Positions 1 to 64,000 of a stretch of 64,000 nt of DNA are shown here, piece after piece. Location: NCBI RefSeq assembly GCF_002706745.1, contig NZ_CP017702.1:558001-622000 (forward strand), read 5' to 3'. The DNA comes from Companilactobacillus farciminis KCTC 3681 = DSM 20184 (GTDB lineage Bacteria > Bacillota > Bacilli > Lactobacillales > Lactobacillaceae). Every line of letters starts with the position of its first letter. Position 1 is the first letter of the stretch. Made by a program: the position numbers and the translations under genes. Under the pieces are notes generated by a model. The model did no database searches and was not told where the DNA came from. It saw only the letters and a program-made list of their open reading frames with translations.

Positions 1-768
1 ACCTCACGTGAAAACTGGCAAGACATCGTCTCGAGTTTGAATTTACCAACGGACGTTACTTACCGCACGGCTACTATCACTTATAAAGATGCCAATGGCA
101 ATAGTAGTAGTCCCATTACGATTTCCGACGCCAAAGGGATGACCAATAGTACTTTGAATTACACTTTGACTAAGGACCTCGGAACAATCAACGCTAATAG
201 TGGATATACGAGCGCTGACATCGTTTTGAACGGAACCGCCACTAATTCAACCGGCCAAGAAATAACCGTCTCACCAGCCCCATCAACTTTCAAAGGAAGC
301 AATGCGATTGAAACGACGAGTACACCTCAGTTTAAAATTGAAGGCAACAAAGTCCCTGATAAAATTTTGAAATTGAACGTTTCAAAAGATTTAGACTTTC
401 AAGATATTAATTATCAAACAATGAAGAAATATATCGATAGAAAAAGCGATTTTGATTTGACTGTAACAAGTCTTAGATCTCCTTGGAAACTAGATGTAGC
501 CACGAATGGATTCTCACTAAACGGCAAATCTTTCCATGGCAATTTGGTTTATAAAAAGAGCCAAGCAAGTACCCAACCGTTGACCAGTTCAGATGAGTTG
601 ATAGCTCAAGACTTGAATTCGTATCAAGACAAAACCGTTAGCGACTTATCAGCCACTTGGACTAAAGATACTGGCCTGTTACTAGAACCAGATCAGAATC
701 AAATTTCTCCTGCAGGTAAATATCAAGGAACACTAAATTGGACCTTGGTCAATTCAATTACAAATTAG
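1..768 (+). CDS. WxL domain surface protein, C-terminal part (5' end outside window)
   Basis: The frame is open from base 1, so this is the last ~255 residues of a longer protein. Near the C-terminus are two segments typical of the WxL wall-binding domain of Gram-positive bacteria: a proximal PWKLDV followed by FSLNG, and a terminal GTLNWTLV after a GKYQ turn. WxL domains bind peptidoglycan non-covalently, so the protein is probably secreted and wall-attached. The upstream part is Thr/Ser/Asn-rich beta-type sequence with no recognisable enzyme motif. WxL genes usually sit in clusters with DUF916-type membrane proteins, and any such partners would lie left of the window. A rho-independent terminator follows directly. 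The domain call is from motif memory; the ligand is unknown. Confidence 0.75.
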   Translation, partial: TSRENWQDIVSSLNLPTDVTYRTATITYKDANGNSSSPITISDAKGMTNSTLNYTLTKDLGTINANSGYTSADIVLNGTATNSTGQEITVSPAPSTFKGSNAIETTSTPQFKIEGNKVPDKILKLNVSKDLDFQDINYQTMKKYIDRKSDFDLTVTSLRSPWKLDVATNGFSLNGKSFHGNLVYKKSQASTQPLTSSDELIAQDLNSYQDKTVSDLSATWTKDTGLLLEPDQNQISPAGKYQGTLNWTLVNSITN

Positions 769-776
769 ACAAAATA

Positions 777-830
777 ATAGCTCTATAAGAATGTTGTAAA
801 CTGCATCCTTATAGAGCTATTTTGATTTTT
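777..830 (+). terminator. Rho-independent terminator of the WxL gene
   Basis: A 13 bp inverted repeat (ATAGCTCTATAAG and its exact complement) with an 18 nt loop is followed by a T-rich run, starting 9 bases after the stop codon. Confidence 0.85.
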
Positions 831-858
831 AACGTAATTAAGAAGTAGAAGAACTATC

Positions 859-1027
859 TAGTCGGGAGCGAAAGCCCTGTGATGGCTCAGCCGCCAAATT
901 TTCACTTAGCGATTTATCGCTTAGTGAAAGGCCTAGTTTTGAGATTTTGCGTCTTTGGGGCCATGCAAAAGCTCAAAATAGTGCCGGCAGCGTTCCAGCC
1001 AATCACAGGGCTTTTGCGGACGACGGC
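859..1027 (+). repeat. Interspersed structured repeat, copy A1
   Basis: First of six copies of a ~170 bp element. It starts TAGTCGGGAGC and ends GGACGACGGCA. The outer arms pair over about 20 bp (AAAGCCCTGTGAT with ATCACAGGGCTTT). Inside are two hairpins: one at about 901-930 (CACTTAGCGAT with ATCGCTTAGTG) and one at about 936-981 (TTTTGAGATTTTGC with GCAAAAGCTCAAAA). It fills the gap between the convergent WxL and Mga-like genes and ends 9 bases from the latter's stop codon. It stands alone, without the second copy seen at the composite loci. Confidence 0.85.
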
Positions 1028-1036
1028 AGTATAGCA

Positions 1037-2554
1037 CTACAATGCCTTTTTCTTCTTTTCTTCCTCTTGTTTAGTCTTGATCTTCTTAACATAAACTTGG
1101 TTCAACTGAATCAACAGCCAAATATAATCAGGACGCGTTGAAGAGATATCCCAAGGAATAACCTTCAAGTTCTCAGGATACTTCTTGCGTTCGATATCCA
1201 AAGGCAACACATCCAATGAAGTAATCAATACATCGACATCATCGAAAACATTGCTAGGAACGATTTCCACGAAGTCCAAAGTCCGGATATTTCTCAAAAC
1301 AACTTCAGCGGTTTGATTACCAGGATCAATCAAGACTTTGACCTTGATAATATCTTCAGCACGAATGGTGGAGATATAACTAGGCAAAACTTGATATAAG
1401 TCTTTAGAAATCAACTCGGCAGCGTTGTAAATTCCGGGGAACTCATTTTGATCGATGTTAGAGAAGAATGTGTAGACGTCTTTGTACAAGTCGGTAAAGT
1501 TCTTCTCGCTATCTTCATTAGGGTACATCGAATCCAGATGCATCAAAGAATAAGGCGCCATGATGTAATAGAAGACGATATCACGCGTTACATAGGTCAT
1601 AATATGTTTCAAAGTCTTTTGATTGTGGTAGAGCGACATATCATCGTGATAATGTTCCTTCAAGAAATCTATAAAGTGATAAACGAGCGCATAGAACTTC
1701 GGATTGATTCTGGCGTTAGCGTTGATTGGTTGCTCAAATGAGGTATCACTAGGTTGGAAGGCAGTTCTTCTGAAGAGGTTGACCAATTTGTTTTCATTGT
1801 CCAAAGCAGTTACTGGCACGATTGGATAGTCTTCTTGCGTCAAAATATCTTCGCCCAGATTTTGGGTACCAAAGACATCGCTGTAATATGGCAATTCGTC
1901 AATATAGTGACGTTTGATCAAGCGAATCCGAGAAATTGCTAGAAAATATTTTAATTGGAAGTGTACGATCGGGTTGTCGAAAGTAATATCGGTACGACCA
2001 ATAATCTGGTCGATTGAGTTTTCTTGAATCAAACTAAATGGCCATTCTTGCCCGTGATATGTATACCAATAGACGTAGTATGCCATCCAACGGATGTTTT
2101 TCTCATTACCTTTGATTTCAAGTGTCGAGTTGGAAATCTTGAGACCAAAGTTTTTGAGAAAGGCTCTGAATTTGGACATTCTACGATTTAAAGTGGACTT
2201 ACTCGTAAAGTGTTCGTCACTAAAGCTTTCAAATGACGGATTGGCATTAGTCAAACCATAATTGAAGGCTTGGAAAACGACTGAGTTTTTTACCAAAAAT
2301 AGTCGGTAAGTATCAATGGAAACTTTTCTGAAGTCGATTGACTCGATTTTTGTGTCGGTAGGGTCAATATCGGGAGCGACATCAGCTAGATCTTCCAATA
2401 ATGCTTGAAAAATATTATACGTTTTTTGGTAGGTGAATTGCAGTCGATTACTAATGTTACTTAAGTTTACTTCACGAGGAGGTAAAGATTTTATTACAGT
2501 AAGCATGCGGTATTTTTCTACGTCTTGCTTAACTAAGAAAATTTGCTCCAACAT
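1037..2554 (-). CDS. Mga-family transcriptional regulator
   Basis: A 505 aa protein built like the streptococcal Mga/AtxA group. It has an N-terminal winged helix-turn-helix (about residues 10-60), a second Mga helix-turn-helix region around 110-150 (KSTLNRRMSKFRAFLKNFG), a long helical PRD-like middle, and a C-terminal PTS-IIB-like segment (VKVLIDPGNQTAEVV, about residues 405-470). Such proteins activate surface or virulence genes and can be controlled by PTS phosphorylation. The start has a strong GGGGGAAG ribosome site 5 nt upstream. The adjacent convergent WxL gene is a plausible target cluster, but that is inference. Repeat A1 lies directly after its stop. Confidence 0.8.
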   Translation of the reverse strand: MLEQIFLVKQDVEKYRMLTVIKSLPPREVNLSNISNRLQFTYQKTYNIFQALLEDLADVAPDIDPTDTKIESIDFRKVSIDTYRLFLVKNSVVFQAFNYGLTNANPSFESFSDEHFTSKSTLNRRMSKFRAFLKNFGLKISNSTLEIKGNEKNIRWMAYYVYWYTYHGQEWPFSLIQENSIDQIIGRTDITFDNPIVHFQLKYFLAISRIRLIKRHYIDELPYYSDVFGTQNLGEDILTQEDYPIVPVTALDNENKLVNLFRRTAFQPSDTSFEQPINANARINPKFYALVYHFIDFLKEHYHDDMSLYHNQKTLKHIMTYVTRDIVFYYIMAPYSLMHLDSMYPNEDSEKNFTDLYKDVYTFFSNIDQNEFPGIYNAAELISKDLYQVLPSYISTIRAEDIIKVKVLIDPGNQTAEVVLRNIRTLDFVEIVPSNVFDDVDVLITSLDVLPLDIERKKYPENLKVIPWDISSTRPDYIWLLIQLNQVYVKKIKTKQEEEKKKKAL

Positions 2555-2642
2555 TTGTCTTCCCCCGGTAACGTTTAATTAAAATATTTTAATAATAAAT
2601 GAAACACTACTTGCTACTATCTTAACATTTATTTATAATGTT

Positions 2643-2975
2643 TTGTAATCAGATAGAGGTGCAATCTTTATTATTAATATTTTGGAGTATGGATAGGGTA
2701 CTTTGAAAAGATATGAAAGGAAAGTTTGCCGAAATCAATTATCCCTACTTGGTAATTTGATTGGGCTGCTGCTTAATAGGTGGTGGACTGTCGATTTTAG
2801 AGAGTGGAGAATGGCATTCGGGTTCTGGGCAAAAGCACAGGGACCTGCTATTCGCGACTCGTTTCCGCAATATTGCCGGCAAACGAAGACACTCTCTAAT
2901 TCGTTGAGCTATTGATTAATGGGATAATTATAATCCTTATTGTCGGTAGTTCCTCTGATAATAAGGATTTTTTTT
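2643..2975 (+). promoter_or_regulatory. Lysine riboswitch (L-box) with terminator, leader of lysP
   Basis: Landmarks of the L-box occur in order: AGATAGAGGTGC, AAAGGAAAGTTTGCCGAA, a P3 stem (AATCAATTA with TAATTTGATT), GGGCTGCTGC ... GGTGGTGGACTGTC, and a closing GAGCTATTGATTA. The last pairs with TAATCAGATAG at the 5' end to form P1. An expression platform follows: AATCCTTATT pairs with AATAAGGATT before a run of eight T (2931-2975). The gene behind it is a LysP homologue, which fits transcriptional repression by lysine. The P5 arm is greatly enlarged (about 2788-2904); see the repeat B entry. Confidence 0.88.
2794..2897 (+). repeat. Repeat B, copy 1, forming the enlarged P5 arm of the lysine riboswitch
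   Basis: A ~100 nt block bounded by the exact inverted repeat TTAGAGAGTG / CACTCTCTAA. It contains an inner hairpin (GGTTCTGGGC with GCACAGGGACC) and the string CTCGTTTCCGCAATATTGC. A closely similar string and the same AGAGAGYGGA start recur at about 4706-4772 just after the serS T-box. P5 of this riboswitch class is normally a short hairpin. Confidence 0.6.
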
Positions 2976-2998
2976 ATATCCAAAAAGGGGAATGAAAG

Positions 2999-4447
2999 AT
3001 GGAAAATAATGATGTGAATAGGTCGTTGAAGACCCGTCATTTGTCGATGATCGCACTTGGTGGGTCAATTGGAACCGGTTTGTTTGTGGCAAGTGGTTCC
3101 TCAATTTCAACAGCTGGTCCTGGAGGTGCCTTGATAGCTTATGTGGCTATTGGTATTATGGTTTACTTCTTGATGACTAGTTTGGGAGAGATGGCAACTT
3201 ACATGCCAGTTTCCGGCTCATTTGCGACATATGCTACCAAATTCATCGATCCTGCTTTTGGTTTTGCGTTAGGTTGGAATTATTGGTTCAACTGGGCGAT
3301 TACTCTAGCGGTCGATTTATCCACAATTTCTTTAGTTGTAAAATATTGGTTCCCAAGCTGGACCTCATGGAAAATCAGTTTGACTTTTATGATTGTTCTA
3401 TTGGTAATCAACTTTATCTCTGTAGGTTCATTTGGTGAAACTGAATACTGGTTGTCATCAATCAAAGTTACCGCCGTTATCATCTTCTTGATTGTCGGCG
3501 TCTTAAGTATATTAGGAATTTTAGGAAATCAAAACTTTGTTGGCTTGACAAATTATACATATAAGAAAGCACCTTTCGTTGGAGGCGTTCCAGCGATTCT
3601 AAGCGTGTTCGTAGTTGCCGGGTTCTCCTTCCAAGGTACTGAGTTGATCGGTATCACAGCGGGTGAATCAGCAACTCCTGAAAAGAGTATTCCTAAGGCT
3701 ATCAAACAAGTCTTCTGGAGAATTCTTTTGTTCTACATTTTGTCTATTGCTATTATCGGTGCTTTGATTCCTTATACTAGTCCAAATCTTTTGGGATCAG
3801 ACGCTGGTGATATTGCTATCAGTCCCTTTACGATTGTCTTCAAGAAAGTTGGGATTCCACTAGCTGCCGGAATTATGAATGCTGTTATTTTGACATCAGT
3901 TATTTCTGCGGCTAACTCAGGACTATATGCTGCCAGTCGTATGCTTTGGTCAATGAGTAAAAATAATATGGCACCAAGGGTTTTTGAAAAAACTAATGGT
4001 CGTGGTGTGCCAGTCTTTTCACTTCTACTAACTGCTTTAGTTGGTGGAGCAGCCTTATTCACTAGTTTGTATGGTGATTCATTCTACGAACTATTGGTTG
4101 CTGCCAGTGGTTTGACCGGATTTATCGCTTGGATTGGGATTGCCTTTTCTCATTATCGTTTCAGAAAAGCTTACTTGTACAAAGGCTACAAACTTGATGA
4201 CTTGAAGTACAAAGCTAAGTGGTTCCCATTTGGTCCAATTTTAGCCATCATCCTAGGTATCATCATTATTATTGGTCAAGATGTGCGTTCAATGGTTGAC
4301 TTCAATATTGGCCGTCTCTTGATCAGTTACAGTGGTTTGATTATTTTGTTCGTATGTTGGATCTATTACAAGGTCAAGCATAAGACAAAGTTCTTGAAGC
4401 TAGAAGATATCGATGTTGAAGCTACTAAAAATGGTGGTCATTACTAG
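2999..4447 (+). CDS. lysP: Lysine-specific permease (APC/AAT family)
   Basis: A 482 aa integral membrane protein with about 12 hydrophobic segments. It lines up closely with E. coli LysP: HLSMIALGGSIGTGLFVASG at the first helix, MTSLGEMATYMPVSGSFATY, FALGWNYWFNWA, and GFSFQGTELIGITAGES in the substrate region. It imports L-lysine with protons. The preceding lysine riboswitch independently supports the substrate. The start ATG has an AAGGGG site 8 nt upstream. No clear terminator follows; the next element is the serS T-box leader. Confidence 0.9.
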   Translation: MENNDVNRSLKTRHLSMIALGGSIGTGLFVASGSSISTAGPGGALIAYVAIGIMVYFLMTSLGEMATYMPVSGSFATYATKFIDPAFGFALGWNYWFNWAITLAVDLSTISLVVKYWFPSWTSWKISLTFMIVLLVINFISVGSFGETEYWLSSIKVTAVIIFLIVGVLSILGILGNQNFVGLTNYTYKKAPFVGGVPAILSVFVVAGFSFQGTELIGITAGESATPEKSIPKAIKQVFWRILLFYILSIAIIGALIPYTSPNLLGSDAGDIAISPFTIVFKKVGIPLAAGIMNAVILTSVISAANSGLYAASRMLWSMSKNNMAPRVFEKTNGRGVPVFSLLLTALVGGAALFTSLYGDSFYELLVAASGLTGFIAWIGIAFSHYRFRKAYLYKGYKLDDLKYKAKWFPFGPILAIILGIIIIIGQDVRSMVDFNIGRLLISYSGLIILFVCWIYYKVKHKTKFLKLEDIDVEATKNGGHY

Positions 4448-4489
4448 TTGATATTTAGAACATTTTAAATTATGATTAACAATGAATAT

Positions 4490-4700
4490 AAAGCTAAGAG
4501 AGTGCCTACTCACAAACCTTTCAGAGAGACGATGGTCGGTGAAAATCGTCAAGGTTTTATTCCAGCATTCTGGCAACGGGTAATTCCGTTCGGGTTGATC
4601 CGATAAAATCTGAAAGTGCAGGGTATTTGTATACTCTGAAACTGGGTGGTACCGCGAATGGTCGATTCGTCCCTTTATTGGGATGTTTCGACCTTTTTTT
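4490..4700 (+). promoter_or_regulatory. T-box leader of serS
   Basis: Shows a Stem I distal part (CAGAGAGACGATGGTCGGTGAAAATCG split over 4521-4550), serine codons TCC and AGC in the expected specifier stretch (about 4560-4567), the T-box bulge sequence GGGTGGTACCGCG (4644-4656), and a terminator (GGTCGATTCGTCCC ... GGGATGTTTCGACC followed by seven T, to 4700). T-boxes read uncharged tRNA and allow readthrough on starvation. Its position before serS fits tRNA-Ser, though I cannot fix which of the two Ser codons is read. Confidence 0.85.
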
Positions 4701-4705
4701 ATATT

Positions 4706-4772
4706 AGAGAGCGGAACAAGGACGGCTAGCCCTTGAGTAGCTCGTTTCCGCTATACTGCAGGAAACAAGTTA
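4706..4772 (+). repeat. Repeat B, copy 2
   Basis: Starts ATTAGAGAGCGGAAC and contains CTCGTTTCCGCTATACTGC. The parts AGCGGAAC-AAG and CTCGTTTCCGCT pair to make a hairpin. It matches the block embedded in the lysP riboswitch P5 arm and sits between the T-box terminator and the serS start. Its function is unknown. Confidence 0.5.
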
Positions 4773-4816
4773 CATAGGCTAATCGTGCAAGTTCACAAAT
4801 AATGGAGGATGAATTT

Positions 4817-6106
4817 ATGTTAGACATTAAGCTAATCAGAAAAGACCCTGAATGGATCAAAAATAAATTAGCTTCACGCGGCGTTACTAGTGAAGAAATC
4901 GACGAATTGCTTTCATACGATGAAAAACGTCGTGAATTGTTAGTTAAGACAGAAACTTTGAAGGAAGAAAGAAATAAGGTTTCTCAAGGAATTGCTAACA
5001 AGAAACGCAATAAAGAAGATGCTAGTGACGAAATCGCTGCTATGAAACAAGTTGGTGCCGATATCAAGAAAATCGATGCTGATCTTGAAGAAACACAAGG
5101 CAAAATGAACTACATCTTAGTTCGTCTACCTAACATTCCTGACGATTCTGTTCCCGTTGGTCCTGACGAAAGTACTAACGTTGAAATCAGAAAAGTCGGT
5201 GCCGTTCCTAAGGAAAACTTCAAACCAAGACACCACTGGGATATCGGTGAAGAACTAGGAATCTTAGACTTTGAACAAGCTACTAAAGTTTCTGGCTCAC
5301 GTTTTGTTTACTACATTGGTATGGGTGCTAGACTTGAACGTGCTGTTTACAACTTCATGTTGGACCAACACCAAAAAGAAGGCTATACAGAAGTAATCCC
5401 TCCATACTTGGTTAACAACAATGCCATGTTTGGTACTAGTCAATTCCCTAAGTTTACTGAAGATGTCTACACGGTTATGGTTGATGAAAATCCATTGACT
5501 TTGATCCCTACAGCCGAAGTTCCTTTGACAAACTACTTTGCTGACAAGATTTTGGATGAAAAAGACTTGCCTAAGTACGTTACAGCTTTGACACCTTGTT
5601 TCCGTTCTGAAGCTGGTTCTGCCGGTCGTGATACTCGTGGATTGATTCGTATGCACCAATTTAACAAGGTTGAAATGGTTAAAGTTTCAAAACCTGAAGA
5701 ATCGTACAATGAACTAGAAAAATTGACAGCCAATGCTGAAAATATCCTTAAACAACTAGGACTTCCATATCACGTAATCGTTCTTTCAAGTGGGGATGCA
5801 AGTTTCAGTTCTGCTAAGACTTACGATCTTGAAGTTTGGATGCCTGCTCAAGACAAGTACCGTGAAGTTTCAAGTTGTTCAAACTGTCTAGACTTCCAAG
5901 CTCGTCGTGCTCACATCAGATATCGTGACGAAAATGGTAAGACAAAACTAGCTCACACATTGAATGGTTCAGGACTTGCTGCTGGTCGTACAGTTGCCGC
6001 TATTTTGGAAAACTACCAAAACGAAGACGGTTCTGTAACAATTCCAGACGTTTTAGTGCCATATATGGGTGGAGTTACAAAAATTACTAAAGAAAATGCC
6101 AAATAG
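4817..6106 (+). CDS. serS: Serine--tRNA ligase
   Basis: A 429 aa class II aminoacyl-tRNA synthetase that charges tRNA-Ser. Residues 1-105 form the usual coiled-coil tRNA-binding arm. The catalytic part has motif 2 ([20 protein letters not shown]) and motif 3 ([18 protein letters not shown]). I chose the ATG at 4817 (MLDIKLIR, the family's standard beginning). The in-frame ATG 15 bases upstream overlaps the GGAGG ribosome site at 4804-4808 that serves 4817. Expression is under the T-box leader. A tRNA-Asn gene follows 64 bases after the stop. Confidence 0.97.
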
Positions 6107-6170
6107 TTATTGACCTGAGGCTTATAAATTGATAAGATTTAATAGTTCTGTTAAAGAGCTATTGAATTAT

Positions 6171-6243
6171 TCCGGATTAGCTCAGTTGGTAGAGCATCTG
6201 ACTGTTAATCAGGGTGTCGTCAGTTCGAGTCTGACATCCGGAG
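6171..6243 (+). tRNA. tRNA-Asn (GTT)
   Basis: A 73 nt cloverleaf. The acceptor stem TCCGGAT pairs with ATCCGGA, discriminator G. The anticodon loop carries GTT within CTGTTAA, and the T arm contains GTTCGAGTC. CCA is not encoded. Confidence 0.97.
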
Positions 6244-6283
6244 TTATAAATACTTAGGAAATACCTAGGTGTCTCAATATATT

Positions 6284-6318
6284 ACATCTAGTTCATTGGA
6301 ATTAGGTGTATTTTTTTA
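6284..6318 (+). terminator. Terminator after tRNA-Asn
   Basis: ACATCTAGTT pairs with AATTAGGTGT around a short loop, followed by ATTTTTTT. It lies immediately before tRNA-Thr, so the two tRNAs may be separately transcribed. Confidence 0.7.
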
Positions 6319-6319
6319 A

Positions 6320-6392
6320 GCCGTGTTAGCTCAGTTGGTAGAGCATCGGTATCGTAAACCGGCGGTCACAGGTTCGACTCCTGCACACGGCA
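6320..6392 (+). tRNA. tRNA-Thr (CGT)
   Basis: A 73 nt cloverleaf. The acceptor GCCGTGT pairs with ACACGGC, discriminator A. The anticodon loop ATCGTAA gives CGT, which reads ACG. The T arm contains GTTCGACTC. Confidence 0.95.
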
Positions 6393-6420
6393 TTGATAAT
6401 TTTATGAAATACCTCCCATG

Positions 6421-6455
6421 AAGGACATCGTTTAGCGGTGTCCTTTTTATTTTTC
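6421..6455 (+). terminator. Terminator after tRNA-Thr
   Basis: AAGGACATCG pairs with CGGTGTCCTT around TTTAG and is followed by a T-rich run. Confidence 0.8.
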
Positions 6456-6460
6456 TTAAT

Positions 6461-6806
6461 GAAAGGTTATTGGCTATCAATGGATGAAATAGAGTATTTA
6501 GATGTCACGATAAAGATTATATTTATTCAAATTATAAGCATGGATTTAAAACGTGAAAAGTGGAAATTCTCTGATGGTATAACGAAATTTTTTGCCGATA
6601 TTGAAGATTCCGAATTCATAAAATCAATTCAAAAGAATTTCCAACAATTTGGATCTACTGATTTATTGAAAGTTGAACTCCAAACGTAGCAATACATCAG
6701 TAAAGAAGGAAATTTAAAAAGCAAGTATACTGTGAAAAAAGTCTTAGAACACAAAAAAGGTGCTCAACAAATAAATTTGAAATTTACAGATGATGAAGAT
6801 GAATAA
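6461..6806 (+). pseudogene. Remnant of an unrecognised gene with an in-frame stop
   Basis: From an ATG at 6461 the frame reads about 75 residues to a TAG at 6687. It then continues in the same frame for another 38 codons to TAA at 6804, with protein-like, Lys-rich sequence (YISKEGNLKSKYTVKKVLEH ... LKFTDDEDE). The continuity of composition across the stop suggests one gene carrying a nonsense mutation; the N-terminal part may also be missing. The start has no convincing ribosome site and the preceding terminator abuts it. I do not recognise the family. The alternative is two unrelated chance frames. Confidence 0.45.
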
Positions 6807-6865
6807 TTTTTTTGATGAATGACTATAGATTAGTATTCTGTTGGTATACCACGTTACTAAATTCT

Positions 6866-6917
6866 AAAAAGCTCTTATAGAATGAAATTGTGTTAACTCA
6901 TTCTATGAGAGCTTTTT
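6866..6917. terminator. Bidirectional terminator
   Basis: A near-perfect 20 bp inverted repeat (AAAAAGCTCTTATAGAATG and its complement) flanked by A-run and T-run. It can serve the remnant on the plus strand and the convergent reductase gene on the minus strand. Confidence 0.75.
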
Positions 6918-6984
6918 AATTAGATTTTTCCAAAAAAAAGAGCCATCTTTCAAGAAAAATGACTCAATGACTTTAATATTCAGG

Positions 6985-8802
6985 TTATTTAATTTGTTCC
7001 AAAGCATTAGAAACAGCTTCTTTAATAGCTTTACTTGAAGCAGAAGCACCAGAAATTGTATCAACATCGACCGTATTCTTTTCGACGATTTCTTTTGGCA
7101 ATTCCTTAACAGCTTTGAGACCGTAATCGTCAGATTCACTTTGCTTCAAAACTTCGATATCTTGAATGTCGTCTTTGCTATTGGCAGTGACACGAACGAC
7201 GATTTCATTTCCCATACCAGCAGTTGATTTTCCGATATATTGGTTGTCGTTAGTTTCAAAATGTTCTTCGCCAACGTCTGATCCCAAACCTTCTTCGTGA
7301 ACACTGGCTGAAGTATTAGCATCGACTTTGACAGATTCAACGTCTTTTTCTTTAGCAGCATTTTCACCAGCAATCTTACCAAAAATCAAGTTTTCAGCTA
7401 AATTGCTACCACCGTTGTATTGGCGTCCCATCAAACTTCCTAATTCACCACAAGCGTATAGGTGAGGGATAACTTCATCGTTTACGTCAACAACTTCTGC
7501 ATTGGAATTGTGAACAGGACCACCTTGTGTATTCAACAATCCTTGAACCATGGCTAAGCAGTAGTAAGGACCATCATCGAAGGCTGTCAAAGTATCGGCA
7601 TCACGGTCAAAGGCATAGTCACGTTTGATATCAGCAAAGTGGTTGAAGTCTTTGATAGTGTTTGCCAATTTGTCTGCGTCAACACCCATAACTTCAGCTA
7701 AACTGTTCAAATCATCAGCTTTAACGACTGAGTCTAAGAATTCTGGGTAAGGGGCGTTCTTGTCATTCTTTAGTTCGTCATACTTCTTTTGGTCAAAGAC
7801 AACATATGGATGACGTTGTGCTAGAGGAATTCTCCAGTTGCCGTGATCTTGAATGTGTCCGTGGCGGTGGATTTCATTTTCATCGAAGTAACGAGTTCCG
7901 TCATCGCCGACAACAATCAAGCTGCCTTGGTGGAAAGCAGGCCAGTCGAATGGCAAGAATTGTGAACGTTGACCCTTAGCTGGTTTAGGAGTTAGTCCGT
8001 GGAAAATACCGTAGGCTTCATAGTTGTTCATGTTGTAAAGTTTAGCGCCGACTTCACTAGCCATTGTGACACCAATACCTTTGTTATAAAGGGAACCGAT
8101 AGGATTTAGACTAGTTTCGCCGAGGTAGTTTTCGACCATTTCAGGATTGTTTTCAAAACCACCAGTAGCCATGACGACACCGTTGTTGGCTTTAACGTTG
8201 AGCAATTTGCCGTTACGTTCGATTTGAACACCGACGATAGCCTTTGTTTCGGGATCTTGAATCAAGTGTTTAGCAGGTGTTTGATACAAGACATCGATTT
8301 TGTCAGCACGGTCTAAGACTTGTTGACGGAGATTCTTCCAAAGAGCAGAGTCAGCGACACCTTCGTGAACAGCAACTAATTCGTGAGTAGCTTGACCACG
8401 GAATTCTGGGTATTCGTGAGCCATGAAGTACAAAGCTTTAGATACAGGTGATTCTGGGTGTTTGCCCATGATAAATGGTTTAACGCCGAGATAATTTTCT
8501 AGGTAATTAGGGATGTCATAGAGTCCTTTGACGAAAGTTTCCATCAAATCTTTGTCATATGACAATGGGAAAGCTAAATCTTCGTAATATTTACGTAAAT
8601 CATCTAAATTGTCACCTGATGAAATAACTTGACCAGCATAACGAGTATTGCCACCCTCATGACCCTCTGGAGCTGAGTCAGTAATCAAAACTTTGGCGTT
8701 GTTGTCAGCCGCAAATCTAGCAGCACTAGCACCAGCACCACCGAATCCTAAAACGATAACGTCATAAGTTGCGTTCCAATTTAATTTTGAATCCTCAAAC
8801 AT
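6985..8802 (-). CDS. FAD-dependent fumarate-reductase-like flavoprotein with C-terminal FMN_bind domain
   Basis: A 605 aa soluble flavoprotein with no signal peptide. The N-terminus has a Rossmann FAD motif (VIVLGFGGAGASAARFAADN), and the middle matches the FAD_binding_2 family that includes fumarate, urocanate and related reductases. After a linker, the last ~75 residues form an FMN_bind domain ending in DTISGASASS; the Thr in this D-x-T/S-S/T-G-A-S/T pattern is where ApbE attaches FMN covalently. apbE is divergently encoded next door, which supports this. The linker also holds VDANTSAS, like the tail repeats of the FMN reductase at 10604-11869. The likely role is anaerobic NAD(P)H-linked reduction of fumarate or a similar enoate; the exact substrate is not shown. 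The start at 8802 is preferred over an upstream GTG because GGAG lies 8 nt before it. Confidence 0.85.
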   Translation of the reverse strand: MFEDSKLNWNATYDVIVLGFGGAGASAARFAADNNAKVLITDSAPEGHEGGNTRYAGQVISSGDNLDDLRKYYEDLAFPLSYDKDLMETFVKGLYDIPNYLENYLGVKPFIMGKHPESPVSKALYFMAHEYPEFRGQATHELVAVHEGVADSALWKNLRQQVLDRADKIDVLYQTPAKHLIQDPETKAIVGVQIERNGKLLNVKANNGVVMATGGFENNPEMVENYLGETSLNPIGSLYNKGIGVTMASEVGAKLYNMNNYEAYGIFHGLTPKPAKGQRSQFLPFDWPAFHQGSLIVVGDDGTRYFDENEIHRHGHIQDHGNWRIPLAQRHPYVVFDQKKYDELKNDKNAPYPEFLDSVVKADDLNSLAEVMGVDADKLANTIKDFNHFADIKRDYAFDRDADTLTAFDDGPYYCLAMVQGLLNTQGGPVHNSNAEVVDVNDEVIPHLYACGELGSLMGRQYNGGSNLAENLIFGKIAGENAAKEKDVESVKVDANTSASVHEEGLGSDVGEEHFETNDNQYIGKSTAGMGNEIVVRVTANSKDDIQDIEVLKQSESDDYGLKAVKELPKEIVEKNTVDVDTISGASASSKAIKEAVSNALEQIK

Positions 8803-8836
8803 TTCATTCACTCCAATTCCTCTAAATGTTAGGATT

Positions 8837-8865
8837 AATATAACTCTTTTTATGGATATTGTGAA
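8837..8865 (-). promoter_or_regulatory. Promoter of the FMN_bind reductase gene
   Basis: On the minus strand, TTCACA and TATATT are separated by 17 bp, about 35 nt before the ATG. It is back to back with the apbE promoter, so one regulator could act on both. Confidence 0.55.
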
Positions 8866-8875
8866 TAACTTACCT

Positions 8876-8904
8876 TTGTCGAGAACGACACAAAAGACTA
8901 TGAT
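8876..8904 (+). promoter_or_regulatory. Promoter of the apbE operon
   Basis: TTGTCG and TATGAT with a 17 bp spacer, about 50 nt before the apbE start. Confidence 0.55.
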
Positions 8905-8955
8905 AGAGGATGTTCACTATCGTAAAATAATTTTTTATGAATTGAGGAAAGTTCA

Positions 8956-9885
8956 ATGGGGTTAATTAACAAGAGCTATTATGCATTGGGAACTGTGATC
9001 AATTTGTCAGTAGCAGAACCTAGCGGTGTAGACGATTTAGAAGCTGGCTACAAGTTGATTCAAAACTTCGAAGATAAGTTGACCGTCAATCGCAACCAAT
9101 CAGAGGTCATGTCGATCAATCATAACGCCGGTATCAAGCCAGTTCAGGTACCAGAAGATACGTATGGTCTAATCAAACGAGCTGTTTTAGTCAGTCGTAA
9201 GCACCTAGGCTTTAACGTAGCAATCGGACCTTTGGTCAAGCTGTGGAAAATTGGTTTTAAGGGTGCTAACAAGCCTTGTGACAAAGATATCAAGCAACGC
9301 TTACAAATTATCGACCCAGAGAAAATAATCCTCGACGACGCCAAAATGAGCGTATTTTTGCAAGAAAAGGGTATGGAGATCGACCTCGGTGGTATTGCCA
9401 AAGGTTATATCGCTGACGAAATCAAAAAACTCTGGCAAAAGCGTGGCGTTCAGACTGGAATTATTGATTTAGGTGGCAATGTTTTGTTAGTCGGTGATAG
9501 TTTGCATGAGGACAAGTTATGGAATATCGGTATTCAAAATCCCATTAAACCGCGAGATGTTCCTTTAGGTGTCGTGCATATTCCTGAAAAATCAATTGGA
9601 ACGTCTGGTATTTATGAACGCAAGTTGGTAATTGATGGCCATGAATATCACCACATGTTTGATTCAAAGACTGGTTATCCAATCAAGAACAACCTTGCCA
9701 GTGTGACGATTATTAGCGACAAGTCGATCGACGGCGAAATTTGGTCAACGATTGGATTTTATCAAGGTATAAAACGTGGCATGGATTTGATTGAAGAACA
9801 AAAGGGAATTGAAGCAGTCTTTATTACTAAAGATTTGGAAACCTTTGTAACTAGTGGATTGAAAGACGTCTTCAAGAAAATATAA
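8956..9885 (+). CDS. apbE: FAD:protein FMN transferase
   Basis: A 309 aa enzyme that moves FMN from FAD onto a Thr/Ser of flavinylation motifs. Family signatures are present: an N-terminal YYALGTVINLS start, NVAIGPLVKLWKIGF, the metal/FAD-binding MEIDLGGIAKGYIADEI (about residues 141-157), IDLGGNVLLVG, and DSKTGYPIKNN. There is no signal peptide or lipobox, so it should act in the cytosol on cytosolic targets, unlike secreted ApbE versions. The start has GAGGAAAG upstream. It heads an operon with two FMN reductases and is divergent from a reductase with a FMN_bind domain, its probable client. Confidence 0.93.
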   Translation: MGLINKSYYALGTVINLSVAEPSGVDDLEAGYKLIQNFEDKLTVNRNQSEVMSINHNAGIKPVQVPEDTYGLIKRAVLVSRKHLGFNVAIGPLVKLWKIGFKGANKPCDKDIKQRLQIIDPEKIILDDAKMSVFLQEKGMEIDLGGIAKGYIADEIKKLWQKRGVQTGIIDLGGNVLLVGDSLHEDKLWNIGIQNPIKPRDVPLGVVHIPEKSIGTSGIYERKLVIDGHEYHHMFDSKTGYPIKNNLASVTIISDKSIDGEIWSTIGFYQGIKRGMDLIEEQKGIEAVFITKDLETFVTSGLKDVFKKI

Positions 9886-9984
9886 CTATACTATATGAAA
9901 ACAATCACATAATTATATTGCTTTACCTAGTGAAACATTTTACAATTAACATGACAATAAAATAGAAGTGGGATGATTAATGCT

Positions 9985-10593
9985 ATGAATAAATTTATCG
10001 CTATTGTGGGATCAAATTCCCAAAAATCAACCAACCGTGAATTATTGAAGTATATGAAGAGACATTTCAAGGATTTCGCTGAAATTGAATTAGTTGAAAT
10101 CAAGGATTTGCCAATCTTCAAGAAGAGTGCAGACAAGTACGTTCCTCAATTGGCTAAGGATATTGCCAAAAAGATTGAGGACGCTGACGGTGTCATTATT
10201 GCTACTCCTGAATACGATCACTCTGTAACGGCCGTTTTGTCGAGTGCCTTAGCTTGGCTATCATATGGAATCCATCCATTCGTCGACAAACCTGTTATGA
10301 TTACCGGTGCTTCTTATGGATCTCTCGGGTCATCACGTGCCCAAGCTCAATTACGTCAAATCCTCGATTCACCAGAGTTAAAAGCTAGAATTATGCCTAG
10401 TTCAGAATTTCTTTTGGCACATTCATTGCAAGCCTTTGATGATAATGGTGACTTAAAGGATAAAGATGTTGTTAAAGAATTAGACGGTCTTTTCCAAGAC
10501 TTTCTTCAATTCGTTAATATTTCTAAACAATTGAATAATGCTAAAGACGTTACAAAACAAAAGGCTGCCGCATTTTCATGGGACAAAGACTAG
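9985..10593 (+). CDS. NADPH-dependent FMN reductase (flavodoxin-like fold)
   Basis: A 202 aa NADPH-dependent FMN reductase family protein. It has the N-terminal phosphate-binding turn [32 protein letters not shown], and [20 protein letters not shown]. It likely passes NAD(P)H electrons to flavin or to a partner flavoprotein. The ATG at 9985 (MNKFIA) gives the family's usual start; another ATG 12 bases upstream abuts the GTGGG ribosome site. It is about half identical by eye to the N-terminal domain of the next gene, so the pair arose by duplication. It lies in the apbE operon, 10 bases before that gene. Confidence 0.85.
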
Positions 10594-10603
10594 GAGGGGT
10601 AAT

Positions 10604-11869
10604 ATGAAATTAGTAGGAATTGCAGGATCAATCGCTGATCAATCATATAATCGTACATTATTAAACTTTATCGCCAAACATTTTACAGGACTAATCGACG
10701 TCGATGTCTTGGATATCAATGAAGTACCAATGTTCAACCAAGATGACGACCAAACAAATAGCCCGGTTATTCAAAATCTTTGTAAGAAAATCACAGCCGC
10801 TGATGGTGTTATTATTGCTACTCCAGAACACAATCACACTGTTCCTGTAGCCTTGAAGAACGTTATCGAATGGCTATCTTATGAAGTACATCCTTTCGAC
10901 GGCAAACCTGTTATGATCGTCGGAGCTTCATATCATACTCAAGGGTCATCACGTGCCCAACTACATTTGAGACAAATTCTTGAAGCACCCGGTGTTAATG
11001 CGGTTGTCTTGCCTGGTAATGAATTCTTATTAGGCGACGTTAAGACAGCTTTTGACGAAAATGGTGACTTGAAGGACCAAAGAACAGTTGATTTCTTACA
11101 AACTACTTTGCAAAACTTTATCAAATTTGCCAAAGTTATCAACTTGATTAGTCAATCAAACGGCTATCAAGATGAAGACCTTTCCGCTAAGAAGGGAACT
11201 GACACAACTATTCAAGGTATCGACATGAACGATGACGACTGGTTGGACAAAGCTGCTAAGAAAGTTAACGCCGTTGAAGGTGGCACTTACGTCAAATTGG
11301 ACAGTGGCCTGTTGACAGTTGATCAATTGAACTACTTCCTAAAGACTATGCCTGTTGAATTGACTTACGTTGATGAAAATAATCAATTTATCTACTACAA
11401 CAAAGTTGGCGAAGCAAAGGATATGTTAGCTAAACGTGTTCCTGCTCAAGTTGGGGATGCTTTAGATAAAGTTCACCCTAATATCGAACGTGTTATGAAG
11501 CATGTTAAACAAGTTATCTATGACTTGAGAAGTGGCAAGACAGATTTGGTTTCTATGCCAGTACCTGGTGGAGACAAAGATCATCACGTAATGCACTATT
11601 ACAAAGCAATGCATGATGAAAACGACAACTGCAAAGGTGTTAACGAATGGGCCGTTGATCTCAAACCAATCGTTGACCAATACTTGCAACAGACTGGTCA
11701 AAAATTAGTTCCGGATCCAGATGCCAAAATGGACGCTACATCCGGTGCTTCTAAAGCTGAAAGTGAACCAGCAGTTGATGCAAACTCTGGAGCTTCAGAA
11801 TCAGTTGATGAACCTGCTGTCAAACCAGAAGTAAAAGTAGATGCCACATCTAGTGCTTCTAAAAATTAA
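10604..11869 (+). CDS. FMN reductase-PAS-like fusion with repeated flavinylation-like tail motifs
   Basis: A 421 aa protein with three parts. Residues 1-190 form an NADPH-dependent FMN reductase domain ([34 protein letters not shown]). Residues about 210-365 form a PAS-like domain ([19 protein letters not shown], then [15 protein letters not shown]), as in DUF438-type sensors. The ~52 residue tail is low-complexity, rich in Pro/Glu/Ala, and carries [16 protein letters not shown] and VDATSSAS about 15-20 residues apart. These resemble the D-x-x-S/T-G-A-S/T acceptor motif of ApbE, encoded two genes upstream. I infer a cytosolic electron-transfer protein carrying one or more covalent FMNs on a flexible arm. 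The start has an AGGAGGGG site. Confidence 0.8.
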
Positions 11870-11891
11870 GTATTGAATGATGTTAATAAAT

Positions 11892-11935
11892 ATCCCGTTA
11901 GAATGTAATTTGCTTACAATCTAACGGGATTTTTG
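11892..11935 (+). terminator. Terminator of the apbE-FMN reductase operon
   Basis: ATCCCGTTAGA pairs with TCTAACGGGAT and is followed by TTTTTG. Confidence 0.88.
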
Positions 11936-12062
11936 TATTGGTGCGTGAAATTATCATTAAAAATATGTTTAACCATATATGACTAATACGTTTGTCTTCG
12001 TAATGTTTAAACAAAATCTAATGGAATAAATTGATGATTATCGTTCGAATAAAAAAAACGCA

Positions 12063-12372
12063 AAAAAAACAGCTCGTCTTGGGGGGACGGGCTTGTCTTT
12101 TTCTGCATTACCAGTAGTGTCAGGGACAAAGCTATGAATGCTTGTGAGGGTTTCATATTTGTCAAATAGAGAGGGATTTGTAATTAATTAATGAAAGCAT
12201 TCAAAGTAAATTATTGTAATGGGAAACGCATTTGAGGGGGAGGATAAGTTGATTGAGGGGGGCAACTTATCCTGAATGCGAGTGAGTTTTTATGGCTACG
12301 ATATGAGGATGTATCGCAACCTTCTTTGGTTAAAAAAGAAGAATTGCATTTCATATCTTTGCCCCTTTCACA
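12063..12372 (-). ncRNA. Candidate structured sRNA 1 (C-rich loops), tandem copy
   Basis: An inferred minus-strand RNA of about 310 nt. An extended -10 (TGCTATATT, 12379-12387) is preceded by TGTTTAAACA. The 3' end is a hairpin (AGCCCGTC with GACGAGCT, loop CCCCCC) followed by a U-run. Internal hairpins are GGTTGCGAT/ATCGTAGCC with loop ACATCCTC, and a 10 bp stem GGATAAGTTG/CAACTTATCC at 12242-12272 with loop CCCCCCTCAAT. An unpaired TCCCCCTCAA follows. Most of it recurs in the next copy. A 65-codon frame overlaps it but is not conserved in that copy. C-rich loops suggest pairing with Shine-Dalgarno sequences (inference). Confidence 0.7.
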
Positions 12373-12378
12373 GTTAAT

Positions 12379-12387
12379 AATATAGCA
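12379..12387 (-). promoter_or_regulatory. Extended -10 promoter of sRNA 1
   Basis: TGCTATATT on the minus strand, with the palindrome TGTTTAAACA just upstream. The same arrangement precedes sRNA 2. No good -35 is seen, as expected for a TGn-type promoter. Confidence 0.5.
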
Positions 12388-12572
12388 TATATGTTTAAAC
12401 AGATACATTCACTTTTAGAAAAAATAATTTTTTGATTTTGAATAAATAAATATGTAAATATCGTGTTATTATATTTAACTCATTGTAAATTTTTTCACGA
12501 TGTATAGACCATTTTTTTGATATAATGAATTACCCATAAAAATGCTTGTATGATCTATTAAGAAAAAAAGAG

Positions 12573-12912
12573 CAAAAAAAAACAGCTCATCTGGGGGGAC
12601 GGGCTTGTTTTTTTGTTACACCTAATGTGTAACGGCATTACCAGTAGTGTCAGAGACAAAGGTATGAATGCTTATGAGGTTTCCATATTTGTCAAATAGA
12701 GAGGGATTTGTAATTAATTAATTAATGAAAGCATTCAAAGTAAATTATTGTAATGGGATAACGCATTTGAGGGGGGAGGATAAAGTTGATTGAGGGGGGC
12801 AACTTTATCCTGAATGCGAGTAAGCTATTCGGTTACGATATGAGGATGTGTATCGCAACCTTTCGAGTTAAAAAAGGAAGGAATTGCATTGACCATATCT
12901 CTATCTCTTTCA
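12573..12912 (-). ncRNA. Candidate structured sRNA 2 (C-rich loops), tandem copy
   Basis: The second copy, about 340 nt, with the same order of elements. The central stem is one pair longer (GGATAAAGTTG/CAACTTTATCC, 12778-12810) because an A and a complementary T were both gained, while the loop CCCCCCTCAAT is unchanged. An unpaired TCCCCCCTCA lies on its 3' side, and CGCATT/AATGCG closes the domain. The terminator stem (AGCCCGTC with GATGAGCT) shows a G-C to G-U change relative to copy 1. A 19 nt extra hairpin (GTTACAC ... GTGTAAC, 12615-12633) is specific to this copy. Compensatory change favours a functional RNA over a protein. Confidence 0.72.
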
Positions 12913-12919
12913 CACATAT

Positions 12920-12928
12920 AATATAGCA
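12920..12928 (-). promoter_or_regulatory. Extended -10 promoter of sRNA 2
   Basis: TGCTATATT on the minus strand with TGTTTAAACA directly upstream, as for sRNA 1. Confidence 0.5.
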
Positions 12929-13141
12929 CATGTGTTTAAACAATTAAATTCATTTTAGGAAAAAATAATTATTTGTTTTTAGTTTCACAAATACTTTAAT
13001 TTATGTGACTATAATGGTAAGTTTATTTTTTCGTTTTGTGAGGATTTAAACGACACTTTAGCAATTTATGGGGCGTAAGTGAGGTGATTTATACTTTTAA
13101 TTAGGTTTCTTTATAATTTATATATATTTTTTAATATAGTA

Positions 13142-13179
13142 TGTAAACGCTTTAATTATGTTAAAATATTAACTATAAT
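13142..13179 (+). promoter_or_regulatory. cre-like site and -10 of the NADH oxidase gene
   Basis: TGTAAACGCTTTAA (13142-13155) matches the CcpA operator consensus TGWNANCGNTNWCA except one base. It overlaps the -35 region of a TATAAT box at 13174-13179, so catabolite control is likely. Confidence 0.55.
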
Positions 13180-13209
13180 GATATTAAATCATAAAAGGTG
13201 GTAGTTATT

Positions 13210-14550
13210 ATGAAGGTAAGTATCGTAGGATGCACACATGCGGGAACTTTTTCAGCAATGAATATTTTGAAGGAACATCCAGATTGGGAAGTTTCTGTTT
13301 TTGAAAGAAATGATAACCTTTCTTTCCTATCATGTGGGATCGCACTTTGGGTAAGTGATCGTGTTTCAGACCCTAACAAAATGTTTTACGCTAGTCCAGA
13401 AGCTTTGACAGAACTAGGCGCACATATGCACATGCAACATGATGTTACAAATATTGACTTTGATAATAAGAAATTAGCCGTTAAAAACCTAGTTAGTGGG
13501 GAAACTTTTGAACAAGATTATGACAAGCTAGTCATTACTACTGGTTCAGCTCCAGTTATCCCTCCAATTCCAGGCATTGACTCAAGTCGTGTAATGCTTT
13601 GCAAGAATTGGACTAACGCCAATGAATTGAAAGAAAATGCTAAAGATATCAAGAGTGCCATCGTTATTGGTGCCGGCTACATCGGTGCTGAACTAGCTGA
13701 AGGTTACGCTACTCTTGGTAAAGAAACTACTTTGATTGATGCTTTGCCACACGTTTTAGGTAAGAACCTCGATCCTAACATGTCAGCTGTTGCCGAAAAA
13801 GATTACATTGATAACGGTGTAAAACTCGGTATGGGTGAAAAAGTTCAATCATTTGAAGAAACAGATCATAGTGTAATTGTAAAAACTGATAAAAATACTT
13901 ATGAAGCTGATATCGCTGTTATGTGTGTCGGTTTCCGTCCTAATACAAAGATGTTCGCTGACGAATTCGAAACTTTGCCAAACGGTGCCTTGATTGTGGA
14001 TAAATACATGCACACAAGTAAAGAAGACGTCTTCTCAGCCGGTGATGCCGCATCCGTTCACTACAATCCAACTGGAGACAACCAATACATTCCTTTGGCA
14101 ACTAACTCAGTTCGTCAAGGTATCTTGGTTGGTAAGAATATCGAAAAAGATACAGCCCCTTACATGGGAACACAAGCTAGTTCAGCGGTTGAATTATTTG
14201 GCAGAACTTATGCTGCTAGTGGTTTGACTAAAGAACACGCTGAAGTCCTAGGTAAGAAGGTTGACAGCGTATCTCTAGAAGACAATTATCGTCCAGAGTT
14301 CATGTTGACAACTACTCCTGTTTTGATGAACCTCGTATGGGACCCAGAAACAAGAGAAATCCTCGGTGGAGCTTTGACAAGTATGTATGATGTATCACAA
14401 TCAGCTAACCTCTTGTCATTAGCTATTCAAAAGAAAGTTACGATTGATGAATTGTCCATGGTCGACTTCTTGTTCCAACCTAACTTTGACAAACCAGTTA
14501 ACTACGTCAGTGCCTTAGCCGGAGCTGCTGTGGAAAAAGCTGATAAATAA
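13210..14550 (+). CDS. nox: NADH oxidase, water-forming
   Basis: A 446 aa FAD enzyme of the NADH oxidase/peroxidase/CoA-disulfide reductase family. It has an N-terminal FAD-binding turn (VGCTHAGTFSA), the redox cysteine at residue 42 in SFLSCGIALW, an NADH-binding motif GAGYIGAELAEGYATLG, and a C-terminal dimerisation domain. It reduces O2 to water with NADH and regenerates NAD+ under air. The ATG at 13210 is chosen because AAAGGTGG lies 8 nt upstream; an in-frame GTG 12 bases earlier falls inside that ribosome site. It stands alone with its own terminator. Discrimination from NADH peroxidase or CoADR rests on overall likeness to lactic-acid-bacterial Nox. Confidence 0.88.
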   Translation: MKVSIVGCTHAGTFSAMNILKEHPDWEVSVFERNDNLSFLSCGIALWVSDRVSDPNKMFYASPEALTELGAHMHMQHDVTNIDFDNKKLAVKNLVSGETFEQDYDKLVITTGSAPVIPPIPGIDSSRVMLCKNWTNANELKENAKDIKSAIVIGAGYIGAELAEGYATLGKETTLIDALPHVLGKNLDPNMSAVAEKDYIDNGVKLGMGEKVQSFEETDHSVIVKTDKNTYEADIAVMCVGFRPNTKMFADEFETLPNGALIVDKYMHTSKEDVFSAGDAASVHYNPTGDNQYIPLATNSVRQGILVGKNIEKDTAPYMGTQASSAVELFGRTYAASGLTKEHAEVLGKKVDSVSLEDNYRPEFMLTTTPVLMNLVWDPETREILGGALTSMYDVSQSANLLSLAIQKKVTIDELSMVDFLFQPNFDKPVNYVSALAGAAVEKADK

Positions 14551-14561
14551 TTAATTTATAA

Positions 14562-14605
14562 ATACCCGAAGATCAGATATTAAATGTGATTTTCGGGTAT
14601 TTTTG
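14562..14605 (+). terminator. Terminator of nox
   Basis: ATACCCGAA-ATCA pairs with TGAT-TTCGGGTAT and is followed by TTTTTG. Confidence 0.85.
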
Positions 14606-14657
14606 TGGCTAAAAGATCAATTTCTTCCTATACTGTGAGTAAAGTGGAGGGAATATT

Positions 14658-15002
14658 ATGGCTGAAGACAGTGATTTCATCATGCGTCAAATTAAGTCGT
14701 TTGCGGAAGGTTTTGGTTATATGGTCGGCAAAAAAGACGGCGAGAAGACAGAAGTAGTCTTTGAACAGCAACAAGGTCAAGGTGACAAGATCCATCGTGA
14801 TATAACTGAGCTGTTGATGCATCAAAAATACGAGCAAGCAATTCAGTACGTTTACGCTCAGAAGTTCACTCTAGAAGAAGGGCAATACTTTGTCTTGGGA
14901 CAATGGCTGTTGAGAAAATTAACCGACATACCAGAAGTTGATCAAGCTATGATAGAAGAATTTCGCAATAATATAGATAAGCACCGACCACCTCTTAGTT
15001 AA
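14658..15002 (+). CDS. Small helical protein, DUF6483-like
   Basis: A 114 aa soluble, mostly helical, Gln/Glu-rich protein (IMRQIKSFAEGFGYMVGKKD, then HRDITELLMHQKYEQAIQYV). It resembles the uncharacterised Firmicutes family DUF6483 in size and pattern; I recall no function for it. GTGGAGGG lies 7 nt before the ATG. It is a single-gene unit between nox and a short-peptide gene. Confidence 0.65.
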   Translation: MAEDSDFIMRQIKSFAEGFGYMVGKKDGEKTEVVFEQQQGQGDKIHRDITELLMHQKYEQAIQYVYAQKFTLEEGQYFVLGQWLLRKLTDIPEVDQAMIEEFRNNIDKHRPPLS

Positions 15003-15051
15003 TTCACAAATAATTCAAATTTTAGTACAAACTTTTTCATAATATCTCGGT

Positions 15052-15067
15052 ACTATGTATACATAGT
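15052..15067. promoter_or_regulatory. Perfect 16 bp palindrome, candidate operator
   Basis: ACTATGTATACATAGT reads the same on both strands and lies just after a CATAAT-like -10 (15039-15044), 35 nt before a 33-codon gene. ATGT/ACAT half-sites are typical of PadR-like and some GntR-like repressors. No such regulator is adjacent. Confidence 0.5.
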
Positions 15068-15101
15068 CAAATATGGCTATACAAAAAACGAGGTGAATTT
15101 T

Positions 15102-15203
15102 ATGAGAAAACATCCTTTGCTCGTGCTTACTGGTGTTTCCGTCTTAGCAACTGTTTGTACTAAGATGATCAGAAATTACAATGGTAAGAAATTTTTAAAC
15201 TAG
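15102..15203 (+). CDS. Small hydrophobic peptide, 33 aa
   Basis: An ATG-started frame of 33 codons with a good ribosome site (CGAGGTG, 7 nt upstream). It encodes a basic start (MRKHPLL), a hydrophobic stretch (VLTGVSVLATVCTKM) and a basic tail (RNYNGKKFLN), as in a one-pass membrane peptide. The palindrome upstream and a terminator downstream (15323-15346) make it a self-contained transcription unit. I do not recognise the family. Confidence 0.5.
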   Translation: MRKHPLLVLTGVSVLATVCTKMIRNYNGKKFLN

Positions 15204-15322
15204 AATCACATTACTCAAAAATACAAAAATACAAGAATTAAAAACCATTCACACACATTCAAAGCAAAACACAAATTACGTTAAATCAAGAGGTATGCAA
15301 TATGAAAAATAATATGATGACA

Positions 15323-15346
15323 GGCTTGCGCAAGCAAGCCTTTTTT
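15323..15346 (+). terminator. Terminator of the small peptide gene
   Basis: GGCTTG-CGCAAG-CAAGCC followed by six T. A 30-codon frame (from 15302, with AGAGGT upstream) runs through the hairpin; I treat it as unlikely to be a gene. Confidence 0.65.
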
Positions 15347-15452
15347 GCGACTTTAATACAAAAATATAGGCTTTCAAACATATTTTATGGTTAAAGGACG
15401 GATATTTTGATATTATTTAGTTAAATTACTAGTTGAATGTTGAGGTGAAAAA

Positions 15453-16679
15453 ATGGAAAACGAATTACGCTTTTTGTCATTAGATATCGAAGGATATCCT
15501 TTATTTGAAAATAATTTGCATTTTTCTTTATTGACTGATAGCAGAGTTTCGCAAGATTATGCGGATTCTCTTATGCATTTATTTGGTTCTAATTACACTA
15601 ACAATATAACAACAATTGTAGGTAAAAATGCTACAGGGAAAACCATGATAATGAAAATTACTATGGGAATTCTGTCGTTATTGTTCAACGGTAAGTCTGT
15701 AAAAGAAACTAGACTAAAAGAAGTGTTGTTTGATGATTCTGATGTAAAATTTACAGTGTACCTGTATGGGAACGATAAATATCTATATCAAGATCAAATT
15801 ATTATTGGAAGTAAATTTGATGGTTTAGAGTCCAATTTTGAAGTTAAGTCTGAAAAGATTTTTAAAAAGAAAGCTAAAGTTAGTGAACCTAAAAGAGATT
15901 TATTAACATTCTCGAAAAGGAATTTAATTTTAGATAGAAATAATTTGAAAAGTGATGTTGCTGCCGCTTTGGCATCAGATGATTCAATGTTTAGAATGAT
16001 TGTTAGAGCTGGCAATTATCGTATTCCAATGATTACCGATAATACAATTTTTACAAATACTAATTTCTTTATTCCTAACCTTGGCGATGTTCCTAGTGAA
16101 ATACTTGAGTATTTGGATCCAAGTATTGAATATTTAAAAATTGAGAAGGCTGATAATAATAAAGTTTTTTATCGATTAAAATTTAAAGATAGGGAAGAAG
16201 AATTAACTGATCAAAATTTTGCTACCATTGAATATTATTTATCTTCAGGTACAGCGAAAGGAATTTCTTTATATACTCAAATTTTACGTACTTTAAAGAG
16301 TGGTGGGATTATTTTCGTTGACGAAATTGAAAATCATTTTAATCATGCAATAGCTCGAAGTTTTATTAATTATTTTAAAGATTCTGCGATTAATATAAAT
16401 AACGCCAAATTAGTATTTACCACCCATTATTCGGAGTTTTTAGATGATATGGATAGAAATGATCAAATATTTATAGCTAGAAGATTATCCAAAATATCAT
16501 TGACTAGATATTCAAGTACGAAAATAAGGAGTGATATTTTGAGATCTGACGTCTTCATGTCGAATAGTATTGATGGTACAGCACCAGAGTATAGTGCATA
16601 TATTGCGTTGAAAAAAGCAACGATTAATAGTATCAAAAATTACGGACATCGACGTGAGGTATGTAAAGATGAGCAATAA
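15453..16679 (+). CDS. AAA/ABC-type ATPase of a putative two-gene defence module
   Basis: A 408 aa ATPase of the overcoming-lysogenization/RloA/AbiLi-like group. It has Walker A GKNATGKT at residues 57-64, an ABC signature-like LSSGTAKG at 263-270, Walker B IIFVDEIE at 285-292, and a switch His in FTTHYSEFL at about 325. The insert between Walker A and the signature is typical of this ATPase class. The end overlaps the start of the next gene by 11 bases, so the two are translationally coupled. In this class (Septu, Gabija-like, PARIS, RloAB, AbiL) the ATPase senses infection and a small partner is the effector. The gene is more AT-rich than its neighbours, which suggests transfer. Function is inferred. 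Confidence 0.75.
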   Translation: MENELRFLSLDIEGYPLFENNLHFSLLTDSRVSQDYADSLMHLFGSNYTNNITTIVGKNATGKTMIMKITMGILSLLFNGKSVKETRLKEVLFDDSDVKFTVYLYGNDKYLYQDQIIIGSKFDGLESNFEVKSEKIFKKKAKVSEPKRDLLTFSKRNLILDRNNLKSDVAAALASDDSMFRMIVRAGNYRIPMITDNTIFTNTNFFIPNLGDVPSEILEYLDPSIEYLKIEKADNNKVFYRLKFKDREEELTDQNFATIEYYLSSGTAKGISLYTQILRTLKSGGIIFVDEIENHFNHAIARSFINYFKDSAININNAKLVFTTHYSEFLDDMDRNDQIFIARRLSKISLTRYSSTKIRSDILRSDVFMSNSIDGTAPEYSAYIALKKATINSIKNYGHRREVCKDEQ

Positions 16680-17214
16680 TTACATTGCTGTGATAGTCGA
16701 AGGTGGAGCTGAAAAAGCTATTATTAATGTTCTATTAGATCATGACCTCTTAAAATTTAATAGAAGTGATATGTTAGAAGAAGATGTTATAAGAGATAGA
16801 AATGCCAAAACATTTGCTAGAGAGCATTTGAGTTATGGATTTGCAAAAAATCAGATATCAATTTTTCGTATTTTAGATTCTCGTAAAGAAGAATTTTCAC
16901 TTCCTAAGCCATATACTCGATTGGTATCTTCAAGAATTGATATCCTTACAACTCCTGAAATTGAAATTCTTTTTATTGTATACAAAGGGGACTTTGACAA
17001 GTTTAAAAATCAAAAGCCGAATAAAAGTGGTAAAAAATTACCGGCTCATGAATGGTGTAAGAAATTCTATAATATGAAAGATGTAAAGTCACCAGAATTT
17101 GTTTACGATTACTGGAATTATCAACCAGATAAATTGGTTGAGACGATTCGACTGTATTCTCAGAAATGTGATTATCCGTTTGAAAATACTTTAGCTAGTA
17201 TTTTGAAAAAATAA
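16669..17214 (+). CDS. Partner protein of the ATPase, RloB/AbiLii-like
   Basis: A 181 aa soluble protein. The N-terminus YIAVIVEGGAEKAIINVLL resembles the first acidic motif of TOPRIM/RloB-type nucleases (VEG-x-x-E). A middle motif TPEIEILFIVYKGDFDKF is followed by a basic KPNKSGKK stretch and a conserved-looking HEWCKKFY; uncharacterised proteins with this pattern occur beside AAA ATPases. I place the start at ATG 16669, served by GAGGT at 16656, rather than at the GTG 15 bases upstream. Size (~180-210 aa) and gene order match RloAB/AbiL-like pairs. The nuclease role is inference; a second acidic DxD motif is not clear. Confidence 0.6.
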   Translation: MSNNYIAVIVEGGAEKAIINVLLDHDLLKFNRSDMLEEDVIRDRNAKTFAREHLSYGFAKNQISIFRILDSRKEEFSLPKPYTRLVSSRIDILTTPEIEILFIVYKGDFDKFKNQKPNKSGKKLPAHEWCKKFYNMKDVKSPEFVYDYWNYQPDKLVETIRLYSQKCDYPFENTLASILKK

Positions 17215-17220
17215 TAGAGG

Positions 17221-17261
17221 CTTCACTAGAACTTAAAAGCTGTTCTGGTGGAGTTTTTTTG
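17221..17261 (+). terminator. Terminator of the ATPase module
   Basis: CTTCACTAGAAC pairs with GTTCTGGTGGAG and is followed by seven T. Confidence 0.85.
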
Positions 17262-17330
17262 TTTGGCATCTTCTTTGCAATTATTTAGTTTATCCCATAT
17301 TATTTGGATAGTTAGTAAGGAGATATAAAT

Positions 17331-19871
17331 ATGCTTAAACGTCATGTCCGGTATTATCTTGGAGCGTTTTTTCTTAATCTTGTTATTATTTCAGCTATTT
17401 TTGCGTATTTTAAATTAGTACCTTTTGGCAGCAACAATTTCTTGAGTAGTGATTTAGGCACGCAATATCTGACCTTTTTGACTGAATTACGGCGCCAGCT
17501 AACTTCTGGCAACTTGCATTTTTATTTGTTCAGTCAGTCTTTGGGAGATAATTTCTTCCCGGTTATGAGCTACTACTTACTGTCGCCTTTTAATTTGCTG
17601 TTGGTTTTCTTTAGTCCCATGGGAATTCCTGCGGCAGCGAATATCATCATCATGTTGAAAATTTCTTCAATGGGTGTGGCGATGGCTTATTTCTTGAAGG
17701 AATACTCTAAAGAAATTAAATTTACCAACTATATTTTTACTCTGGCTTATAGTTTTTGTGGATTCGTAGCGTCATACTTTTATGATTTGATGTGGCTGGA
17801 TGCCTTGATAATGTTACCTTTAGTAGCAATAGGCGTTATGCGGGTCATTAAAGAACAAAAATATGTCCTATATTATTGTTCAATTCTTTTAGCAATTATC
17901 TTCAATTATTACTTAGGATATATGCTCTGTATTTTCTCGTTATGTTTCTTTATTTATACGGGATTAGAGACGAATCTTTTTCATCAAAAAAATAAGTGGA
18001 AAATTATCGGCAACTATTTAACTACTTCAGTATTGGCTGGTTTAAGTTCAGCGGTAGTCCTATTGCCAACTTTAGTTGGGATGATGAAAACAGGCAAAAC
18101 TTCCTTTAATGTCATGAATTACTTGCCATCAGCTCGATTCGGCTTGGAAGCTCTGACAGAACTAGGAATCGGTGGGAACACTTTTGAACAGAGACTTGAG
18201 CACGGTCCATCGGTCTTTATGACTTCGACGATTTTAATTTTGTTATTGGCTTATTTTTTCAGTCCTCGAGTAAACAATAAAGACAAGCAGAATTCTACGT
18301 TCTTATTAGGAACTTTGTTGATCAGTATGTTTGTAACAACTTTCAATACGGTTTGGCACATGTTCCAAAATCCTGCTGGTTTCCCATTTAGAAATAGTTT
18401 TATCTTCTCGTTCGTCTGTATTTTCATCGCTTATAAGGCCTTTGAGGTTGGAGTTTTCAAGGATAAGTCGACAATTATCAAATCTACCAGCGTGGCAGGA
18501 ATCTTGCTCTGTATTGGTTATTCAACGGAATGGCTATTGCCAAAGATTATTGAAAAACTTGGCTTTGCAATTCCAGATAATGATTACAACGGCTATTTCT
18601 TCTGGTTGAGTATTATTTGTATCGTGATTTCCGGCATAATTTTATTAGTGCTTAATAGTAATAAAAAATTCTTTGGCTTGTTGATGCTGATGATGGCCTT
18701 TGAAATAGTTGCTAATTTCAATTCAGTTATCAGTACTGCTGGTTTAGGAAATCAATTGGTTTATCGTGAAGAATTTCGTAAAGAAAATGATATCTTAGCT
18801 GATGTTAAGAAGAGAAGTCATTTGGGACATCGAATCATCGTTTCTAAATCAGGGCTTAATAAGGCTTTTCCGGAGAAATACAATAATTACAACGACCCAA
18901 TTTTGTTCAATATCAACGGTCTGAGTTTGTACAGTTCTACTTTGAATCAGAAGACTTTGGAAATGATGAATAATTTGGGTTATTACAGTATCAATGTCCG
19001 TCGAATCAGTTACTTTGGTGGGACGAATTTGACCAATGCTTTGCTAGGCGTTTATTATCGAGTTCGTCAGTGGGATAATCATTACTACGTCGAAGAAAAT
19101 TACAATGCGCCATCATTAGGTTTTCTAGTTAATAAAGATGTTTATGGCTATAAGATGAAAAATGGTCACGCTTTGGATAATCAGGATCGTTTGTGGCAAG
19201 CTTTGAATGGCAATAGTACTGAATATTTAAAGAATGCTACACTCAATAGCATGCAACAGACGACAGTGAAGAATAAGACCCTATATACGTACCAGATGAC
19301 GACTCGTGCCAGTGGTCCATTGTATTTCTACAAGACGCCGCTAAATTATGATCAGACCAAGATTTATGTCGATGGCAAACGGGTCAAAACTAGCAATATG
19401 AACGTTTATAAAGCGGCCACTTTGCGGTTGAGGCATTTCAAGAAGAATCAAAAAGTCCAAATAAAGATTTTGACGAATAAGACCTTTGATTTGAATCCGG
19501 AATATTTCCAGTCATTAGATCAACCTAGGTTCTTGAAGTCTTTGGATAAATTCCAAGATAATTCTCTAAAGATTAGTTCTGACTTGAATCACGATACAGT
19601 TCGTGGAACTATCAATGTCAAAAAAGCTGCGCCGATGTTGTTCAGTATTCCTTACGATGACGGTTGGAGTGCTACGGTTGACGGTAAGAAGGTCAAAATT
19701 CATCAAGTAGTCGACAATTTGATGGCAATTGATTTAACCAAAGGACAGCATAAAGTGGAATTGAACTATCAAGTGCCAGGGCTTAAAATTGGTTGGATAG
19801 TTTCAATTGTGTCGATAATTCTATTTATAGGCTTTGATTTCTTAAAATATAGAACAAAAAAATCTAATTAA
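17331..19871 (+). CDS. YfhO family membrane protein
   Basis: An 846 aa polytopic membrane protein with an N-terminal block of about 12 helices, one late helix (VSIVSIILFIGFDFL) and a ~330 residue extracellular domain between them. The beginning (ISAIFAYFKLVPFGSNNFLS, then DLGTQYLTFL) and the C-terminal PYDDGWSATVDGK are standard YfhO landmarks. YfhO proteins are GT-C-like enzymes linked to glycosylation of lipoteichoic acid or other wall polymers, taking sugar from undecaprenyl phosphate. AGGAG lies 9 nt before the ATG. It is monocistronic here; GT2 partners are encoded elsewhere (for example 38183-39163). Confidence 0.88.
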   Translation: MLKRHVRYYLGAFFLNLVIISAIFAYFKLVPFGSNNFLSSDLGTQYLTFLTELRRQLTSGNLHFYLFSQSLGDNFFPVMSYYLLSPFNLLLVFFSPMGIPAAANIIIMLKISSMGVAMAYFLKEYSKEIKFTNYIFTLAYSFCGFVASYFYDLMWLDALIMLPLVAIGVMRVIKEQKYVLYYCSILLAIIFNYYLGYMLCIFSLCFFIYTGLETNLFHQKNKWKIIGNYLTTSVLAGLSSAVVLLPTLVGMMKTGKTSFNVMNYLPSARFGLEALTELGIGGNTFEQRLEHGPSVFMTSTILILLLAYFFSPRVNNKDKQNSTFLLGTLLISMFVTTFNTVWHMFQNPAGFPFRNSFIFSFVCIFIAYKAFEVGVFKDKSTIIKSTSVAGILLCIGYSTEWLLPKIIEKLGFAIPDNDYNGYFFWLSIICIVISGIILLVLNSNKKFFGLLMLMMAFEIVANFNSVISTAGLGNQLVYREEFRKENDILADVKKRSHLGHRIIVSKSGLNKAFPEKYNNYNDPILFNINGLSLYSSTLNQKTLEMMNNLGYYSINVRRISYFGGTNLTNALLGVYYRVRQWDNHYYVEENYNAPSLGFLVNKDVYGYKMKNGHALDNQDRLWQALNGNSTEYLKNATLNSMQQTTVKNKTLYTYQMTTRASGPLYFYKTPLNYDQTKIYVDGKRVKTSNMNVYKAATLRLRHFKKNQKVQIKILTNKTFDLNPEYFQSLDQPRFLKSLDKFQDNSLKISSDLNHDTVRGTINVKKAAPMLFSIPYDDGWSATVDGKKVKIHQVVDNLMAIDLTKGQHKVELNYQVPGLKIGWIVSIVSIILFIGFDFLKYRTKKSN

Positions 19872-19930
19872 TTGATTTCAAAAACAAAATATTAGAAAAA
19901 ATACCGGAAATATTTGCATTATTCTGAAGA

Positions 19931-19961
19931 TGTTATAATATTTTGGTATGAAGCGTTTACA
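19931..19961 (+). promoter_or_regulatory. Extended -10 promoter and cre-like site of glpK1
   Basis: TGTTATAAT (19931-19939) is followed by TGAAGCGTTTACA (19949-19961), a cre-like sequence one base short of the consensus. Its position downstream of the promoter fits a CcpA roadblock of a catabolic gene. Confidence 0.5.
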
Positions 19962-19972
19962 TTAATGAATGA

Positions 19973-21487
<1,515 letters not shown>

Positions 21488-21519
21488 AGAGGATTTTCTG
21501 AACTTTAGTTAGTGTAGTA

Positions 21520-21687
21520 TGCCGTCCTCCATAGCAAAGAAAATTTGGCTGGAACAATGTGGGCACGACTTGGAGCCTTTGCTAAGCCCAAGTTCGGGCA
21601 AAGTCTTCAAGCTCGACCTTTCACTAGGCAATAAATTGTCAAGAGAAATTTCACATTTGAGCCAATTTTCTTTGCTATTCCGGACTA
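21520..21687 (-). repeat. Interspersed structured repeat, copy A2
   Basis: Lies between the two glycerol kinase genes in reverse orientation. The outer arms are of a different sequence from A1 but still pair: TAGCAAAGAAAATTTGGC with GCCAATTTTCTTTGCTA, and terminal GTCC with GGAC instead of GTCG with CGAC. The middle hairpin CTTTGC/GCAAAG is kept. Adjacent to its inner end is ATAGTGGTTT, the same sequence that abuts copies A4 and A5, so it may be half of a decayed composite unit. Confidence 0.85.
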
Positions 21688-21790
21688 GATAGTGGTTTTA
21701 TTTTTTGATTTCTTATGATAATTAATAAATGATATTATCTAGTCGATAATGACGAAAAGTTAATATTAACTAAGTTTAAGAAAGAATCAT

Positions 21791-21811
21791 AAAGGCGGAG
21801 ACGCCTTTTTT
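21791..21811 (+). terminator. Leader terminator just before glpK2
   Basis: AAGGCG-GAGA-CGCCTT followed by six T, only 18 nt before the glpK2 start codon. It either ends transcription from upstream or acts as an attenuator. In Bacillus, GlpP antiterminates at leader terminators of glp genes; no glpP is in this window. Confidence 0.7.
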
Positions 21812-21829
21812 CGTGTTTAGGAGTTAACA

Positions 21830-23335
21830 ATGGAAAAAGAATATATTTTAGCAATTGATGAGGGGACAACGACGGCTCGAGCTATTATTTTTGATCACAG
21901 TGGTAAGAAGGTAGCTGTTGCTAGACATCCAATTCAACAAATTTTACCGAATCCCGGTTGGGTCGAACATGATCCCAATCTAATTTGGAATGCCGTACAG
22001 ACAACTATTGCCACTGCTTTGATCGATTCGGGTATCAAACCTGATCAAATTAAAGCAATCGGGATTGCTAGTCAAAGAGAGACAACTGTCGTTTGGGATA
22101 AAGAGACTGGTTTGCCAATTTATAACGCGATTGTTTGGCAAAGTCGACAAACTGCCCATTTGGCTAATGACATGATCAAGGCTGGCTTCAAAGATGAAAT
22201 CCACAAAAAGACCGGTTTGATTATCAGCCCTTATTTCTCAGCTACAAAAATCCGTTGGATCCTCAATCACGTTGAAGGTGCTCAAGAACGTGCTGAAAAA
22301 GGCGAATTGCTCTTTGGGACTATCAACACTTGGTTGTTGTGGAAGCTGACTGATGGTGCTAGTTTCATGACTGATTATGCCAACGCTAGTCGAACGATGC
22401 TCTTCAATATCAACACTTTGCAATGGGATAAAGATTTATTAAAACTCTTTAACATTCCTAAAGCAATGTTGCCAGAGGTTAAATCCAATTCAGAAGTCTT
22501 TGGAATGACGAAGAATTATCAATTTTATGGTTCGGAGATTCCAATTTCTGGGATGACCGGTTCTCAACAAGCATCCCTCTTTGGACAGATGGCTTTTGAA
22601 AAAGGGATGGTCAAAAATACCTATGGAACTGGTGCTTTTGCCGTTATGAATACTGGAGATAAACCGGCTTTGTCTGACAATAATTTGTTGACAACGATTG
22701 CTTATGGCATCAATGGTGAAATCAAATATGCCTTAGAAGGCAGTGTTTTCGTGGCTGGAGCGGCGTTACAGTGGTTGCGTGACGACATGCGTTTGATCAA
22801 CAATACTCCGCAGACTTCAGACTATGCCAAAAGTTCGACTGATCACGATGAGGTCTATGTCGTTCCAGCTTTTGCCGGTTTGGGTGCACCTTATTGGGAT
22901 AATCAAGCACATGGTACGATGTTTGGAATTACTCGTGGTACAACGGATAAAGATTTGGTCAAAGCTACTTTGCAGGCGATTGCATATCAGACAAAAGATA
23001 TCATTGAGACGATGAGTTCTGACGCTAAGATGCCAATTGAAGTCCTAAAAGTCGATGGAGCAGCATCAGCTAATGATTATTTGATGCAATTCCAAGCTGA
23101 TATTTTGGGAATCTCATTGCAGCGTTCTTCAGAATTAGAAACTACTTCCTTAGGAGTGGCCTTTATGGCTGGATTAGGAGTAGGCTTCTGGAAAGATATT
23201 GACGATATTAAGAAGAATTATCAAACTGGAAAACTGTATCAACCAAAAATGAAAGAATCTCTTAGAAATGATCTTTACGATGGTTGGAAAGAGGCTGTTA
23301 AAGCAACAATGGCCTTCAAACATAATGCAAAATAA
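21830..23335 (+). CDS. Glycerol kinase paralogue lacking the catalytic aspartate
   Basis: A 501 aa FGGY-family protein aligning with glpK1 without a gap. Arg83, Glu84, Trp103, Tyr135 and Phe270 are kept, but the catalytic base Asp245 is Ser (GSQQASLFG) and the HPr-target His231 is Gln (NYQFYGSE). The ATP-side motif is VDGAASAN instead of VDGGAANN. The frame is intact and the sequence well conserved otherwise, so this is not a decaying gene. It may act on another polyol, regulate glpK1 by forming mixed oligomers, or be inactive. RBS AGGAG lies 7 nt upstream. A terminator hairpin sits in its leader. Confidence 0.88.
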
Positions 23336-23370
23336 TAAGAACCTATATTAAAAGGCTCTTATTTTTTTTT
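23331..23370 (+). terminator. Terminator of glpK2
   Basis: AATAAGAACC pairs with GGCTCTTATT and is followed by a long T-run; the stem begins at the stop codon. Confidence 0.8.
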
Positions 23371-23412
23371 GCCTATATATAAGGCTTTATAGACTGTTTA
23401 TTAAAAAATGCT

Positions 23413-23441
23413 TTGACATATACGCTCTGTAAGTTTAATAT
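23413..23441 (+). promoter_or_regulatory. Promoter of the peptide transporter gene
   Basis: TTGACA and TAATAT with a 17 bp spacer, about 37 nt before the ATG: a near-consensus vegetative promoter. Confidence 0.75.
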
Positions 23442-23477
23442 AAATACATTATTTGTGTAATGTGAGGAGAATTTTTA

Positions 23478-24953
23478 ATGGACGAAAAGAAGGACCGAGG
23501 ATTTTTCGGTCAACCGATAGGGTTACGTACATTATTCCTAACTGAATTCTGGGAAAGATTCAGTTACTATGGTATGCGTGCCATTTTGCTATTTTACATG
23601 TACTATGCTGTTACAGAGGGCGGACTTGGTATGGACCGTACCACTGCAGCATCTGTCATGTCTATCTATGGTTCACTAGTTTATATGTCTAGTGTGCTTG
23701 GTGGATTTATCAGTGATAGACTTTTGGGACCTAGAAGAACTGTCTTCTGGGGTGGTGTCTTGATCATGTTTGGTCACATCGTATTGTCACTCCCAATGGG
23801 CGAAACTGGTTTGTTCCTATCCATCGGACTTATTGTTATTGGTACTGGTTTATTGAAACCAAACGTATCCGAAATGGTTGGTGGATTGTACAGTGAAGGT
23901 GATACTAGACGTGATTCTGGTTTCAGTATTTACGTTATGGGTATCAACTTAGGTTCATTGTTCGCACCACAAGCTGTAAGTATGATGAGTAACAGATTTA
24001 ATTTCCACGCTGGTTTCTCATTAGCTGCCATTGGTATGTTCTTAGGTTTAGTAGTTTACTGGTGGGACGGTCGTAAGTACCTTCCTAAAGAAAGTTTACA
24101 AGCCCCAGATCCAATTACTGATGCCGAACGTAGTAAATTCTACAAACGTGTCATTATGGGTGTAATTGCTTTAGTCGTTATCGTTGTGGCTATGATTGCT
24201 ATGCATGCCTTCACAGTTGATAACTTCATCACTATCTTGAGTATCTTAGGTATCGCTTTACCTGTTGGTTACTTCATTATGATGCTAACAAGTAAGAAAG
24301 TTTCTAAGGTCGAAAGATCACGTGTATTTGCTTATATTCCATTGTTCATCGCTGCCGCAATTTTCTGGGCAATTGAAGAACAAGGTTCTGTTGTTTTGGC
24401 ACTTTTCGCTGCTGAACAAACTCAATTAAACTTTGCTGGTTTGCATTTGACAGCTCCACAATTCCAAATGCTTAACCCATTCTTCATCATTATCTATACA
24501 CCATTCTTTGCATGGTTATGGATTAAATTGGCTAAACGTCAACCATCATCACCATCTAAGTTCTGGATGGGACTAGTTGCTACAGCTATTTCATACTTTG
24601 TCTTGATTATTCCTTTGATTGGATTATCTCCAGATGGCAAAGTTAGTCCACTATGGCTAGTTCTAAGTTGGGCTATCATTGAAGTTGGTGAAATGTTGAT
24701 TTCTCCAGTTGGTTTGTCAGCTACAACAAAACTTGCTCCTAAGGCTTTCAGAGGTCAAATGATGAGTATGTGGTTCCTAGCTGATTCAGCCGGACAAGCT
24801 GCTAATGCTCAATTAGTTAAGTTATTCGAACCAGGAAACCCACAAAACGAAATGATGTTCTTTGGTATAACTGGTATCGTTACATTAGTTGCCGCAGTTA
24901 TCTTGATTATGTTTGTACCTAAGATCAAGAAATTGATGGCCGGTGTTAACTAA
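23478..24953 (+). CDS. dtpT: Di-/tripeptide:proton symporter (POT family)
   Basis: A 491 aa membrane protein with 12-14 helices. It has the POT proton-coupling motif ExxERFxYY (EFWERFSYYGMRAILLFY, residues about 18-36), GGFISDRLLGPRR, the loop GTGLLKPNVSEMVGGLY, and the helix-7 motif FWAIEEQGSVVL, where lactococcal DtpT also has a charged pair. It imports di- and tripeptides. It follows its own strong promoter and precedes a tight terminator, so it is monocistronic. Confidence 0.93.
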   Translation: MDEKKDRGFFGQPIGLRTLFLTEFWERFSYYGMRAILLFYMYYAVTEGGLGMDRTTAASVMSIYGSLVYMSSVLGGFISDRLLGPRRTVFWGGVLIMFGHIVLSLPMGETGLFLSIGLIVIGTGLLKPNVSEMVGGLYSEGDTRRDSGFSIYVMGINLGSLFAPQAVSMMSNRFNFHAGFSLAAIGMFLGLVVYWWDGRKYLPKESLQAPDPITDAERSKFYKRVIMGVIALVVIVVAMIAMHAFTVDNFITILSILGIALPVGYFIMMLTSKKVSKVERSRVFAYIPLFIAAAIFWAIEEQGSVVLALFAAEQTQLNFAGLHLTAPQFQMLNPFFIIIYTPFFAWLWIKLAKRQPSSPSKFWMGLVATAISYFVLIIPLIGLSPDGKVSPLWLVLSWAIIEVGEMLISPVGLSATTKLAPKAFRGQMMSMWFLADSAGQAANAQLVKLFEPGNPQNEMMFFGITGIVTLVAAVILIMFVPKIKKLMAGVN

Positions 24954-24972
24954 AAAGTTGTATATTAAACTA

Positions 24973-25000
24973 AGTCATAACTTCGGTTATGGCTTTTTTG
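24973..25000 (+). terminator. Terminator of dtpT
   Basis: AGTCATAAC-TTCG-GTTATGGCT followed by a T-run; the UUCG tetraloop is typical. Confidence 0.9.
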
Positions 25001-25032
25001 TTTTCTGATAAAAAAACATTTAAAATCCTTCA

Positions 25033-25046
25033 TGAAATCGTTTACA
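25033..25046 (+). promoter_or_regulatory. cre site (CcpA operator), perfect consensus match
   Basis: TGAAATCGTTTACA fits TGWNANCGNTNWCA at every fixed position. It lies 36 nt before a 52-codon secreted peptide gene. Confidence 0.65.
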
Positions 25047-25082
25047 ATATTAATATAAACATTTGTGGAGGAGCGAGTGTTC

Positions 25083-25241
25083 ATGAGGAAGAAAATCAAG
25101 CTGTTGATTCTTAGTTTCATCGCAGCACTGGCGATAGTTTTAGGAATTGCTCAAACTACCAAAGCTGCACGGATTAATAATGATCAAAAAATTGTTACCT
25201 TGAGTGTAAATCGGGTAGCAATTTTTTTATTTTTGGTATAA
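25083..25241 (+). CDS. Small secreted peptide or truncated surface protein, 52 aa
   Basis: ATG with GGAGGAGCG upstream. It encodes a clear Sec signal peptide (MRKKIKLLILSFIAALAIVL, likely cleaved after QTTKA) and then only about 23 residues. The last codons run through a terminator hairpin (25187-25234), so the gene may be the start of a larger exported protein whose body was deleted. The intact ribosome site and the perfect cre site argue that it is still expressed. No family recognised. Confidence 0.5.
   Translation: MRKKIKLLILSFIAALAIVLGIAQTTKAARINNDQKIVTLSVNRVAIFLFLV
25187..25234 (+). terminator. Terminator overlapping the 3' end of the 52 aa gene
   Basis: AAAATTGTTACC pairs with GGTAGCAATTTT, then continues as a T-run. 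Confidence 0.65.
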
Positions 25242-25291
25242 AAATATTTTCATTTAGAAGTATAATAATCCTAATTAAAAGGGGTGATTTG

Positions 25292-26959
25292 ATGAAGAAA
25301 ATGGTTAAAGTTTTAATTTATAGTTTGGCTGTTTTTATTGGGATTTTTGGAATGGGGCAGTTGAATGTTTTGGCTGATGATTCCACAGAAAATGTAAATG
25401 ATGAGACGGATGCCCAATTGGCAGAACCACATAAATGGGGGGATAATGCTACTTGGTGGATTAAGGATTCCGTACTTTACTTAGATGGAACTTCACTGCA
25501 ACCTACCTATAGTGCCCACAATGGGGTAGTAGCTAGAAAAATAATGGATACGCCTTGGAATCAAGATCCTGACGATTACTTAAAACCAACGATTAGTAGC
25601 AAAATTACAAAAGTGGTAATAAATCCAGATACTAAGAGCAATTTAGTATTGCCAACAGACTCGTCCGCACTTTTTAGAAGTTTGTCATCGGTTACTGAAT
25701 TTGTTGGTTTGAATAAACTTGATATTAGTAACGTTACAGATTTTTCTTATATGTTTAGTGACGAGACAAGCCTTAGAAATTTGGATTTAAGTAGTTTCAA
25801 AACTTCAAAAAAAGTAAATCTCACTGAAATGTTTATGCTTGGTGCGAAGAATATTGATCTAAGTGGATTTACTAATCCAGAAGATATAGTTACTAATATA
25901 TTTGAAAAAGAGTCTAGTTATCCTGCATATGTAGAAAAAATTAAATTAGGAGGTATAAATTTAGCAGACTCTGGGACTACCGGAAATTGGGTAAGAATGG
26001 ATTCTGATGATAAAACTCCAGTTAATTTTGATGGCGCAAAAATTGATAGTGGTACTTGGAGAAGACTTGTATCAAAAGATGATAAGAATTCGGATATGAC
26101 CATTCTTAATGTTTGTTCAAATAAGCCATTAAATTTTGCCGAAGAAGGTGTCACAGCCACTTTGGAAGAAAACGTTAATGAAGAAATAAAAAATATACCG
26201 ACTGTTTCGATAGATGATACTGCATATCTATATAGTGTGACTGTTTCAAAAAGTGCAAATAAGGCTCCAGAATTCTATGGAGATCTGGTAAATATTAAAG
26301 CTCCAGTTATTAAAGGATATACTTCTAACTCTGATTCTTTCAAAATAATATATGATGGTGAATTTTCCCAAATAAATAATATTGATAAAAAAGTTACACT
26401 GAAAAATGAAGAAACGGGACAAACAGAATCGTTTTCATATACTATCTATTACACCAAAGATAAACCTGCGGTGAAACCCACAACACCATCAACACATCAC
26501 ACATCAACTTCTACAACGACACCAACAATTCCAACAGTAACTTCTAAATACACTCATAAACTTCAAGTCTTAACCACATACCCAGATCAAGACTCTGCCA
26601 ATATTTACGATGAAGAGGGCAACCTAAGTAAAACTGTTGCTCTTTCACCAGACTCAAATTGGCAAACTGACGAGTACATGACCATCAAAGGTGAGAAGTA
26701 CTACCGTGTAGCAACTAATGAATTCGTTAAGGCTTCTGATATTTACTTGTACACACCCAAATATTCAGTAGTCAGAACTCATGACGGAGCAGATTACATT
26801 TTACTAGATAATTCTCACGGCGATACAGTAACTAATCGTGCTTTGGCTGTTAAAACTGATTGGAAGATTGATAAAGTAATTAAAATTAATAATGAAGATT
26901 ATTATCGTGTAGCGACAAATGAGTTCGTCAAAGCCGATAATGTCGACGTTATAAGATAG
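25292..26959 (+). CDS. Secreted BspA/DUF285-type repeat protein with C-terminal SLAP-like modules
   Basis: A 555 aa exported protein. A signal peptide at residues 1-30 (cleavage near VLA-DD) is followed by a BspA/DUF285-like region at about 40-200 (WNQDPDDY, then SYMFSDETSLRNLDLSSFKTS, where aromatic-Leu-Asp repeats recur). Next come a beta-rich region, a Pro/Thr linker (about 395-415), and two SLAP-like modules, each closing with YYRVATNEFV. SLAP modules bind secondary wall polymers in lactobacilli, and BspA repeats often mediate adhesion. ATG 25292 has GGGGTG 5 nt upstream. The same C-terminal modules appear in the five proteins at 41-51.5 kb. Confidence 0.8.
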   Translation: MKKMVKVLIYSLAVFIGIFGMGQLNVLADDSTENVNDETDAQLAEPHKWGDNATWWIKDSVLYLDGTSLQPTYSAHNGVVARKIMDTPWNQDPDDYLKPTISSKITKVVINPDTKSNLVLPTDSSALFRSLSSVTEFVGLNKLDISNVTDFSYMFSDETSLRNLDLSSFKTSKKVNLTEMFMLGAKNIDLSGFTNPEDIVTNIFEKESSYPAYVEKIKLGGINLADSGTTGNWVRMDSDDKTPVNFDGAKIDSGTWRRLVSKDDKNSDMTILNVCSNKPLNFAEEGVTATLEENVNEEIKNIPTVSIDDTAYLYSVTVSKSANKAPEFYGDLVNIKAPVIKGYTSNSDSFKIIYDGEFSQINNIDKKVTLKNEETGQTESFSYTIYYTKDKPAVKPTTPSTHHTSTSTTTPTIPTVTSKYTHKLQVLTTYPDQDSANIYDEEGNLSKTVALSPDSNWQTDEYMTIKGEKYYRVATNEFVKASDIYLYTPKYSVVRTHDGADYILLDNSHGDTVTNRALAVKTDWKIDKVIKINNEDYYRVATNEFVKADNVDVIR

Positions 26960-26963
26960 TTAA

Positions 26964-26995
26964 AAGATGAATCTGAAAATGATTCATCTTTTTTT
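26964..26995 (+). terminator. Terminator of the BspA/SLAP gene
   Basis: AGATGAATC pairs with GATTCATCT and is followed by a T-run. Confidence 0.9.
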
Positions 26996-27069
26996 GCAAA
27001 AAACTCTTGAAATGGTCTGTTATTTTCGGTAATATAATTAAGTCGGATAAAGACATGTGGTAAACACAT

Positions 27070-27152
27070 GGAGGGGTAGCGAAGTCTGGCTAAACGCGGC
27101 GGACTGTAAATCCGCTCCTTCGGGTTCGGTGGTTCGAATCCACTCCCCTCCA
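27070..27152 (+). tRNA. tRNA-Tyr (GTA)
   Basis: 83 nt with a long variable arm. The acceptor GGAGGGG pairs with CCCCTCC, discriminator A. The anticodon GTA lies in CTGTAAA, and the T arm contains GTTCGAATC. Confidence 0.97.
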
Positions 27153-27157
27153 TTCAT

Positions 27158-27229
27158 TGGGTTATAGCCAAGCGGTAAGGCAACGGGTTTTGATCCCGTC
27201 ATGCGATGGTTCGAATCCATCTAACCCAA
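27158..27229 (+). tRNA. tRNA-Gln (TTG)
   Basis: 72 nt. The acceptor TGGGTTA pairs with TAACCCA, discriminator A. The anticodon TTG lies in TTTTGAT. It starts 5 nt after tRNA-Tyr, so the two are co-transcribed. Confidence 0.97.
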
Positions 27230-27245
27230 TAATTTTTACCAGTTA

Positions 27246-27283
27246 GTCGTCAACAAGAATATACTTGTTTGACGGCTTTTTTT
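27246..27283 (+). terminator. Terminator of the tRNA-Tyr/tRNA-Gln unit
   Basis: GTCGTCAACAAG pairs with CTTGTTTGACGGC and is followed by seven T. Confidence 0.88.
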
Positions 27284-27290
27284 ATTCCAC

Positions 27291-27318
27291 AAAGAAAAAA
27301 CACCGACGATTGTCGATG
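27291..27318 (-). terminator. Terminator of pnuC
   Basis: On the minus strand, CATCGAC-AATC-GTCGGTG is followed by TTTTTT. Confidence 0.75.
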
Positions 27319-27321
27319 TCT

Positions 27322-27336
27322 AAGTGACTACACGAT
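27322..27336 (+). repeat. Inverted repeat flanking pnuC, 3' side
   Basis: AAGTGACTACACGAT is the exact reverse complement of 28227-28241. It lies just upstream of the pnuC terminator in the transcript. Further partial matches (TTGCTT, ACGG) continue inward, so it may be a decayed inverted copy of the pnuC leader. Confidence 0.75.
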
Positions 27337-27379
27337 GGATAATTGCTTTTGACGGTTATATTGAGTGTTTCAAATAATC

Positions 27380-28168
27380 TTATTGGTCGCTAGGTTTAAA
27401 CCACAGATAAGCGCCGTAAATGGCATTGATCAACATGATTATTTGTAGAACGAACATCGAAGTGGAAGCAGGACTAACTACTTGCAATTGATTGAACCAG
27501 ATGATGACATTGATGACATCAAGCGTGATCCAAGCAATCCACTGGGAACGATAACCATAAGTCATTAGAACTTGTCCAACAATTCCTAATGGCAAAAGAG
27601 TAGCATCCAAGTAAATTTGGACACCATTCAAATGTTTACTGAAGAATAAAACGATGAAATAAATAATAAAGGTCGCCAAGAACCAGAAAATTCCTTCACG
27701 CCAAGTTAATTTGCGAGAACTTACTTCTTCTTGGTCAGCTTGGGTAATCTCACGATGCCAAACCGAAAGACCAACGAATTGCATAATTAAGTAAAATGAC
27801 TGCGAAGCGATATCGCCAATTAAGCGGTTGTTGATGGCAATAATTAGCCACACTACACAACCTAAGACGCCCCAACTATAATTAGTCAAACGACCTTGGT
27901 CAACTAGGATTAGATTCAAAACAACGGAAGTACCAGTGATGACACCAATCCAGCCGGAGAATCCAAAATCTTTTCCTAAGATAAATGAAGCCCAAGTTGC
28001 TAGAAGCATAATGGTCATCATGATTTTAGTCGTCTTTTTGAGAGTCTTTAATTCGTGCACATTACGTTGCAAGTTGAATACTTGTCCGAGTGCATTTGGC
28101 AAATCTCTTAATGCAGTTGAAAAACGTTCAGTGAAACTACTATTTGAATTATTGGAATAATTATCCAT
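27380..28168 (-). CDS. pnuC: Nicotinamide mononucleotide/riboside transporter PnuC
   Basis: A 262 aa membrane protein with 7-8 helices. The family pattern is a cytosolic N-terminus, then FSGWIGVITGTSVVLNLILV, SWGVLGCVVWLIIA, and QSFYLIMQFVGLSVW. PnuC passes NAD precursors such as nicotinamide riboside by facilitated diffusion. With pncB and nadE at 33-35 kb it gives two routes of NAD salvage. It has a near-consensus promoter (28249-28277) and a ~75 nt structured leader. AGGAGA lies 10 nt before the ATG. Confidence 0.92.
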   Translation of the reverse strand: MDNYSNNSNSSFTERFSTALRDLPNALGQVFNLQRNVHELKTLKKTTKIMMTIMLLATWASFILGKDFGFSGWIGVITGTSVVLNLILVDQGRLTNYSWGVLGCVVWLIIAINNRLIGDIASQSFYLIMQFVGLSVWHREITQADQEEVSSRKLTWREGIFWFLATFIIYFIVLFFSKHLNGVQIYLDATLLPLGIVGQVLMTYGYRSQWIAWITLDVINVIIWFNQLQVVSPASTSMFVLQIIMLINAIYGAYLWFKPSDQ

Positions 28169-28179
28169 GTGATAAAAAA

Positions 28180-28243
28180 TCTCCTTATTTGTTTTTAGAC
28201 AGCCGTAACGGAAGCAACGCTGTTAGATCGTGTAGTCACTTGC
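28180..28243 (-). promoter_or_regulatory. Structured leader of pnuC, candidate riboswitch
   Basis: The predicted transcript begins near 28242 with AAGTGACTACACGAT. It is followed by a hairpin (ACAGC ... GCTGT enclosing CCG-TTA-CGG) and an AAGGAG ribosome site. pnuC genes in lactic acid bacteria can be under an NAD+-sensing riboswitch; I cannot confirm that this is one. The first 15 nt are complementary to the end of the 3' UTR. Confidence 0.4.
28227..28241 (+). repeat. Inverted repeat flanking pnuC, 5' (promoter) side
   Basis: ATCGTGTAGTCACTT, exact reverse complement of 27322-27336. It lies at the predicted 5' end of the pnuC mRNA. Confidence 0.75.
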
Positions 28244-28248
28244 AAATT

Positions 28249-28277
28249 AGAATATACTGATAAGTTTTTTATGTCAA
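28249..28277 (-). promoter_or_regulatory. Promoter of pnuC
   Basis: On the minus strand, TTGACA and TATTCT with a 17 bp spacer. Confidence 0.65.
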
Positions 28278-28390
28278 TTGATATAGACCTATTATTGGAT
28301 TTGTTATAATTGTTTTTAGACCAATTCTTAATTTTTTACAAAAATACTGTATAATTAACAGAAGTAATGCTTAAAGGGAGTGCCAAATAA

Positions 28391-29092
28391 ATGAAGGTAC
28401 CAGTATATATACAAATTCACAATGAGATCAGAAAAGAAATCGAATCTGGCAAGTGGGCTGTTGGGGAACGTATCCCGTCAGAAAGACAGCTTTCACAAGA
28501 TTTTGACGTCAGCCGGATGACACTTCGCCAAGCAATCCAAACTTTAGTTGATGAAGGAATTTTACAACGACAAGTTGGATCAGGAACTTATGTTGCTAGC
28601 AGCAAGGTTCAAGAAAAAATGTCAGGAACGACTAGTTTTACCGAAATTACTGAAAGCCAAGGTAAGAAGCCTTCAAGTAAGACGGTTTCTTATCATGTGG
28701 CCGATCCATCAATCAGTGAATTAGAAAAATTAAAATTAAAAGATGGCGATCAAGTTTTGCGAATGGAAAGAATTCGTTATGCTGATCAACAACCAATTTG
28801 TTTTGAAGTGGCGACTATCCCGATAGAAATTGTCAACACTTTGAACAAAAAAGACATAACGTCTTCACTTTATAAAGCACTTGAAGACAAAGCTGGGTTA
28901 AAATTAGGTAACGCCACGCAAACTGTTTCAGCTATTTTAGCTTCGGAAAAAATCGCTAATTTCTTGAATGTTAAGCGTGGTTCAGCAATTTTACGTGTTC
29001 GCCAAGTGACAACTTTGGATGATGGTAGACCATTCGAATACGTTCGTTCACAATATGCTGGAGATCGTTTTGAATTTTATCTAGAAAGATAG
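28391..29092 (+). CDS. GntR/HutC-family transcriptional regulator
   Basis: A 233 aa repressor-type protein with an N-terminal winged helix (GERIPSERQLSQDFDVSRMT, then LRQAIQTLVDEGIL, residues about 25-65) and a C-terminal UTRA ligand-binding domain (about 85-228, ending GRPFEYVRSQYAGDRFEFYL). This fits the YvoA/NagR-like subgroup that binds phosphosugars. No sugar catabolic gene is adjacent, so the effector and targets cannot be told from context. GGGAG lies 9 nt before the ATG. Confidence 0.87.
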   Translation: MKVPVYIQIHNEIRKEIESGKWAVGERIPSERQLSQDFDVSRMTLRQAIQTLVDEGILQRQVGSGTYVASSKVQEKMSGTTSFTEITESQGKKPSSKTVSYHVADPSISELEKLKLKDGDQVLRMERIRYADQQPICFEVATIPIEIVNTLNKKDITSSLYKALEDKAGLKLGNATQTVSAILASEKIANFLNVKRGSAILRVRQVTTLDDGRPFEYVRSQYAGDRFEFYLER

Positions 29093-29171
29093 ATAATCAA
29101 TTTCTTTAAAATTAGATTTAAGGTAAGATATAACCTACACACGTTTTAAATTTTTAAACTGGGAGTCACTT

Positions 29172-30566
29172 ATGCAAAGCTTTATAAAAAAGTATAGTAT
29201 CTTCTTGATGCTGTACATTATCTTTCAACCAGTATTAGATGCTGTTACTGGTACGATGATGCGTTTTAACATCAATATTACCTTCGGGGTATTGATCAGA
29301 ATGATCGTCATGGCAATAACGGTGTTCTACATATTATTGTTCTTGATTTTGAATCGAGATAATAAACACGGATTTCGAATAATGGGTTACTTTGTCGTCT
29401 TGGCGATTGTTTCGGTCATTAATTTGGTCGTCAATTACAAGACGAAGACATTATTTGTTCCGTCATTGGAAATTACGACTTTAGCAAAGAGTTTGTATTA
29501 TCCAATTATGTTGCTCGGATATTTTTATGCTTTTGAGGAATTAGCTGAAGATAGGATCATCAATCGTTTCTTCCCCAAAGTTGTCTTTATCGCGGTCAAC
29601 ATTATCAGTATCATCATGATTGTGGCTCACTTTACTAATACTAGTTTCAGTTCATACTCATACTACAAATTAGGAGAGAGTGGTTGGTTCTTCGCAGCCA
29701 ATGAATTGAGTGCGATTGTCTCAATTTCTTTCCCAATTATGATTTGGTACGCACTTAAGAAAATTAATACTTGGTCAAGAATTTATTACTGGTTAACAGT
29801 CGTTGTTGCAATTTATTCAGCTCTGTTGATTGGAACAAAGGGTTCATTATTAGCTATCATCTTTGGAATCTGCATGGCAATTTTAGCTACAGCAATTCAA
29901 TTTTTCCAAAACGGCGGTCAACGCAAGTTTAAAGCAGGAATCGCCGCTATGCTAGTTATAACGCTTGGTGGAATTTTTGCCGCATATCCTGCAATGGCTG
30001 TTTCTAGAACTGCTGAATTGCACAGTGATATGATTAAGTACAAGAAAAAACAAGCTAAGACAAAAAAAGGTATCACTAAAGATCAGAAGAAATACGTCGA
30101 AACTAATAAGACTGTTTCTTACTTATTCAGTGGTCGGACAGTTTACTTTGAAAATGCCGCACACAACTTCTCCAAAGCAACGCCTGCACAAAAGGCCTTT
30201 GGAATGGGTTATGCTACAAACTTCAAGAAAGTAAAACAAGCTAAGTTGGTTGAAATGGATTATGTCGATATCTTCTTCCAATTTGGTTTTATCGGAACCA
30301 TCGTTTACCTAGCACCATTAGCTTATTGCTTGATTTACCTAATTGGAGCTTTCCTTAGAAAATTCAAGTACATGTGGTCATTTAAATGGGCAATGTTAGT
30401 AGCTAGTGTCGCTGTAGGATTCGGAATGGCTTTGATGACCGGACACGTTATTGAAGCACCTTCTGTAAGTATTTATTTCGTAACCATTTTGAGTTATGCG
30501 ATGTTGAATGCTCGAATCTTCTTAAGAACTGGTGAAGATCCTTATACAATTGATGTAGAAGAATAA
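29172..30566 (+). CDS. O-antigen ligase/polymerase-like membrane protein
   Basis: A 464 aa protein with about 12 hydrophobic segments and one large hydrophilic loop (about residues 280-345, Lys-rich). It has the general pattern of the O-antigen ligase/WaaL-Wzy superfamily: SGWFFAANELSAIVSISFPI in the middle and GTKGSLLAIIFG after it. Such proteins in Gram-positives polymerise or transfer undecaprenyl-linked glycans to the wall. No capsule cluster is beside it, but tagA and a GT4 enzyme follow after the A3-A4 repeat unit. The specific product is unknown. Confidence 0.7.
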   Translation: MQSFIKKYSIFLMLYIIFQPVLDAVTGTMMRFNINITFGVLIRMIVMAITVFYILLFLILNRDNKHGFRIMGYFVVLAIVSVINLVVNYKTKTLFVPSLEITTLAKSLYYPIMLLGYFYAFEELAEDRIINRFFPKVVFIAVNIISIIMIVAHFTNTSFSSYSYYKLGESGWFFAANELSAIVSISFPIMIWYALKKINTWSRIYYWLTVVVAIYSALLIGTKGSLLAIIFGICMAILATAIQFFQNGGQRKFKAGIAAMLVITLGGIFAAYPAMAVSRTAELHSDMIKYKKKQAKTKKGITKDQKKYVETNKTVSYLFSGRTVYFENAAHNFSKATPAQKAFGMGYATNFKKVKQAKLVEMDYVDIFFQFGFIGTIVYLAPLAYCLIYLIGAFLRKFKYMWSFKWAMLVASVAVGFGMALMTGHVIEAPSVSIYFVTILSYAMLNARIFLRTGEDPYTIDVEE

Positions 30567-30571
30567 TAAAA

Positions 30572-30611
30572 AATTCCTGTTAGAATTTATTTTCTAACGG
30601 GAATTTTTTTG
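30572..30611 (+). terminator. Terminator of the O-antigen ligase-like gene
   Basis: AATTCCTGTTAGAA pairs with TTCTAACGGGAATT and is followed by a T-run. Confidence 0.9.
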
Positions 30612-30619
30612 TGTAAGGA

Positions 30620-30789
30620 TGCCGTCGTCCGCAAAAGCCCTGTGATTGGCTGGAACGCTGCCGACACAACTTGGAGCCTTTGCTAAGCCCAAGTTCGGGC
30701 AAAGTCTTCAAGATTAGTCTTATTCTAAGCAACAAGTTGCTAAGAATAATTTGGCGGCTGAGCCATCACAGGGCTTTTGCTCCCGACTA
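30620..30789 (-). repeat. Interspersed structured repeat, copy A3
   Basis: Outer arms of the A1 type (CAAAAGCCCTGTGAT with ATCACAGGGCTTTTG). The inner stem is altered on both sides relative to A1: TTATTCT-AGCAAC with GTTGCT-AGAATAA where A1 has TTTCACT-AGCGAT. These are compensatory changes. Confidence 0.85.
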
Positions 30790-30967
30790 AATTTCAATTT
30801 CTATTTGGATAGAATTAGACACATACTTTCTGAATAAGTACTCTATTTCTTTGTAACACTACATAAAAAAAGAGGGTACTATTAAGACCACAGCAATACA
30901 CTGCAATTCCAATAATATCCTCTATTAATTTCTGAAGTAATTTATATAAAGATAGAAACCACTATCA

Positions 30968-31141
30968 AGTCCGGAATAGCGAAGAAAATTGGCTCAAATG
31001 TGAAATTTCTCTTGGCAATTTATTGCCTAGTGAAAGGTCGAGCTTGAAGACTTTGCCCGGTTTTGGTCTTAGCAAAGGCTCCAAGTCGTGCCCACATTGT
31101 TCCAGCCAAATTTTCTTTGCTATGGAGGACGAAATATTTCC
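30968..31141 (+). repeat. Interspersed structured repeat, copy A4
   Basis: Outer arms of the A2 type (ATAGCGAAGAAAATTGGCT with AGCCAAATTTTCTTTGCTA). The inner stem has GGCAAT with ATTGCC. The second hairpin keeps CTTTGC/GCAAAG. Confidence 0.85.
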
Positions 31142-31165
31142 ACCAACCAAAGTTAAGAAAGAACC

Positions 31166-31894
31166 TTATTTCATGTTTTTCTTTTCTTTATTGATCATAT
31201 TCATATACTTAGGAATTGCCATCATACGACCAATTCTTGTTGGTTCGGTTACTAAACGATAGAACCATTCAAGATTGAGCTTTTGGAAGACCTTGGGAGC
31301 GCGTTTCTTAGTTTCTGAGAAGACGTCGAAACTACCACCGACACCGATCCAAATAGCGTTAGCTTGTTTACGATACTTGTCGATAAAGAATTCTTGCTTT
31401 GGTGATCCTAAGGCTACCAAAACAACATTAGGCTTTTTAGCAGCGATTTCTTCGATAATTGGTGCATCGTCTTTGAAATATCCATCGTGATAACCAACTA
31501 AGTTAACTTGAGGATATTGTTTTTTGATTTTTTTAGCGCTGGCTTCGATGACTTCCGGTTTAGCACCCAGCATGTAAAGTTTTAATTGTTTGCGATTAAC
31601 AGCTGAAATTAGGTATTCTAAAGTATCAAAACCAGTAATTCTTTCATGGAGAGGAGTGCCTAGACTCTTGGCTCCTTTAATGATTCCGATACCGTCAGGG
31701 ATGACATAATCAGCATTATTGATAATTTTTGAAAAATTGCTATCTTTTCTGGCCGATAGAACAATTTCAGGATTAGGTGTTACGATGAATCTGTTAGCTT
31801 TAAGGTCTAAATCGTCATCCAAATATTTGTGGAATTGTTTAGCGGTAAAGTTGTCAAATTCTGTACCTAAAATATTTACTCTATTTTTGTGCAT
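31166..31894 (-). CDS. tagA: WecG/TagA/CpsF glycosyltransferase
   Basis: A 242 aa GT26 enzyme. It has TPNPEIVLSARKD near the N-terminus (catalytic region), DYVIPDGIGIIKGAK, LYMLGAKPEVIEAS, and VALGSPKQEFFIDKYR. TagA adds N-acetylmannosamine to undecaprenyl-PP-GlcNAc, the first committed step of wall teichoic acid linkage-unit synthesis. The start at 31894 (MHKNRVNILG) has AAAGGAG 5 nt upstream. Its divergent neighbour starts 58 bp away. The other tag genes are not in the window. Confidence 0.9.
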   Translation of the reverse strand: MHKNRVNILGTEFDNFTAKQFHKYLDDDLDLKANRFIVTPNPEIVLSARKDSNFSKIINNADYVIPDGIGIIKGAKSLGTPLHERITGFDTLEYLISAVNRKQLKLYMLGAKPEVIEASAKKIKKQYPQVNLVGYHDGYFKDDAPIIEEIAAKKPNVVLVALGSPKQEFFIDKYRKQANAIWIGVGGSFDVFSETKKRAPKVFQKLNLEWFYRLVTEPTRIGRMMAIPKYMNMINKEKKNMK

Positions 31895-31952
31895 GGCGTT
31901 CTCCTTTAATGTATTATTATACACGAGAAAGATTAATTTGAGAGGTGTCAAA

Positions 31953-33029
31953 ATGCGCGTTTTACATATTAATGCCGGTAATGAAGACGGTGGAGCAAGA
32001 ACTTATATTATTAGCTTAATGAAAGGTCAAAAGAATATTGGAGTTGAAAGTACTCTGTTGACTTTCCAAAGAGGTCCAGTTTCAAAGATGGCTAAGGAAA
32101 ATGGGCTAAGTGTTTCAGTGATTGAGCAAAAGCAACGTTTTGACTTGTCTATTTTGAAACCACTGATCAAATATATAAATAATAATAATTTTGATATTGT
32201 TCATACTCATGGACCACGTGCTAACTATATTTTTTCCTTAATTCGGAATAAAGTTAACGCTAAATGGGTTATTACAGTCCATTCTGACCCTCGTATCGAC
32301 TTTTCAGGTCTTAGAGGTTCAGTTATGCTCAAATTAAATCTGCACGCTCTAAAGAAGGCTGATTTGCTTTTTTACGTCAACCCCGATTTGGAAGAATACT
32401 TTGAATCGTTGAAAATTCCGACTGGTAAAACCTTTGAAGTTTTTAATGCGATTGATTTTACAGGAATTAATCCAACCTTTAATCGACAATCTACTTTTAG
32501 TTTATTGGAAGTAGCAAGGTTGGTTGATGTTAAAAATCATAGATTGCTATTGAATGCATTAAGCAAAGTTGACTTTAATTTCAGATTGACTTTAGTAGGT
32601 GATGGTCCTCTGATGGATGAATTACGAGAGTTAGTGAAGAGTCTGGGAATTAATGATAAAGTCGATTTTGTCGGTTTTAAAGAAAATACTGGTGATTATT
32701 ATCAGGAATGTGATGTTTCTGTTTTGACATCTAAGTCAGAAAGTATGCCAGCGGTATATCTGGAATCAGCAGCTTACGGAAAACCAGTTATTGCGACAAA
32801 CGTTGGAGCTACAAGTAAAATTATTGATAATGAAAATGGATGGTTGGTAGAGTCTGATAATGAGCAGGAATTGATCAGTGCCTTAAATGATGCCCATTCA
32901 TTATGGAAAGATAATAACCTTGATCGTAAAGGACTAACTTTGTACCAAGATGCGCGTGACAACTACTCAATAGAAAAATTAGCTCAAAAAGTAAATGACG
33001 GCTATCAAGCGACTTTGGATGCTAATTAA
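31953..33029 (+). CDS. GT4 family glycosyltransferase
   Basis: A 358 aa GT-B fold enzyme. The N-terminal domain starts MRVLHINAGNEDGGARTYI with DIVHTHGPRANY; the C-terminal domain has the nucleotide-sugar binding EVARLVDVKNHRLLL, and ESMPAVYLESAAYG, the E-x7-E motif. It transfers a nucleotide-activated sugar to a glycan or lipid acceptor, likely a wall polymer given the divergent tagA. ATG 31953 has AGAGGTG 7 nt upstream; a long upstream extension of the frame overlaps tagA and is not used. Confidence 0.87.
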   Translation: MRVLHINAGNEDGGARTYIISLMKGQKNIGVESTLLTFQRGPVSKMAKENGLSVSVIEQKQRFDLSILKPLIKYINNNNFDIVHTHGPRANYIFSLIRNKVNAKWVITVHSDPRIDFSGLRGSVMLKLNLHALKKADLLFYVNPDLEEYFESLKIPTGKTFEVFNAIDFTGINPTFNRQSTFSLLEVARLVDVKNHRLLLNALSKVDFNFRLTLVGDGPLMDELRELVKSLGINDKVDFVGFKENTGDYYQECDVSVLTSKSESMPAVYLESAAYGKPVIATNVGATSKIIDNENGWLVESDNEQELISALNDAHSLWKDNNLDRKGLTLYQDARDNYSIEKLAQKVNDGYQATLDAN

Positions 33030-33071
33030 TGTAAAATAAATTCTGTTAATCAAATTATTAAGGGAGATATG

Positions 33072-34544
33072 ATGACTCAATTTCAAAATGAAGATTTAAC
33101 TTTGCATACTGATTATTATGAACTCAATATGATGTATACATACTGGAAGAAGGGGCTGCACAATCGTCGGGCAGTTTTTGAAGTTTATTTCCGTAAATTG
33201 CCTTTCGATAATGGTTTTGCTGTCTTTGCAGGCCTAGAACATGTGGTTAATTATCTTAAGAACTTAAGTTTTTCAGATTCAGATATCGATTACTTGCGTG
33301 AATATGGGGAATATGATGAAGAATTCTTACGCTGGTTAAAAGATATGCAATTCAGTTGTACAGTGCGTTCAGCTCTAGAGGGAGATTTGGTTTTCAATGA
33401 AGAACCAATTTTCCAAGTTGAAGGACCACTAGCACAATGCCAATTGATTGAAACTGCCGTTTTGAATATGGTTAATTTCCAAACACTTATTGCTACTAAA
33501 GCCGCTCGTATCAAGACTGTCTGTGGCGATGATCCCGTTATGGAATTTGGTTCTCGTCGTGCCCAAGAAGTCGATGCCGCTATTTGGGGAACACGTGCCG
33601 CATACATTGCTGGTTTTGATGCTACAAGTAACGTTTTGGCTGGTAAATTATTTGGTATTCCAATTTCTGGAACGCATGCCCACGCTTTAGTCCAAACTTA
33701 CCGTAATGAATACGATGCTTTTAAAGCTTATGCTACAACCCACAAGAATTGTGTCTTCTTAGTTGATACTTATGATACTTTGAAGAGCGGTGTTCCTAGT
33801 GCTATCAAGGTTGCTCGTGAGATGGGCGACAAGATCAACTTCTTAGGCGTTCGAATCGACTCTGGTGATATGGCTTATATTTCTAAGCGTGTTAGAAAAC
33901 AACTTGATGAAGCTGGATTCCCTAATGCTAAGATCTATGCCTCAAATGATTTGGACGAAAAGACTGTTTTGAACTTGAAGATGCAAGATGCCAAAATTGA
34001 CGTCTGGGGTATCGGTACTAAGGTTATTACAGCCTTTGACCAACCAGCTTTAGGTGCAGTCTACAAGTTAGTAAGTATCGAAGATGCCAAGGGTAATATG
34101 ATGGATACATTGAAACTTTCTAGCAACGCCGCTAAGATTTCTACACCAGGTAAGAAACAAGTTTGGCGTATTACTAACAACGAGAAGAATGACAAGTCAG
34201 AAGGGGACTACGTAACTTTCTGGAATGAAGATCCTCGTGAGCACAATTCACTTTACATGTTCCATCCACAATACACATATATCAACAAGACAGTTGAAGA
34301 TTTCCAAGCTAAGCCATTGCTTCATGACATCTTCGTTAATGGAAAATTGGTTTATGACTTACCAACTGTCAAAGAAATCAAAGACTACTGTGCAGCCAAC
34401 TTAGATTCACTTTGGGATGAATACAAACGTATCTTGAATCCACAAGTTTATCCAGTCGACTTATCTTCAAAACTATACAGTCATAAGATGAAGTATATCG
34501 AGAAGATTAGAAATGATGTAAACAATATTAGATTAGGTGACTAA
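33072..34544 (+). CDS. pncB: Nicotinate phosphoribosyltransferase
   Basis: A 490 aa enzyme that makes nicotinate mononucleotide from nicotinate and PRPP. It has [18 protein letters not shown] at the start, [20 protein letters not shown] (PRPP/nicotinate site), the catalytic-loop histidine region [12 protein letters not shown], and [14 protein letters not shown] take the second of two adjacent ATGs because AGGGAG is then 5 nt away rather than 2. It is followed after 2 bases by nadE in one operon. Confidence 0.93.
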
Positions 34545-34546
34545 AA

Positions 34547-35365
34547 ATGAGACCATTGCAAAAAGAAATTATTGAATTTGAACATGCTAAACCAGAAATC
34601 GACCCTGAGGCTGAAATTAGACGCTCAGTTGATTTTTTGAAGACTTACTTAAAACAACACAGCTTTTTGAAAACTTTAGTGTTGGGTATTTCTGGTGGAC
34701 AAGATTCCACATTAGCTGGTAAATTATCAGAAATCGCTATGACAGAGCTTCGTCAAGAAACTGGAGATAATGACTATCAATTCATTGCTGTTCGTTTGCC
34801 TTACGGTGAACAAGCTGATGAATCAGATGCTATGCAAGCTATCGAATGGATGCAAGCTGATAAGGTTGTCCGTGTAAATATCAAAGACAGTGTTGATGCA
34901 ATGGTAAAAGCCGTTGAAGATAATGGTTTAACTATTTCTGACTTTAACAAGGGTAATATCAAAGCTAGAACGAGAATGATTGCTCAATATGCGATTGCCG
35001 GAGATAACAAAGGTGTCGTTGTCGGAACTGACCATGCAGCTGAAAATATCACTGGTTTTTATACGAAATACGGTGATGGTGCTGCTGATGTAACGCCGTT
35101 ATTCCGTCTTGATAAGCGCCAAGGTAAGGCAATGTTAGAGAAATTAGCTGCACCAAAGAATCTTTATGAAAAAATTCCTACAGCTGATTTGGAGGAAGAC
35201 CGTCCAAGTTTACCTGATGAAAAAGCTCTGGGAGTTTCTTATAAAGATATTGACGATTATCTTGAAGGTAAAGATATCGATCCAAAACATGCTGAAATTA
35301 TTGAAAATTGGTATAAGAAGACAGCTCACAAGCGTCGTTTGCCTTATACAGTTTTTGATGTGTAA
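34547..35365 (+). CDS. nadE: NAD+ synthetase, ammonia-dependent
   Basis: A 272 aa single-domain NadE. The ATP pyrophosphatase loop [11 protein letters not shown] is at about residues 49-59, followed by [33 protein letters not shown], and [17 protein letters not shown]. It amidates nicotinate adenine dinucleotide to NAD with ammonia, since no glutaminase domain is present. It completes the salvage line begun by pncB; nadD must be elsewhere. Confidence 0.96.
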
Positions 35366-35370
35366 TAATA

Positions 35371-35407
35371 AGTCCAACCAATTTTTCGAATTGGTTGGAC
35401 TTTTTTA
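35371..35407 (+). terminator. Terminator of pncB-nadE
   Basis: AGTCCAACCAA pairs with TTGGTTGGACT and is followed by six T. Confidence 0.92.
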
Positions 35408-35539
35408 TCGGTTTGATTGAATATTTGAATACGCTTAACCCGTTGACAGACAATAACAAACTAATGTCTTAATCAGTTCTATCTAATGAAAATCATATGT
35501 TAGAATTAAACTGTAATCTTTAAGAAGAGGTGTTTAACA

Positions 35540-36730
35540 GTGAAAAGTGATTTAATCTCCCTTATGAAACCATCAGTTGTGGCCATTAAGCAGCAAGATA
35601 TCTTTAAGTTTAATGCCAAAGCTAAGAGTATACCCGGAGCTGTTAATATGACCGTTGGTGAACCTAATTTTCCAACTCCTGATCATATTAAGAAAGCTGC
35701 TATTGCGGCAATCGAAGAGAACAAAACTCACTATACAGTTCCTGAAGGAGACCATGAGCTTTTACATGCAGTAGCTACTTATCTACATGACAAGTACGAT
35801 TTGAATTATGATCCAGAGAGCCAAATTTTGGCTACAGCTGGTGTTACGGAAGGTGTTTTCTCAGTTTTTAATGCAATTTTGCAAACTGGGGATGAAGTTT
35901 TGATTCCATCGCCTTCATTTACGATTTATGGACCAGATGCTAATTTCAATGGAGCTTCGCCAGTTTATTTAGATACTTCAAAGACTGGCTTTAAGATGAC
36001 TCCAGAAGCTTTAGCTGAAGTTTTGAGAACTAATCCTAGAATTAAAATTTTATTATTGAATTATCCAAGCAATCCAACTGGTGCTAGTTATACTAAGACA
36101 GAATTGGAAGCTTTGGCTGAAGTCTTAAAAAAACACGATATTTTTGTCGTTAGTGACGAAATTTACAGTGAATTGACTTATAATTTTAAGCATGTATCAT
36201 TCGGAACAATTTTGCCTGAACAAACTATTTTGTTGAATGGTTTATCTAAATCGCATGCTATGACTGGTTGGCGTTTTGGTGTTGTCTGTGGACCGGCCGA
36301 TGTTATTGCTCAGATCAACAAGATTCACGAATTAGCCACGACTTCAATTACTTCTATTACACAATATGCTGCCTTAGAAGCTTATAAGAATGGCTACGAT
36401 GACCCAATTTCGATGCGCAAAGAATACCAAGCTCGTCGTGATGTTTTGCATAAAGGATTAAAGGATTTAGGCTTTGAATGTCCTGATCCTGACGGTGCTT
36501 TCTACTTGTTCATTAAGATTCCAGAAGGTCTTGAACAAGACGATGTCAAATTTGCCAACGAATTGTTGCAAGAAGAACATTTAGCAATCCTACCAGGAAG
36601 TTTCTTTGGTATCGGTGGCGAAGGTCATTTGCGTTTGAGCTATGCTGCAAGTATGGACAATATCAATGCTTGCTTAGATAAACTTGGTGATTTTGTGAAG
36701 AAGCACAGTAAACTAGTTCATCAAGTATAA
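35540..36730 (+). CDS. Class I/II PLP aminotransferase (AraT/PatA type)
   Basis: A 396 aa fold-type I aminotransferase. It has VGEPNFPTPDHIKKA at the N-terminus, LLNYPSNPTGASYT (substrate/PLP Asn), VSDEIYSELTY, and the PLP lysine in NGLSKSHAMTGWRFG (about residue 234). In lactic acid bacteria this group acts on aromatic amino acids, methionine or N-acetyl-diaminopimelate; the sequence alone does not choose. It starts with GTG, served by AAGAGGTG. Eight bases separate it from the next gene. Confidence 0.85.
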   Translation: MKSDLISLMKPSVVAIKQQDIFKFNAKAKSIPGAVNMTVGEPNFPTPDHIKKAAIAAIEENKTHYTVPEGDHELLHAVATYLHDKYDLNYDPESQILATAGVTEGVFSVFNAILQTGDEVLIPSPSFTIYGPDANFNGASPVYLDTSKTGFKMTPEALAEVLRTNPRIKILLLNYPSNPTGASYTKTELEALAEVLKKHDIFVVSDEIYSELTYNFKHVSFGTILPEQTILLNGLSKSHAMTGWRFGVVCGPADVIAQINKIHELATTSITSITQYAALEAYKNGYDDPISMRKEYQARRDVLHKGLKDLGFECPDPDGAFYLFIKIPEGLEQDDVKFANELLQEEHLAILPGSFFGIGGEGHLRLSYAASMDNINACLDKLGDFVKKHSKLVHQV

Positions 36731-36738
36731 GGGGTATC

Positions 36739-38190
36739 ATGCTAAGTAAATTTCAAAGTATCATTAGCAAATTAGTAATCGTCTGCTTGGTAATCTTTAC
36801 GTCAGTCGTTTTGATCCAAGCTGGACAATTTTATACATTAAATTATTTAAAAATAGAACCAGTATTAGCGATACTGGTTTTTCTTTGTGCAATTATTTTT
36901 GTCGGTGGAATCGGACTTTTACTCTACCGAATTCATGACGATGATAAAAATCTTAACCGTCTGATTTTAATCAGTCTCTTGTTAGTCTTTGCCATTGCAG
37001 CTTTAATTTGGTTGAAATTAGTTCCGCAGACACAAGTCAGTGACTTCAAAGCTTTTTGGAAAATGGCATCGAAAGCTTTGGATGGCGAAAAGATTTTTAG
37101 TTACGACAACGATTATTTCGCCAAATGGGCTTATCAAACCGGCTTTTTAGTCTACGTTATGACGGTGGTTAAAATCTTTGGACACCACGTGATAGCAATT
37201 CAATTGTTAAACGTCTTGTATCAAGTTTTGATCTTATTGATGGTCTATTTATTAGCTGTCAAGATTACAAAAAAAGTTAAATTAGCTCGTTTGTCAGTCT
37301 TTATTTTGATGATCGACTTAGATTGGTTTGCCTTGAATAGCCAGGCAGATAACCAGTATCTCGGGATGCTTCTGTTCTTAGTAACATTTTATTTGATATT
37401 GAAAGATCGTTATTGGTCTTATGCACTAGCTGGTTTAACTCTTGGCGTGGGAAGTATTATTCGGCCAATTGGTCCAGTCATTATTGCCGGTATCGTTGTT
37501 TACGCTTTGATTTATTTATTGATTGAGAATAACTCTTTCAATTGGTCAAAAATCATCAAAGTGTTGATAACTCTGTTGATTTATCAAGTGATTTTTTCTG
37601 GAGCTAGTTTGGCAATTAAGAATTCGGGACTCAATTCTTATGGTTTAACTAATCGAGATTCTGAATGGAAATTTGTTGTCGGTTTGGATGCTAATTCTGA
37701 TGGTGCTTATGATCAAAAGATGGTCGACCGTTTCAATCTCAAGGATAGTCGAGCTAAGATGAGTGCTAAAGAGCATCAAGTTATTCGTGAGAACATCGCT
37801 AATCTTAACGAAACTCACGGCTGGCTAAAACTGCTTTGGTATAAGAATGCTAAATTGTGGGCTCAACGGGCAATTACCATTGACTTCACCGGAGTTGAAA
37901 CGAACCATTCACTGAAGACGAGCAACTTTATCAAATTACTTGGCTATTTAGGCTCATTGGTCTTGATAATCACATCGTGGTTTGGTTCAATCAAATTATT
38001 GAAGGGTACCAACAAAGAGTTATTTCTATTATTATTACCACTAATGGCGTACGCCGTTGTACAATTATTAATTGAAGTACAAGGTAGGTATCGACTAGAG
38101 TTTCTACCTGTTATCGCAATCTTAGGCGGAATTGGTCTGTCTTGGATTTACGATTGGTTTAAATTAAAATGGGGGAAAATGAATGTCTGA
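36739..38190 (+). CDS. Polytopic GT-C type glycosyltransferase-like protein
   Basis: A 483 aa protein with about 11 hydrophobic helices. After the first helices, a luminal loop carries DFKAFWKMASKALDGEKIF, the acidic first-loop signature of GT39/ArnT-like enzymes. Next comes the helical block with SQADNQYLGMLLFLVTFYL and ASGSIIRP-like positions. It overlaps the following GT2 gene by 8 bases, the layout of two- or three-component wall-polymer glycosylation systems in which a GT2 makes undecaprenyl-P-sugar and a GT-C protein transfers the sugar outside. The acceptor is unknown. Confidence 0.7.
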   Translation: MLSKFQSIISKLVIVCLVIFTSVVLIQAGQFYTLNYLKIEPVLAILVFLCAIIFVGGIGLLLYRIHDDDKNLNRLILISLLLVFAIAALIWLKLVPQTQVSDFKAFWKMASKALDGEKIFSYDNDYFAKWAYQTGFLVYVMTVVKIFGHHVIAIQLLNVLYQVLILLMVYLLAVKITKKVKLARLSVFILMIDLDWFALNSQADNQYLGMLLFLVTFYLILKDRYWSYALAGLTLGVGSIIRPIGPVIIAGIVVYALIYLLIENNSFNWSKIIKVLITLLIYQVIFSGASLAIKNSGLNSYGLTNRDSEWKFVVGLDANSDGAYDQKMVDRFNLKDSRAKMSAKEHQVIRENIANLNETHGWLKLLWYKNAKLWAQRAITIDFTGVETNHSLKTSNFIKLLGYLGSLVLIITSWFGSIKLLKGTNKELFLLLLPLMAYAVVQLLIEVQGRYRLEFLPVIAILGGIGLSWIYDWFKLKWGKMNV

Positions 38191-39163
38191 TTTATTCAAA
38201 TTAAGTATTGTAGTCCCTTGCTACAACGAAGAAGAAGTTCTGCCAGAAACGACTAAAGAATTATCACAAATTGTTAATGGTCTAATTGAGTCACGTAAGA
38301 TTTCTGCTGATAGTAAAATCGTTTACGTTGATGATGGTAGTAAAGATAAAACTTGGGCAATGATTAATAATTTTTCTAAAGAAATTGATATAGTTTCTGG
38401 TGTTAAATTAAGTCGTAATTTTGGTCACCAAGGAGCTTTGTTGGCTGGAGTTACGAGCGCGTCAAAAGATTCAGATGCCGTTATAACGATAGATGCCGAT
38501 TTACAAGATGACGTAAATGCCATTCCTAAAATGGTCGACGAATATCTCAATGGCGCTGAAGTGGTCTATGGCGTTAGAAATAATCGTGATACAGATACAG
38601 CCTTCAAACGTAATACGGCCGAAATGTTTTACAAATTCATGGGCTTTTTGGGCGTTCACTTGGTTCCTGATTCAGCTGACTATCGTTTGATGAGTCAAAG
38701 AGCTTGCCAAGTCTTGTTGAGCTATCGTGAAAGAAACTTGTTTTTACGAGGCATCGTACCATTGGTAGGTTTCAAGTCCGCCAAAGTTTATTACGCTCGT
38801 AAAGAAAGATTTGCTGGAGAATCTAAGTATCCGCTACGCAAGATGATCAAATTTGCGATGGATGGAATCACGTCATTTTCTATCGTTCCCATTAAGATGA
38901 TCATGGGATTAGGATTTTTTATCGTTTTAGTTAGTTTAGTTTTATTGATTTATAGTTTTATTCAAAAAATCAATGGTAATGTTGTCGATGGCTGGTCGTC
39001 ACTAATGATATCTATTTGGGCACTTGGTGGTGTACAATTAATTAGTATTAGTGTGATCGGTGAGTACGTTGGAAAAATCTTTAGCGAGGTCAAACAACGT
39101 CCAAGATTTACTATTGAAAGAGATATTTACACTGAAAAAACACAAAAAGAAAACAAGAGGTAA
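38183..39163 (+). CDS. GT2 undecaprenyl-phosphate sugar transferase (GtrB-like)
   Basis: A 326 aa protein. The GT-A domain has VVPCYNEEEVLPETTKEL, YVDDGSKDKTW, and TIDADLQDDVNAIP (DxD). The segment RLMSQRACQVLLSY follows. Two C-terminal helices (about residues 233-300) anchor it in the membrane. This is the GtrB/CsbB/dolichyl-P-mannose synthase-like group that loads glucose or GlcNAc on undecaprenyl phosphate. It is paired with the GT-C gene that overlaps its start. Confidence 0.9.
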   Translation: MSDLFKLSIVVPCYNEEEVLPETTKELSQIVNGLIESRKISADSKIVYVDDGSKDKTWAMINNFSKEIDIVSGVKLSRNFGHQGALLAGVTSASKDSDAVITIDADLQDDVNAIPKMVDEYLNGAEVVYGVRNNRDTDTAFKRNTAEMFYKFMGFLGVHLVPDSADYRLMSQRACQVLLSYRERNLFLRGIVPLVGFKSAKVYYARKERFAGESKYPLRKMIKFAMDGITSFSIVPIKMIMGLGFFIVLVSLVLLIYSFIQKINGNVVDGWSSLMISIWALGGVQLISISVIGEYVGKIFSEVKQRPRFTIERDIYTEKTQKENKR

Positions 39164-39168
39164 TTACT

Positions 39169-39603
39169 ATGAATGCCGCACAAAAAAGAGCTATGCAATA
39201 TGGCAATTTGATCAACAGTACTGTTCAATCAATTCAAGATGAACAAGATAAACTTAATCCAGAATTTGAAAAATTACGTGATGCGCTAGACCGTAGCAAG
39301 GTTGATAAGATGGATGATGTGGAATACACAAAAATTCAAAAAGATTTCGCCACTGGAACAAAGAATTACCGAACAACCTTGGCTAAATTGGAAAAAGGTA
39401 AGGCTCCAGCTAGATTGATGGGAACTCACATTAATTTAGTTTCAGCTTTCAAAAATTATGTTGCTGGTTGTGCTGATATGACTGAAAGCATTGGCGACAA
39501 TAAGACGATTGACCGTCACAAGTTTGATGAAGCAGAAAAGAAGCAAGATGAATACATGGATAAGTTTTCTAAATTGATTCAAAAGTTGACTAACTTAGCT
39601 TAA
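39169..39603 (+). CDS. Helical protein of unknown function, 144 aa
   Basis: A charged, coiled-coil-like protein (EFEKLRDALDRSKVDKMDD, then KIQKDFATGTKNYRTTLAKLE) with no signal peptide or membrane segment. It starts 5 bases after the GT2 stop with AGAGGTAA as ribosome site and abuts sprT. I recognise it only as a conserved type in lactobacilli. Confidence 0.75.
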   Translation: MNAAQKRAMQYGNLINSTVQSIQDEQDKLNPEFEKLRDALDRSKVDKMDDVEYTKIQKDFATGTKNYRTTLAKLEKGKAPARLMGTHINLVSAFKNYVAGCADMTESIGDNKTIDRHKFDEAEKKQDEYMDKFSKLIQKLTNLA

Positions 39604-39604
39604 A

Positions 39605-40069
39605 ATGACAGATTTAGAATTAACTACATTAGTAAAAAAGGTTTCCCAAGAATATTTTGGGAAACCTTTTATTCATCAAGCGTATTTCAATAGTCGATTA
39701 AAAACTACTGGTGGTCGTTTTCATCTAAGAGATAGGAATATTGATATTAATCCAAAAATATATCGAGATTTTGGTAAAGAAGAATTAGTTGGTGTCATAA
39801 AACATGAACTGTGTCACTATCATTTGTACAATGATGGACTACCAGCTCAGCACAAAGATCGGACCTTTAAGATTCTTTTGCAACAAGTTGGTGGCAGTCG
39901 TTTTTCACCGATAAAAAGCTCTATTCATAAGAAAACTTATCATGTCTATGAATGTACCAATTGTCAGCATATTTACCATCGAATTAAAAAAATAAATACC
40001 CGTCGTTATGTCTGTGGAAAATGTCATGGAAAACTAAAATATATCAAAGATATTACCATTTCGTCTTGA
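39605..40069 (+). CDS. SprT-like zinc metalloprotease-fold protein
   Basis: A 154 aa SprT family protein. HELCH at residues 67-71 is the HExxH zinc motif, followed by H/Y-rich HYHLYNDG. The C-terminus has a zinc ribbon (CTNC and CGKC, about residues 116-142). The family is named for E. coli SprT and is related to eukaryotic Spartan DNA-protein crosslink proteases; the bacterial role is poorly known. The ATG lies 1 base after the preceding stop without its own ribosome site, so translation is coupled. Confidence 0.9.
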   Translation: MTDLELTTLVKKVSQEYFGKPFIHQAYFNSRLKTTGGRFHLRDRNIDINPKIYRDFGKEELVGVIKHELCHYHLYNDGLPAQHKDRTFKILLQQVGGSRFSPIKSSIHKKTYHVYECTNCQHIYHRIKKINTRRYVCGKCHGKLKYIKDITISS

Positions 40070-40105
40070 TAATTTTTTTATTTATGTGTATAGTAGAACG
40101 TGCAT

Positions 40106-40191
40106 GCGGGTATGGCGGAATTGGCAGACGCGCAAGACTAAGGATCTTGTGGAGAATTATCTCCGTGGAAGTTCGAATCTTCTTACCCGCA
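40106..40191 (+). tRNA. tRNA-Leu (AAG)
   Basis: 86 nt with a long variable arm. The acceptor GCGGGTA pairs with TACCCGC, discriminator A. The anticodon stem CAAGA/TCTTG closes the loop CTAAGGA, giving AAG. A34 would need TadA-type deamination to inosine to read CUC. Confidence 0.95.
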
Positions 40192-40198
40192 TCACTAG

Positions 40199-40235
40199 AG
40201 TAGTTGGACATTAATTTGTTCGACTGCTTTTTTTT
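40199..40235 (+). terminator. Terminator of tRNA-Leu
   Basis: AGTAGTTGGACA pairs imperfectly with TGTTCGACTGCT and is followed by nine T. Confidence 0.75.
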
Positions 40236-40410
40236 TGCAGTTGTTGACGATACTGGCAATCGGGCACAAAAAAAATTGTGCATGTGCAAATATTTATAAA
40301 AATATATATTGATATTGGATTATTTATTTATGATAACTATATATATATTCTTATCCGGTGGTATAGTATTATTGATAAATGTCATAACGATAGATGGGAG
40401 TGTGTTGCCA

Positions 40411-41250
40411 TTGTTTCTTGGATCAATTATTTACAATAAAAGACGAGAAATGAACTTGACTCAAATTGAGTTAGCTGATGATATTTGTACTCAGAATACA
40501 ATTAGCAAAATTGAGAAACATAATATCGCACCCACGGTCAATATCCTTATTAAGATTTGCTTGAAATTAAATTTAACATTAAACGATGTTTTTAGCGATT
40601 TCTCAAGTAAAACTTCTGCCAAAGAGGACAGTGCCCTGGATGTGCTAGAAAAAGATACATTGTTGAAGAACACTTCGGATGTAGCAGAAAGATTGTCATC
40701 ACTTGAAGGAAAATTGAGTGATAATGACATGAAGCAATACGAATTAATTACTGGTGTGTTGGATTATTGGAAGGGTAACTTTGATGCCTCATTGTTTACC
40801 CTTGATAAAGTTTTGCAGTATACCAAATCAGCTGATGATGATATTTATACTTTGTTAGCTTATTTGTTCAAAGGACTAGATTATTTAGGACAAGAACATA
40901 ATGACCGCGCGCAATACTATTTCCAAATGATTTCTAACGCTTGTGATGAGGATGTCGAACTCAAAAATGCCAATGAATTGGAAATCCTCTTTATTTGCAA
41001 GACTTTAGCTGGTTCGTTTGCAGAAATGCAATCTTATCAAACATCATTTGACTTCAGTCAACGTGGTTTAAAATTCGCAAATGAAAAACATGTTTCATAT
41101 TTCTTGGATGAACTAAATTACTTTGCTGCCTTGTCAATCAAAGATGATAAGAGCAAAAAGGCCGATTATGAAACTTTCAACAACTTGGCTTATTACTTAG
41201 CTAAAGTGAATGAAAATAGTGATTTATTGAAGAAGATAGATCATAAATAA
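40411..41250 (+). CDS. XRE/Rgg-type transcriptional regulator
   Basis: About 279 aa. The N-terminal helix-turn-helix lies at about residues 5-60 (RREMNLTQIELADDI, TISKIEKHNIAPTV, LIKICLKLNLTLNDVF). It is followed by an all-helical TPR-like region, as in Rgg/ComR/PlcR regulators that bind peptides. The start is uncertain: the frame is open far upstream through a hydrophobic stretch, but TTG 40411 has GGGAG 10 nt upstream and gives the family's usual beginning (FLGSIIYNKRREMNL). It directly precedes the run of secreted SLAP genes and may control them. No short pheromone gene was recognised next to it. Confidence 0.8.
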   Translation: MFLGSIIYNKRREMNLTQIELADDICTQNTISKIEKHNIAPTVNILIKICLKLNLTLNDVFSDFSSKTSAKEDSALDVLEKDTLLKNTSDVAERLSSLEGKLSDNDMKQYELITGVLDYWKGNFDASLFTLDKVLQYTKSADDDIYTLLAYLFKGLDYLGQEHNDRAQYYFQMISNACDEDVELKNANELEILFICKTLAGSFAEMQSYQTSFDFSQRGLKFANEKHVSYFLDELNYFAALSIKDDKSKKADYETFNNLAYYLAKVNENSDLLKKIDHK

Positions 41251-41257
41251 AATTAAA

Positions 41258-41291
41258 AATCATCGGATTATTCAATCTGGTGATTTTTTTT
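41258..41291 (+). terminator. Terminator of the Rgg-type gene
   Basis: AATCATCGGATT pairs with AATCTGGTGATT and is followed by a T-run. Confidence 0.85.
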
Positions 41292-41380
41292 ATAAATAAA
41301 TGTGTAAGCTCAATTATTGTAATATTTGTTTAAACATCATATCATTTAATTAGTCTAAGGAGACTAAGGAAGTTTAAAAA

Positions 41381-41881
41381 ATGAAAAAGCTCGCAGTATT
41401 ATTTTTAACGATTTTACTTGGCTTAGGTTTTTCATTTTCACCGACTAGTGTCAAGGCTGAATCCGTGGACAACGGAAGTTTTGTAGATGTGGATTCATCT
41501 TCAGCGGATCTGTACAATTCCAATGGAGATAATCTTGGGAGAAAAGTTCCAAAAAATAGTACATGGTATCTTGGGAAAACTATTAGTATTAAAAATACGG
41601 ACTATTATCAAGTAGCTACCGATGAGTATTTGAGCTCCAAGGATAGCTATACCTTTAGTAATAGACCGGAGGTTATTAAGGTTTCATCGACTGATGGAGA
41701 TGTACCTTTGTATGATCATAACTTTGTTCAATTATCGGATGTAGCACTAGCACCAGGTACTTCTTGGTATTCGGATAGAGTAATTTTCACACCTGACGGA
41801 ATGCCATTTGTACGTGTAGCGACAGATGAATATGTGGGCATGTGGTATGTCATGCAACAAGAATTCTCAGCTAAATTATAA
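41381..41881 (+). CDS. Small secreted protein with two SLAP-like modules (paralogue 1)
   Basis: A 166 aa exported protein. A signal peptide (KKLAVLFLTILLGLGFSFS, cleavage near VKAES) is followed by two modules, the first with YYQVATDEYLS and the second with FVRVATDEYVG. It consists of nothing but wall-binding-type modules, so it may cover or compete for wall polymer sites. AAGGAAG lies 8 nt before the ATG. A paralogue follows at 42239. Confidence 0.8.
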   Translation: MKKLAVLFLTILLGLGFSFSPTSVKAESVDNGSFVDVDSSSADLYNSNGDNLGRKVPKNSTWYLGKTISIKNTDYYQVATDEYLSSKDSYTFSNRPEVIKVSSTDGDVPLYDHNFVQLSDVALAPGTSWYSDRVIFTPDGMPFVRVATDEYVGMWYVMQQEFSAKL

Positions 41882-41890
41882 ATAACCAAA

Positions 41891-41925
41891 AAAAGATTAT
41901 CTTGATCAAAAGATAATCTTTTTTT
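41891..41925 (+). terminator. Terminator of the first small SLAP gene
   Basis: AAAGATTATCTT pairs with AAGATAATCTTT and is followed by T-rich sequence. The next 300 bases (to 42238) are AT-rich; I see only a possible promoter (TTGTAA, 17 bp, TACTAT near 42048-42076). Confidence 0.85.
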
Positions 41926-42238
41926 ATTTTCATGATGTATAGGTCTACAAAAGTCAATATTATCAAGGGTTATAACGTTTTCTTATTTTTGTGATATACG
42001 ATATATTGAAAATTTGATAGAAAAAATAAGGATTTTTGAACGATATTTCTTGTAATAGTCTTCCAAACCTTGTACTATAAAGTTGCTTATAATTATGCCA
42101 AATTTATATAGCTGACTGTGTGAAATATTAAATTTTTTATTTTATTACATAAAACCAATTTTGTGTGCGCTTTTTTTCTGCCAAAAAATAAGTGTACAGA
42201 GGGTTAAAATATTTGAATTATAGTGAGATCAAGGAAAA

Positions 42239-42751
42239 ATGAAAAAATCTATCTTGTTTTTAGTGTGTGCACTTTTAGGTGTCGGAGGTTCTTTAGTATC
42301 AACTACTGATGTTAATGCCGAATCAGTAAGTAAGGGGAATTTTGCTCAAGTAAGTAGTGAAGAAGCACCTGTTTATGATCAAAACGGAAATGCTACTGAT
42401 GTTGCTCTTCAAAAGGACAGTACTTGGCAAGTTGCTAAGACTCAAAATATTAACGGAACTGACTATTTCCAAGTTGCAACTAACCAATTTTTGAGTGCAA
42501 AGGATAGTTTTGCATACAAAAACCGTCGAATGGTTATCAAAGTTCAATCACTCGACGGCAAAGATAAAGCTGTTAATGTTTACGACCATAATTTAGTACA
42601 AAAAAGCGACGTATCTTTAGCATCTGGAACCAAATGGGCTACAGATACTGTTATCAATACGTCTAACGATATGCCTTTCTTACGTGTTGCTCCTGATCAG
42701 TACGTTGCCATGTACGATGTTGTTGAACAAACTTTCAAGGCTACTATTTAA
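42239..42751 (+). CDS. Small secreted protein with two SLAP-like modules (paralogue 2)
   Basis: A 170 aa exported protein of the same build as the previous gene: signal peptide (KKSILFLVCALLGVGGSLV, cleavage near VNAES), then modules with YFQVATNQFLS and FLRVAPDQYVA. Module 2 has lost some of the canonical residues (ATDEY to APDQY). AAGGAAA lies close to the ATG. The duplication includes part of the upstream DNA (see findings). Confidence 0.8.
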   Translation: MKKSILFLVCALLGVGGSLVSTTDVNAESVSKGNFAQVSSEEAPVYDQNGNATDVALQKDSTWQVAKTQNINGTDYFQVATNQFLSAKDSFAYKNRRMVIKVQSLDGKDKAVNVYDHNLVQKSDVSLASGTKWATDTVINTSNDMPFLRVAPDQYVAMYDVVEQTFKATI

Positions 42752-42788
42752 TTTATTTTTTATAACTGTGTGTGTGAATTATTAATCT

Positions 42789-42830
42789 GGATGTTCGTGG
42801 TATGCCGACCATGGACATCCTTTTTATTTT
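42789..42830 (+). terminator. Terminator of the second small SLAP gene
   Basis: GGATGTTCGTGGT pairs with GACCATGGACATCC and is followed by TTTTTATTTT. The following ~390 bases to 43225 contain no gene; I see the palindrome TATTACAAGTAATA near 42902 and an extended -10-like TGGTATACG at 43093. Confidence 0.88.
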
Positions 42831-43225
42831 ATACATATCAATTTCGTGTACACTGCCAAATGTACTTGAATTATCTAAACGATATATATGAGGTCTTTCC
42901 TTATTACAAGTAATATAGTACTATCACTTGCTCATAATTTTGATTCAATTTTTGTAAGAGGTTTTTTCCAAAAGTGGAATAAAACTTTATTAAGGTAATA
43001 TTATCAATTCAGTTAATGAATTTTTTTCGATAAATGAACAAGATAATATAAATATCATGGCTATTATTATAAATTTACACTTTTTACGAATGGTATACGA
43101 CTAAAATGGTCAAACCTTTGGGAGAGTAAGAAATTTAAAAAAAAGAAAAAACAAGCAAAATTATTATTCTGGCATATTGGTTCGAAATATTTAGTATGGG
43201 CGCTGAAGAAAGAAGCGTGATTGAT

Positions 43226-45793
43226 ATGTTATTGAATAAAAAATGTGTTTATTTAGGAGTTACGTTATTTTCGGCATTGATCTTAGGAGGAGTCACGACG
43301 TCCCAAACGGCTAAAGCTGCTACAACTAGTGATACGACAACCTCGACTACTAGTTCAACGTCATCAACCTCGACAAGTCCAAGTACGACAACCGTTACTA
43401 GTCCAGTAACAACCGCAACTAGCAGTACTACGGCACCAACGACTTCGACAAGTACTAGTCCAACTACAAGCACTACTTCAAGTGGTACAACAGCTAGTCC
43501 GACAACGACAGCAAGTAGCAGTACAGCACCGACTACCTCAACTAGCACGACGGGGAGTACAGTAACTAGTCCGACGACAACGACAAGTAGCAGTACGACA
43601 CCAACGACTTCGACAAGTACTAGTCCAACCACAAGCACTACTTCAAGTAGTACAGCAACTAGTCCGACAACGACAACAAGTAGCAGTACAGCACCAACTA
43701 CTTCAACTAGCACGACAGGTACAACAACTAGTCCTACTACAAGTACTTCAACGAGTGGAACTACGGCACCAACAACATCTACTACTACAACAAGTACGAT
43801 AACTATTCCAAGTACTAGTTCAAGTACGACTACAACTCCAGCAACTGGAACTACAACAACGACAAGTCCAACAAGTACCACAACAACCACGGGGACGGAC
43901 ACAACTGGTACTTCAACTATGACTTCGACGGCTACAACGGGGACTAATCCATATGTCATTCCAAGTAATGTGACTGATAGTACAGTTGTTAACTTTGCTG
44001 ATCCATTGCTAGGTGCAGCTGTTAAGACGGCTTTGAATATTCCTGCTAGTGATCCAATTACGGTTGGCGACATTAAGGGATACGTCAACCCAACATTAGG
44101 AATTATGATGACTAGCTATGAAATGGATCATCCAGCTGGTGGAGGTAGTCCACAACCTGGATCTTCGATGACCGACCAACAAGATACACCAATTGAGAGT
44201 CTTGATGGGATGCAATATTTGCAATTGTTGCCAACTAAAACTAGTGTCATCTTCCAAGCTAAATTGGCATCAGATGAGAATGCAAATACAGATTTGAGAC
44301 CACTAGATGGTATTAACTTTAGCCAACTTACACTTGACGGTAACTTTAGTGATTCAGATGCTAAGGAAATCGATGTCAGTCAACTAGCTGATCTAAATCT
44401 TTCTAAAGCAACGTACTTTGAATTGAGTGGCGGTTCAACTACAGAACCAACTGGAGGTTTGAACAATCAAGAATTAGCTGAGGTTGCTCCAACAATTGTT
44501 AAATTTGCTAATAATGGGCAGAGTTATCACACAATTGAATTAGGTTACTCAGGTATTTCCGACTTTACGCCATTGCAAGGAGTTGAATCTGGACAAGGCG
44601 TATCTGTCATTGCAGTATCGAATACAGTCAATGATCCAACACCAATTTATGCAGTAACAGGTCAACCAATCACGTTTACCGCACCTAAATTACTTGATTT
44701 GGATGGTAAAGATTTAGCTGGCAACTATCATTATTCAAGTTCAGTCCTTTCAACTGCTTTAAAAGATGACAATTTAACTAATAATGACAACGATAGTTAT
44801 ACTTTGACTAATGCAGATCCTAATGCCAAGTACTTAACTTATGGTCAAATTGGTTTTGCTGATTATACTCCTGATGCTTATACATATGAAACCAAGGGAA
44901 CAACCTTATTTGAAAATGTAACCATGGTTTCTCAACCATTAGTTTGGCAAGCACATCCCACAGTCACGATTAATTATGTGGATTCATCAGGTCAACCAAT
45001 TTTGTCCGATGGTGCGCCAATGACTAAGACAATCGACGGTAATTTGATTGGTGATTCCTATGATTTGACATCTGACAGTCAAGTTCCAGGATATACTTTG
45101 ACTAGTCCAACAACGTCATTGACAGGAACCTTTACACAAAGTCCTAAAGTCGTAGATTTGACATATGAAGTAACTCCACAAACTTCATCTTCAGAAACTA
45201 CGCAACCAGTAGTAACTCAACCAACTACGACAACTACTACATCATCGACATCTGGTAGAGTACCTATTGCCGTCTATGATGTGGAAGGCGACTCTCCAAG
45301 TGCTGAAAAACTAGAGGATATGGGAGTTCGGGCAACTACTCAAATTGATGGACAATTGTTCTACTTGGTAGGTTATGGTCAATGGGTTTTAGCCAGCGAT
45401 TATAGCGATGTTGTTTCACCAACTAGTGGCGTGGTCAGAACCTTTGATAGCACAAGTGGTCTGGTAAATGCTTATGGCCAACCAGTTTCCGAAAAATTAA
45501 TGCCTAATACGGAATGGAAATATAGCAAGATCGTAACTATCAACGGTGCTAAATATTATCAAGTCGCCACAGATGAATTTTTGCCTGTCCAAAGCGGGGT
45601 TGAATTTGTTTCGACTAAAGGTACAGTTAAAACTCAAACCAGAACTGCTCTTTACGATTCACAAGGTAAGAGCTTAGGACAATCATTGTCTAGTGGTACT
45701 AGTTGGTATACTGACGGCTATGCCATGATCAATGGTGTCAAAATGTATCGTGTTGCTACTGACGAATGGATTCCAGCTAGTGACGTTATTTAA
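43226..45793 (+). CDS. Giant Thr/Ser-rich secreted protein, internalin-cap-like/MucBP/SLAP (paralogue A)
   Basis: A 855 aa exported protein. The order is: signal peptide (1-33, cleavage near TAKAA); about 215 residues almost purely Thr/Ser with Pro/Ala (34-250); a folded region that starts like an internalin LRR cap (VVNFADPLLGAAVKTALNIP, then PIESLDGMQYLQLLP); a MucBP-like domain (HPTVTINYVDSSGQPILSDG ... about 590-660); a Thr linker; and three SLAP-like modules closing with YYQVATDEF and MYRVATDEW types. It is probably anchored by SLAP modules and may be O-glycosylated on the Thr/Ser tract. The start is set at ATG 43226, whose context matches the third paralogue. Confidence 0.8.
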   Translation: MLLNKKCVYLGVTLFSALILGGVTTSQTAKAATTSDTTTSTTSSTSSTSTSPSTTTVTSPVTTATSSTTAPTTSTSTSPTTSTTSSGTTASPTTTASSSTAPTTSTSTTGSTVTSPTTTTSSSTTPTTSTSTSPTTSTTSSSTATSPTTTTSSSTAPTTSTSTTGTTTSPTTSTSTSGTTAPTTSTTTTSTITIPSTSSSTTTTPATGTTTTTSPTSTTTTTGTDTTGTSTMTSTATTGTNPYVIPSNVTDSTVVNFADPLLGAAVKTALNIPASDPITVGDIKGYVNPTLGIMMTSYEMDHPAGGGSPQPGSSMTDQQDTPIESLDGMQYLQLLPTKTSVIFQAKLASDENANTDLRPLDGINFSQLTLDGNFSDSDAKEIDVSQLADLNLSKATYFELSGGSTTEPTGGLNNQELAEVAPTIVKFANNGQSYHTIELGYSGISDFTPLQGVESGQGVSVIAVSNTVNDPTPIYAVTGQPITFTAPKLLDLDGKDLAGNYHYSSSVLSTALKDDNLTNNDNDSYTLTNADPNAKYLTYGQIGFADYTPDAYTYETKGTTLFENVTMVSQPLVWQAHPTVTINYVDSSGQPILSDGAPMTKTIDGNLIGDSYDLTSDSQVPGYTLTSPTTSLTGTFTQSPKVVDLTYEVTPQTSSSETTQPVVTQPTTTTTTSSTSGRVPIAVYDVEGDSPSAEKLEDMGVRATTQIDGQLFYLVGYGQWVLASDYSDVVSPTSGVVRTFDSTSGLVNAYGQPVSEKLMPNTEWKYSKIVTINGAKYYQVATDEFLPVQSGVEFVSTKGTVKTQTRTALYDSQGKSLGQSLSSGTSWYTDGYAMINGVKMYRVATDEWIPASDVI

Positions 45794-45804
45794 AATTAAG
45801 AATT

Positions 45805-45863
45805 AAGGATTCATGATTATTATTTGGATTAATTTTCTGATAATAATTATGAATCCTTTTTTT
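45805..45863 (+). terminator. Terminator after paralogue A
   Basis: AAGGATTCATGATTATTAT pairs with ATAATAATTATGAATCCTT and is followed by a T-run. Confidence 0.85.
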
Positions 45864-46017
45864 ATTCCAAATGGTCTACCTCGACTTTTCTGTTCTAGTT
45901 AGCATGTCTCTCTAGAGAAAAGGGGATATTTGATTAAAAAATAGACGTCTGTTTTTATTTGGTATATGTCAAAAACTAAGAATATTATTAGTTCAATTAA
46001 AGAAAAGAGGGATATGT

Positions 46018-48642
46018 ATGACTATTAATAAAAAATATATGTATTTAGGCACAACCTTGTTTTCAGTATTAGTACTCACGTCTATGTCAGCCAAAACAGT
46101 TAAAGCCGACACAACCACGGATTCTACTGCCACGGCTCAAAATACAGGAACGACGGATGCCACCGAAAAAACTGCAATTACAGATTCTACGACCACACCA
46201 ACGACCACGACTTCTATGATTTCTACAAGTGCGACTACGCCAACTAGTGCAACTTCATCAAGTACGACACCAACTAGTTTTACAACGGCTAGTTCCACCA
46301 CGCCAAGCACAACGACGTCCACTACCACAACTAGTACAGCCAGTTCTACTTTGACTAGTCCAACTACAACATCGACTGCAACAACTCCAACAGAAAGTAC
46401 GACACCGACGACTTCAACAGCCACGACCAAGCCAAGCACGACTACAACTAGTCCTACTACGAGTACCACGACCGTCACATCGACTGTCACGACTGGATCC
46501 AGTACAACGAGTACTACAACTACACCAACGACTAGTCCAACAACCACAACTACGGGGACAACAACTACAACATCTCCCACAACGAGCACCTCGACGACTC
46601 CGACAACAGATACGACTACGGTTACAGGGACAGTGGACAATGGAACTTTAACTTATGAGATTCCTAGTGATGTGACTGATGATACGGTGGTTCAATTCAG
46701 TGATTCATTACTCGGTGATATCGTAAAAAAACAGCTTGGACTCACAACAGCTCAAGATATCACAGTGGGCTCAATCAAAGGGTTTAAACAGCCTATTTTC
46801 AATGTCGATGAAGCTACTTACGAGATGCACTTGAATAATTTACCAACTTATTCTACGCAACAAGCCACTCCAATCGAAAGCCTCAATGGTATGCAATATT
46901 TACAGTTATTACCATCAACAACACAAGTGTATCTTGGCTTTAGATTGGCTTCTGATGATAAAGCTAACACCGATTTGACGCCTTTGGATAAATTGAACTT
47001 GAACAAATTTTCGGTAGTTGGCAATTTTGGTAATACGAGTGCTAAACAGATTGATGTTGGCCAGTTAACTAAGTTGAATATTTCCGGCAATAATTCTCTG
47101 GTTGGATTATATGGCGATAATGAAAAGCTTAGTCATTCTGGTGTGACTAATGAACAATTCAAGCAAATTGGTCCTTGGTACGCGGCCATTACGAATAAAT
47201 ATAGTGATGCTTTAATATCAATGACTAATGCTTCAGTAACTGATTTTTCACCATTGGATAGTGTGAGTCGGACTAGTGAAGCCAGCTTGTTTGACGTTCA
47301 AAGTGAGATGACGGATTCGCCTGTCTACGCTGTTCACAATCAACCAATCACTTTCAAACCAAGTCCTAATATTGGAATTGATGGAGATGATTTGGCTGCT
47401 ACTTATAGTTATTCTCCAAGTGCTGCGAGTGATGATTTGGTTAGTGGCAATATTGTTTATAATCCTACTGACGGCACTTATACATTAGCTGACCCGAATC
47501 AATCAGCCACTGAATTGAAATATGGCGATATTGGATATACTGCTAATACGCAAGATTACGTTCGGAAATTTTACGGTAATTTTGAATTTAGATATTACGG
47601 AATGACAACACGACCTTTGATTTGGCAAGATCATCCTACAGTAACAATTTATTATCAAAACTCAGCTGGACAACCAATGTTAAACGATGATGGCTCACCA
47701 ATGACAAAGACTTTCTCTGGAAATTTGATTGGCGATAGTTTTGATTTCACAACTGACAGTGCGATAGATGGTTATACTTTGACTAGTCCAACTACGATGC
47801 TACAAGGAAAGTACACTCAAGCGCCGCAAGGAATTTATCTTCAATACACGAGAAATGCGACTACAGGTGGCGGGGGAACAACGACTATTCCACCAATTGA
47901 GACACCTCAACAAGATGAACCGACTGATAATCGAATTGAAGTGGAAGTAAATTATGTCACACCAGATTCTCCTGAAGCCCAAATGGGTGTCAAAGCTACA
48001 ACGATGATCAATGGTGTGGAATTTTATATGACTGGATATGGTGATTGGATTGCAGCCGATACATACAATGGCGTCAAAGAGGACAGCGAAGGTATCGTCA
48101 GAACTACATCAACTAATGTCACTTTATATGATTCGAAAGGACAACCAATTTCTCGTCAATTATCATTAGATACGGCTTGGAAGTATTCTGGAATCGTTAC
48201 GATCAACGGAAAGGATTACTATCAAGTCGCAAGTGATGAATTTTTGCCTTACAACAGTGGTTTGGAGTTTAATTCAATGGGAGCCACGGTTAATGTAACA
48301 GTTTCAGAAATTACACCTTTGTATGATTCCAACGGACAATTGTTAAATAGAACCTTACCTAATAGTAGTACTTGGGTAACCGATGGTTATGCGATGATTA
48401 ATGGCGAAAAGATGTATCGAGTAGCTACTAACGAATGGATCAAAGCGGCAGGTACGACCGATTTTGAACCAGTTTCACAAACGTTTCATACAGACGAAGC
48501 GACCTATTTATACGATCAAAATGGCAAGATGTTGACGAGAAGTTTGCCAGCTGATACTGATTGGAAAGTAGACCGAATTGTTTATATTGACGGACAAGCA
48601 TATTATCGAGTTGCGACCGATGAATATGTAAAAGTCGTCTAA
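46018..48642 (+). CDS. Giant Thr/Ser-rich secreted protein (paralogue B)
   Basis: A 874 aa exported protein with the same architecture: signal peptide (cleavage near TVKAD), a ~180 residue Thr/Ser tract, a cap-like segment (VVQFSDSLLGDIVKKQLGL, then PIESLNGMQYLQLLP), a MucBP-like domain (HPTVTIYYQNSAGQPMLNDD), and four C-terminal SLAP-like modules (last closing YYRVATDEYVK). It has one more module than paralogue A. AGAGGGAT lies 5 nt before the ATG. Folded parts have diverged strongly from A and C (roughly half identical by eye), so the duplication is old. Confidence 0.8.
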   Translation: MTINKKYMYLGTTLFSVLVLTSMSAKTVKADTTTDSTATAQNTGTTDATEKTAITDSTTTPTTTTSMISTSATTPTSATSSSTTPTSFTTASSTTPSTTTSTTTTSTASSTLTSPTTTSTATTPTESTTPTTSTATTKPSTTTTSPTTSTTTVTSTVTTGSSTTSTTTTPTTSPTTTTTGTTTTTSPTTSTSTTPTTDTTTVTGTVDNGTLTYEIPSDVTDDTVVQFSDSLLGDIVKKQLGLTTAQDITVGSIKGFKQPIFNVDEATYEMHLNNLPTYSTQQATPIESLNGMQYLQLLPSTTQVYLGFRLASDDKANTDLTPLDKLNLNKFSVVGNFGNTSAKQIDVGQLTKLNISGNNSLVGLYGDNEKLSHSGVTNEQFKQIGPWYAAITNKYSDALISMTNASVTDFSPLDSVSRTSEASLFDVQSEMTDSPVYAVHNQPITFKPSPNIGIDGDDLAATYSYSPSAASDDLVSGNIVYNPTDGTYTLADPNQSATELKYGDIGYTANTQDYVRKFYGNFEFRYYGMTTRPLIWQDHPTVTIYYQNSAGQPMLNDDGSPMTKTFSGNLIGDSFDFTTDSAIDGYTLTSPTTMLQGKYTQAPQGIYLQYTRNATTGGGGTTTIPPIETPQQDEPTDNRIEVEVNYVTPDSPEAQMGVKATTMINGVEFYMTGYGDWIAADTYNGVKEDSEGIVRTTSTNVTLYDSKGQPISRQLSLDTAWKYSGIVTINGKDYYQVASDEFLPYNSGLEFNSMGATVNVTVSEITPLYDSNGQLLNRTLPNSSTWVTDGYAMINGEKMYRVATNEWIKAAGTTDFEPVSQTFHTDEATYLYDQNGKMLTRSLPADTDWKVDRIVYIDGQAYYRVATDEYVKVV

Positions 48643-48650
48643 AAAGAAGT

Positions 48651-48686
48651 TTCCAGTCGTTTGCAAAAGCGGTTGGAGATTTTTTT
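48651..48686 (+). terminator. Terminator after paralogue B
   Basis: TTTCCAGTCGTTTGC pairs with GCGGTTGGAGA and is followed by seven T. Confidence 0.7.
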
Positions 48687-48846
48687 ATTTCTACAATTGG
48701 TATACGCATAATCTGCGAACTTGTTGGTGTGACGGGAGTCCTTAAAACCGTATTATTTTATTTATTTTTTGTAGCAACTTTATATTGGTATATATAAAAA
48801 TAACGTTCTAATATCGGTTTTGAGGATTAGGAAAAGAGTGATTGAT

Positions 48847-51543
48847 ATGTTAACTAATAAGAAATGTATGAAATTAGGAACGACTATTATTTCAGCGTTA
48901 GTATTAACGTCTTTATCAGGACAAACGGTGGAAGCTGCGACGACATCTACGTCCACTAGTTCGACGGCTACGCCAACTACTGCAACGACTACAGTATCGC
49001 CAACGGTAACGACTAGTGTCACTGCACCGGTAACAAGTTCAACAACAAGTACGACGACTGCACCAGTGACAACCACATCAACTACATCAACTACATCAAC
49101 GACAAGTACAGGTACGACTGCTACAACAGCGCCAACCACTTCAACGGCAAGTACAAGTACGACTGGAACAACTGCACCATCTACATCAACAACAAGTACA
49201 AGTACGACTGGAACAACCACACCAACTACTTCGACAGCAAGTACAACTGGAACTACAAGTCCAACAACTAGCACGAGTAGTGGTACTACAACAGCGCCAA
49301 GTACGAGCACAAGTACTACAACTACACCAACAACTAGTTCAACAACTGGATCAACTACAGGTTCGACTACGACTGCTACTACTGGTACAAGTACAACGAG
49401 TTCTAGTTCTTCAGGTAGCACTGCCGGAGCAACTTTACCAGCTTCAAGTTTGCCAGTAAGCGTTCCAACAACATTGCCCGGTGGACAAACAAATATTGTC
49501 GCTGATACTGGTGGCTACAAACTACCAACTAATTTGACCGATAGTACGGTAGTTGATTTCTCAGATTCCACTTTGGCAGGAATGGTAAGACAAGCTTTGG
49601 GTTTGAGTGCAACGGCTCCAATTACGGTTGGAGATATCAAGACTTATCAACCATTGACTGTTACTTTGACATTGGATGAAGGTCAATATTTAGCTAAGAC
49701 CACTGGTACTAGTTATGTAGCCCAAGCTGATTACGTTCCTATCGAAAGTTTGGACGGGATGCAATATTTGCAATTATTGCCACATGATACGATTAGCTTC
49801 ACTGGTAAATTGGGTTCAGATGCCAATGCTAATCCAAGTTTGGAACCTATGTATGGCATCAAGCTTAACCAATTGCAATTGATTGGTAATTATAGTGATC
49901 CCTCCAAGAAAGAAATCAATGTCAGCCAAATTGCTAAGTTGGAAACACCAATTGCTAGTGCCTATTTAGCTGGGGATGATGGCTTTAACGGCATTACTAA
50001 CGATGAATTAAAGACTCTAGCACCTTGGGTCGTTCAATTCTCTAATAACTCGACTTATGGTGGGTTAACTATGAACGGCAATACTATCAGTGACTTTTCA
50101 CCATTAGGTGGCATCAATAGAAATACTCACTTCAGTCTCAATACAACTGGTGGCGTCTATGATCCAACGACTGTTTATGGTGTCGTCGGTCAACCAATGC
50201 AATTCACTTCAACTCCGGTCAAAGGACTTGATGGCGAAGATGTAGCTTCAAATTATGGTTTCACTTTGAATACTGCTAGTCCAGCGTATGGTAATTTGAC
50301 TGCCAAAGGCAATGACACTTATGTAATTCAAGATCCTACTGGTTCATATAATAAATTAGTTTATGGTGATTCTGGATTCGATCCTAAATATAATCCTACT
50401 TACAATCTTGGTGGCGTACTAGTCAAACAATATGGCACAACGCAGTGGATCAACAATATGATTCATGCTCAACCAGTCGTTTGGCAAACTAGTCCTAGTG
50501 TTGAGATCAAATATACTAATAGTGATGGTACACCAATTTTGAATGCCAATGGACAACCATTAACTAAAACCGTTACTGGAACAACGATTGGTGATAGTTT
50601 TGATTTGAGTGGCGATACTGCAGTTGATGGATATACTTTGGAAACTCCAACACCAACATTACAAGGTAAATATACGCAAGATCCACAAACAATAACTTTG
50701 GCATACAAAGCTATTCCTAAGTCAACTTATACTGGAACAACTGGTTCTAGCTCAACGACAACAACGACAACTCCATCAGAACCAACCACTCCACCAACTT
50801 CTGACGATGAAGTACAATCAAGAATTCCTATAACAGTTAACTCTTTGTCGGGCTCTCAAACAGGAGAAAATGAACTCTTAGCTAGCTTAGGAGTCAAAGC
50901 AACGACAACTATTAACGGTCAAGAATTCTATCAAGTAGGTTATGGCCAATGGGTTGAAGCTAGTTCATTTACTGACACTGAATTTTCTAAACCTGGTACA
51001 GTCAGAACCTTTAATAGTACGGTTGATTTGGTTGATAGTTCTGGTAAAGAAATCGGCAGAGTCGTATCTCCAAGTTCAGGCTGGAAATACAGCAAGATTG
51101 TAACTATTAGTGGCGATGACTATTATCAAGTTGCTACAGATGAATTCGTACCCGTAGCTAGTGGTATTCCTTATACATCAGTGCCAGAAACTACTTCAGT
51201 TGGAATTACTAGTTCAACACCAATTTATAATTCTCAAGGTGAAAGCATCGGAACAACTTTGCCAGCTAATACTAGTTGGAGAACTGACAGCTACGCCACA
51301 ATCAATGGTGAAAAGATGTATCGTGTCGCTACTGATGAATGGGTTCCTGCTAGTTCATTGACGACTTATCAACCAATTTCTTCTACTTATACAGCTAAAG
51401 GAGAAATTCCACTTTATGACCATAACGGTAAATTAATTGGTAGAACATTAGCTCCAGGAACATCTTGGAAGACAGATCAACTTGCCACTATCAATGGTCG
51501 AGAATATTATCGTGTTGCTACAAATGAATATGTTTTAGCTTAA
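48847..51543 (+). CDS. Giant Thr/Ser-rich secreted protein (paralogue C)
   Basis: A 898 aa exported protein: signal peptide (cleavage near TVEAA), a ~165 residue Thr/Ser/Gly tract, cap-like VVDFSDSTLAGMVRQALGL with PIESLDGMQYLQLLP, a MucBP-like domain (SPSVEIKYTNSDGTPILNAN), and four SLAP-like modules ending YYRVATNEYVLA. ATG 48847 is taken with GAGTGAT just upstream; an in-frame earlier codon adds nine charged residues before the signal peptide and is less likely. An extended -10-like TGGTATATA lies about 60 nt upstream. Confidence 0.8.
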   Translation: MLTNKKCMKLGTTIISALVLTSLSGQTVEAATTSTSTSSTATPTTATTTVSPTVTTSVTAPVTSSTTSTTTAPVTTTSTTSTTSTTSTGTTATTAPTTSTASTSTTGTTAPSTSTTSTSTTGTTTPTTSTASTTGTTSPTTSTSSGTTTAPSTSTSTTTTPTTSSTTGSTTGSTTTATTGTSTTSSSSSGSTAGATLPASSLPVSVPTTLPGGQTNIVADTGGYKLPTNLTDSTVVDFSDSTLAGMVRQALGLSATAPITVGDIKTYQPLTVTLTLDEGQYLAKTTGTSYVAQADYVPIESLDGMQYLQLLPHDTISFTGKLGSDANANPSLEPMYGIKLNQLQLIGNYSDPSKKEINVSQIAKLETPIASAYLAGDDGFNGITNDELKTLAPWVVQFSNNSTYGGLTMNGNTISDFSPLGGINRNTHFSLNTTGGVYDPTTVYGVVGQPMQFTSTPVKGLDGEDVASNYGFTLNTASPAYGNLTAKGNDTYVIQDPTGSYNKLVYGDSGFDPKYNPTYNLGGVLVKQYGTTQWINNMIHAQPVVWQTSPSVEIKYTNSDGTPILNANGQPLTKTVTGTTIGDSFDLSGDTAVDGYTLETPTPTLQGKYTQDPQTITLAYKAIPKSTYTGTTGSSSTTTTTTPSEPTTPPTSDDEVQSRIPITVNSLSGSQTGENELLASLGVKATTTINGQEFYQVGYGQWVEASSFTDTEFSKPGTVRTFNSTVDLVDSSGKEIGRVVSPSSGWKYSKIVTISGDDYYQVATDEFVPVASGIPYTSVPETTSVGITSSTPIYNSQGESIGTTLPANTSWRTDSYATINGEKMYRVATDEWVPASSLTTYQPISSTYTAKGEIPLYDHNGKLIGRTLAPGTSWKTDQLATINGREYYRVATNEYVLA

Positions 51544-51546
51544 AAT

Positions 51547-51573
51547 AGCGTATATACAAATGTATCGCTTTTT
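51547..51573 (+). terminator. Terminator after paralogue C
   Basis: AGCG-TATAC-AAA-TGTAT-CGCT followed by TTTTT. Confidence 0.65.
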
Positions 51574-51627
51574 AGAAAATGTGATTTATAATTAGTTTTA
51601 CCAAAGTACTTATTATGGAGGAATGAT

Positions 51628-51879
51628 ATGAGTAAAGAAATTGTTTTAAGAAAATCCGGTAACAGCCTTATATTCACTGCCCCAGCTGATTTGAATAAAA
51701 ATGTGGGGCGTAAATACAGTGTTACTCAAAAAGATGATGGATCTGTTTTATATACTCCTGTGAAGCATATCAATCGTTTTCATACTTCTGAATTTCAAAA
51801 TTATGATTATCAATCCGATTTAAAAGATGATCCTGAGATTGCTGAAGTTAAACCTCTTGGTAAGGAGAAACCATTCTAA
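51628..51879 (+). CDS. PemI/MazE-like antitoxin
   Basis: An 83 aa protein. The N-terminal half is an AbrB/MazE swapped-hairpin DNA-binding domain (KEIVLRKSGNSLIFTAPADL), and the C-terminal half is acidic and probably disordered until it wraps the toxin. Its stop overlaps the start of the toxin gene (TAATG). GGAGG lies before the ATG. It probably autorepresses the operon. Confidence 0.82.
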   Translation: MSKEIVLRKSGNSLIFTAPADLNKNVGRKYSVTQKDDGSVLYTPVKHINRFHTSEFQNYDYQSDLKDDPEIAEVKPLGKEKPF

Positions 51880-52259
51880 TGCAGATGCCAAAACAAATGG
51901 ATGTAATTGTCATTGATGCAGAATCACATTCTGGTAAAGAATATGGAGAACATAATCCTACGATTGGAAATACTAGAAGACATATGGTTGTAATGAGTGA
52001 CAGTGGGTATAATGAAGCAACTGGAATGGTTTTGGCAATGCCAATAACAACGTCTCCTAAGTATAAAAATAAGCCAGAGTATTATCCTATCCTTATTATG
52101 GGTGGCGAAGAGACTGGTGTTAAAGGTTATGTAGTAGGTTGGCAGTTACAAAATTTTGACTATAGAACTAGAAATGGCAAAGTGGTAAACAAAATCACAG
52201 CAAAGCAGTATAAAGAATTATTATCCTATGTTGAGGATATGTTAGGAATAGAATCATAA
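51879..52259 (+). CDS. PemK/MazF-family endoribonuclease toxin
   Basis: A 126 aa PemK/MazF-type protein of the type II toxin group. It has GNTRRHMVVMSDSGYNEATG near the start and VVGWQLQNFDYRTRN in the core, where the family has its conserved arginine and strands. Such toxins cleave mRNA at short motifs. It is translationally coupled to the antitoxin; an alternative ATG lies 6 bases downstream. Located next to the surface-protein repeats, it may stabilise this accessory region (inference). Confidence 0.85.
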   Translation: MQMPKQMDVIVIDAESHSGKEYGEHNPTIGNTRRHMVVMSDSGYNEATGMVLAMPITTSPKYKNKPEYYPILIMGGEETGVKGYVVGWQLQNFDYRTRNGKVVNKITAKQYKELLSYVEDMLGIES

Positions 52260-52264
52260 AAAAT

Positions 52265-52306
52265 AGGAATTTACCTTTTGATTTGAGGTAAACTCCTGTT
52301 TTTTTA
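52265..52306 (+). terminator. Terminator of the toxin-antitoxin operon
   Basis: AGGAATTTACC pairs with GGTAAACTCCT and is followed by a T-run that abuts the stop codon of the convergent gene. Confidence 0.85.
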
Positions 52307-53710
52307 TTACTTTTGTTTTTCTTTTTGCTGAATCAATTTAACTTTCTCTAAAATACCTTTGTTGAAAGCTTTCATATAATCGTTGCGATTGGCAAAATGC
52401 TTGTTTTGAAGCTGATCTTGAACGTCGACCCAATCGTAATAGTTGATAGGAATCTTATTTCGATTGTTATTTTTGATATACAATTGTGCAAAATTAGGGT
52501 CATCTTGAATCAAGGTAGTCAACCAGATGTAGTGAGTATCTTGATATTGCAAGTAGTACTGGTTTTTACTATCGATCGTATTTTGGTATTGCGAATATTC
52601 GATCTGCATATTAAAAGTTTGACCGTAATTTCTAGCTATCAAATCGGCTCTTACACCGAGGACTAAAGCCATTAAAGCGAAAACGGGGAAAATGTATTTC
52701 TCATAAGTATCAGTTAGCAAGTCGATATTGATAGTTACTATAGTAGAAAAGAGTACGTAAGTTGCGAACATGCATCTAGCACCGAATGGCGATACGACCA
52801 AAAATGGTGTGATAACGACGAAGCCTGATAATAGTAGAGATAGGTTAGCGATTCGCAATTTAACGTCTTTTACTTTAGTGGAATACCAGATAACGAAAAG
52901 ACTAAATATTAATAGTAGAATTCCGACCGTAATTAAAGTTCTAGGAGTGAATTGGGTTTTAAAATAGCTGATCATCGTATCAGTTTTGTTAGAACCGGAA
53001 ACGGAACGATAGGAGTCTTTGCCGAAGAGAATTTTCAAGTAGGCACCATTGATAAACATGAGAAAGGCACCGATAAAGTTTCCTAGTAGAATCCAGTTGA
53101 GAATTTTTTTGAATTCCGTTCCAAAATGCTTTCGCAAGAAAATCCAAACCAAAACGCTGTTAAAACAGTTCAAAACCGTAACGTGTTCGGCAAAGAATTG
53201 CGCCATGATTGAAGCTAAGAAAATTAAAATGATGATTGTACGGTAATAATGTACTTCTTGATCGTAATTTTTTAAGACTAGGTAGAGCATGAATAATGGG
53301 AAAACTGCCGATGGAACGTAGTTAGCAAAACCTGAATGCCAACCTAAAATCTGTTGAAAAATAATTTTTGGCGCTATTAAAATGGCGATTGTCATTAGAG
53401 ATGAAGAAACTAATCCTAAAGATTTAGGAGCTTTGATTTGATCTCTGATTTTTTGAACTAAAAAGACGATTAAAGTCATGAAAGTTCCGTAAGCAATAAA
53501 CGATAACAGTTTGATCTTAGTAATAGCAATAATGAGAAAATCTCCTAAATATCGTCCATCGTATCTTAGAAAGATGCCTTGAGGGAAATAATTGCTGCCG
53601 AAGTAGGTACCCCAGTGCAAATCGTCACCAAGTAACGGCATCCATAGACCAACTAGTCCGAAGATAATGAAAATGATGAAATAAAAACTTAATTTAGCTG
53701 TTCTTGTCAT
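52307..53710 (-). CDS. DUF6056-like polytopic membrane protein
   Basis: A 467 aa protein with about 11 hydrophobic helices. The first external loop has GDDLHWGTYFGSNYFPQGIF and RYDGRYLGDFL, an acidic-aromatic pattern shared with GT-C-like DUF6056 proteins, which are suspected to move sugars onto surface glycans. The C-terminal ~90 residues are hydrophilic and face outward. GAGGACTC lies before the ATG. It is monocistronic and convergent with the toxin-antitoxin pair. Confidence 0.7.
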   Translation of the reverse strand: MTRTAKLSFYFIIFIIFGLVGLWMPLLGDDLHWGTYFGSNYFPQGIFLRYDGRYLGDFLIIAITKIKLLSFIAYGTFMTLIVFLVQKIRDQIKAPKSLGLVSSSLMTIAILIAPKIIFQQILGWHSGFANYVPSAVFPLFMLYLVLKNYDQEVHYYRTIIILIFLASIMAQFFAEHVTVLNCFNSVLVWIFLRKHFGTEFKKILNWILLGNFIGAFLMFINGAYLKILFGKDSYRSVSGSNKTDTMISYFKTQFTPRTLITVGILLLIFSLFVIWYSTKVKDVKLRIANLSLLLSGFVVITPFLVVSPFGARCMFATYVLFSTIVTINIDLLTDTYEKYIFPVFALMALVLGVRADLIARNYGQTFNMQIEYSQYQNTIDSKNQYYLQYQDTHYIWLTTLIQDDPNFAQLYIKNNNRNKIPINYYDWVDVQDQLQNKHFANRNDYMKAFNKGILEKVKLIQQKEKQK

Positions 53711-53848
53711 ATTGAGTCCTCTTTGAGTATCTTTTTACTAGGATATATTCATTTTGATTTTCTAGCAACAAAAAAACTATACTTGCTACTAGTTATGTCA
53801 TATTGATAAAATATTTACGTAGATAATTGTGCATGTTAAGATTGATTT

Positions 53849-53862
53849 TGCAAACGATTACA
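53849..53862 (+). promoter_or_regulatory. cre site before rbsD
   Basis: TGCAAACGATTACA matches TGWNANCGNTNWCA except for position 3. It lies 18 nt before the start codon, so CcpA would block transcription or initiation of the ribose genes. Confidence 0.6.
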
Positions 53863-53879
53863 GAAAAGGTGAAAATTTC

Positions 53880-54275
53880 ATGAAAAAAACAAGAGTTATC
53901 AACTCTAATATTTCACGTGTCATCGCTCAAATGGGGCATTTTGATACGATTGGAATCGGTGATGCCGGAATGCCAGTTCCAGCAGATACTGAAAAAATTG
54001 ATTTGGCGGTTGAAGCTGGCCTACCTAGTTTCATACAAGTATTGGAAAATGTCTTGAGTGAACTAGAAGTACAAAAGGTCTACTTAGCTGAAGAAATCAA
54101 AGTTCAAAATCCAGAACAATTGGCAGCTGTGAAAAAAGTTGTCGGCGATACGCCGATTGAGTTTATTCCCCATGAAGAAATGAAGAAAGACTTGAGTGAT
54201 ACTAAAGCGTTCATTCGAACAGGAGAGGAAACACCATATTCAAATATTTTGCTTGAAAGTGGCGTTGTCTTTTAG
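53880..54275 (+). CDS. rbsD: D-ribose pyranase
   Basis: A 131 aa protein, exactly the usual RbsD length. It has an active-site His in the [17 protein letters not shown] segment near the N-terminus and the C-terminal [18 protein letters not shown]. It interconverts pyranose and furanose forms of ribose so that RbsK can act. The ATG at 53880 has AAAAGGTG 8 nt upstream; the longer frame from 53829 runs through the cre site. It is followed after 12 bases by rbsK. Confidence 0.95.
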
Positions 54276-54287
54276 AGAGGTTTTAAT

Positions 54288-55196
54288 ATGAAGAAAATTG
54301 TTGTATTAGGTTCAATTAATATCGATACTATTTTAAATATTGCTCGTTTGCCTTTACCCGGCGAAACAATGGCAATGCATGACCGTTCAATTGCTGGCGG
54401 TGGAAAAGGTGCTAATCAAGCGATTGCAGCTGTTCGTGCTGGTGCTGAGACTTCATTTATCGCTAAGATTGGGAAAGACCATGCAGCCGACTTCATGATC
54501 GATACTTTTAAAAATGATGGCTTGAACATCCAAAATGTGACTGAAGATAACGTTGCTGGTACTGGTAAAGCTTATATTTTATTAGATGATCATGGTCAAA
54601 ATAGTATTTTAATTTATGGTGGAGCTAACCAAACAATTACAGTTGAAGATATTAAGAATGCTTCTGAGACAATTAAGTCAGCCGATTGTTTGATCACTGA
54701 ATTTGAAACACCACTGGAAGCATCGACAGAAGCTTTTAGAATTGCTAAAGCAAATAATGTTTTAACCATTTTAAACCCTGCTCCAGCTAAACAAAATATT
54801 CCCGAAGAGTTGTTGAAACTCACTGATATCATCGTTCCTAACGAGACAGAAGCTCAAGCAATTACTGGAATTGAAGTCGTCGCCGAGCCTTCAATGGCCC
54901 AAGCTGCAAAAAAAATGCACGCAATGGGTGTAAAGAATGTTATAATAACCGTCGGTGCTAATGGATCATTTTATTCACAATCTGAAAAGAGTGGTTTCGT
55001 TAATGCCTATAAAGTTAACACTGTTGATACAACAGCTGCCGGTGATACATTTATCGGATATCTAGCTTCTAAGTTAGATTCAGATTTAAGTAATATCGAG
55101 GAAGCGATGAAATTTGCTAGTAAAGCATCTTCTATTACAGTTCAAACTCAAGGTGCTCAGAATTCAATTCCTTATGTCAAAGATGTTGAAATTTAA
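54288..55196 (+). CDS. rbsK: Ribokinase
   Basis: A 302 aa PfkB-family kinase that makes ribose-5-phosphate. It has the N-terminal VLGSINIDTILNIARLPLPG, the substrate glycine motif GGGKGANQAIAAVRAG, and the C-terminal catalytic DTTAAGDTFIGYLASKL (Asp base). AGAGGT lies 7 nt before the ATG. The operon rbsDK lacks a transporter and a regulator in this window. Confidence 0.96.
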   Translation: MKKIVVLGSINIDTILNIARLPLPGETMAMHDRSIAGGGKGANQAIAAVRAGAETSFIAKIGKDHAADFMIDTFKNDGLNIQNVTEDNVAGTGKAYILLDDHGQNSILIYGGANQTITVEDIKNASETIKSADCLITEFETPLEASTEAFRIAKANNVLTILNPAPAKQNIPEELLKLTDIIVPNETEAQAITGIEVVAEPSMAQAAKKMHAMGVKNVIITVGANGSFYSQSEKSGFVNAYKVNTVDTTAAGDTFIGYLASKLDSDLSNIEEAMKFASKASSITVQTQGAQNSIPYVKDVEI

Positions 55197-55383
55197 GTAT
55201 TTGTAAACGAAACTTTACTCTAAGTTCATTGTAATAATTGGTCAAACATGTTAATATAATAGTTGTATTTTTGAATGGTGAATGGTTCGAATGGTTTGAA
55301 TGTTTCGTATTTTAGACTTTCTTCCATGATGTACCACGAAATAATGCACAAAAAATATTTTAGTTATCAGGAGGAATAGTCTG

Positions 55384-55584
55384 ATGGAACACGGAACAGT
55401 TAAATGGTTTAACGCAGAAAAAGGCTATGGTTTTATTACACGCGAAGATGGTAGTGACGTATTTGTTCACTTCTCAGCAATCCAAGGTGACGGTTACAAG
55501 ACACTTGAAGAAGGTCAAGCTGTAACATTCGATATCGAAGATTCAGATCGTGGCCCACAAGCTTCAAACGTTGTTAAGGACTAA
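55384..55584 (+). CDS. cspA: Cold shock protein (CspA family)
   Basis: A 66 aa single OB-fold RNA chaperone with RNP1 (KGYGFI) and RNP2 (VFVHF) motifs. It melts secondary structure in mRNA. AGGAGG lies 8 nt before the ATG. A ~110 nt leader from a TATAAT-like -10 (about 55254-55259) to the start fits the long thermosensing 5' UTRs of csp genes. Confidence 0.97.
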
Positions 55585-55599
55585 TTAATAAACTTTGAG

Positions 55600-55632
55600 C
55601 AAAAAGCTAACTCACATGAGTTAGCTTTTTTT
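55600..55632 (+). terminator. Terminator of the cold shock gene
   Basis: AAAAAGCTAACTCA-CA-TGAGTTAGCTTTTT with a following T-run. It is symmetric and thus possibly bidirectional. Confidence 0.92.
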
Positions 55633-55728
55633 AATGCTCTTTTTTTGTCTCCACAATAATTTACATAAACTTTACAGTAATTAAACATTAGTAGTTTATG
55701 CTTAAGACTCAACATTGTGGGGGTCAAT

Positions 55729-56940
55729 ATGCAAAAAGCGTGGCAAAAGAACTTTAGGATTTTATGGTTTGGTAGCTTTATTACTGATATGGGCAATGCG
55801 ATGACATTGCCTTTTGTCGTCTTATTTATCGATACGTTGGGTGATTTTTCGCAAACGCAATTGAATTTTTTAGGAGCGACAGCTTTTTCTCTAACCTATT
55901 TAATGAAAGCTTTTGTTTCACCGCTTTGGGGGCGCTTGGCTGATCTAAAGGGACGGAAATTAATGTGCTTACGAGCTTCAGGCGTGATGACAATAACGAT
56001 TTTCATGATTGGTTTGTCACCAAATGTGTGGTTCTTGTTGTTCTTTCGGGCCTTGCAAGGAGCGTTCTCAGGTTATATTAACAATGCCAATGCTCTGATG
56101 TCGGTTTCTGCACCAAAGGGCATTCAAGGACGTGTGATGAGTAAACTCGTAACTGGTAGTATCACAGGAACTCTGATTGGACCTCTGATTGGGAGTTTTC
56201 TAGCTACGAGTGTTGGTTATCGAGGGGCATTTTTTTTAACGAGTTTTTTGATGGGTTTGGTTTTCTTAACGACATTATTTGGGGTTAAAGAAGATTTCGT
56301 ACCGATTGCCAAGGAGAAACTTCAACCAGCTTTACCTTTAATGAAGAAAATCGGTTGGCCATTTTTTATAGCCTTGTTTTATTCGCTCTTAGCCATTCAA
56401 GCGACGACCAATGCAATTACACCGATGATCAGTTTATTAGTCAGAGAGCTTGATTCTCACGGTTCTAATCTGGTTCTCATCACAGGAATCGTTTCAGCAG
56501 CTCCAGGGTTAGCAACGATTCTCATGGCAGGAGTAGTTGGTCGTCTAATTGATAAAATGGGAGCTTTAAAAAGCATAGTGTTGTTTTTAGTACTAGCTGT
56601 TGTCAGTTTGGTTTTGACTAGTTTGGTACAAAACGTTTGGGAATTAATCGTTTTGAGATTTATTTTGGGGATTTCTGACGCTGCTTTGATTCCATCGATT
56701 CAAGTTTTAACTGTACGAAACGTACCGAAACAAATTTTTGGACGAGTTTTCAGTTATAATCAATCCGCACAGTCGTTTGGGAATGTTTTTGGTCCAATGC
56801 TTGCGGCTGTGATCGCTACGGGATTAGGTTATAAAAGTATCTTTCTGTTCTGTGCTATTTTAGAAGCCTTAGCTTTGATATTGTGGGTTTTGTATACGAA
56901 ACGACAAGCAATAAAACTTGATAGTCTAAGACATTTTTAA
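55729..56940 (+). CDS. MFS multidrug exporter
   Basis: A 403 aa protein with 12 hydrophobic segments. It has the MFS loop 2-3 motif WGRLADLKGRKLM, the helix-4/5 motif FRALQGAFSGYINNANALMS, and the repeated motif in the second half (GVVGRLIDKMGALKSIV). It is closest in style to the PmrA/MdtG drug-proton antiporters. The ATG at 55729 has GTGGGGGT 5 nt upstream; the GTG 12 bases earlier lies within it. It is monocistronic. Confidence 0.85.
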   Translation: MQKAWQKNFRILWFGSFITDMGNAMTLPFVVLFIDTLGDFSQTQLNFLGATAFSLTYLMKAFVSPLWGRLADLKGRKLMCLRASGVMTITIFMIGLSPNVWFLLFFRALQGAFSGYINNANALMSVSAPKGIQGRVMSKLVTGSITGTLIGPLIGSFLATSVGYRGAFFLTSFLMGLVFLTTLFGVKEDFVPIAKEKLQPALPLMKKIGWPFFIALFYSLLAIQATTNAITPMISLLVRELDSHGSNLVLITGIVSAAPGLATILMAGVVGRLIDKMGALKSIVLFLVLAVVSLVLTSLVQNVWELIVLRFILGISDAALIPSIQVLTVRNVPKQIFGRVFSYNQSAQSFGNVFGPMLAAVIATGLGYKSIFLFCAILEALALILWVLYTKRQAIKLDSLRHF

Positions 56941-57017
56941 AATTCTTTTTCAAATCATAAAAAGTTCAAAGTTATCGGCTATAATTAGAGTTAATAAACT
57001 TAAAAGGGATAGATCAA

Positions 57018-57665
57018 TTGCCACAAAAGAGAAGATATACAGCGCACAAGAGTTATCGGCGCAAACGAAGCAGAAAAAACAACAATACAACTCTTATTTT
57101 GTTAGCCATCGTCGCTGTTTTTGTAATCAGCTTTTTTGGATACAGGAGATATGTCCAATATCAAAACGAAACAAAGGTTGAGATGGTCCAAGAAGAACAC
57201 AATACTTTCGTCAAAAAGGTTGCTCCATATGCAGTCCAATTAGGGCAGGAGTACGGCGTATTACCAAGTATCACGATTGCTCAAGCAATTCTAGAGAGCG
57301 ATTGGGGTAATAGTACCTTAGCTAGTCAGTACAACAACTATTTTGGTATCAAAGGAGAAGATCCTAATAATACCAAGCTTTTAGAGACGAAGGAATACAC
57401 TAATGGTCAGTGGATAACTATCAACGGACGTTTTCGGGTTTATTCGGATTTTCGTGAGTCAATGAAGGATCATACGAAATTATTGGTTAATGGTACTACG
57501 TGGAATCCGCAACAATATAGGCAAGTTCTTCAATCCAAGAATTATATTGATGCGGCCGTTGCTTTGCAAAGTGATGGATATGCGACTGATCCTGGTTACA
57601 CAAGCAAAATTATTCGGATTATACAGAAATATAATCTAAAAAAGTACGATCAGGGTATCAAGTAA
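57018..57665 (+). CDS. Membrane-anchored GH73 N-acetylglucosaminidase (autolysin)
   Basis: A 215 aa protein. The very basic cytosolic N-terminus (RRKRSRKNNN) is followed by one membrane helix (LILLAIVAVFVISFFGY, about residues 26-45) and an extracellular GH73 lysozyme-like domain with the catalytic Glu in AILESDWGNS, then YNNYFGIKG and FRVYSDFRESMKDH. It cuts the glycan strands of peptidoglycan, for cell separation or growth. It starts with TTG, served by AAAGGG 9 nt upstream. It precedes xpt by 51 bases. Confidence 0.88.
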   Translation: MPQKRRYTAHKSYRRKRSRKNNNTTLILLAIVAVFVISFFGYRRYVQYQNETKVEMVQEEHNTFVKKVAPYAVQLGQEYGVLPSITIAQAILESDWGNSTLASQYNNYFGIKGEDPNNTKLLETKEYTNGQWITINGRFRVYSDFRESMKDHTKLLVNGTTWNPQQYRQVLQSKNYIDAAVALQSDGYATDPGYTSKIIRIIQKYNLKKYDQGIK

Positions 57666-57701
57666 AAATCAAAGTATGATAGACTCTAATTATTCTATTA
57701 A

Positions 57702-58298
<597 letters not shown>

Positions 58299-58316
58299 TA
58301 ATAAGAAGGTGGAATT

Positions 58317-59447
58317 ATGACTTTTATTGCGCCCGGTAAGACTTTAGGTATAATTGGCGGCGGCAGTGAAACTTATATATTTGAATTGGAAGCTAAGAGA
58401 ATGGGCTTTAGAACCATGCTTTTAACTGATGAAGAAAAAGATATTGCGACACAAGCTGCAGACAGTTTTTTGGTCGGTACTTTAGAGAACCTTGAAAATC
58501 TAAGTGAATTGGGCCGTAGAAGTGACCTTCTTTTGTACATGGATGAGAATTTCGACAGTACGCTTTTGAAAAAGTTGTCAGAAGACTTCAATGTGGTTCA
58601 AGGAGCTGATTTATTAGGCATTGCCCAAGATCGGTATATCGAGAGAACCTTTTTGAATGATTTGAATATTAACGTTCCACCGTTCTTTTCAATCGTTACG
58701 GTCAATGATATAAAAAAAGCCGTCGAAGAAATTGGTTTTCCATGTGCACTAAAACCGATTCAAAAGAATCAAACTATCTTAAAGCGCCATATTTTGTACA
58801 ACGCTGAAGATGTCGAACAAGTCCAAAAATTGCTCCAAGATGGAACTTATATTTTGGAAGCTTGGATCGATACGAAGGCTGAGTATTCAATTATGGTCAG
58901 CAAGAGTAAAGATAAAAAAATCCATACTTTTCCGATGATTCGAGAAATATACGATGGTACGCATTTGATGAGTTCTTTCATTTATAAGAAGAATAATCCC
59001 GATGTGGAAGCAGAAATGCAAAGAGTTGCCTTGATGGTGGCGGAAAATGTTGATTACGTAGGAGTCTTTGGCATAGGTTTCATCCTATCTCAATCCGGGG
59101 TTTTGTACGTCAAACGAATTTTCCCAGGAATCAACTATTCAGCTAACGTTTATCAAGAAGCAACCGGCATTTCTCAATTTGAATTACATATCAGAGCGAT
59201 TTGTGATTGGCCCATTCCTGAAATTTTTCCAATGGTCAACGCGGCTACCTTGAAGATAATTGAAGGTAACTTGCCACAGAGTTTGGACTTGCTTCAGGAA
59301 AAAGCACAATGGAAATTTAACTATTACACAGGTTTTAAAGCTAAGAATCAAGCCGATAGGGATGTCGGTTATATTTCAATTTTTTCTGACGATGTCGAAG
59401 AATTAAAGAATGATATCTTAACAACTAATATTTGGAGAGTAGAATAA
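58317..59447 (+). CDS. PurK-like ATP-grasp protein, divergent
   Basis: A 376 aa protein of the N5-carboxyaminoimidazole ribonucleotide synthase type. It has an N-terminal GIIGGGSETYIFELEAKRMG, an ATP-grasp middle (FPCALKPIQKNQTILKRH, EAWIDTKAEYSIMV), and a C-terminal PurK region. Several signature sites are altered: the usual GGGQLG is GGGSET, and the substrate loop near the C-terminus (normally R-P-H-N-S-G-H) reads FPGINYSANVYQ. With no purE beside it, it may be inactive for CAIR synthesis or have another ligase role. It lies between xpt and purB with short gaps, so it is retained in a purine operon. Confidence 0.75.
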   Translation: MTFIAPGKTLGIIGGGSETYIFELEAKRMGFRTMLLTDEEKDIATQAADSFLVGTLENLENLSELGRRSDLLLYMDENFDSTLLKKLSEDFNVVQGADLLGIAQDRYIERTFLNDLNINVPPFFSIVTVNDIKKAVEEIGFPCALKPIQKNQTILKRHILYNAEDVEQVQKLLQDGTYILEAWIDTKAEYSIMVSKSKDKKIHTFPMIREIYDGTHLMSSFIYKKNNPDVEAEMQRVALMVAENVDYVGVFGIGFILSQSGVLYVKRIFPGINYSANVYQEATGISQFELHIRAICDWPIPEIFPMVNAATLKIIEGNLPQSLDLLQEKAQWKFNYYTGFKAKNQADRDVGYISIFSDDVEELKNDILTTNIWRVE

Positions 59448-59450
59448 TTC

Positions 59451-60746
59451 ATGATTGATAGATATGTAACTGAACAAATGAAACCAATTTGGACGGACCA
59501 AAATAGATTTCAAGCTTGGCTCGAAGTAGAAATTGCAGCCGTAGAAGGTTGGAGCAAACTAGGAGAAATTCCTGCTGAAGATGCAAAGTTGATTGCTCAA
59601 AATGCTAAGTTTGACGTTTCAGAAATTGCTGAAATCGAAAAACAAACTAAGCACGACGTAGTTGCTTTTACTAGAGATGTTTCACGTTACCTAGGACCAG
59701 AAAGAAAATGGGTCCACTTCGGTTTAACTTCAACTGATGTTGTTGATACAGCCTATGGTTACTTGATGAAACAAGCTAATGATATTATTCGTGAAGATTT
59801 GAATGAATTTCTCGAAGTAGTTAAACAAAAAGCTTTGAAGTACAAAGATACACCAATGATTGGTAGAACTCACGGTGTTCACGCTGAACCTACTACTTTT
59901 GGTTTGGTACTAGCTAACTGGTACTCAGAAATCAAGCGTGATATCGAAAGATTCGACCATGCAGCTAAGGGTGTTGAAGCCGGTAAGATCAGTGGTGCAG
60001 TTGGTAGTTACGCTAATGTGCCAACTAGTGTTGAAAAATTTGTTTGTGATAAATTGGGTATCCGTGCTCAAGAAATCTCAACTCAAGTTCTTCCAAGAGA
60101 TCTTCACGCTGAATACATCCAAACAATGGCTTTGATTGCTACATCAATTGAACGTTTTGCTCTAGAAGTACGTCACTTGCAAAGAACTGAAGTTAGGGAA
60201 GCTGAAGAATTCTTTGCTGCTGGACAAAAAGGTTCAAGTGCTATGCCGCACAAACGTAACCCAATCGGTTCAGAAAATGTTACAGGTTTAGCTCGAGTAA
60301 TTAGAGGACATGCCTTCACAGCTCTAGAAGATGTGCCATTGTGGCATGAACGTGATATTTCACATTCTTCTGCTGAACGTGTCATTATTCCTGATACAAC
60401 TGAATTGTTGGATTACATTTTGAGAAGATTTACTAAGATCACAAAAGATCTAACAGTCTTCCCAGATAAGATGATTGAAGATATGAACATCACTCACGGT
60501 TTGATTTACTCACAACGTGTCTTGTTGAAGTTAGTTGAAGCTGGCTATTCTCGTGAACAGGCTTATGACATTGTTCAACCAATGACTGCCAAAGCTTGGG
60601 ATGAAAAGAAAGACTTCAGAACTATGCTCGAAAATGATACACGTGTGACTGATAAACTTTCTGATGCTGATCTTGATGATGCTTTTGATTATCACTGGCA
60701 TTTAAGAAATGTTGATGAAATTTTTAAACGCGTTGGGTTGGAATAG
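59451..60746 (+). CDS. purB: Adenylosuccinate lyase
   Basis: A 431 aa member of the fumarase/aspartase superfamily. It has [32 protein letters not shown] (catalytic His), and the signature loop [17 protein letters not shown]. It acts twice in purine synthesis, splitting SAICAR and adenylosuccinate, and releases fumarate, which the reductase-like enzyme at 7-8.8 kb could use. It starts 3 bases after the PurK-like stop. Composite repeat unit 2 follows. Confidence 0.97.
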
Positions 60747-60761
60747 AAATTTGTAGTAAGC

Positions 60762-60931
60762 TGCCGTCGTCCGTTCGGCCCTGGAAAATTGCTGGAACGC
60801 CATGGGCACGACTTGGAGCCTTTGCTAAAACCAAGACCGGGCAAAGTCTTCAAGCTCGACCTTCCACTAAGCGATAAATCGCTAAGAGGAATTTCATGGC
60901 TGAGCATTTTCCAGGACCTCACTCCCGACTA
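60762..60931 (-). repeat. Interspersed structured repeat, copy A5
   Basis: A third outer-arm sequence that still pairs (CCTGGAAAAT with ATTTTCCAGG). The inner stem has TTCCTCT with AGTGGAA flanking AGCGAT/ATCGCT. The middle hairpin CTTTGC/GCAAAG is kept. Confidence 0.85.
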
Positions 60932-61111
60932 AATAGTGGTTTCTATTTTTATATAAATTACTTCAGAAAATTAATAGAGGATATTATTGGAATTGCGGTA
61001 TATTGCTGCATTTCTAGTGATGTCTTCTTTTTATATGGTGCTATAAAAAAAGAAATAGAGTAGTTATTAAAAAAGTCTGTGTCTAATTCTATCCAAGTAG
61101 AAATTGAAATC

Positions 61112-61282
61112 TAGTCGGGAGCAAAAGCCCTGTGATGGCTCAGCCGGCAAATTTATTCTTAGCGATTTATCGCTTAGAATAAGACCAATCTTGAAGACTT
61201 TGCCCGTACTTGGGCTTAGCAAAGGCTCCAAGTTGCGTCGCCAGCGTTCCAGCCAATCACAGGGCTTTTGTGGACGACGGCA
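61112..61282 (+). repeat. Interspersed structured repeat, copy A6
   Basis: Outer arms as in A1 and A3. The inner stem TTATTCT-AGCGAT pairs with ATCGCT-AGAATAA. The middle hairpin runs CTTGAAGACTTTGC to GCAAAGGCTCCAAG. Confidence 0.85.
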
Positions 61283-61489
61283 TATTTAACTAAATAATAA
61301 ATTTTTCCACACAAAATCAAAATCAAACAAATTCAGAAATACCTAGTAAGAAATCGCTTCAAAAACAAAAACATACGTTCTAAATTGAGCCATAGATTTT
61401 CGCTCTATTGATAAAAATTTGCTACAATATAAACAGCTATTTTTAAGTACAACTAATTTTTTTACACAAAGATTTGAGGGAGTTATAAA

Positions 61490-63730
61490 TTGGACAATAC
61501 AATGCTAGAAGGTCTTAACCCAGAACAACAAAAAGCAGTTAAGGCAACAGAAGGACCACTTTTGATCATGGCAGGTGCCGGTTCAGGTAAGACACGTGTT
61601 TTGACTCATCGTGTGGCCTATTTGATTGAAGAAAAAAACATTATGCCTTGGCACGTTTTAGCCATTACCTTTACTAACAAGGCCGCTAAGGAAATGAAGG
61701 AAAGAATCGGTAAATTGCTCAATGAATCAGCAGGCGATGTTTGGGTTTCAACTTTCCACTCTCTTTGTGTAAGAATTTTAAGAAGAGATATCGACAAGAT
61801 GGGTAAGCCTAAGACTTTTACGATTGCTGACCCTAGCGAACAAAGAACTTTGATGAAGCAAATCTTAGTGAAGATGAATCTTGACCCTAAGCGCTACGAT
61901 CCTAGAGCTCTATTAGGAACAATCAGTAATGCTAAAAATGAATTACAAACTCCAGCTGAATATGCCAAAGTTGCCGCTACTCCTTATGAACAAACGGTTG
62001 CGACGGTTTATGATGCTTATGCTAAAGAGATGGACCGTAACAACTCACTTGATTTTGACGATTTGATCATGCAGACGAGTGAATTGTTCGACCAAAATCC
62101 TGATGTATTAGAAAAGTATCAAGAAAAATTCCAATACATCCACGTTGATGAATACCAGGATACTAACGAAGCTCAATACAAATTAGTTAAACAATTAGGC
62201 GCAAAATATCGTAATGTTTGTGTAGTTGGTGATGCTGATCAGAGTATTTATGGTTGGCGTGGTGCTAACATCCAAAATATCATGAACTTTGAAAAAGATT
62301 ATCCTGAAGCTACAACAATTAAATTGGAACAAAACTATCGTTCTACTAAGACGATTTTGAAAGCTGCCAATGAAGTTATCAACAATAATTCCAATCGTAA
62401 ACCTAAGGAATTGTGGACTGACAACTCTGAAGGGGACAAGATCAAGTTTTACCGTGGTCAAAGCGATACTGATGAGTCATTGTATGTAATTGATCAAATC
62501 AAAGACTTGTTGTTGCAAGGCTATAACTATGGTGATTTTGCTGTTTTGTACAGAACTAATGCTCAATCACGTAACTTTGAAGATAAGCTTATGAAGGCTA
62601 ATATTCCTTACAAGATTATTGGTGGACATAAGTTCTATGACCGTAAAGAAATCAAAGATATCCTAGCTTACTTGCGTTTGATTGCTAACCATGATGATTC
62701 GATGAGTTTTCAACGTGTTATCAACAGTCCCAAACGTGGTATCGGACCAGGTACGATTGAAAAATTGCAAACATTCGCTGACGAACACAACTGGTCATTA
62801 TTAGAAGCAGCTGAAAATATTGAATTGTCACCACTAGCAGCCAAACCACGTAAGACTATCGGTGAATTTGCCAAAGTGATTGACGATTTAACTAAATTAT
62901 CTGAAGACCAATCAATGACGATTTTGATGGATCACTTATTAGAGGATTCTGGGTACGTTGAAGAATTGAAGAAACAAAACAATCTTGAATCTCAAGCTCG
63001 TGTTGAAAATATCGAAGAACTTTTGACTGTTACGACTCAATTTGATCAAAGCTATGAACCAGATGTTGACGTTGATGAAACTCGTTTGACAACCTTCTTG
63101 ACTGAATTATCATTAGTCAGTGATCAAGATGAGGTTGAAGAAGACCAACAAGAAGTAACCTTGATGACCTTGCATGCCGCTAAAGGTTTGGAATTCCCAG
63201 TAGTCTTCTTAGTCGGAATGGAAGAGGGAATTTTCCCATTAGGACGTTCATTGTTAAAAGAAGACGACCTAGAAGAAGAACGTCGTTTAGCTTATGTGGG
63301 TATCACTCGAGCTGAGAAACGTTTGTACATCACTAATGCCATCAGTCGAATGTTATATGGCCGCATTCAAAGCAATCCTACTTCAAGATTTGTCAACGAA
63401 ATTCAAGAAGATGCCATTGAACCAGTCAATCCAGTCGCTGGCAACCTTGGTGGTGCTAAGAAGGAAAAATATCCATTTAGCAAGAATCGTCATCGTATGG
63501 CAACAACTCCAACTTATCAATCACCAACTTTGAAGTCTAAAGGTGCTTCAGGTGCTGAAAAACTCACTTGGAATGTCGGCGACAAAGTTGAACATAAGAA
63601 GTGGGGTCAAGGTACGGTTGTCAAAGTTAACGGTTCTGGCAACAATGCTGAATTAGATGTGGCCTTCAAGAGCGAGGGTGTTAAACGTCTGTTGGCAGAA
63701 TATGCTCCAATTAAAAAAGTTACTGATTAA
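61490..63730 (+). CDS. pcrA: ATP-dependent DNA helicase PcrA
   Basis: A 746 aa superfamily 1A 3'-5' helicase. It has the Q motif (LNPEQQKAV), Walker A (GAGSGKTRVL), Walker B (VDEYQDTNEAQ), motif III (GDADQSIYGWRGA), and motif VI (VGITRAEKRLYI). The C-terminal ~60 residues form the Tudor-like RNA-polymerase-binding domain (WNVGDKVEHKKWGQGTV). It acts in repair and replication restart. The TTG start at 61490 follows GAGGGAG by 7 nt. It forms an operon with ligA 11 bases downstream. Confidence 0.97.
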   Translation: MDNTMLEGLNPEQQKAVKATEGPLLIMAGAGSGKTRVLTHRVAYLIEEKNIMPWHVLAITFTNKAAKEMKERIGKLLNESAGDVWVSTFHSLCVRILRRDIDKMGKPKTFTIADPSEQRTLMKQILVKMNLDPKRYDPRALLGTISNAKNELQTPAEYAKVAATPYEQTVATVYDAYAKEMDRNNSLDFDDLIMQTSELFDQNPDVLEKYQEKFQYIHVDEYQDTNEAQYKLVKQLGAKYRNVCVVGDADQSIYGWRGANIQNIMNFEKDYPEATTIKLEQNYRSTKTILKAANEVINNNSNRKPKELWTDNSEGDKIKFYRGQSDTDESLYVIDQIKDLLLQGYNYGDFAVLYRTNAQSRNFEDKLMKANIPYKIIGGHKFYDRKEIKDILAYLRLIANHDDSMSFQRVINSPKRGIGPGTIEKLQTFADEHNWSLLEAAENIELSPLAAKPRKTIGEFAKVIDDLTKLSEDQSMTILMDHLLEDSGYVEELKKQNNLESQARVENIEELLTVTTQFDQSYEPDVDVDETRLTTFLTELSLVSDQDEVEEDQQEVTLMTLHAAKGLEFPVVFLVGMEEGIFPLGRSLLKEDDLEEERRLAYVGITRAEKRLYITNAISRMLYGRIQSNPTSRFVNEIQEDAIEPVNPVAGNLGGAKKEKYPFSKNRHRMATTPTYQSPTLKSKGASGAEKLTWNVGDKVEHKKWGQGTVVKVNGSGNNAELDVAFKSEGVKRLLAEYAPIKKVTD

Positions 63731-63741
63731 GAGGTGAAAGC

Positions 63742-64000
63742 ATGGCTGATTTAACTAAAGAACAAGCTAGTCAAGAATTAGACAAAATCCGTCCCCAGCT
63801 AAACAGTTGGCGTGATGCTTATTACACTAAAGATGCTCCGGTCGTGGAAGATAACGTCTACGATAAGTTATACAATCGTTTATTAGAAATAGAACAAATG
63901 TATCCGGAATTAGTAACTCCCGATTCACCTTCGCAACAAGTTGGTGATGTGACTTTACCTGATTTCAATAAAGTAACCCATGATATTCCAATGCTTTCAA
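63742..64000 (+). CDS. ligA: NAD-dependent DNA ligase, N-terminal part (3' end outside window)
   Basis: The first 86 residues of LigA. The Ia domain has LRxxLNSWRDAYYTKDAP-like sequence followed by VEDNVYDKLYNRLLEIEQMY, which binds NMN, then PELVTPDSPSQQVG. The enzyme seals nicks with NAD+. GAGGTGAAAG lies just before the ATG, and the pcrA-ligA order is standard in Bacilli. The catalytic Lys lies beyond the window end. Confidence 0.95.
   Translation, partial: MADLTKEQASQELDKIRPQLNSWRDAYYTKDAPVVEDNVYDKLYNRLLEIEQMYPELVTPDSPSQQVGDVTLPDFNKVTHDIPMLS

Follow-up and report, generated by a model that had tools for sequence, protein, structure and literature searches.

Two tandem copies of a structured RNA in the window (the whole 64,000-nt stretch of DNA analysed here) were found to belong to a real, genus-wide and covarying RNA family that has no curated match in Rfam. 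The array is constantly paired head to head with nox, and this pairing is the strongest clue obtained, one that an earlier reading made from the letters alone (the sequence-only reading) had missed. The family is probably undescribed so far and probably has a regulatory role. On balance, we favour the view that its members are trans-acting small RNAs (sRNAs) specific to the genus, with multiple anti-Shine-Dalgarno sites and linked by position to oxygen/NADH metabolism.

The RNA genes are found on the minus strand, within a 1.35 kb gap that separates an FMN-reductase/PAS gene (end at 11869) from nox (start at 13216). As had been proposed from the letters, this gap without genes holds two blocks of ~310–340 nt: copy 1, distal to nox and about 315 nt long (12062–12379, minus strand), and the nox-proximal copy 2 of about 340 nt (12575–12920, minus strand; 346 nt in alignment A1, below), which are 83% identical. 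The start of copy 2 was inferred from its -10 element and its end was placed at the T run of the terminator. Each copy has a predicted promoter with the extended -10 TGCTATATT and the palindrome TGTTTAAACA just upstream of it. In copy 2 (12920–12942) the -10, TATATT, lies at 12920–12925 and the palindrome at 12933–12942, and in copy 1 (12379–12401) these occur at 12379–12384 and 12392–12401. Intrinsic terminators with C-rich loops were identified at 12069–12097 (copy 1) and 12581–12609 (copy 2), both corresponding to helix 9 of the covariation analysis. The central hairpin, with the loop CCCCCCUCAAU, spans 12241–12273 in copy 1 (loop at 12252–12262; from sequence and fold) and 12777–12811 in copy 2 (loop at 12789–12799; an inverted repeat, covariation helix 6). 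The extended -10, the central loop, the C-rich terminator loop, the CAUCCUC hairpin loop and the unpaired C-rich stretch had been pointed out in the sequence-only reading, and all are present, the last as CCCCC(C)UCAAA. Its stem lengths for the central hairpin (10 and 11 bp) were each one short, the stem having 11 bp in copy 1 and one more, 12 bp, in copy 2, and the complementary base it saw gained on both sides in copy 2 is indeed there, as an A-U pair.

An orphan TGTTTAAACA was also seen at 12004–12013, downstream of copy 1. It matches the RNA promoter palindrome and is possibly the remnant of a lost third copy, some relatives having three. The home genome contains 10 TGTTTAAACA sites compared with 7 for a reversed control, and the idea of a regulon marked by the palindrome was dropped for this reason.

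Both copies fold far more stably than shuffled sequences, with -83.6 kcal/mol for copy 1, where 100 shuffles average -50.0 (sd 4.4; z -7.6), and -82.4 kcal/mol for copy 2, where 100 shuffles average -53.0 (sd 4.8; z -6.2); no shuffle was as low in either case. Of the 53 type A copies found, 52 were aligned (alignment A1; one partial copy was left out), and a consensus structure of 50 pairs in nine helices was derived from RNAalifold output and by eye on A1 itself. In this structure 90.0% of cells are paired, against 82.6% in shuffled alignments, and none of 500 shuffles was as high. The same is true of the number of pairs changed on both sides (31 of 50 vs. 21.0), the cells changed on both sides (219 vs. 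64.0) and the covariation score (0.284 vs. 0.159), while one shuffle in 500 reached the number of further pair types that was observed (80 vs. 72.1). Versions of the structure with slid partners paired at only 33–46%, a comparison in which the structure has the advantage of having been drawn on the same alignment. Given that related sequences can outdo shuffles without any structure, the number of double-change pairs is the safer measure. The weak spots are helix 4, which is 75.6% paired, and single pairs such as 394–413 and 78–101, at which roughly every second copy fails to pair. An alternative long-range helix, GAAUGCUU/AAGCAUUC (230–237/314–321), was considered unsupported; it is 90% paired but has zero double-change pairs, and shuffles do about equally well. 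As the structure covaries over 52 homologous copies it is not a product of chance, and the description of a structured, multi-copy, non-coding RNA is upheld.

The molecule is closed by a 5′/3′ helix in which GUGAAAGGGG..GAUAUGA pairs with UCAUAUC..CCCC..CAC. The 5′ end of the RNA might also be taken for part of a short-protein mRNA, with AAAGGGG before the AUG serving as the ribosome site for a peptide; GAAAGGGG..GAUAUG does resemble a ribosome-binding site and start, and copy 1 holds a 47-codon frame. However, no conserved reading frame was found in the 52 copies, in which the frames from the 5′ AUG range from 1 to 53 codons and have differing endings, and the closing helix, which covaries, uses the G-rich run as one of its arms. 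With its frame length unconserved, the peptide-coding reading was rejected as highly improbable.

Single-stranded C-rich sites are predicted at AUUCCUUCC, the CAUCCUC hairpin loop, the CCCCCCUCAA hairpin loop, AUCCCUCUCUAU, ACCUCAC and the terminator loop, with a second CCCUCAAAUG present in some copies only. That loops stay fixed while stems vary, as first noticed from two copies, was borne out by column identities in A1. These are 0.62 for the arms of the central stem and 0.96 for its loop, 0.78 and 0.94 for the stem and loop of the CAUCCUC hairpin, and 0.85 and 0.91 for those of the terminator, compared with a mean of 0.83 over all columns. Values of 0.96 for AUCCCUCUCU, 0.92 for ACCUCA and 0.94 for AUUCCUUCC complete a range of 91–96% for the C-rich loops other than the central one. 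CCUC occurs on average 4.9 times per copy (range 4–7), against 1.46 in dinucleotide shuffles (the top of 100 shuffle means being 1.88), and CCUCA 3.5 times against 0.46. In the predicted folds, 91% of CCUC positions are unpaired, versus 45% of other C/U positions. Strong conservation was also seen for ACACUACUGGUAAUG, with a column identity of 0.98 in A1, and for GACACUACUGGUAAUG (12106–12121 and 12636–12651), which is without a C-rich motif and at 98% ranks with the most highly conserved parts of the type A RNA, leaving a rough trace only in the type B form described below.

Loops so numerous, almost invariant and anti-Shine-Dalgarno-like would also suit a protein- or ribosome-binding RNA without specific mRNA targets, whose C/U-rich loops bind a cold-shock or KH-type protein or mimic the 16S anti-Shine-Dalgarno as a decoy, and it is in keeping with this that a clear genome-wide target signal was not found. 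We consider such a role unlikely; the loop contexts (CAUCCUCAU, CCCCCCUCAAUCAA, AUCCCUCUCU, ACCUCAC) differ and each is kept, as would be expected of a set of separate pairing sites more than of a single motif for a protein. At the sequence level, the RNA has the features of a trans-acting sRNA, namely a predicted promoter and terminator of its own, no conserved open reading frame, and conserved sites that are predicted to be accessible. In the trans-acting mechanism that we propose, the long 5′/3′ helix would close the molecule and hold out several single-stranded C-rich sites, each of which would pair with a G-rich Shine-Dalgarno region of the UGAGG type, and this pairing would block translation or alter mRNA stability.

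The distribution of the RNA was examined using several searches. With BLAST, 29 of the 36 genomes of its own genus (G000–G035) gave substantial matches (E 2e-14 or better), G008 and G017 gave a 22-nt match only and five gave none; there were no matches in 64 genomes outside the genus (100 genomes in all). A sequence profile, R1, run on 397 family genomes from 40 genera produced 22 matches, all within its own genus (1 of 40 genera), under strict filters that missed the type B form in G001, G008 and G030. A DNA pattern scan of a contig collection found 23 contigs, of which 22 are titled Companilactobacillus and one is a MAG titled uncultured Lactobacillus. When a combined model of both forms, R3, was applied to 34 genomes, it matched G001 (type B, and itself in the model) and gave eight marginal partial matches, with E values from 6e-4 to 0.07, that are spread over six other genomes; the best three of these eight loci were inspected and rejected, as they lie inside open coding frames. 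The searches of family genomes thus found no convincing relatives outside Companilactobacillus. No Rfam family matches either RNA at gathering score, in agreement with the earlier view that no known family fits, and lax thresholds over 11860–13200 gave sub-threshold matches only, with nothing credible at the RNAs.

Using nhmmer, 53 copies were found in 30 loci, with nine duplicate loci set aside. The 52 aligned copies are distributed as one copy in 12 loci, two in 14 and three in four, where G006 counts as two one-copy loci on separate contigs. One to three full tandem copies per locus could be expected of a structured element, mobile or repetitive, whose place near nox is accidental. However, both matches at E <0.01 in the home genome (2.55 Mb, single contig) fall in this one locus, the synteny is fixed, and no match to the RNA was found in phage and plasmid collections. 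The mobile-element reading was rejected on this last result and is hardly credible.

The apparent absence of the RNA from six genomes was refuted by the presence there of a diverged form, type B, of 338–357 nt. It is divergent from nox in G001, G008, G017, G030, G032 and G035, all of which lack a substantial BLAST match, and its discovery brings the RNA, as type A or type B, to 35 of the 36 genomes of the genus sample. Type B scored E 1e-8 to 4e-6 with model R2 and E 2e-6 to 1e-4 with R1. It keeps the CAUCCUC hairpin loop on a 6-bp stem of wholly different sequence (GUGGUA/UACCAC or UGCCAC) and it also keeps CCCCUCAA, the flanking stem of which has 4–6 bp in three of the six RNAs and just 3 bp in the other three, making the predicted CCCCUCAA hairpin convincing in just three of six. 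It carries AAAUCCCUCU..UUUGACA, and its closing 5′/3′ helix differs in sequence from that of type A, with a predicted duplex energy of -17 to -25 kcal/mol. TGTTTAAACA is absent from all six type B promoters. The sole exception in the genus is G034, a genome of 1.5 Mb, where R3 matched nothing up to E 0.1, with a marginal R2 match beside nox to the 3′ half of the model (16.7 bits, E 0.026) and R1 values of E 0.7 or worse. The nox gene of G034 (L178, around 1234–2571) has two stops and a frame break, and this concurrence of a missing RNA with a disrupted nox is suggestive, in one genome.

The nox gene (13216–14550, plus strand) is H2O-forming NADH oxidase-like. It matches Pfam Pyr_redox_2, and its best NCBIfam match, NOXase_Strep, scores 423.9 bits, short of the curated cut-off of 600 for this model. 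All 23 named loci, a set selected through the RNA, have the array head to head with nox, and so have six of six type B loci, a set selected through nox. From the start of the RNA model to the start of nox the distance is 274–284 bp in 19 of the 23 named loci and 324–325 bp in the other four. The genes within 9973–14550 of the window are redox genes. On the far side of the array, the FMN reductase genes of the window recur in 11 of the 23 loci, several with ApbE and an FAD/FMN-binding reductase; others (e.g., L081, L085, L091 and L100) have kilobases of flank without any of these three. With the reductase neighbours missing in some loci, nox is the sole constant neighbour. The gene itself was found at E 1e-140 or better in 19 of 25 other genera, and no CCUC-rich stretch was found upstream of it in those 19, where the first 700 bases (or, for one genus, 533) contain at most three CCTC.

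This constant adjacency and narrow spacing in 23 loci, along with the disrupted nox of G034, the sole sampled member without a convincing RNA, might suggest a cis device in which transcription of the array, rather than the RNA, controls the divergent nox promoter. Such a device would have no need for a covarying 320-nt structure or constant loops, nor for two or three copies that each have a promoter and a terminator, and it appears improbable. Returning to a trans-acting RNA, its gene is transcribed, by prediction, away from nox from a shared intergenic region, and for this reason the RNA would most likely act upon a change in oxygen or NADH status. The locus alignment shows, further upstream than the RNA promoter, a box conserved in most loci, TTTGTTTTTAGTTTCACAAA (12972–12991), a TTTGTTTTTAATATCACAAA-like box that we take by eye to resemble a Rex operator. 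It has one full and one partial half-site, agrees with a Rex operator consensus at 12 of 18 positions and is lost in some loci, which makes it a weak candidate for a putative Rex operator. The same alignment shows that a putative, presumably cre-like (CcpA) site, TGTAAACGCTTTAA (13142–13155, plus strand), is kept before nox in the shared intergenic region.

Further along the window, between nox/DUF6483 and yfhO, the region 15453–17214 contains a gene for an AAA ATPase (E 4e-31 with the AbiLi model of PADLOC) that overlaps a gene of 186 aa, itself without a PADLOC or Pfam match and perhaps TOPRIM-like by eye. The two genes are a candidate defence pair, which was not detected in the 13 related loci showing both nox and yfhO.

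Candidate targets were sought among ribosome-binding sites, as the sequence-only reading had suggested. The pattern TTGAGGGG-N(2–12)-ATG has 11 matches in the home genome compared with five for a reversed control. Those ahead of a gene with a Pfam family concern a PTS EIIC, a GAT-type EIIC, lplA, DegV, an MFS and an ABC transporter gene; among the others are two genes without a Pfam family at 1e-10, one match without a gene and one with just a 54-codon stretch. The ribosome-binding site of the PTS EIIC mRNA, complementary to the CCCCUCAA loop, keeps TTGAGGGG (as UUGAGGGG) in 19 of 20 orthologues and TTGAGGGGG in 18, all in type A genomes; the orthologue is missing from type B genomes. Shine-Dalgarno sites are, in any case, conserved. 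For lplA, which 36 genomes possess, the complement varies among species, and TTGAGGGGG is kept only in the four closest of the 30 orthologues seen. A second lipoate ligase gene adjoins lplA in the six type B genomes and in one type A genome, G027. Predicted duplexes for six candidates range from -15.9 to -27.9 kcal/mol, and five of the six exceed the best of 42 ribosome-binding sites of the window (-17.5; mean -10.7, sd 2.8), a comparison that is biased since the candidates were picked by the TTGAGGGG pattern. Over 36 genomes, TTGAGGGG-type sites are about as frequent in type A as in type B genomes, with no trend, so no genome-wide adaptation is visible; G034, the sole RNA-less genome, has one TTGAGGGG-N-ATG, too few to use. 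The search therefore yielded candidate ribosome-binding sites, while the genus-wide TTGAGGGG count adds no independent support, and it is the anatomy of the RNA that suggests pairing with Shine-Dalgarno regions.

The RNA represents a new family for curation. Its covariation is supported by 29 genomes, its partner gene is constant, and the prediction it yields about mechanism is clear. If the proposal is true, RNA-based redox control would be directly testable in a food bacterium, which would also be an independent example of C-rich sRNAs with multiple loops and of why Gram-positive bacteria build them. To our knowledge, and within a narrow search of the literature, the regulatory RNAs of lactobacilli are little described. 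Among the matches listed in open-licence literature on small and structured RNAs of Companilactobacillus and Lactobacillaceae, L. farciminis transcriptomes and NADH oxidase sRNAs, judged by title or abstract start, there was no description of this RNA.

RNAIII of Staphylococcus aureus is a large RNA in which several C-rich loops pair with Shine-Dalgarno regions. Its Rfam covariance model does not match on the window, and the present RNA differs from it in having no conserved peptide frame. A more tentative reading, possible though somewhat doubtful, is that of a genus-wide hub RNA for the oxygen/NADH response in the style of RNAIII, which would have evolved independently in the Lactobacillaceae and would serve redox rather than quorum sensing. 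Here, a comb of 4–7 anti-Shine-Dalgarno sites would be carried on one scaffold, whose gene lies head to head with nox and in many cases has tandem duplicates.

The csRNAs of Streptococcus, which are short and encoded at separate loci, resemble the present RNA as multi-copy sRNAs and carry anti-Shine-Dalgarno motifs. They are under the control of one two-component system, CiaRH (PMC4132741). Inspection by eye of the alignment of the RNA promoters showed no CiaR repeat.

The copies of LhrC are partly tandem and about one third as long as the Companilactobacillus RNA. In Listeria monocytogenes there are five of them (LhrC1–5), each with three redundant CU-rich sites that pair with target mRNAs (PMC4132741). 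The present RNA is like LhrC in its multiple copies with several CU-rich sites each, and unlike it in its length of about 315–345 nt, its 4–7 CCUC, its closing 5′/3′ helix and its position adjoining nox. The Rfam covariance models of the LhrC and RoxS/RsaE families gave no match on the window or on 11860–13200. The analogy with LhrC drawn in the sequence-only reading is good for the proposed mode of action and not for membership, given the different length, the lack of an Rfam match and the other neighbours. RoxS/RsaE of Bacillus and Staphylococcus is a C-rich base-pairing sRNA tied to NAD+/NADH balance, and RoxS is repressed by Rex (PMC5419742). Compared with RoxS, the present RNA is several times longer, and its redox link comes from gene neighbourhood only. 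While a member of neither family, the RNA of Companilactobacillus most likely works in the manner of LhrC or RoxS.
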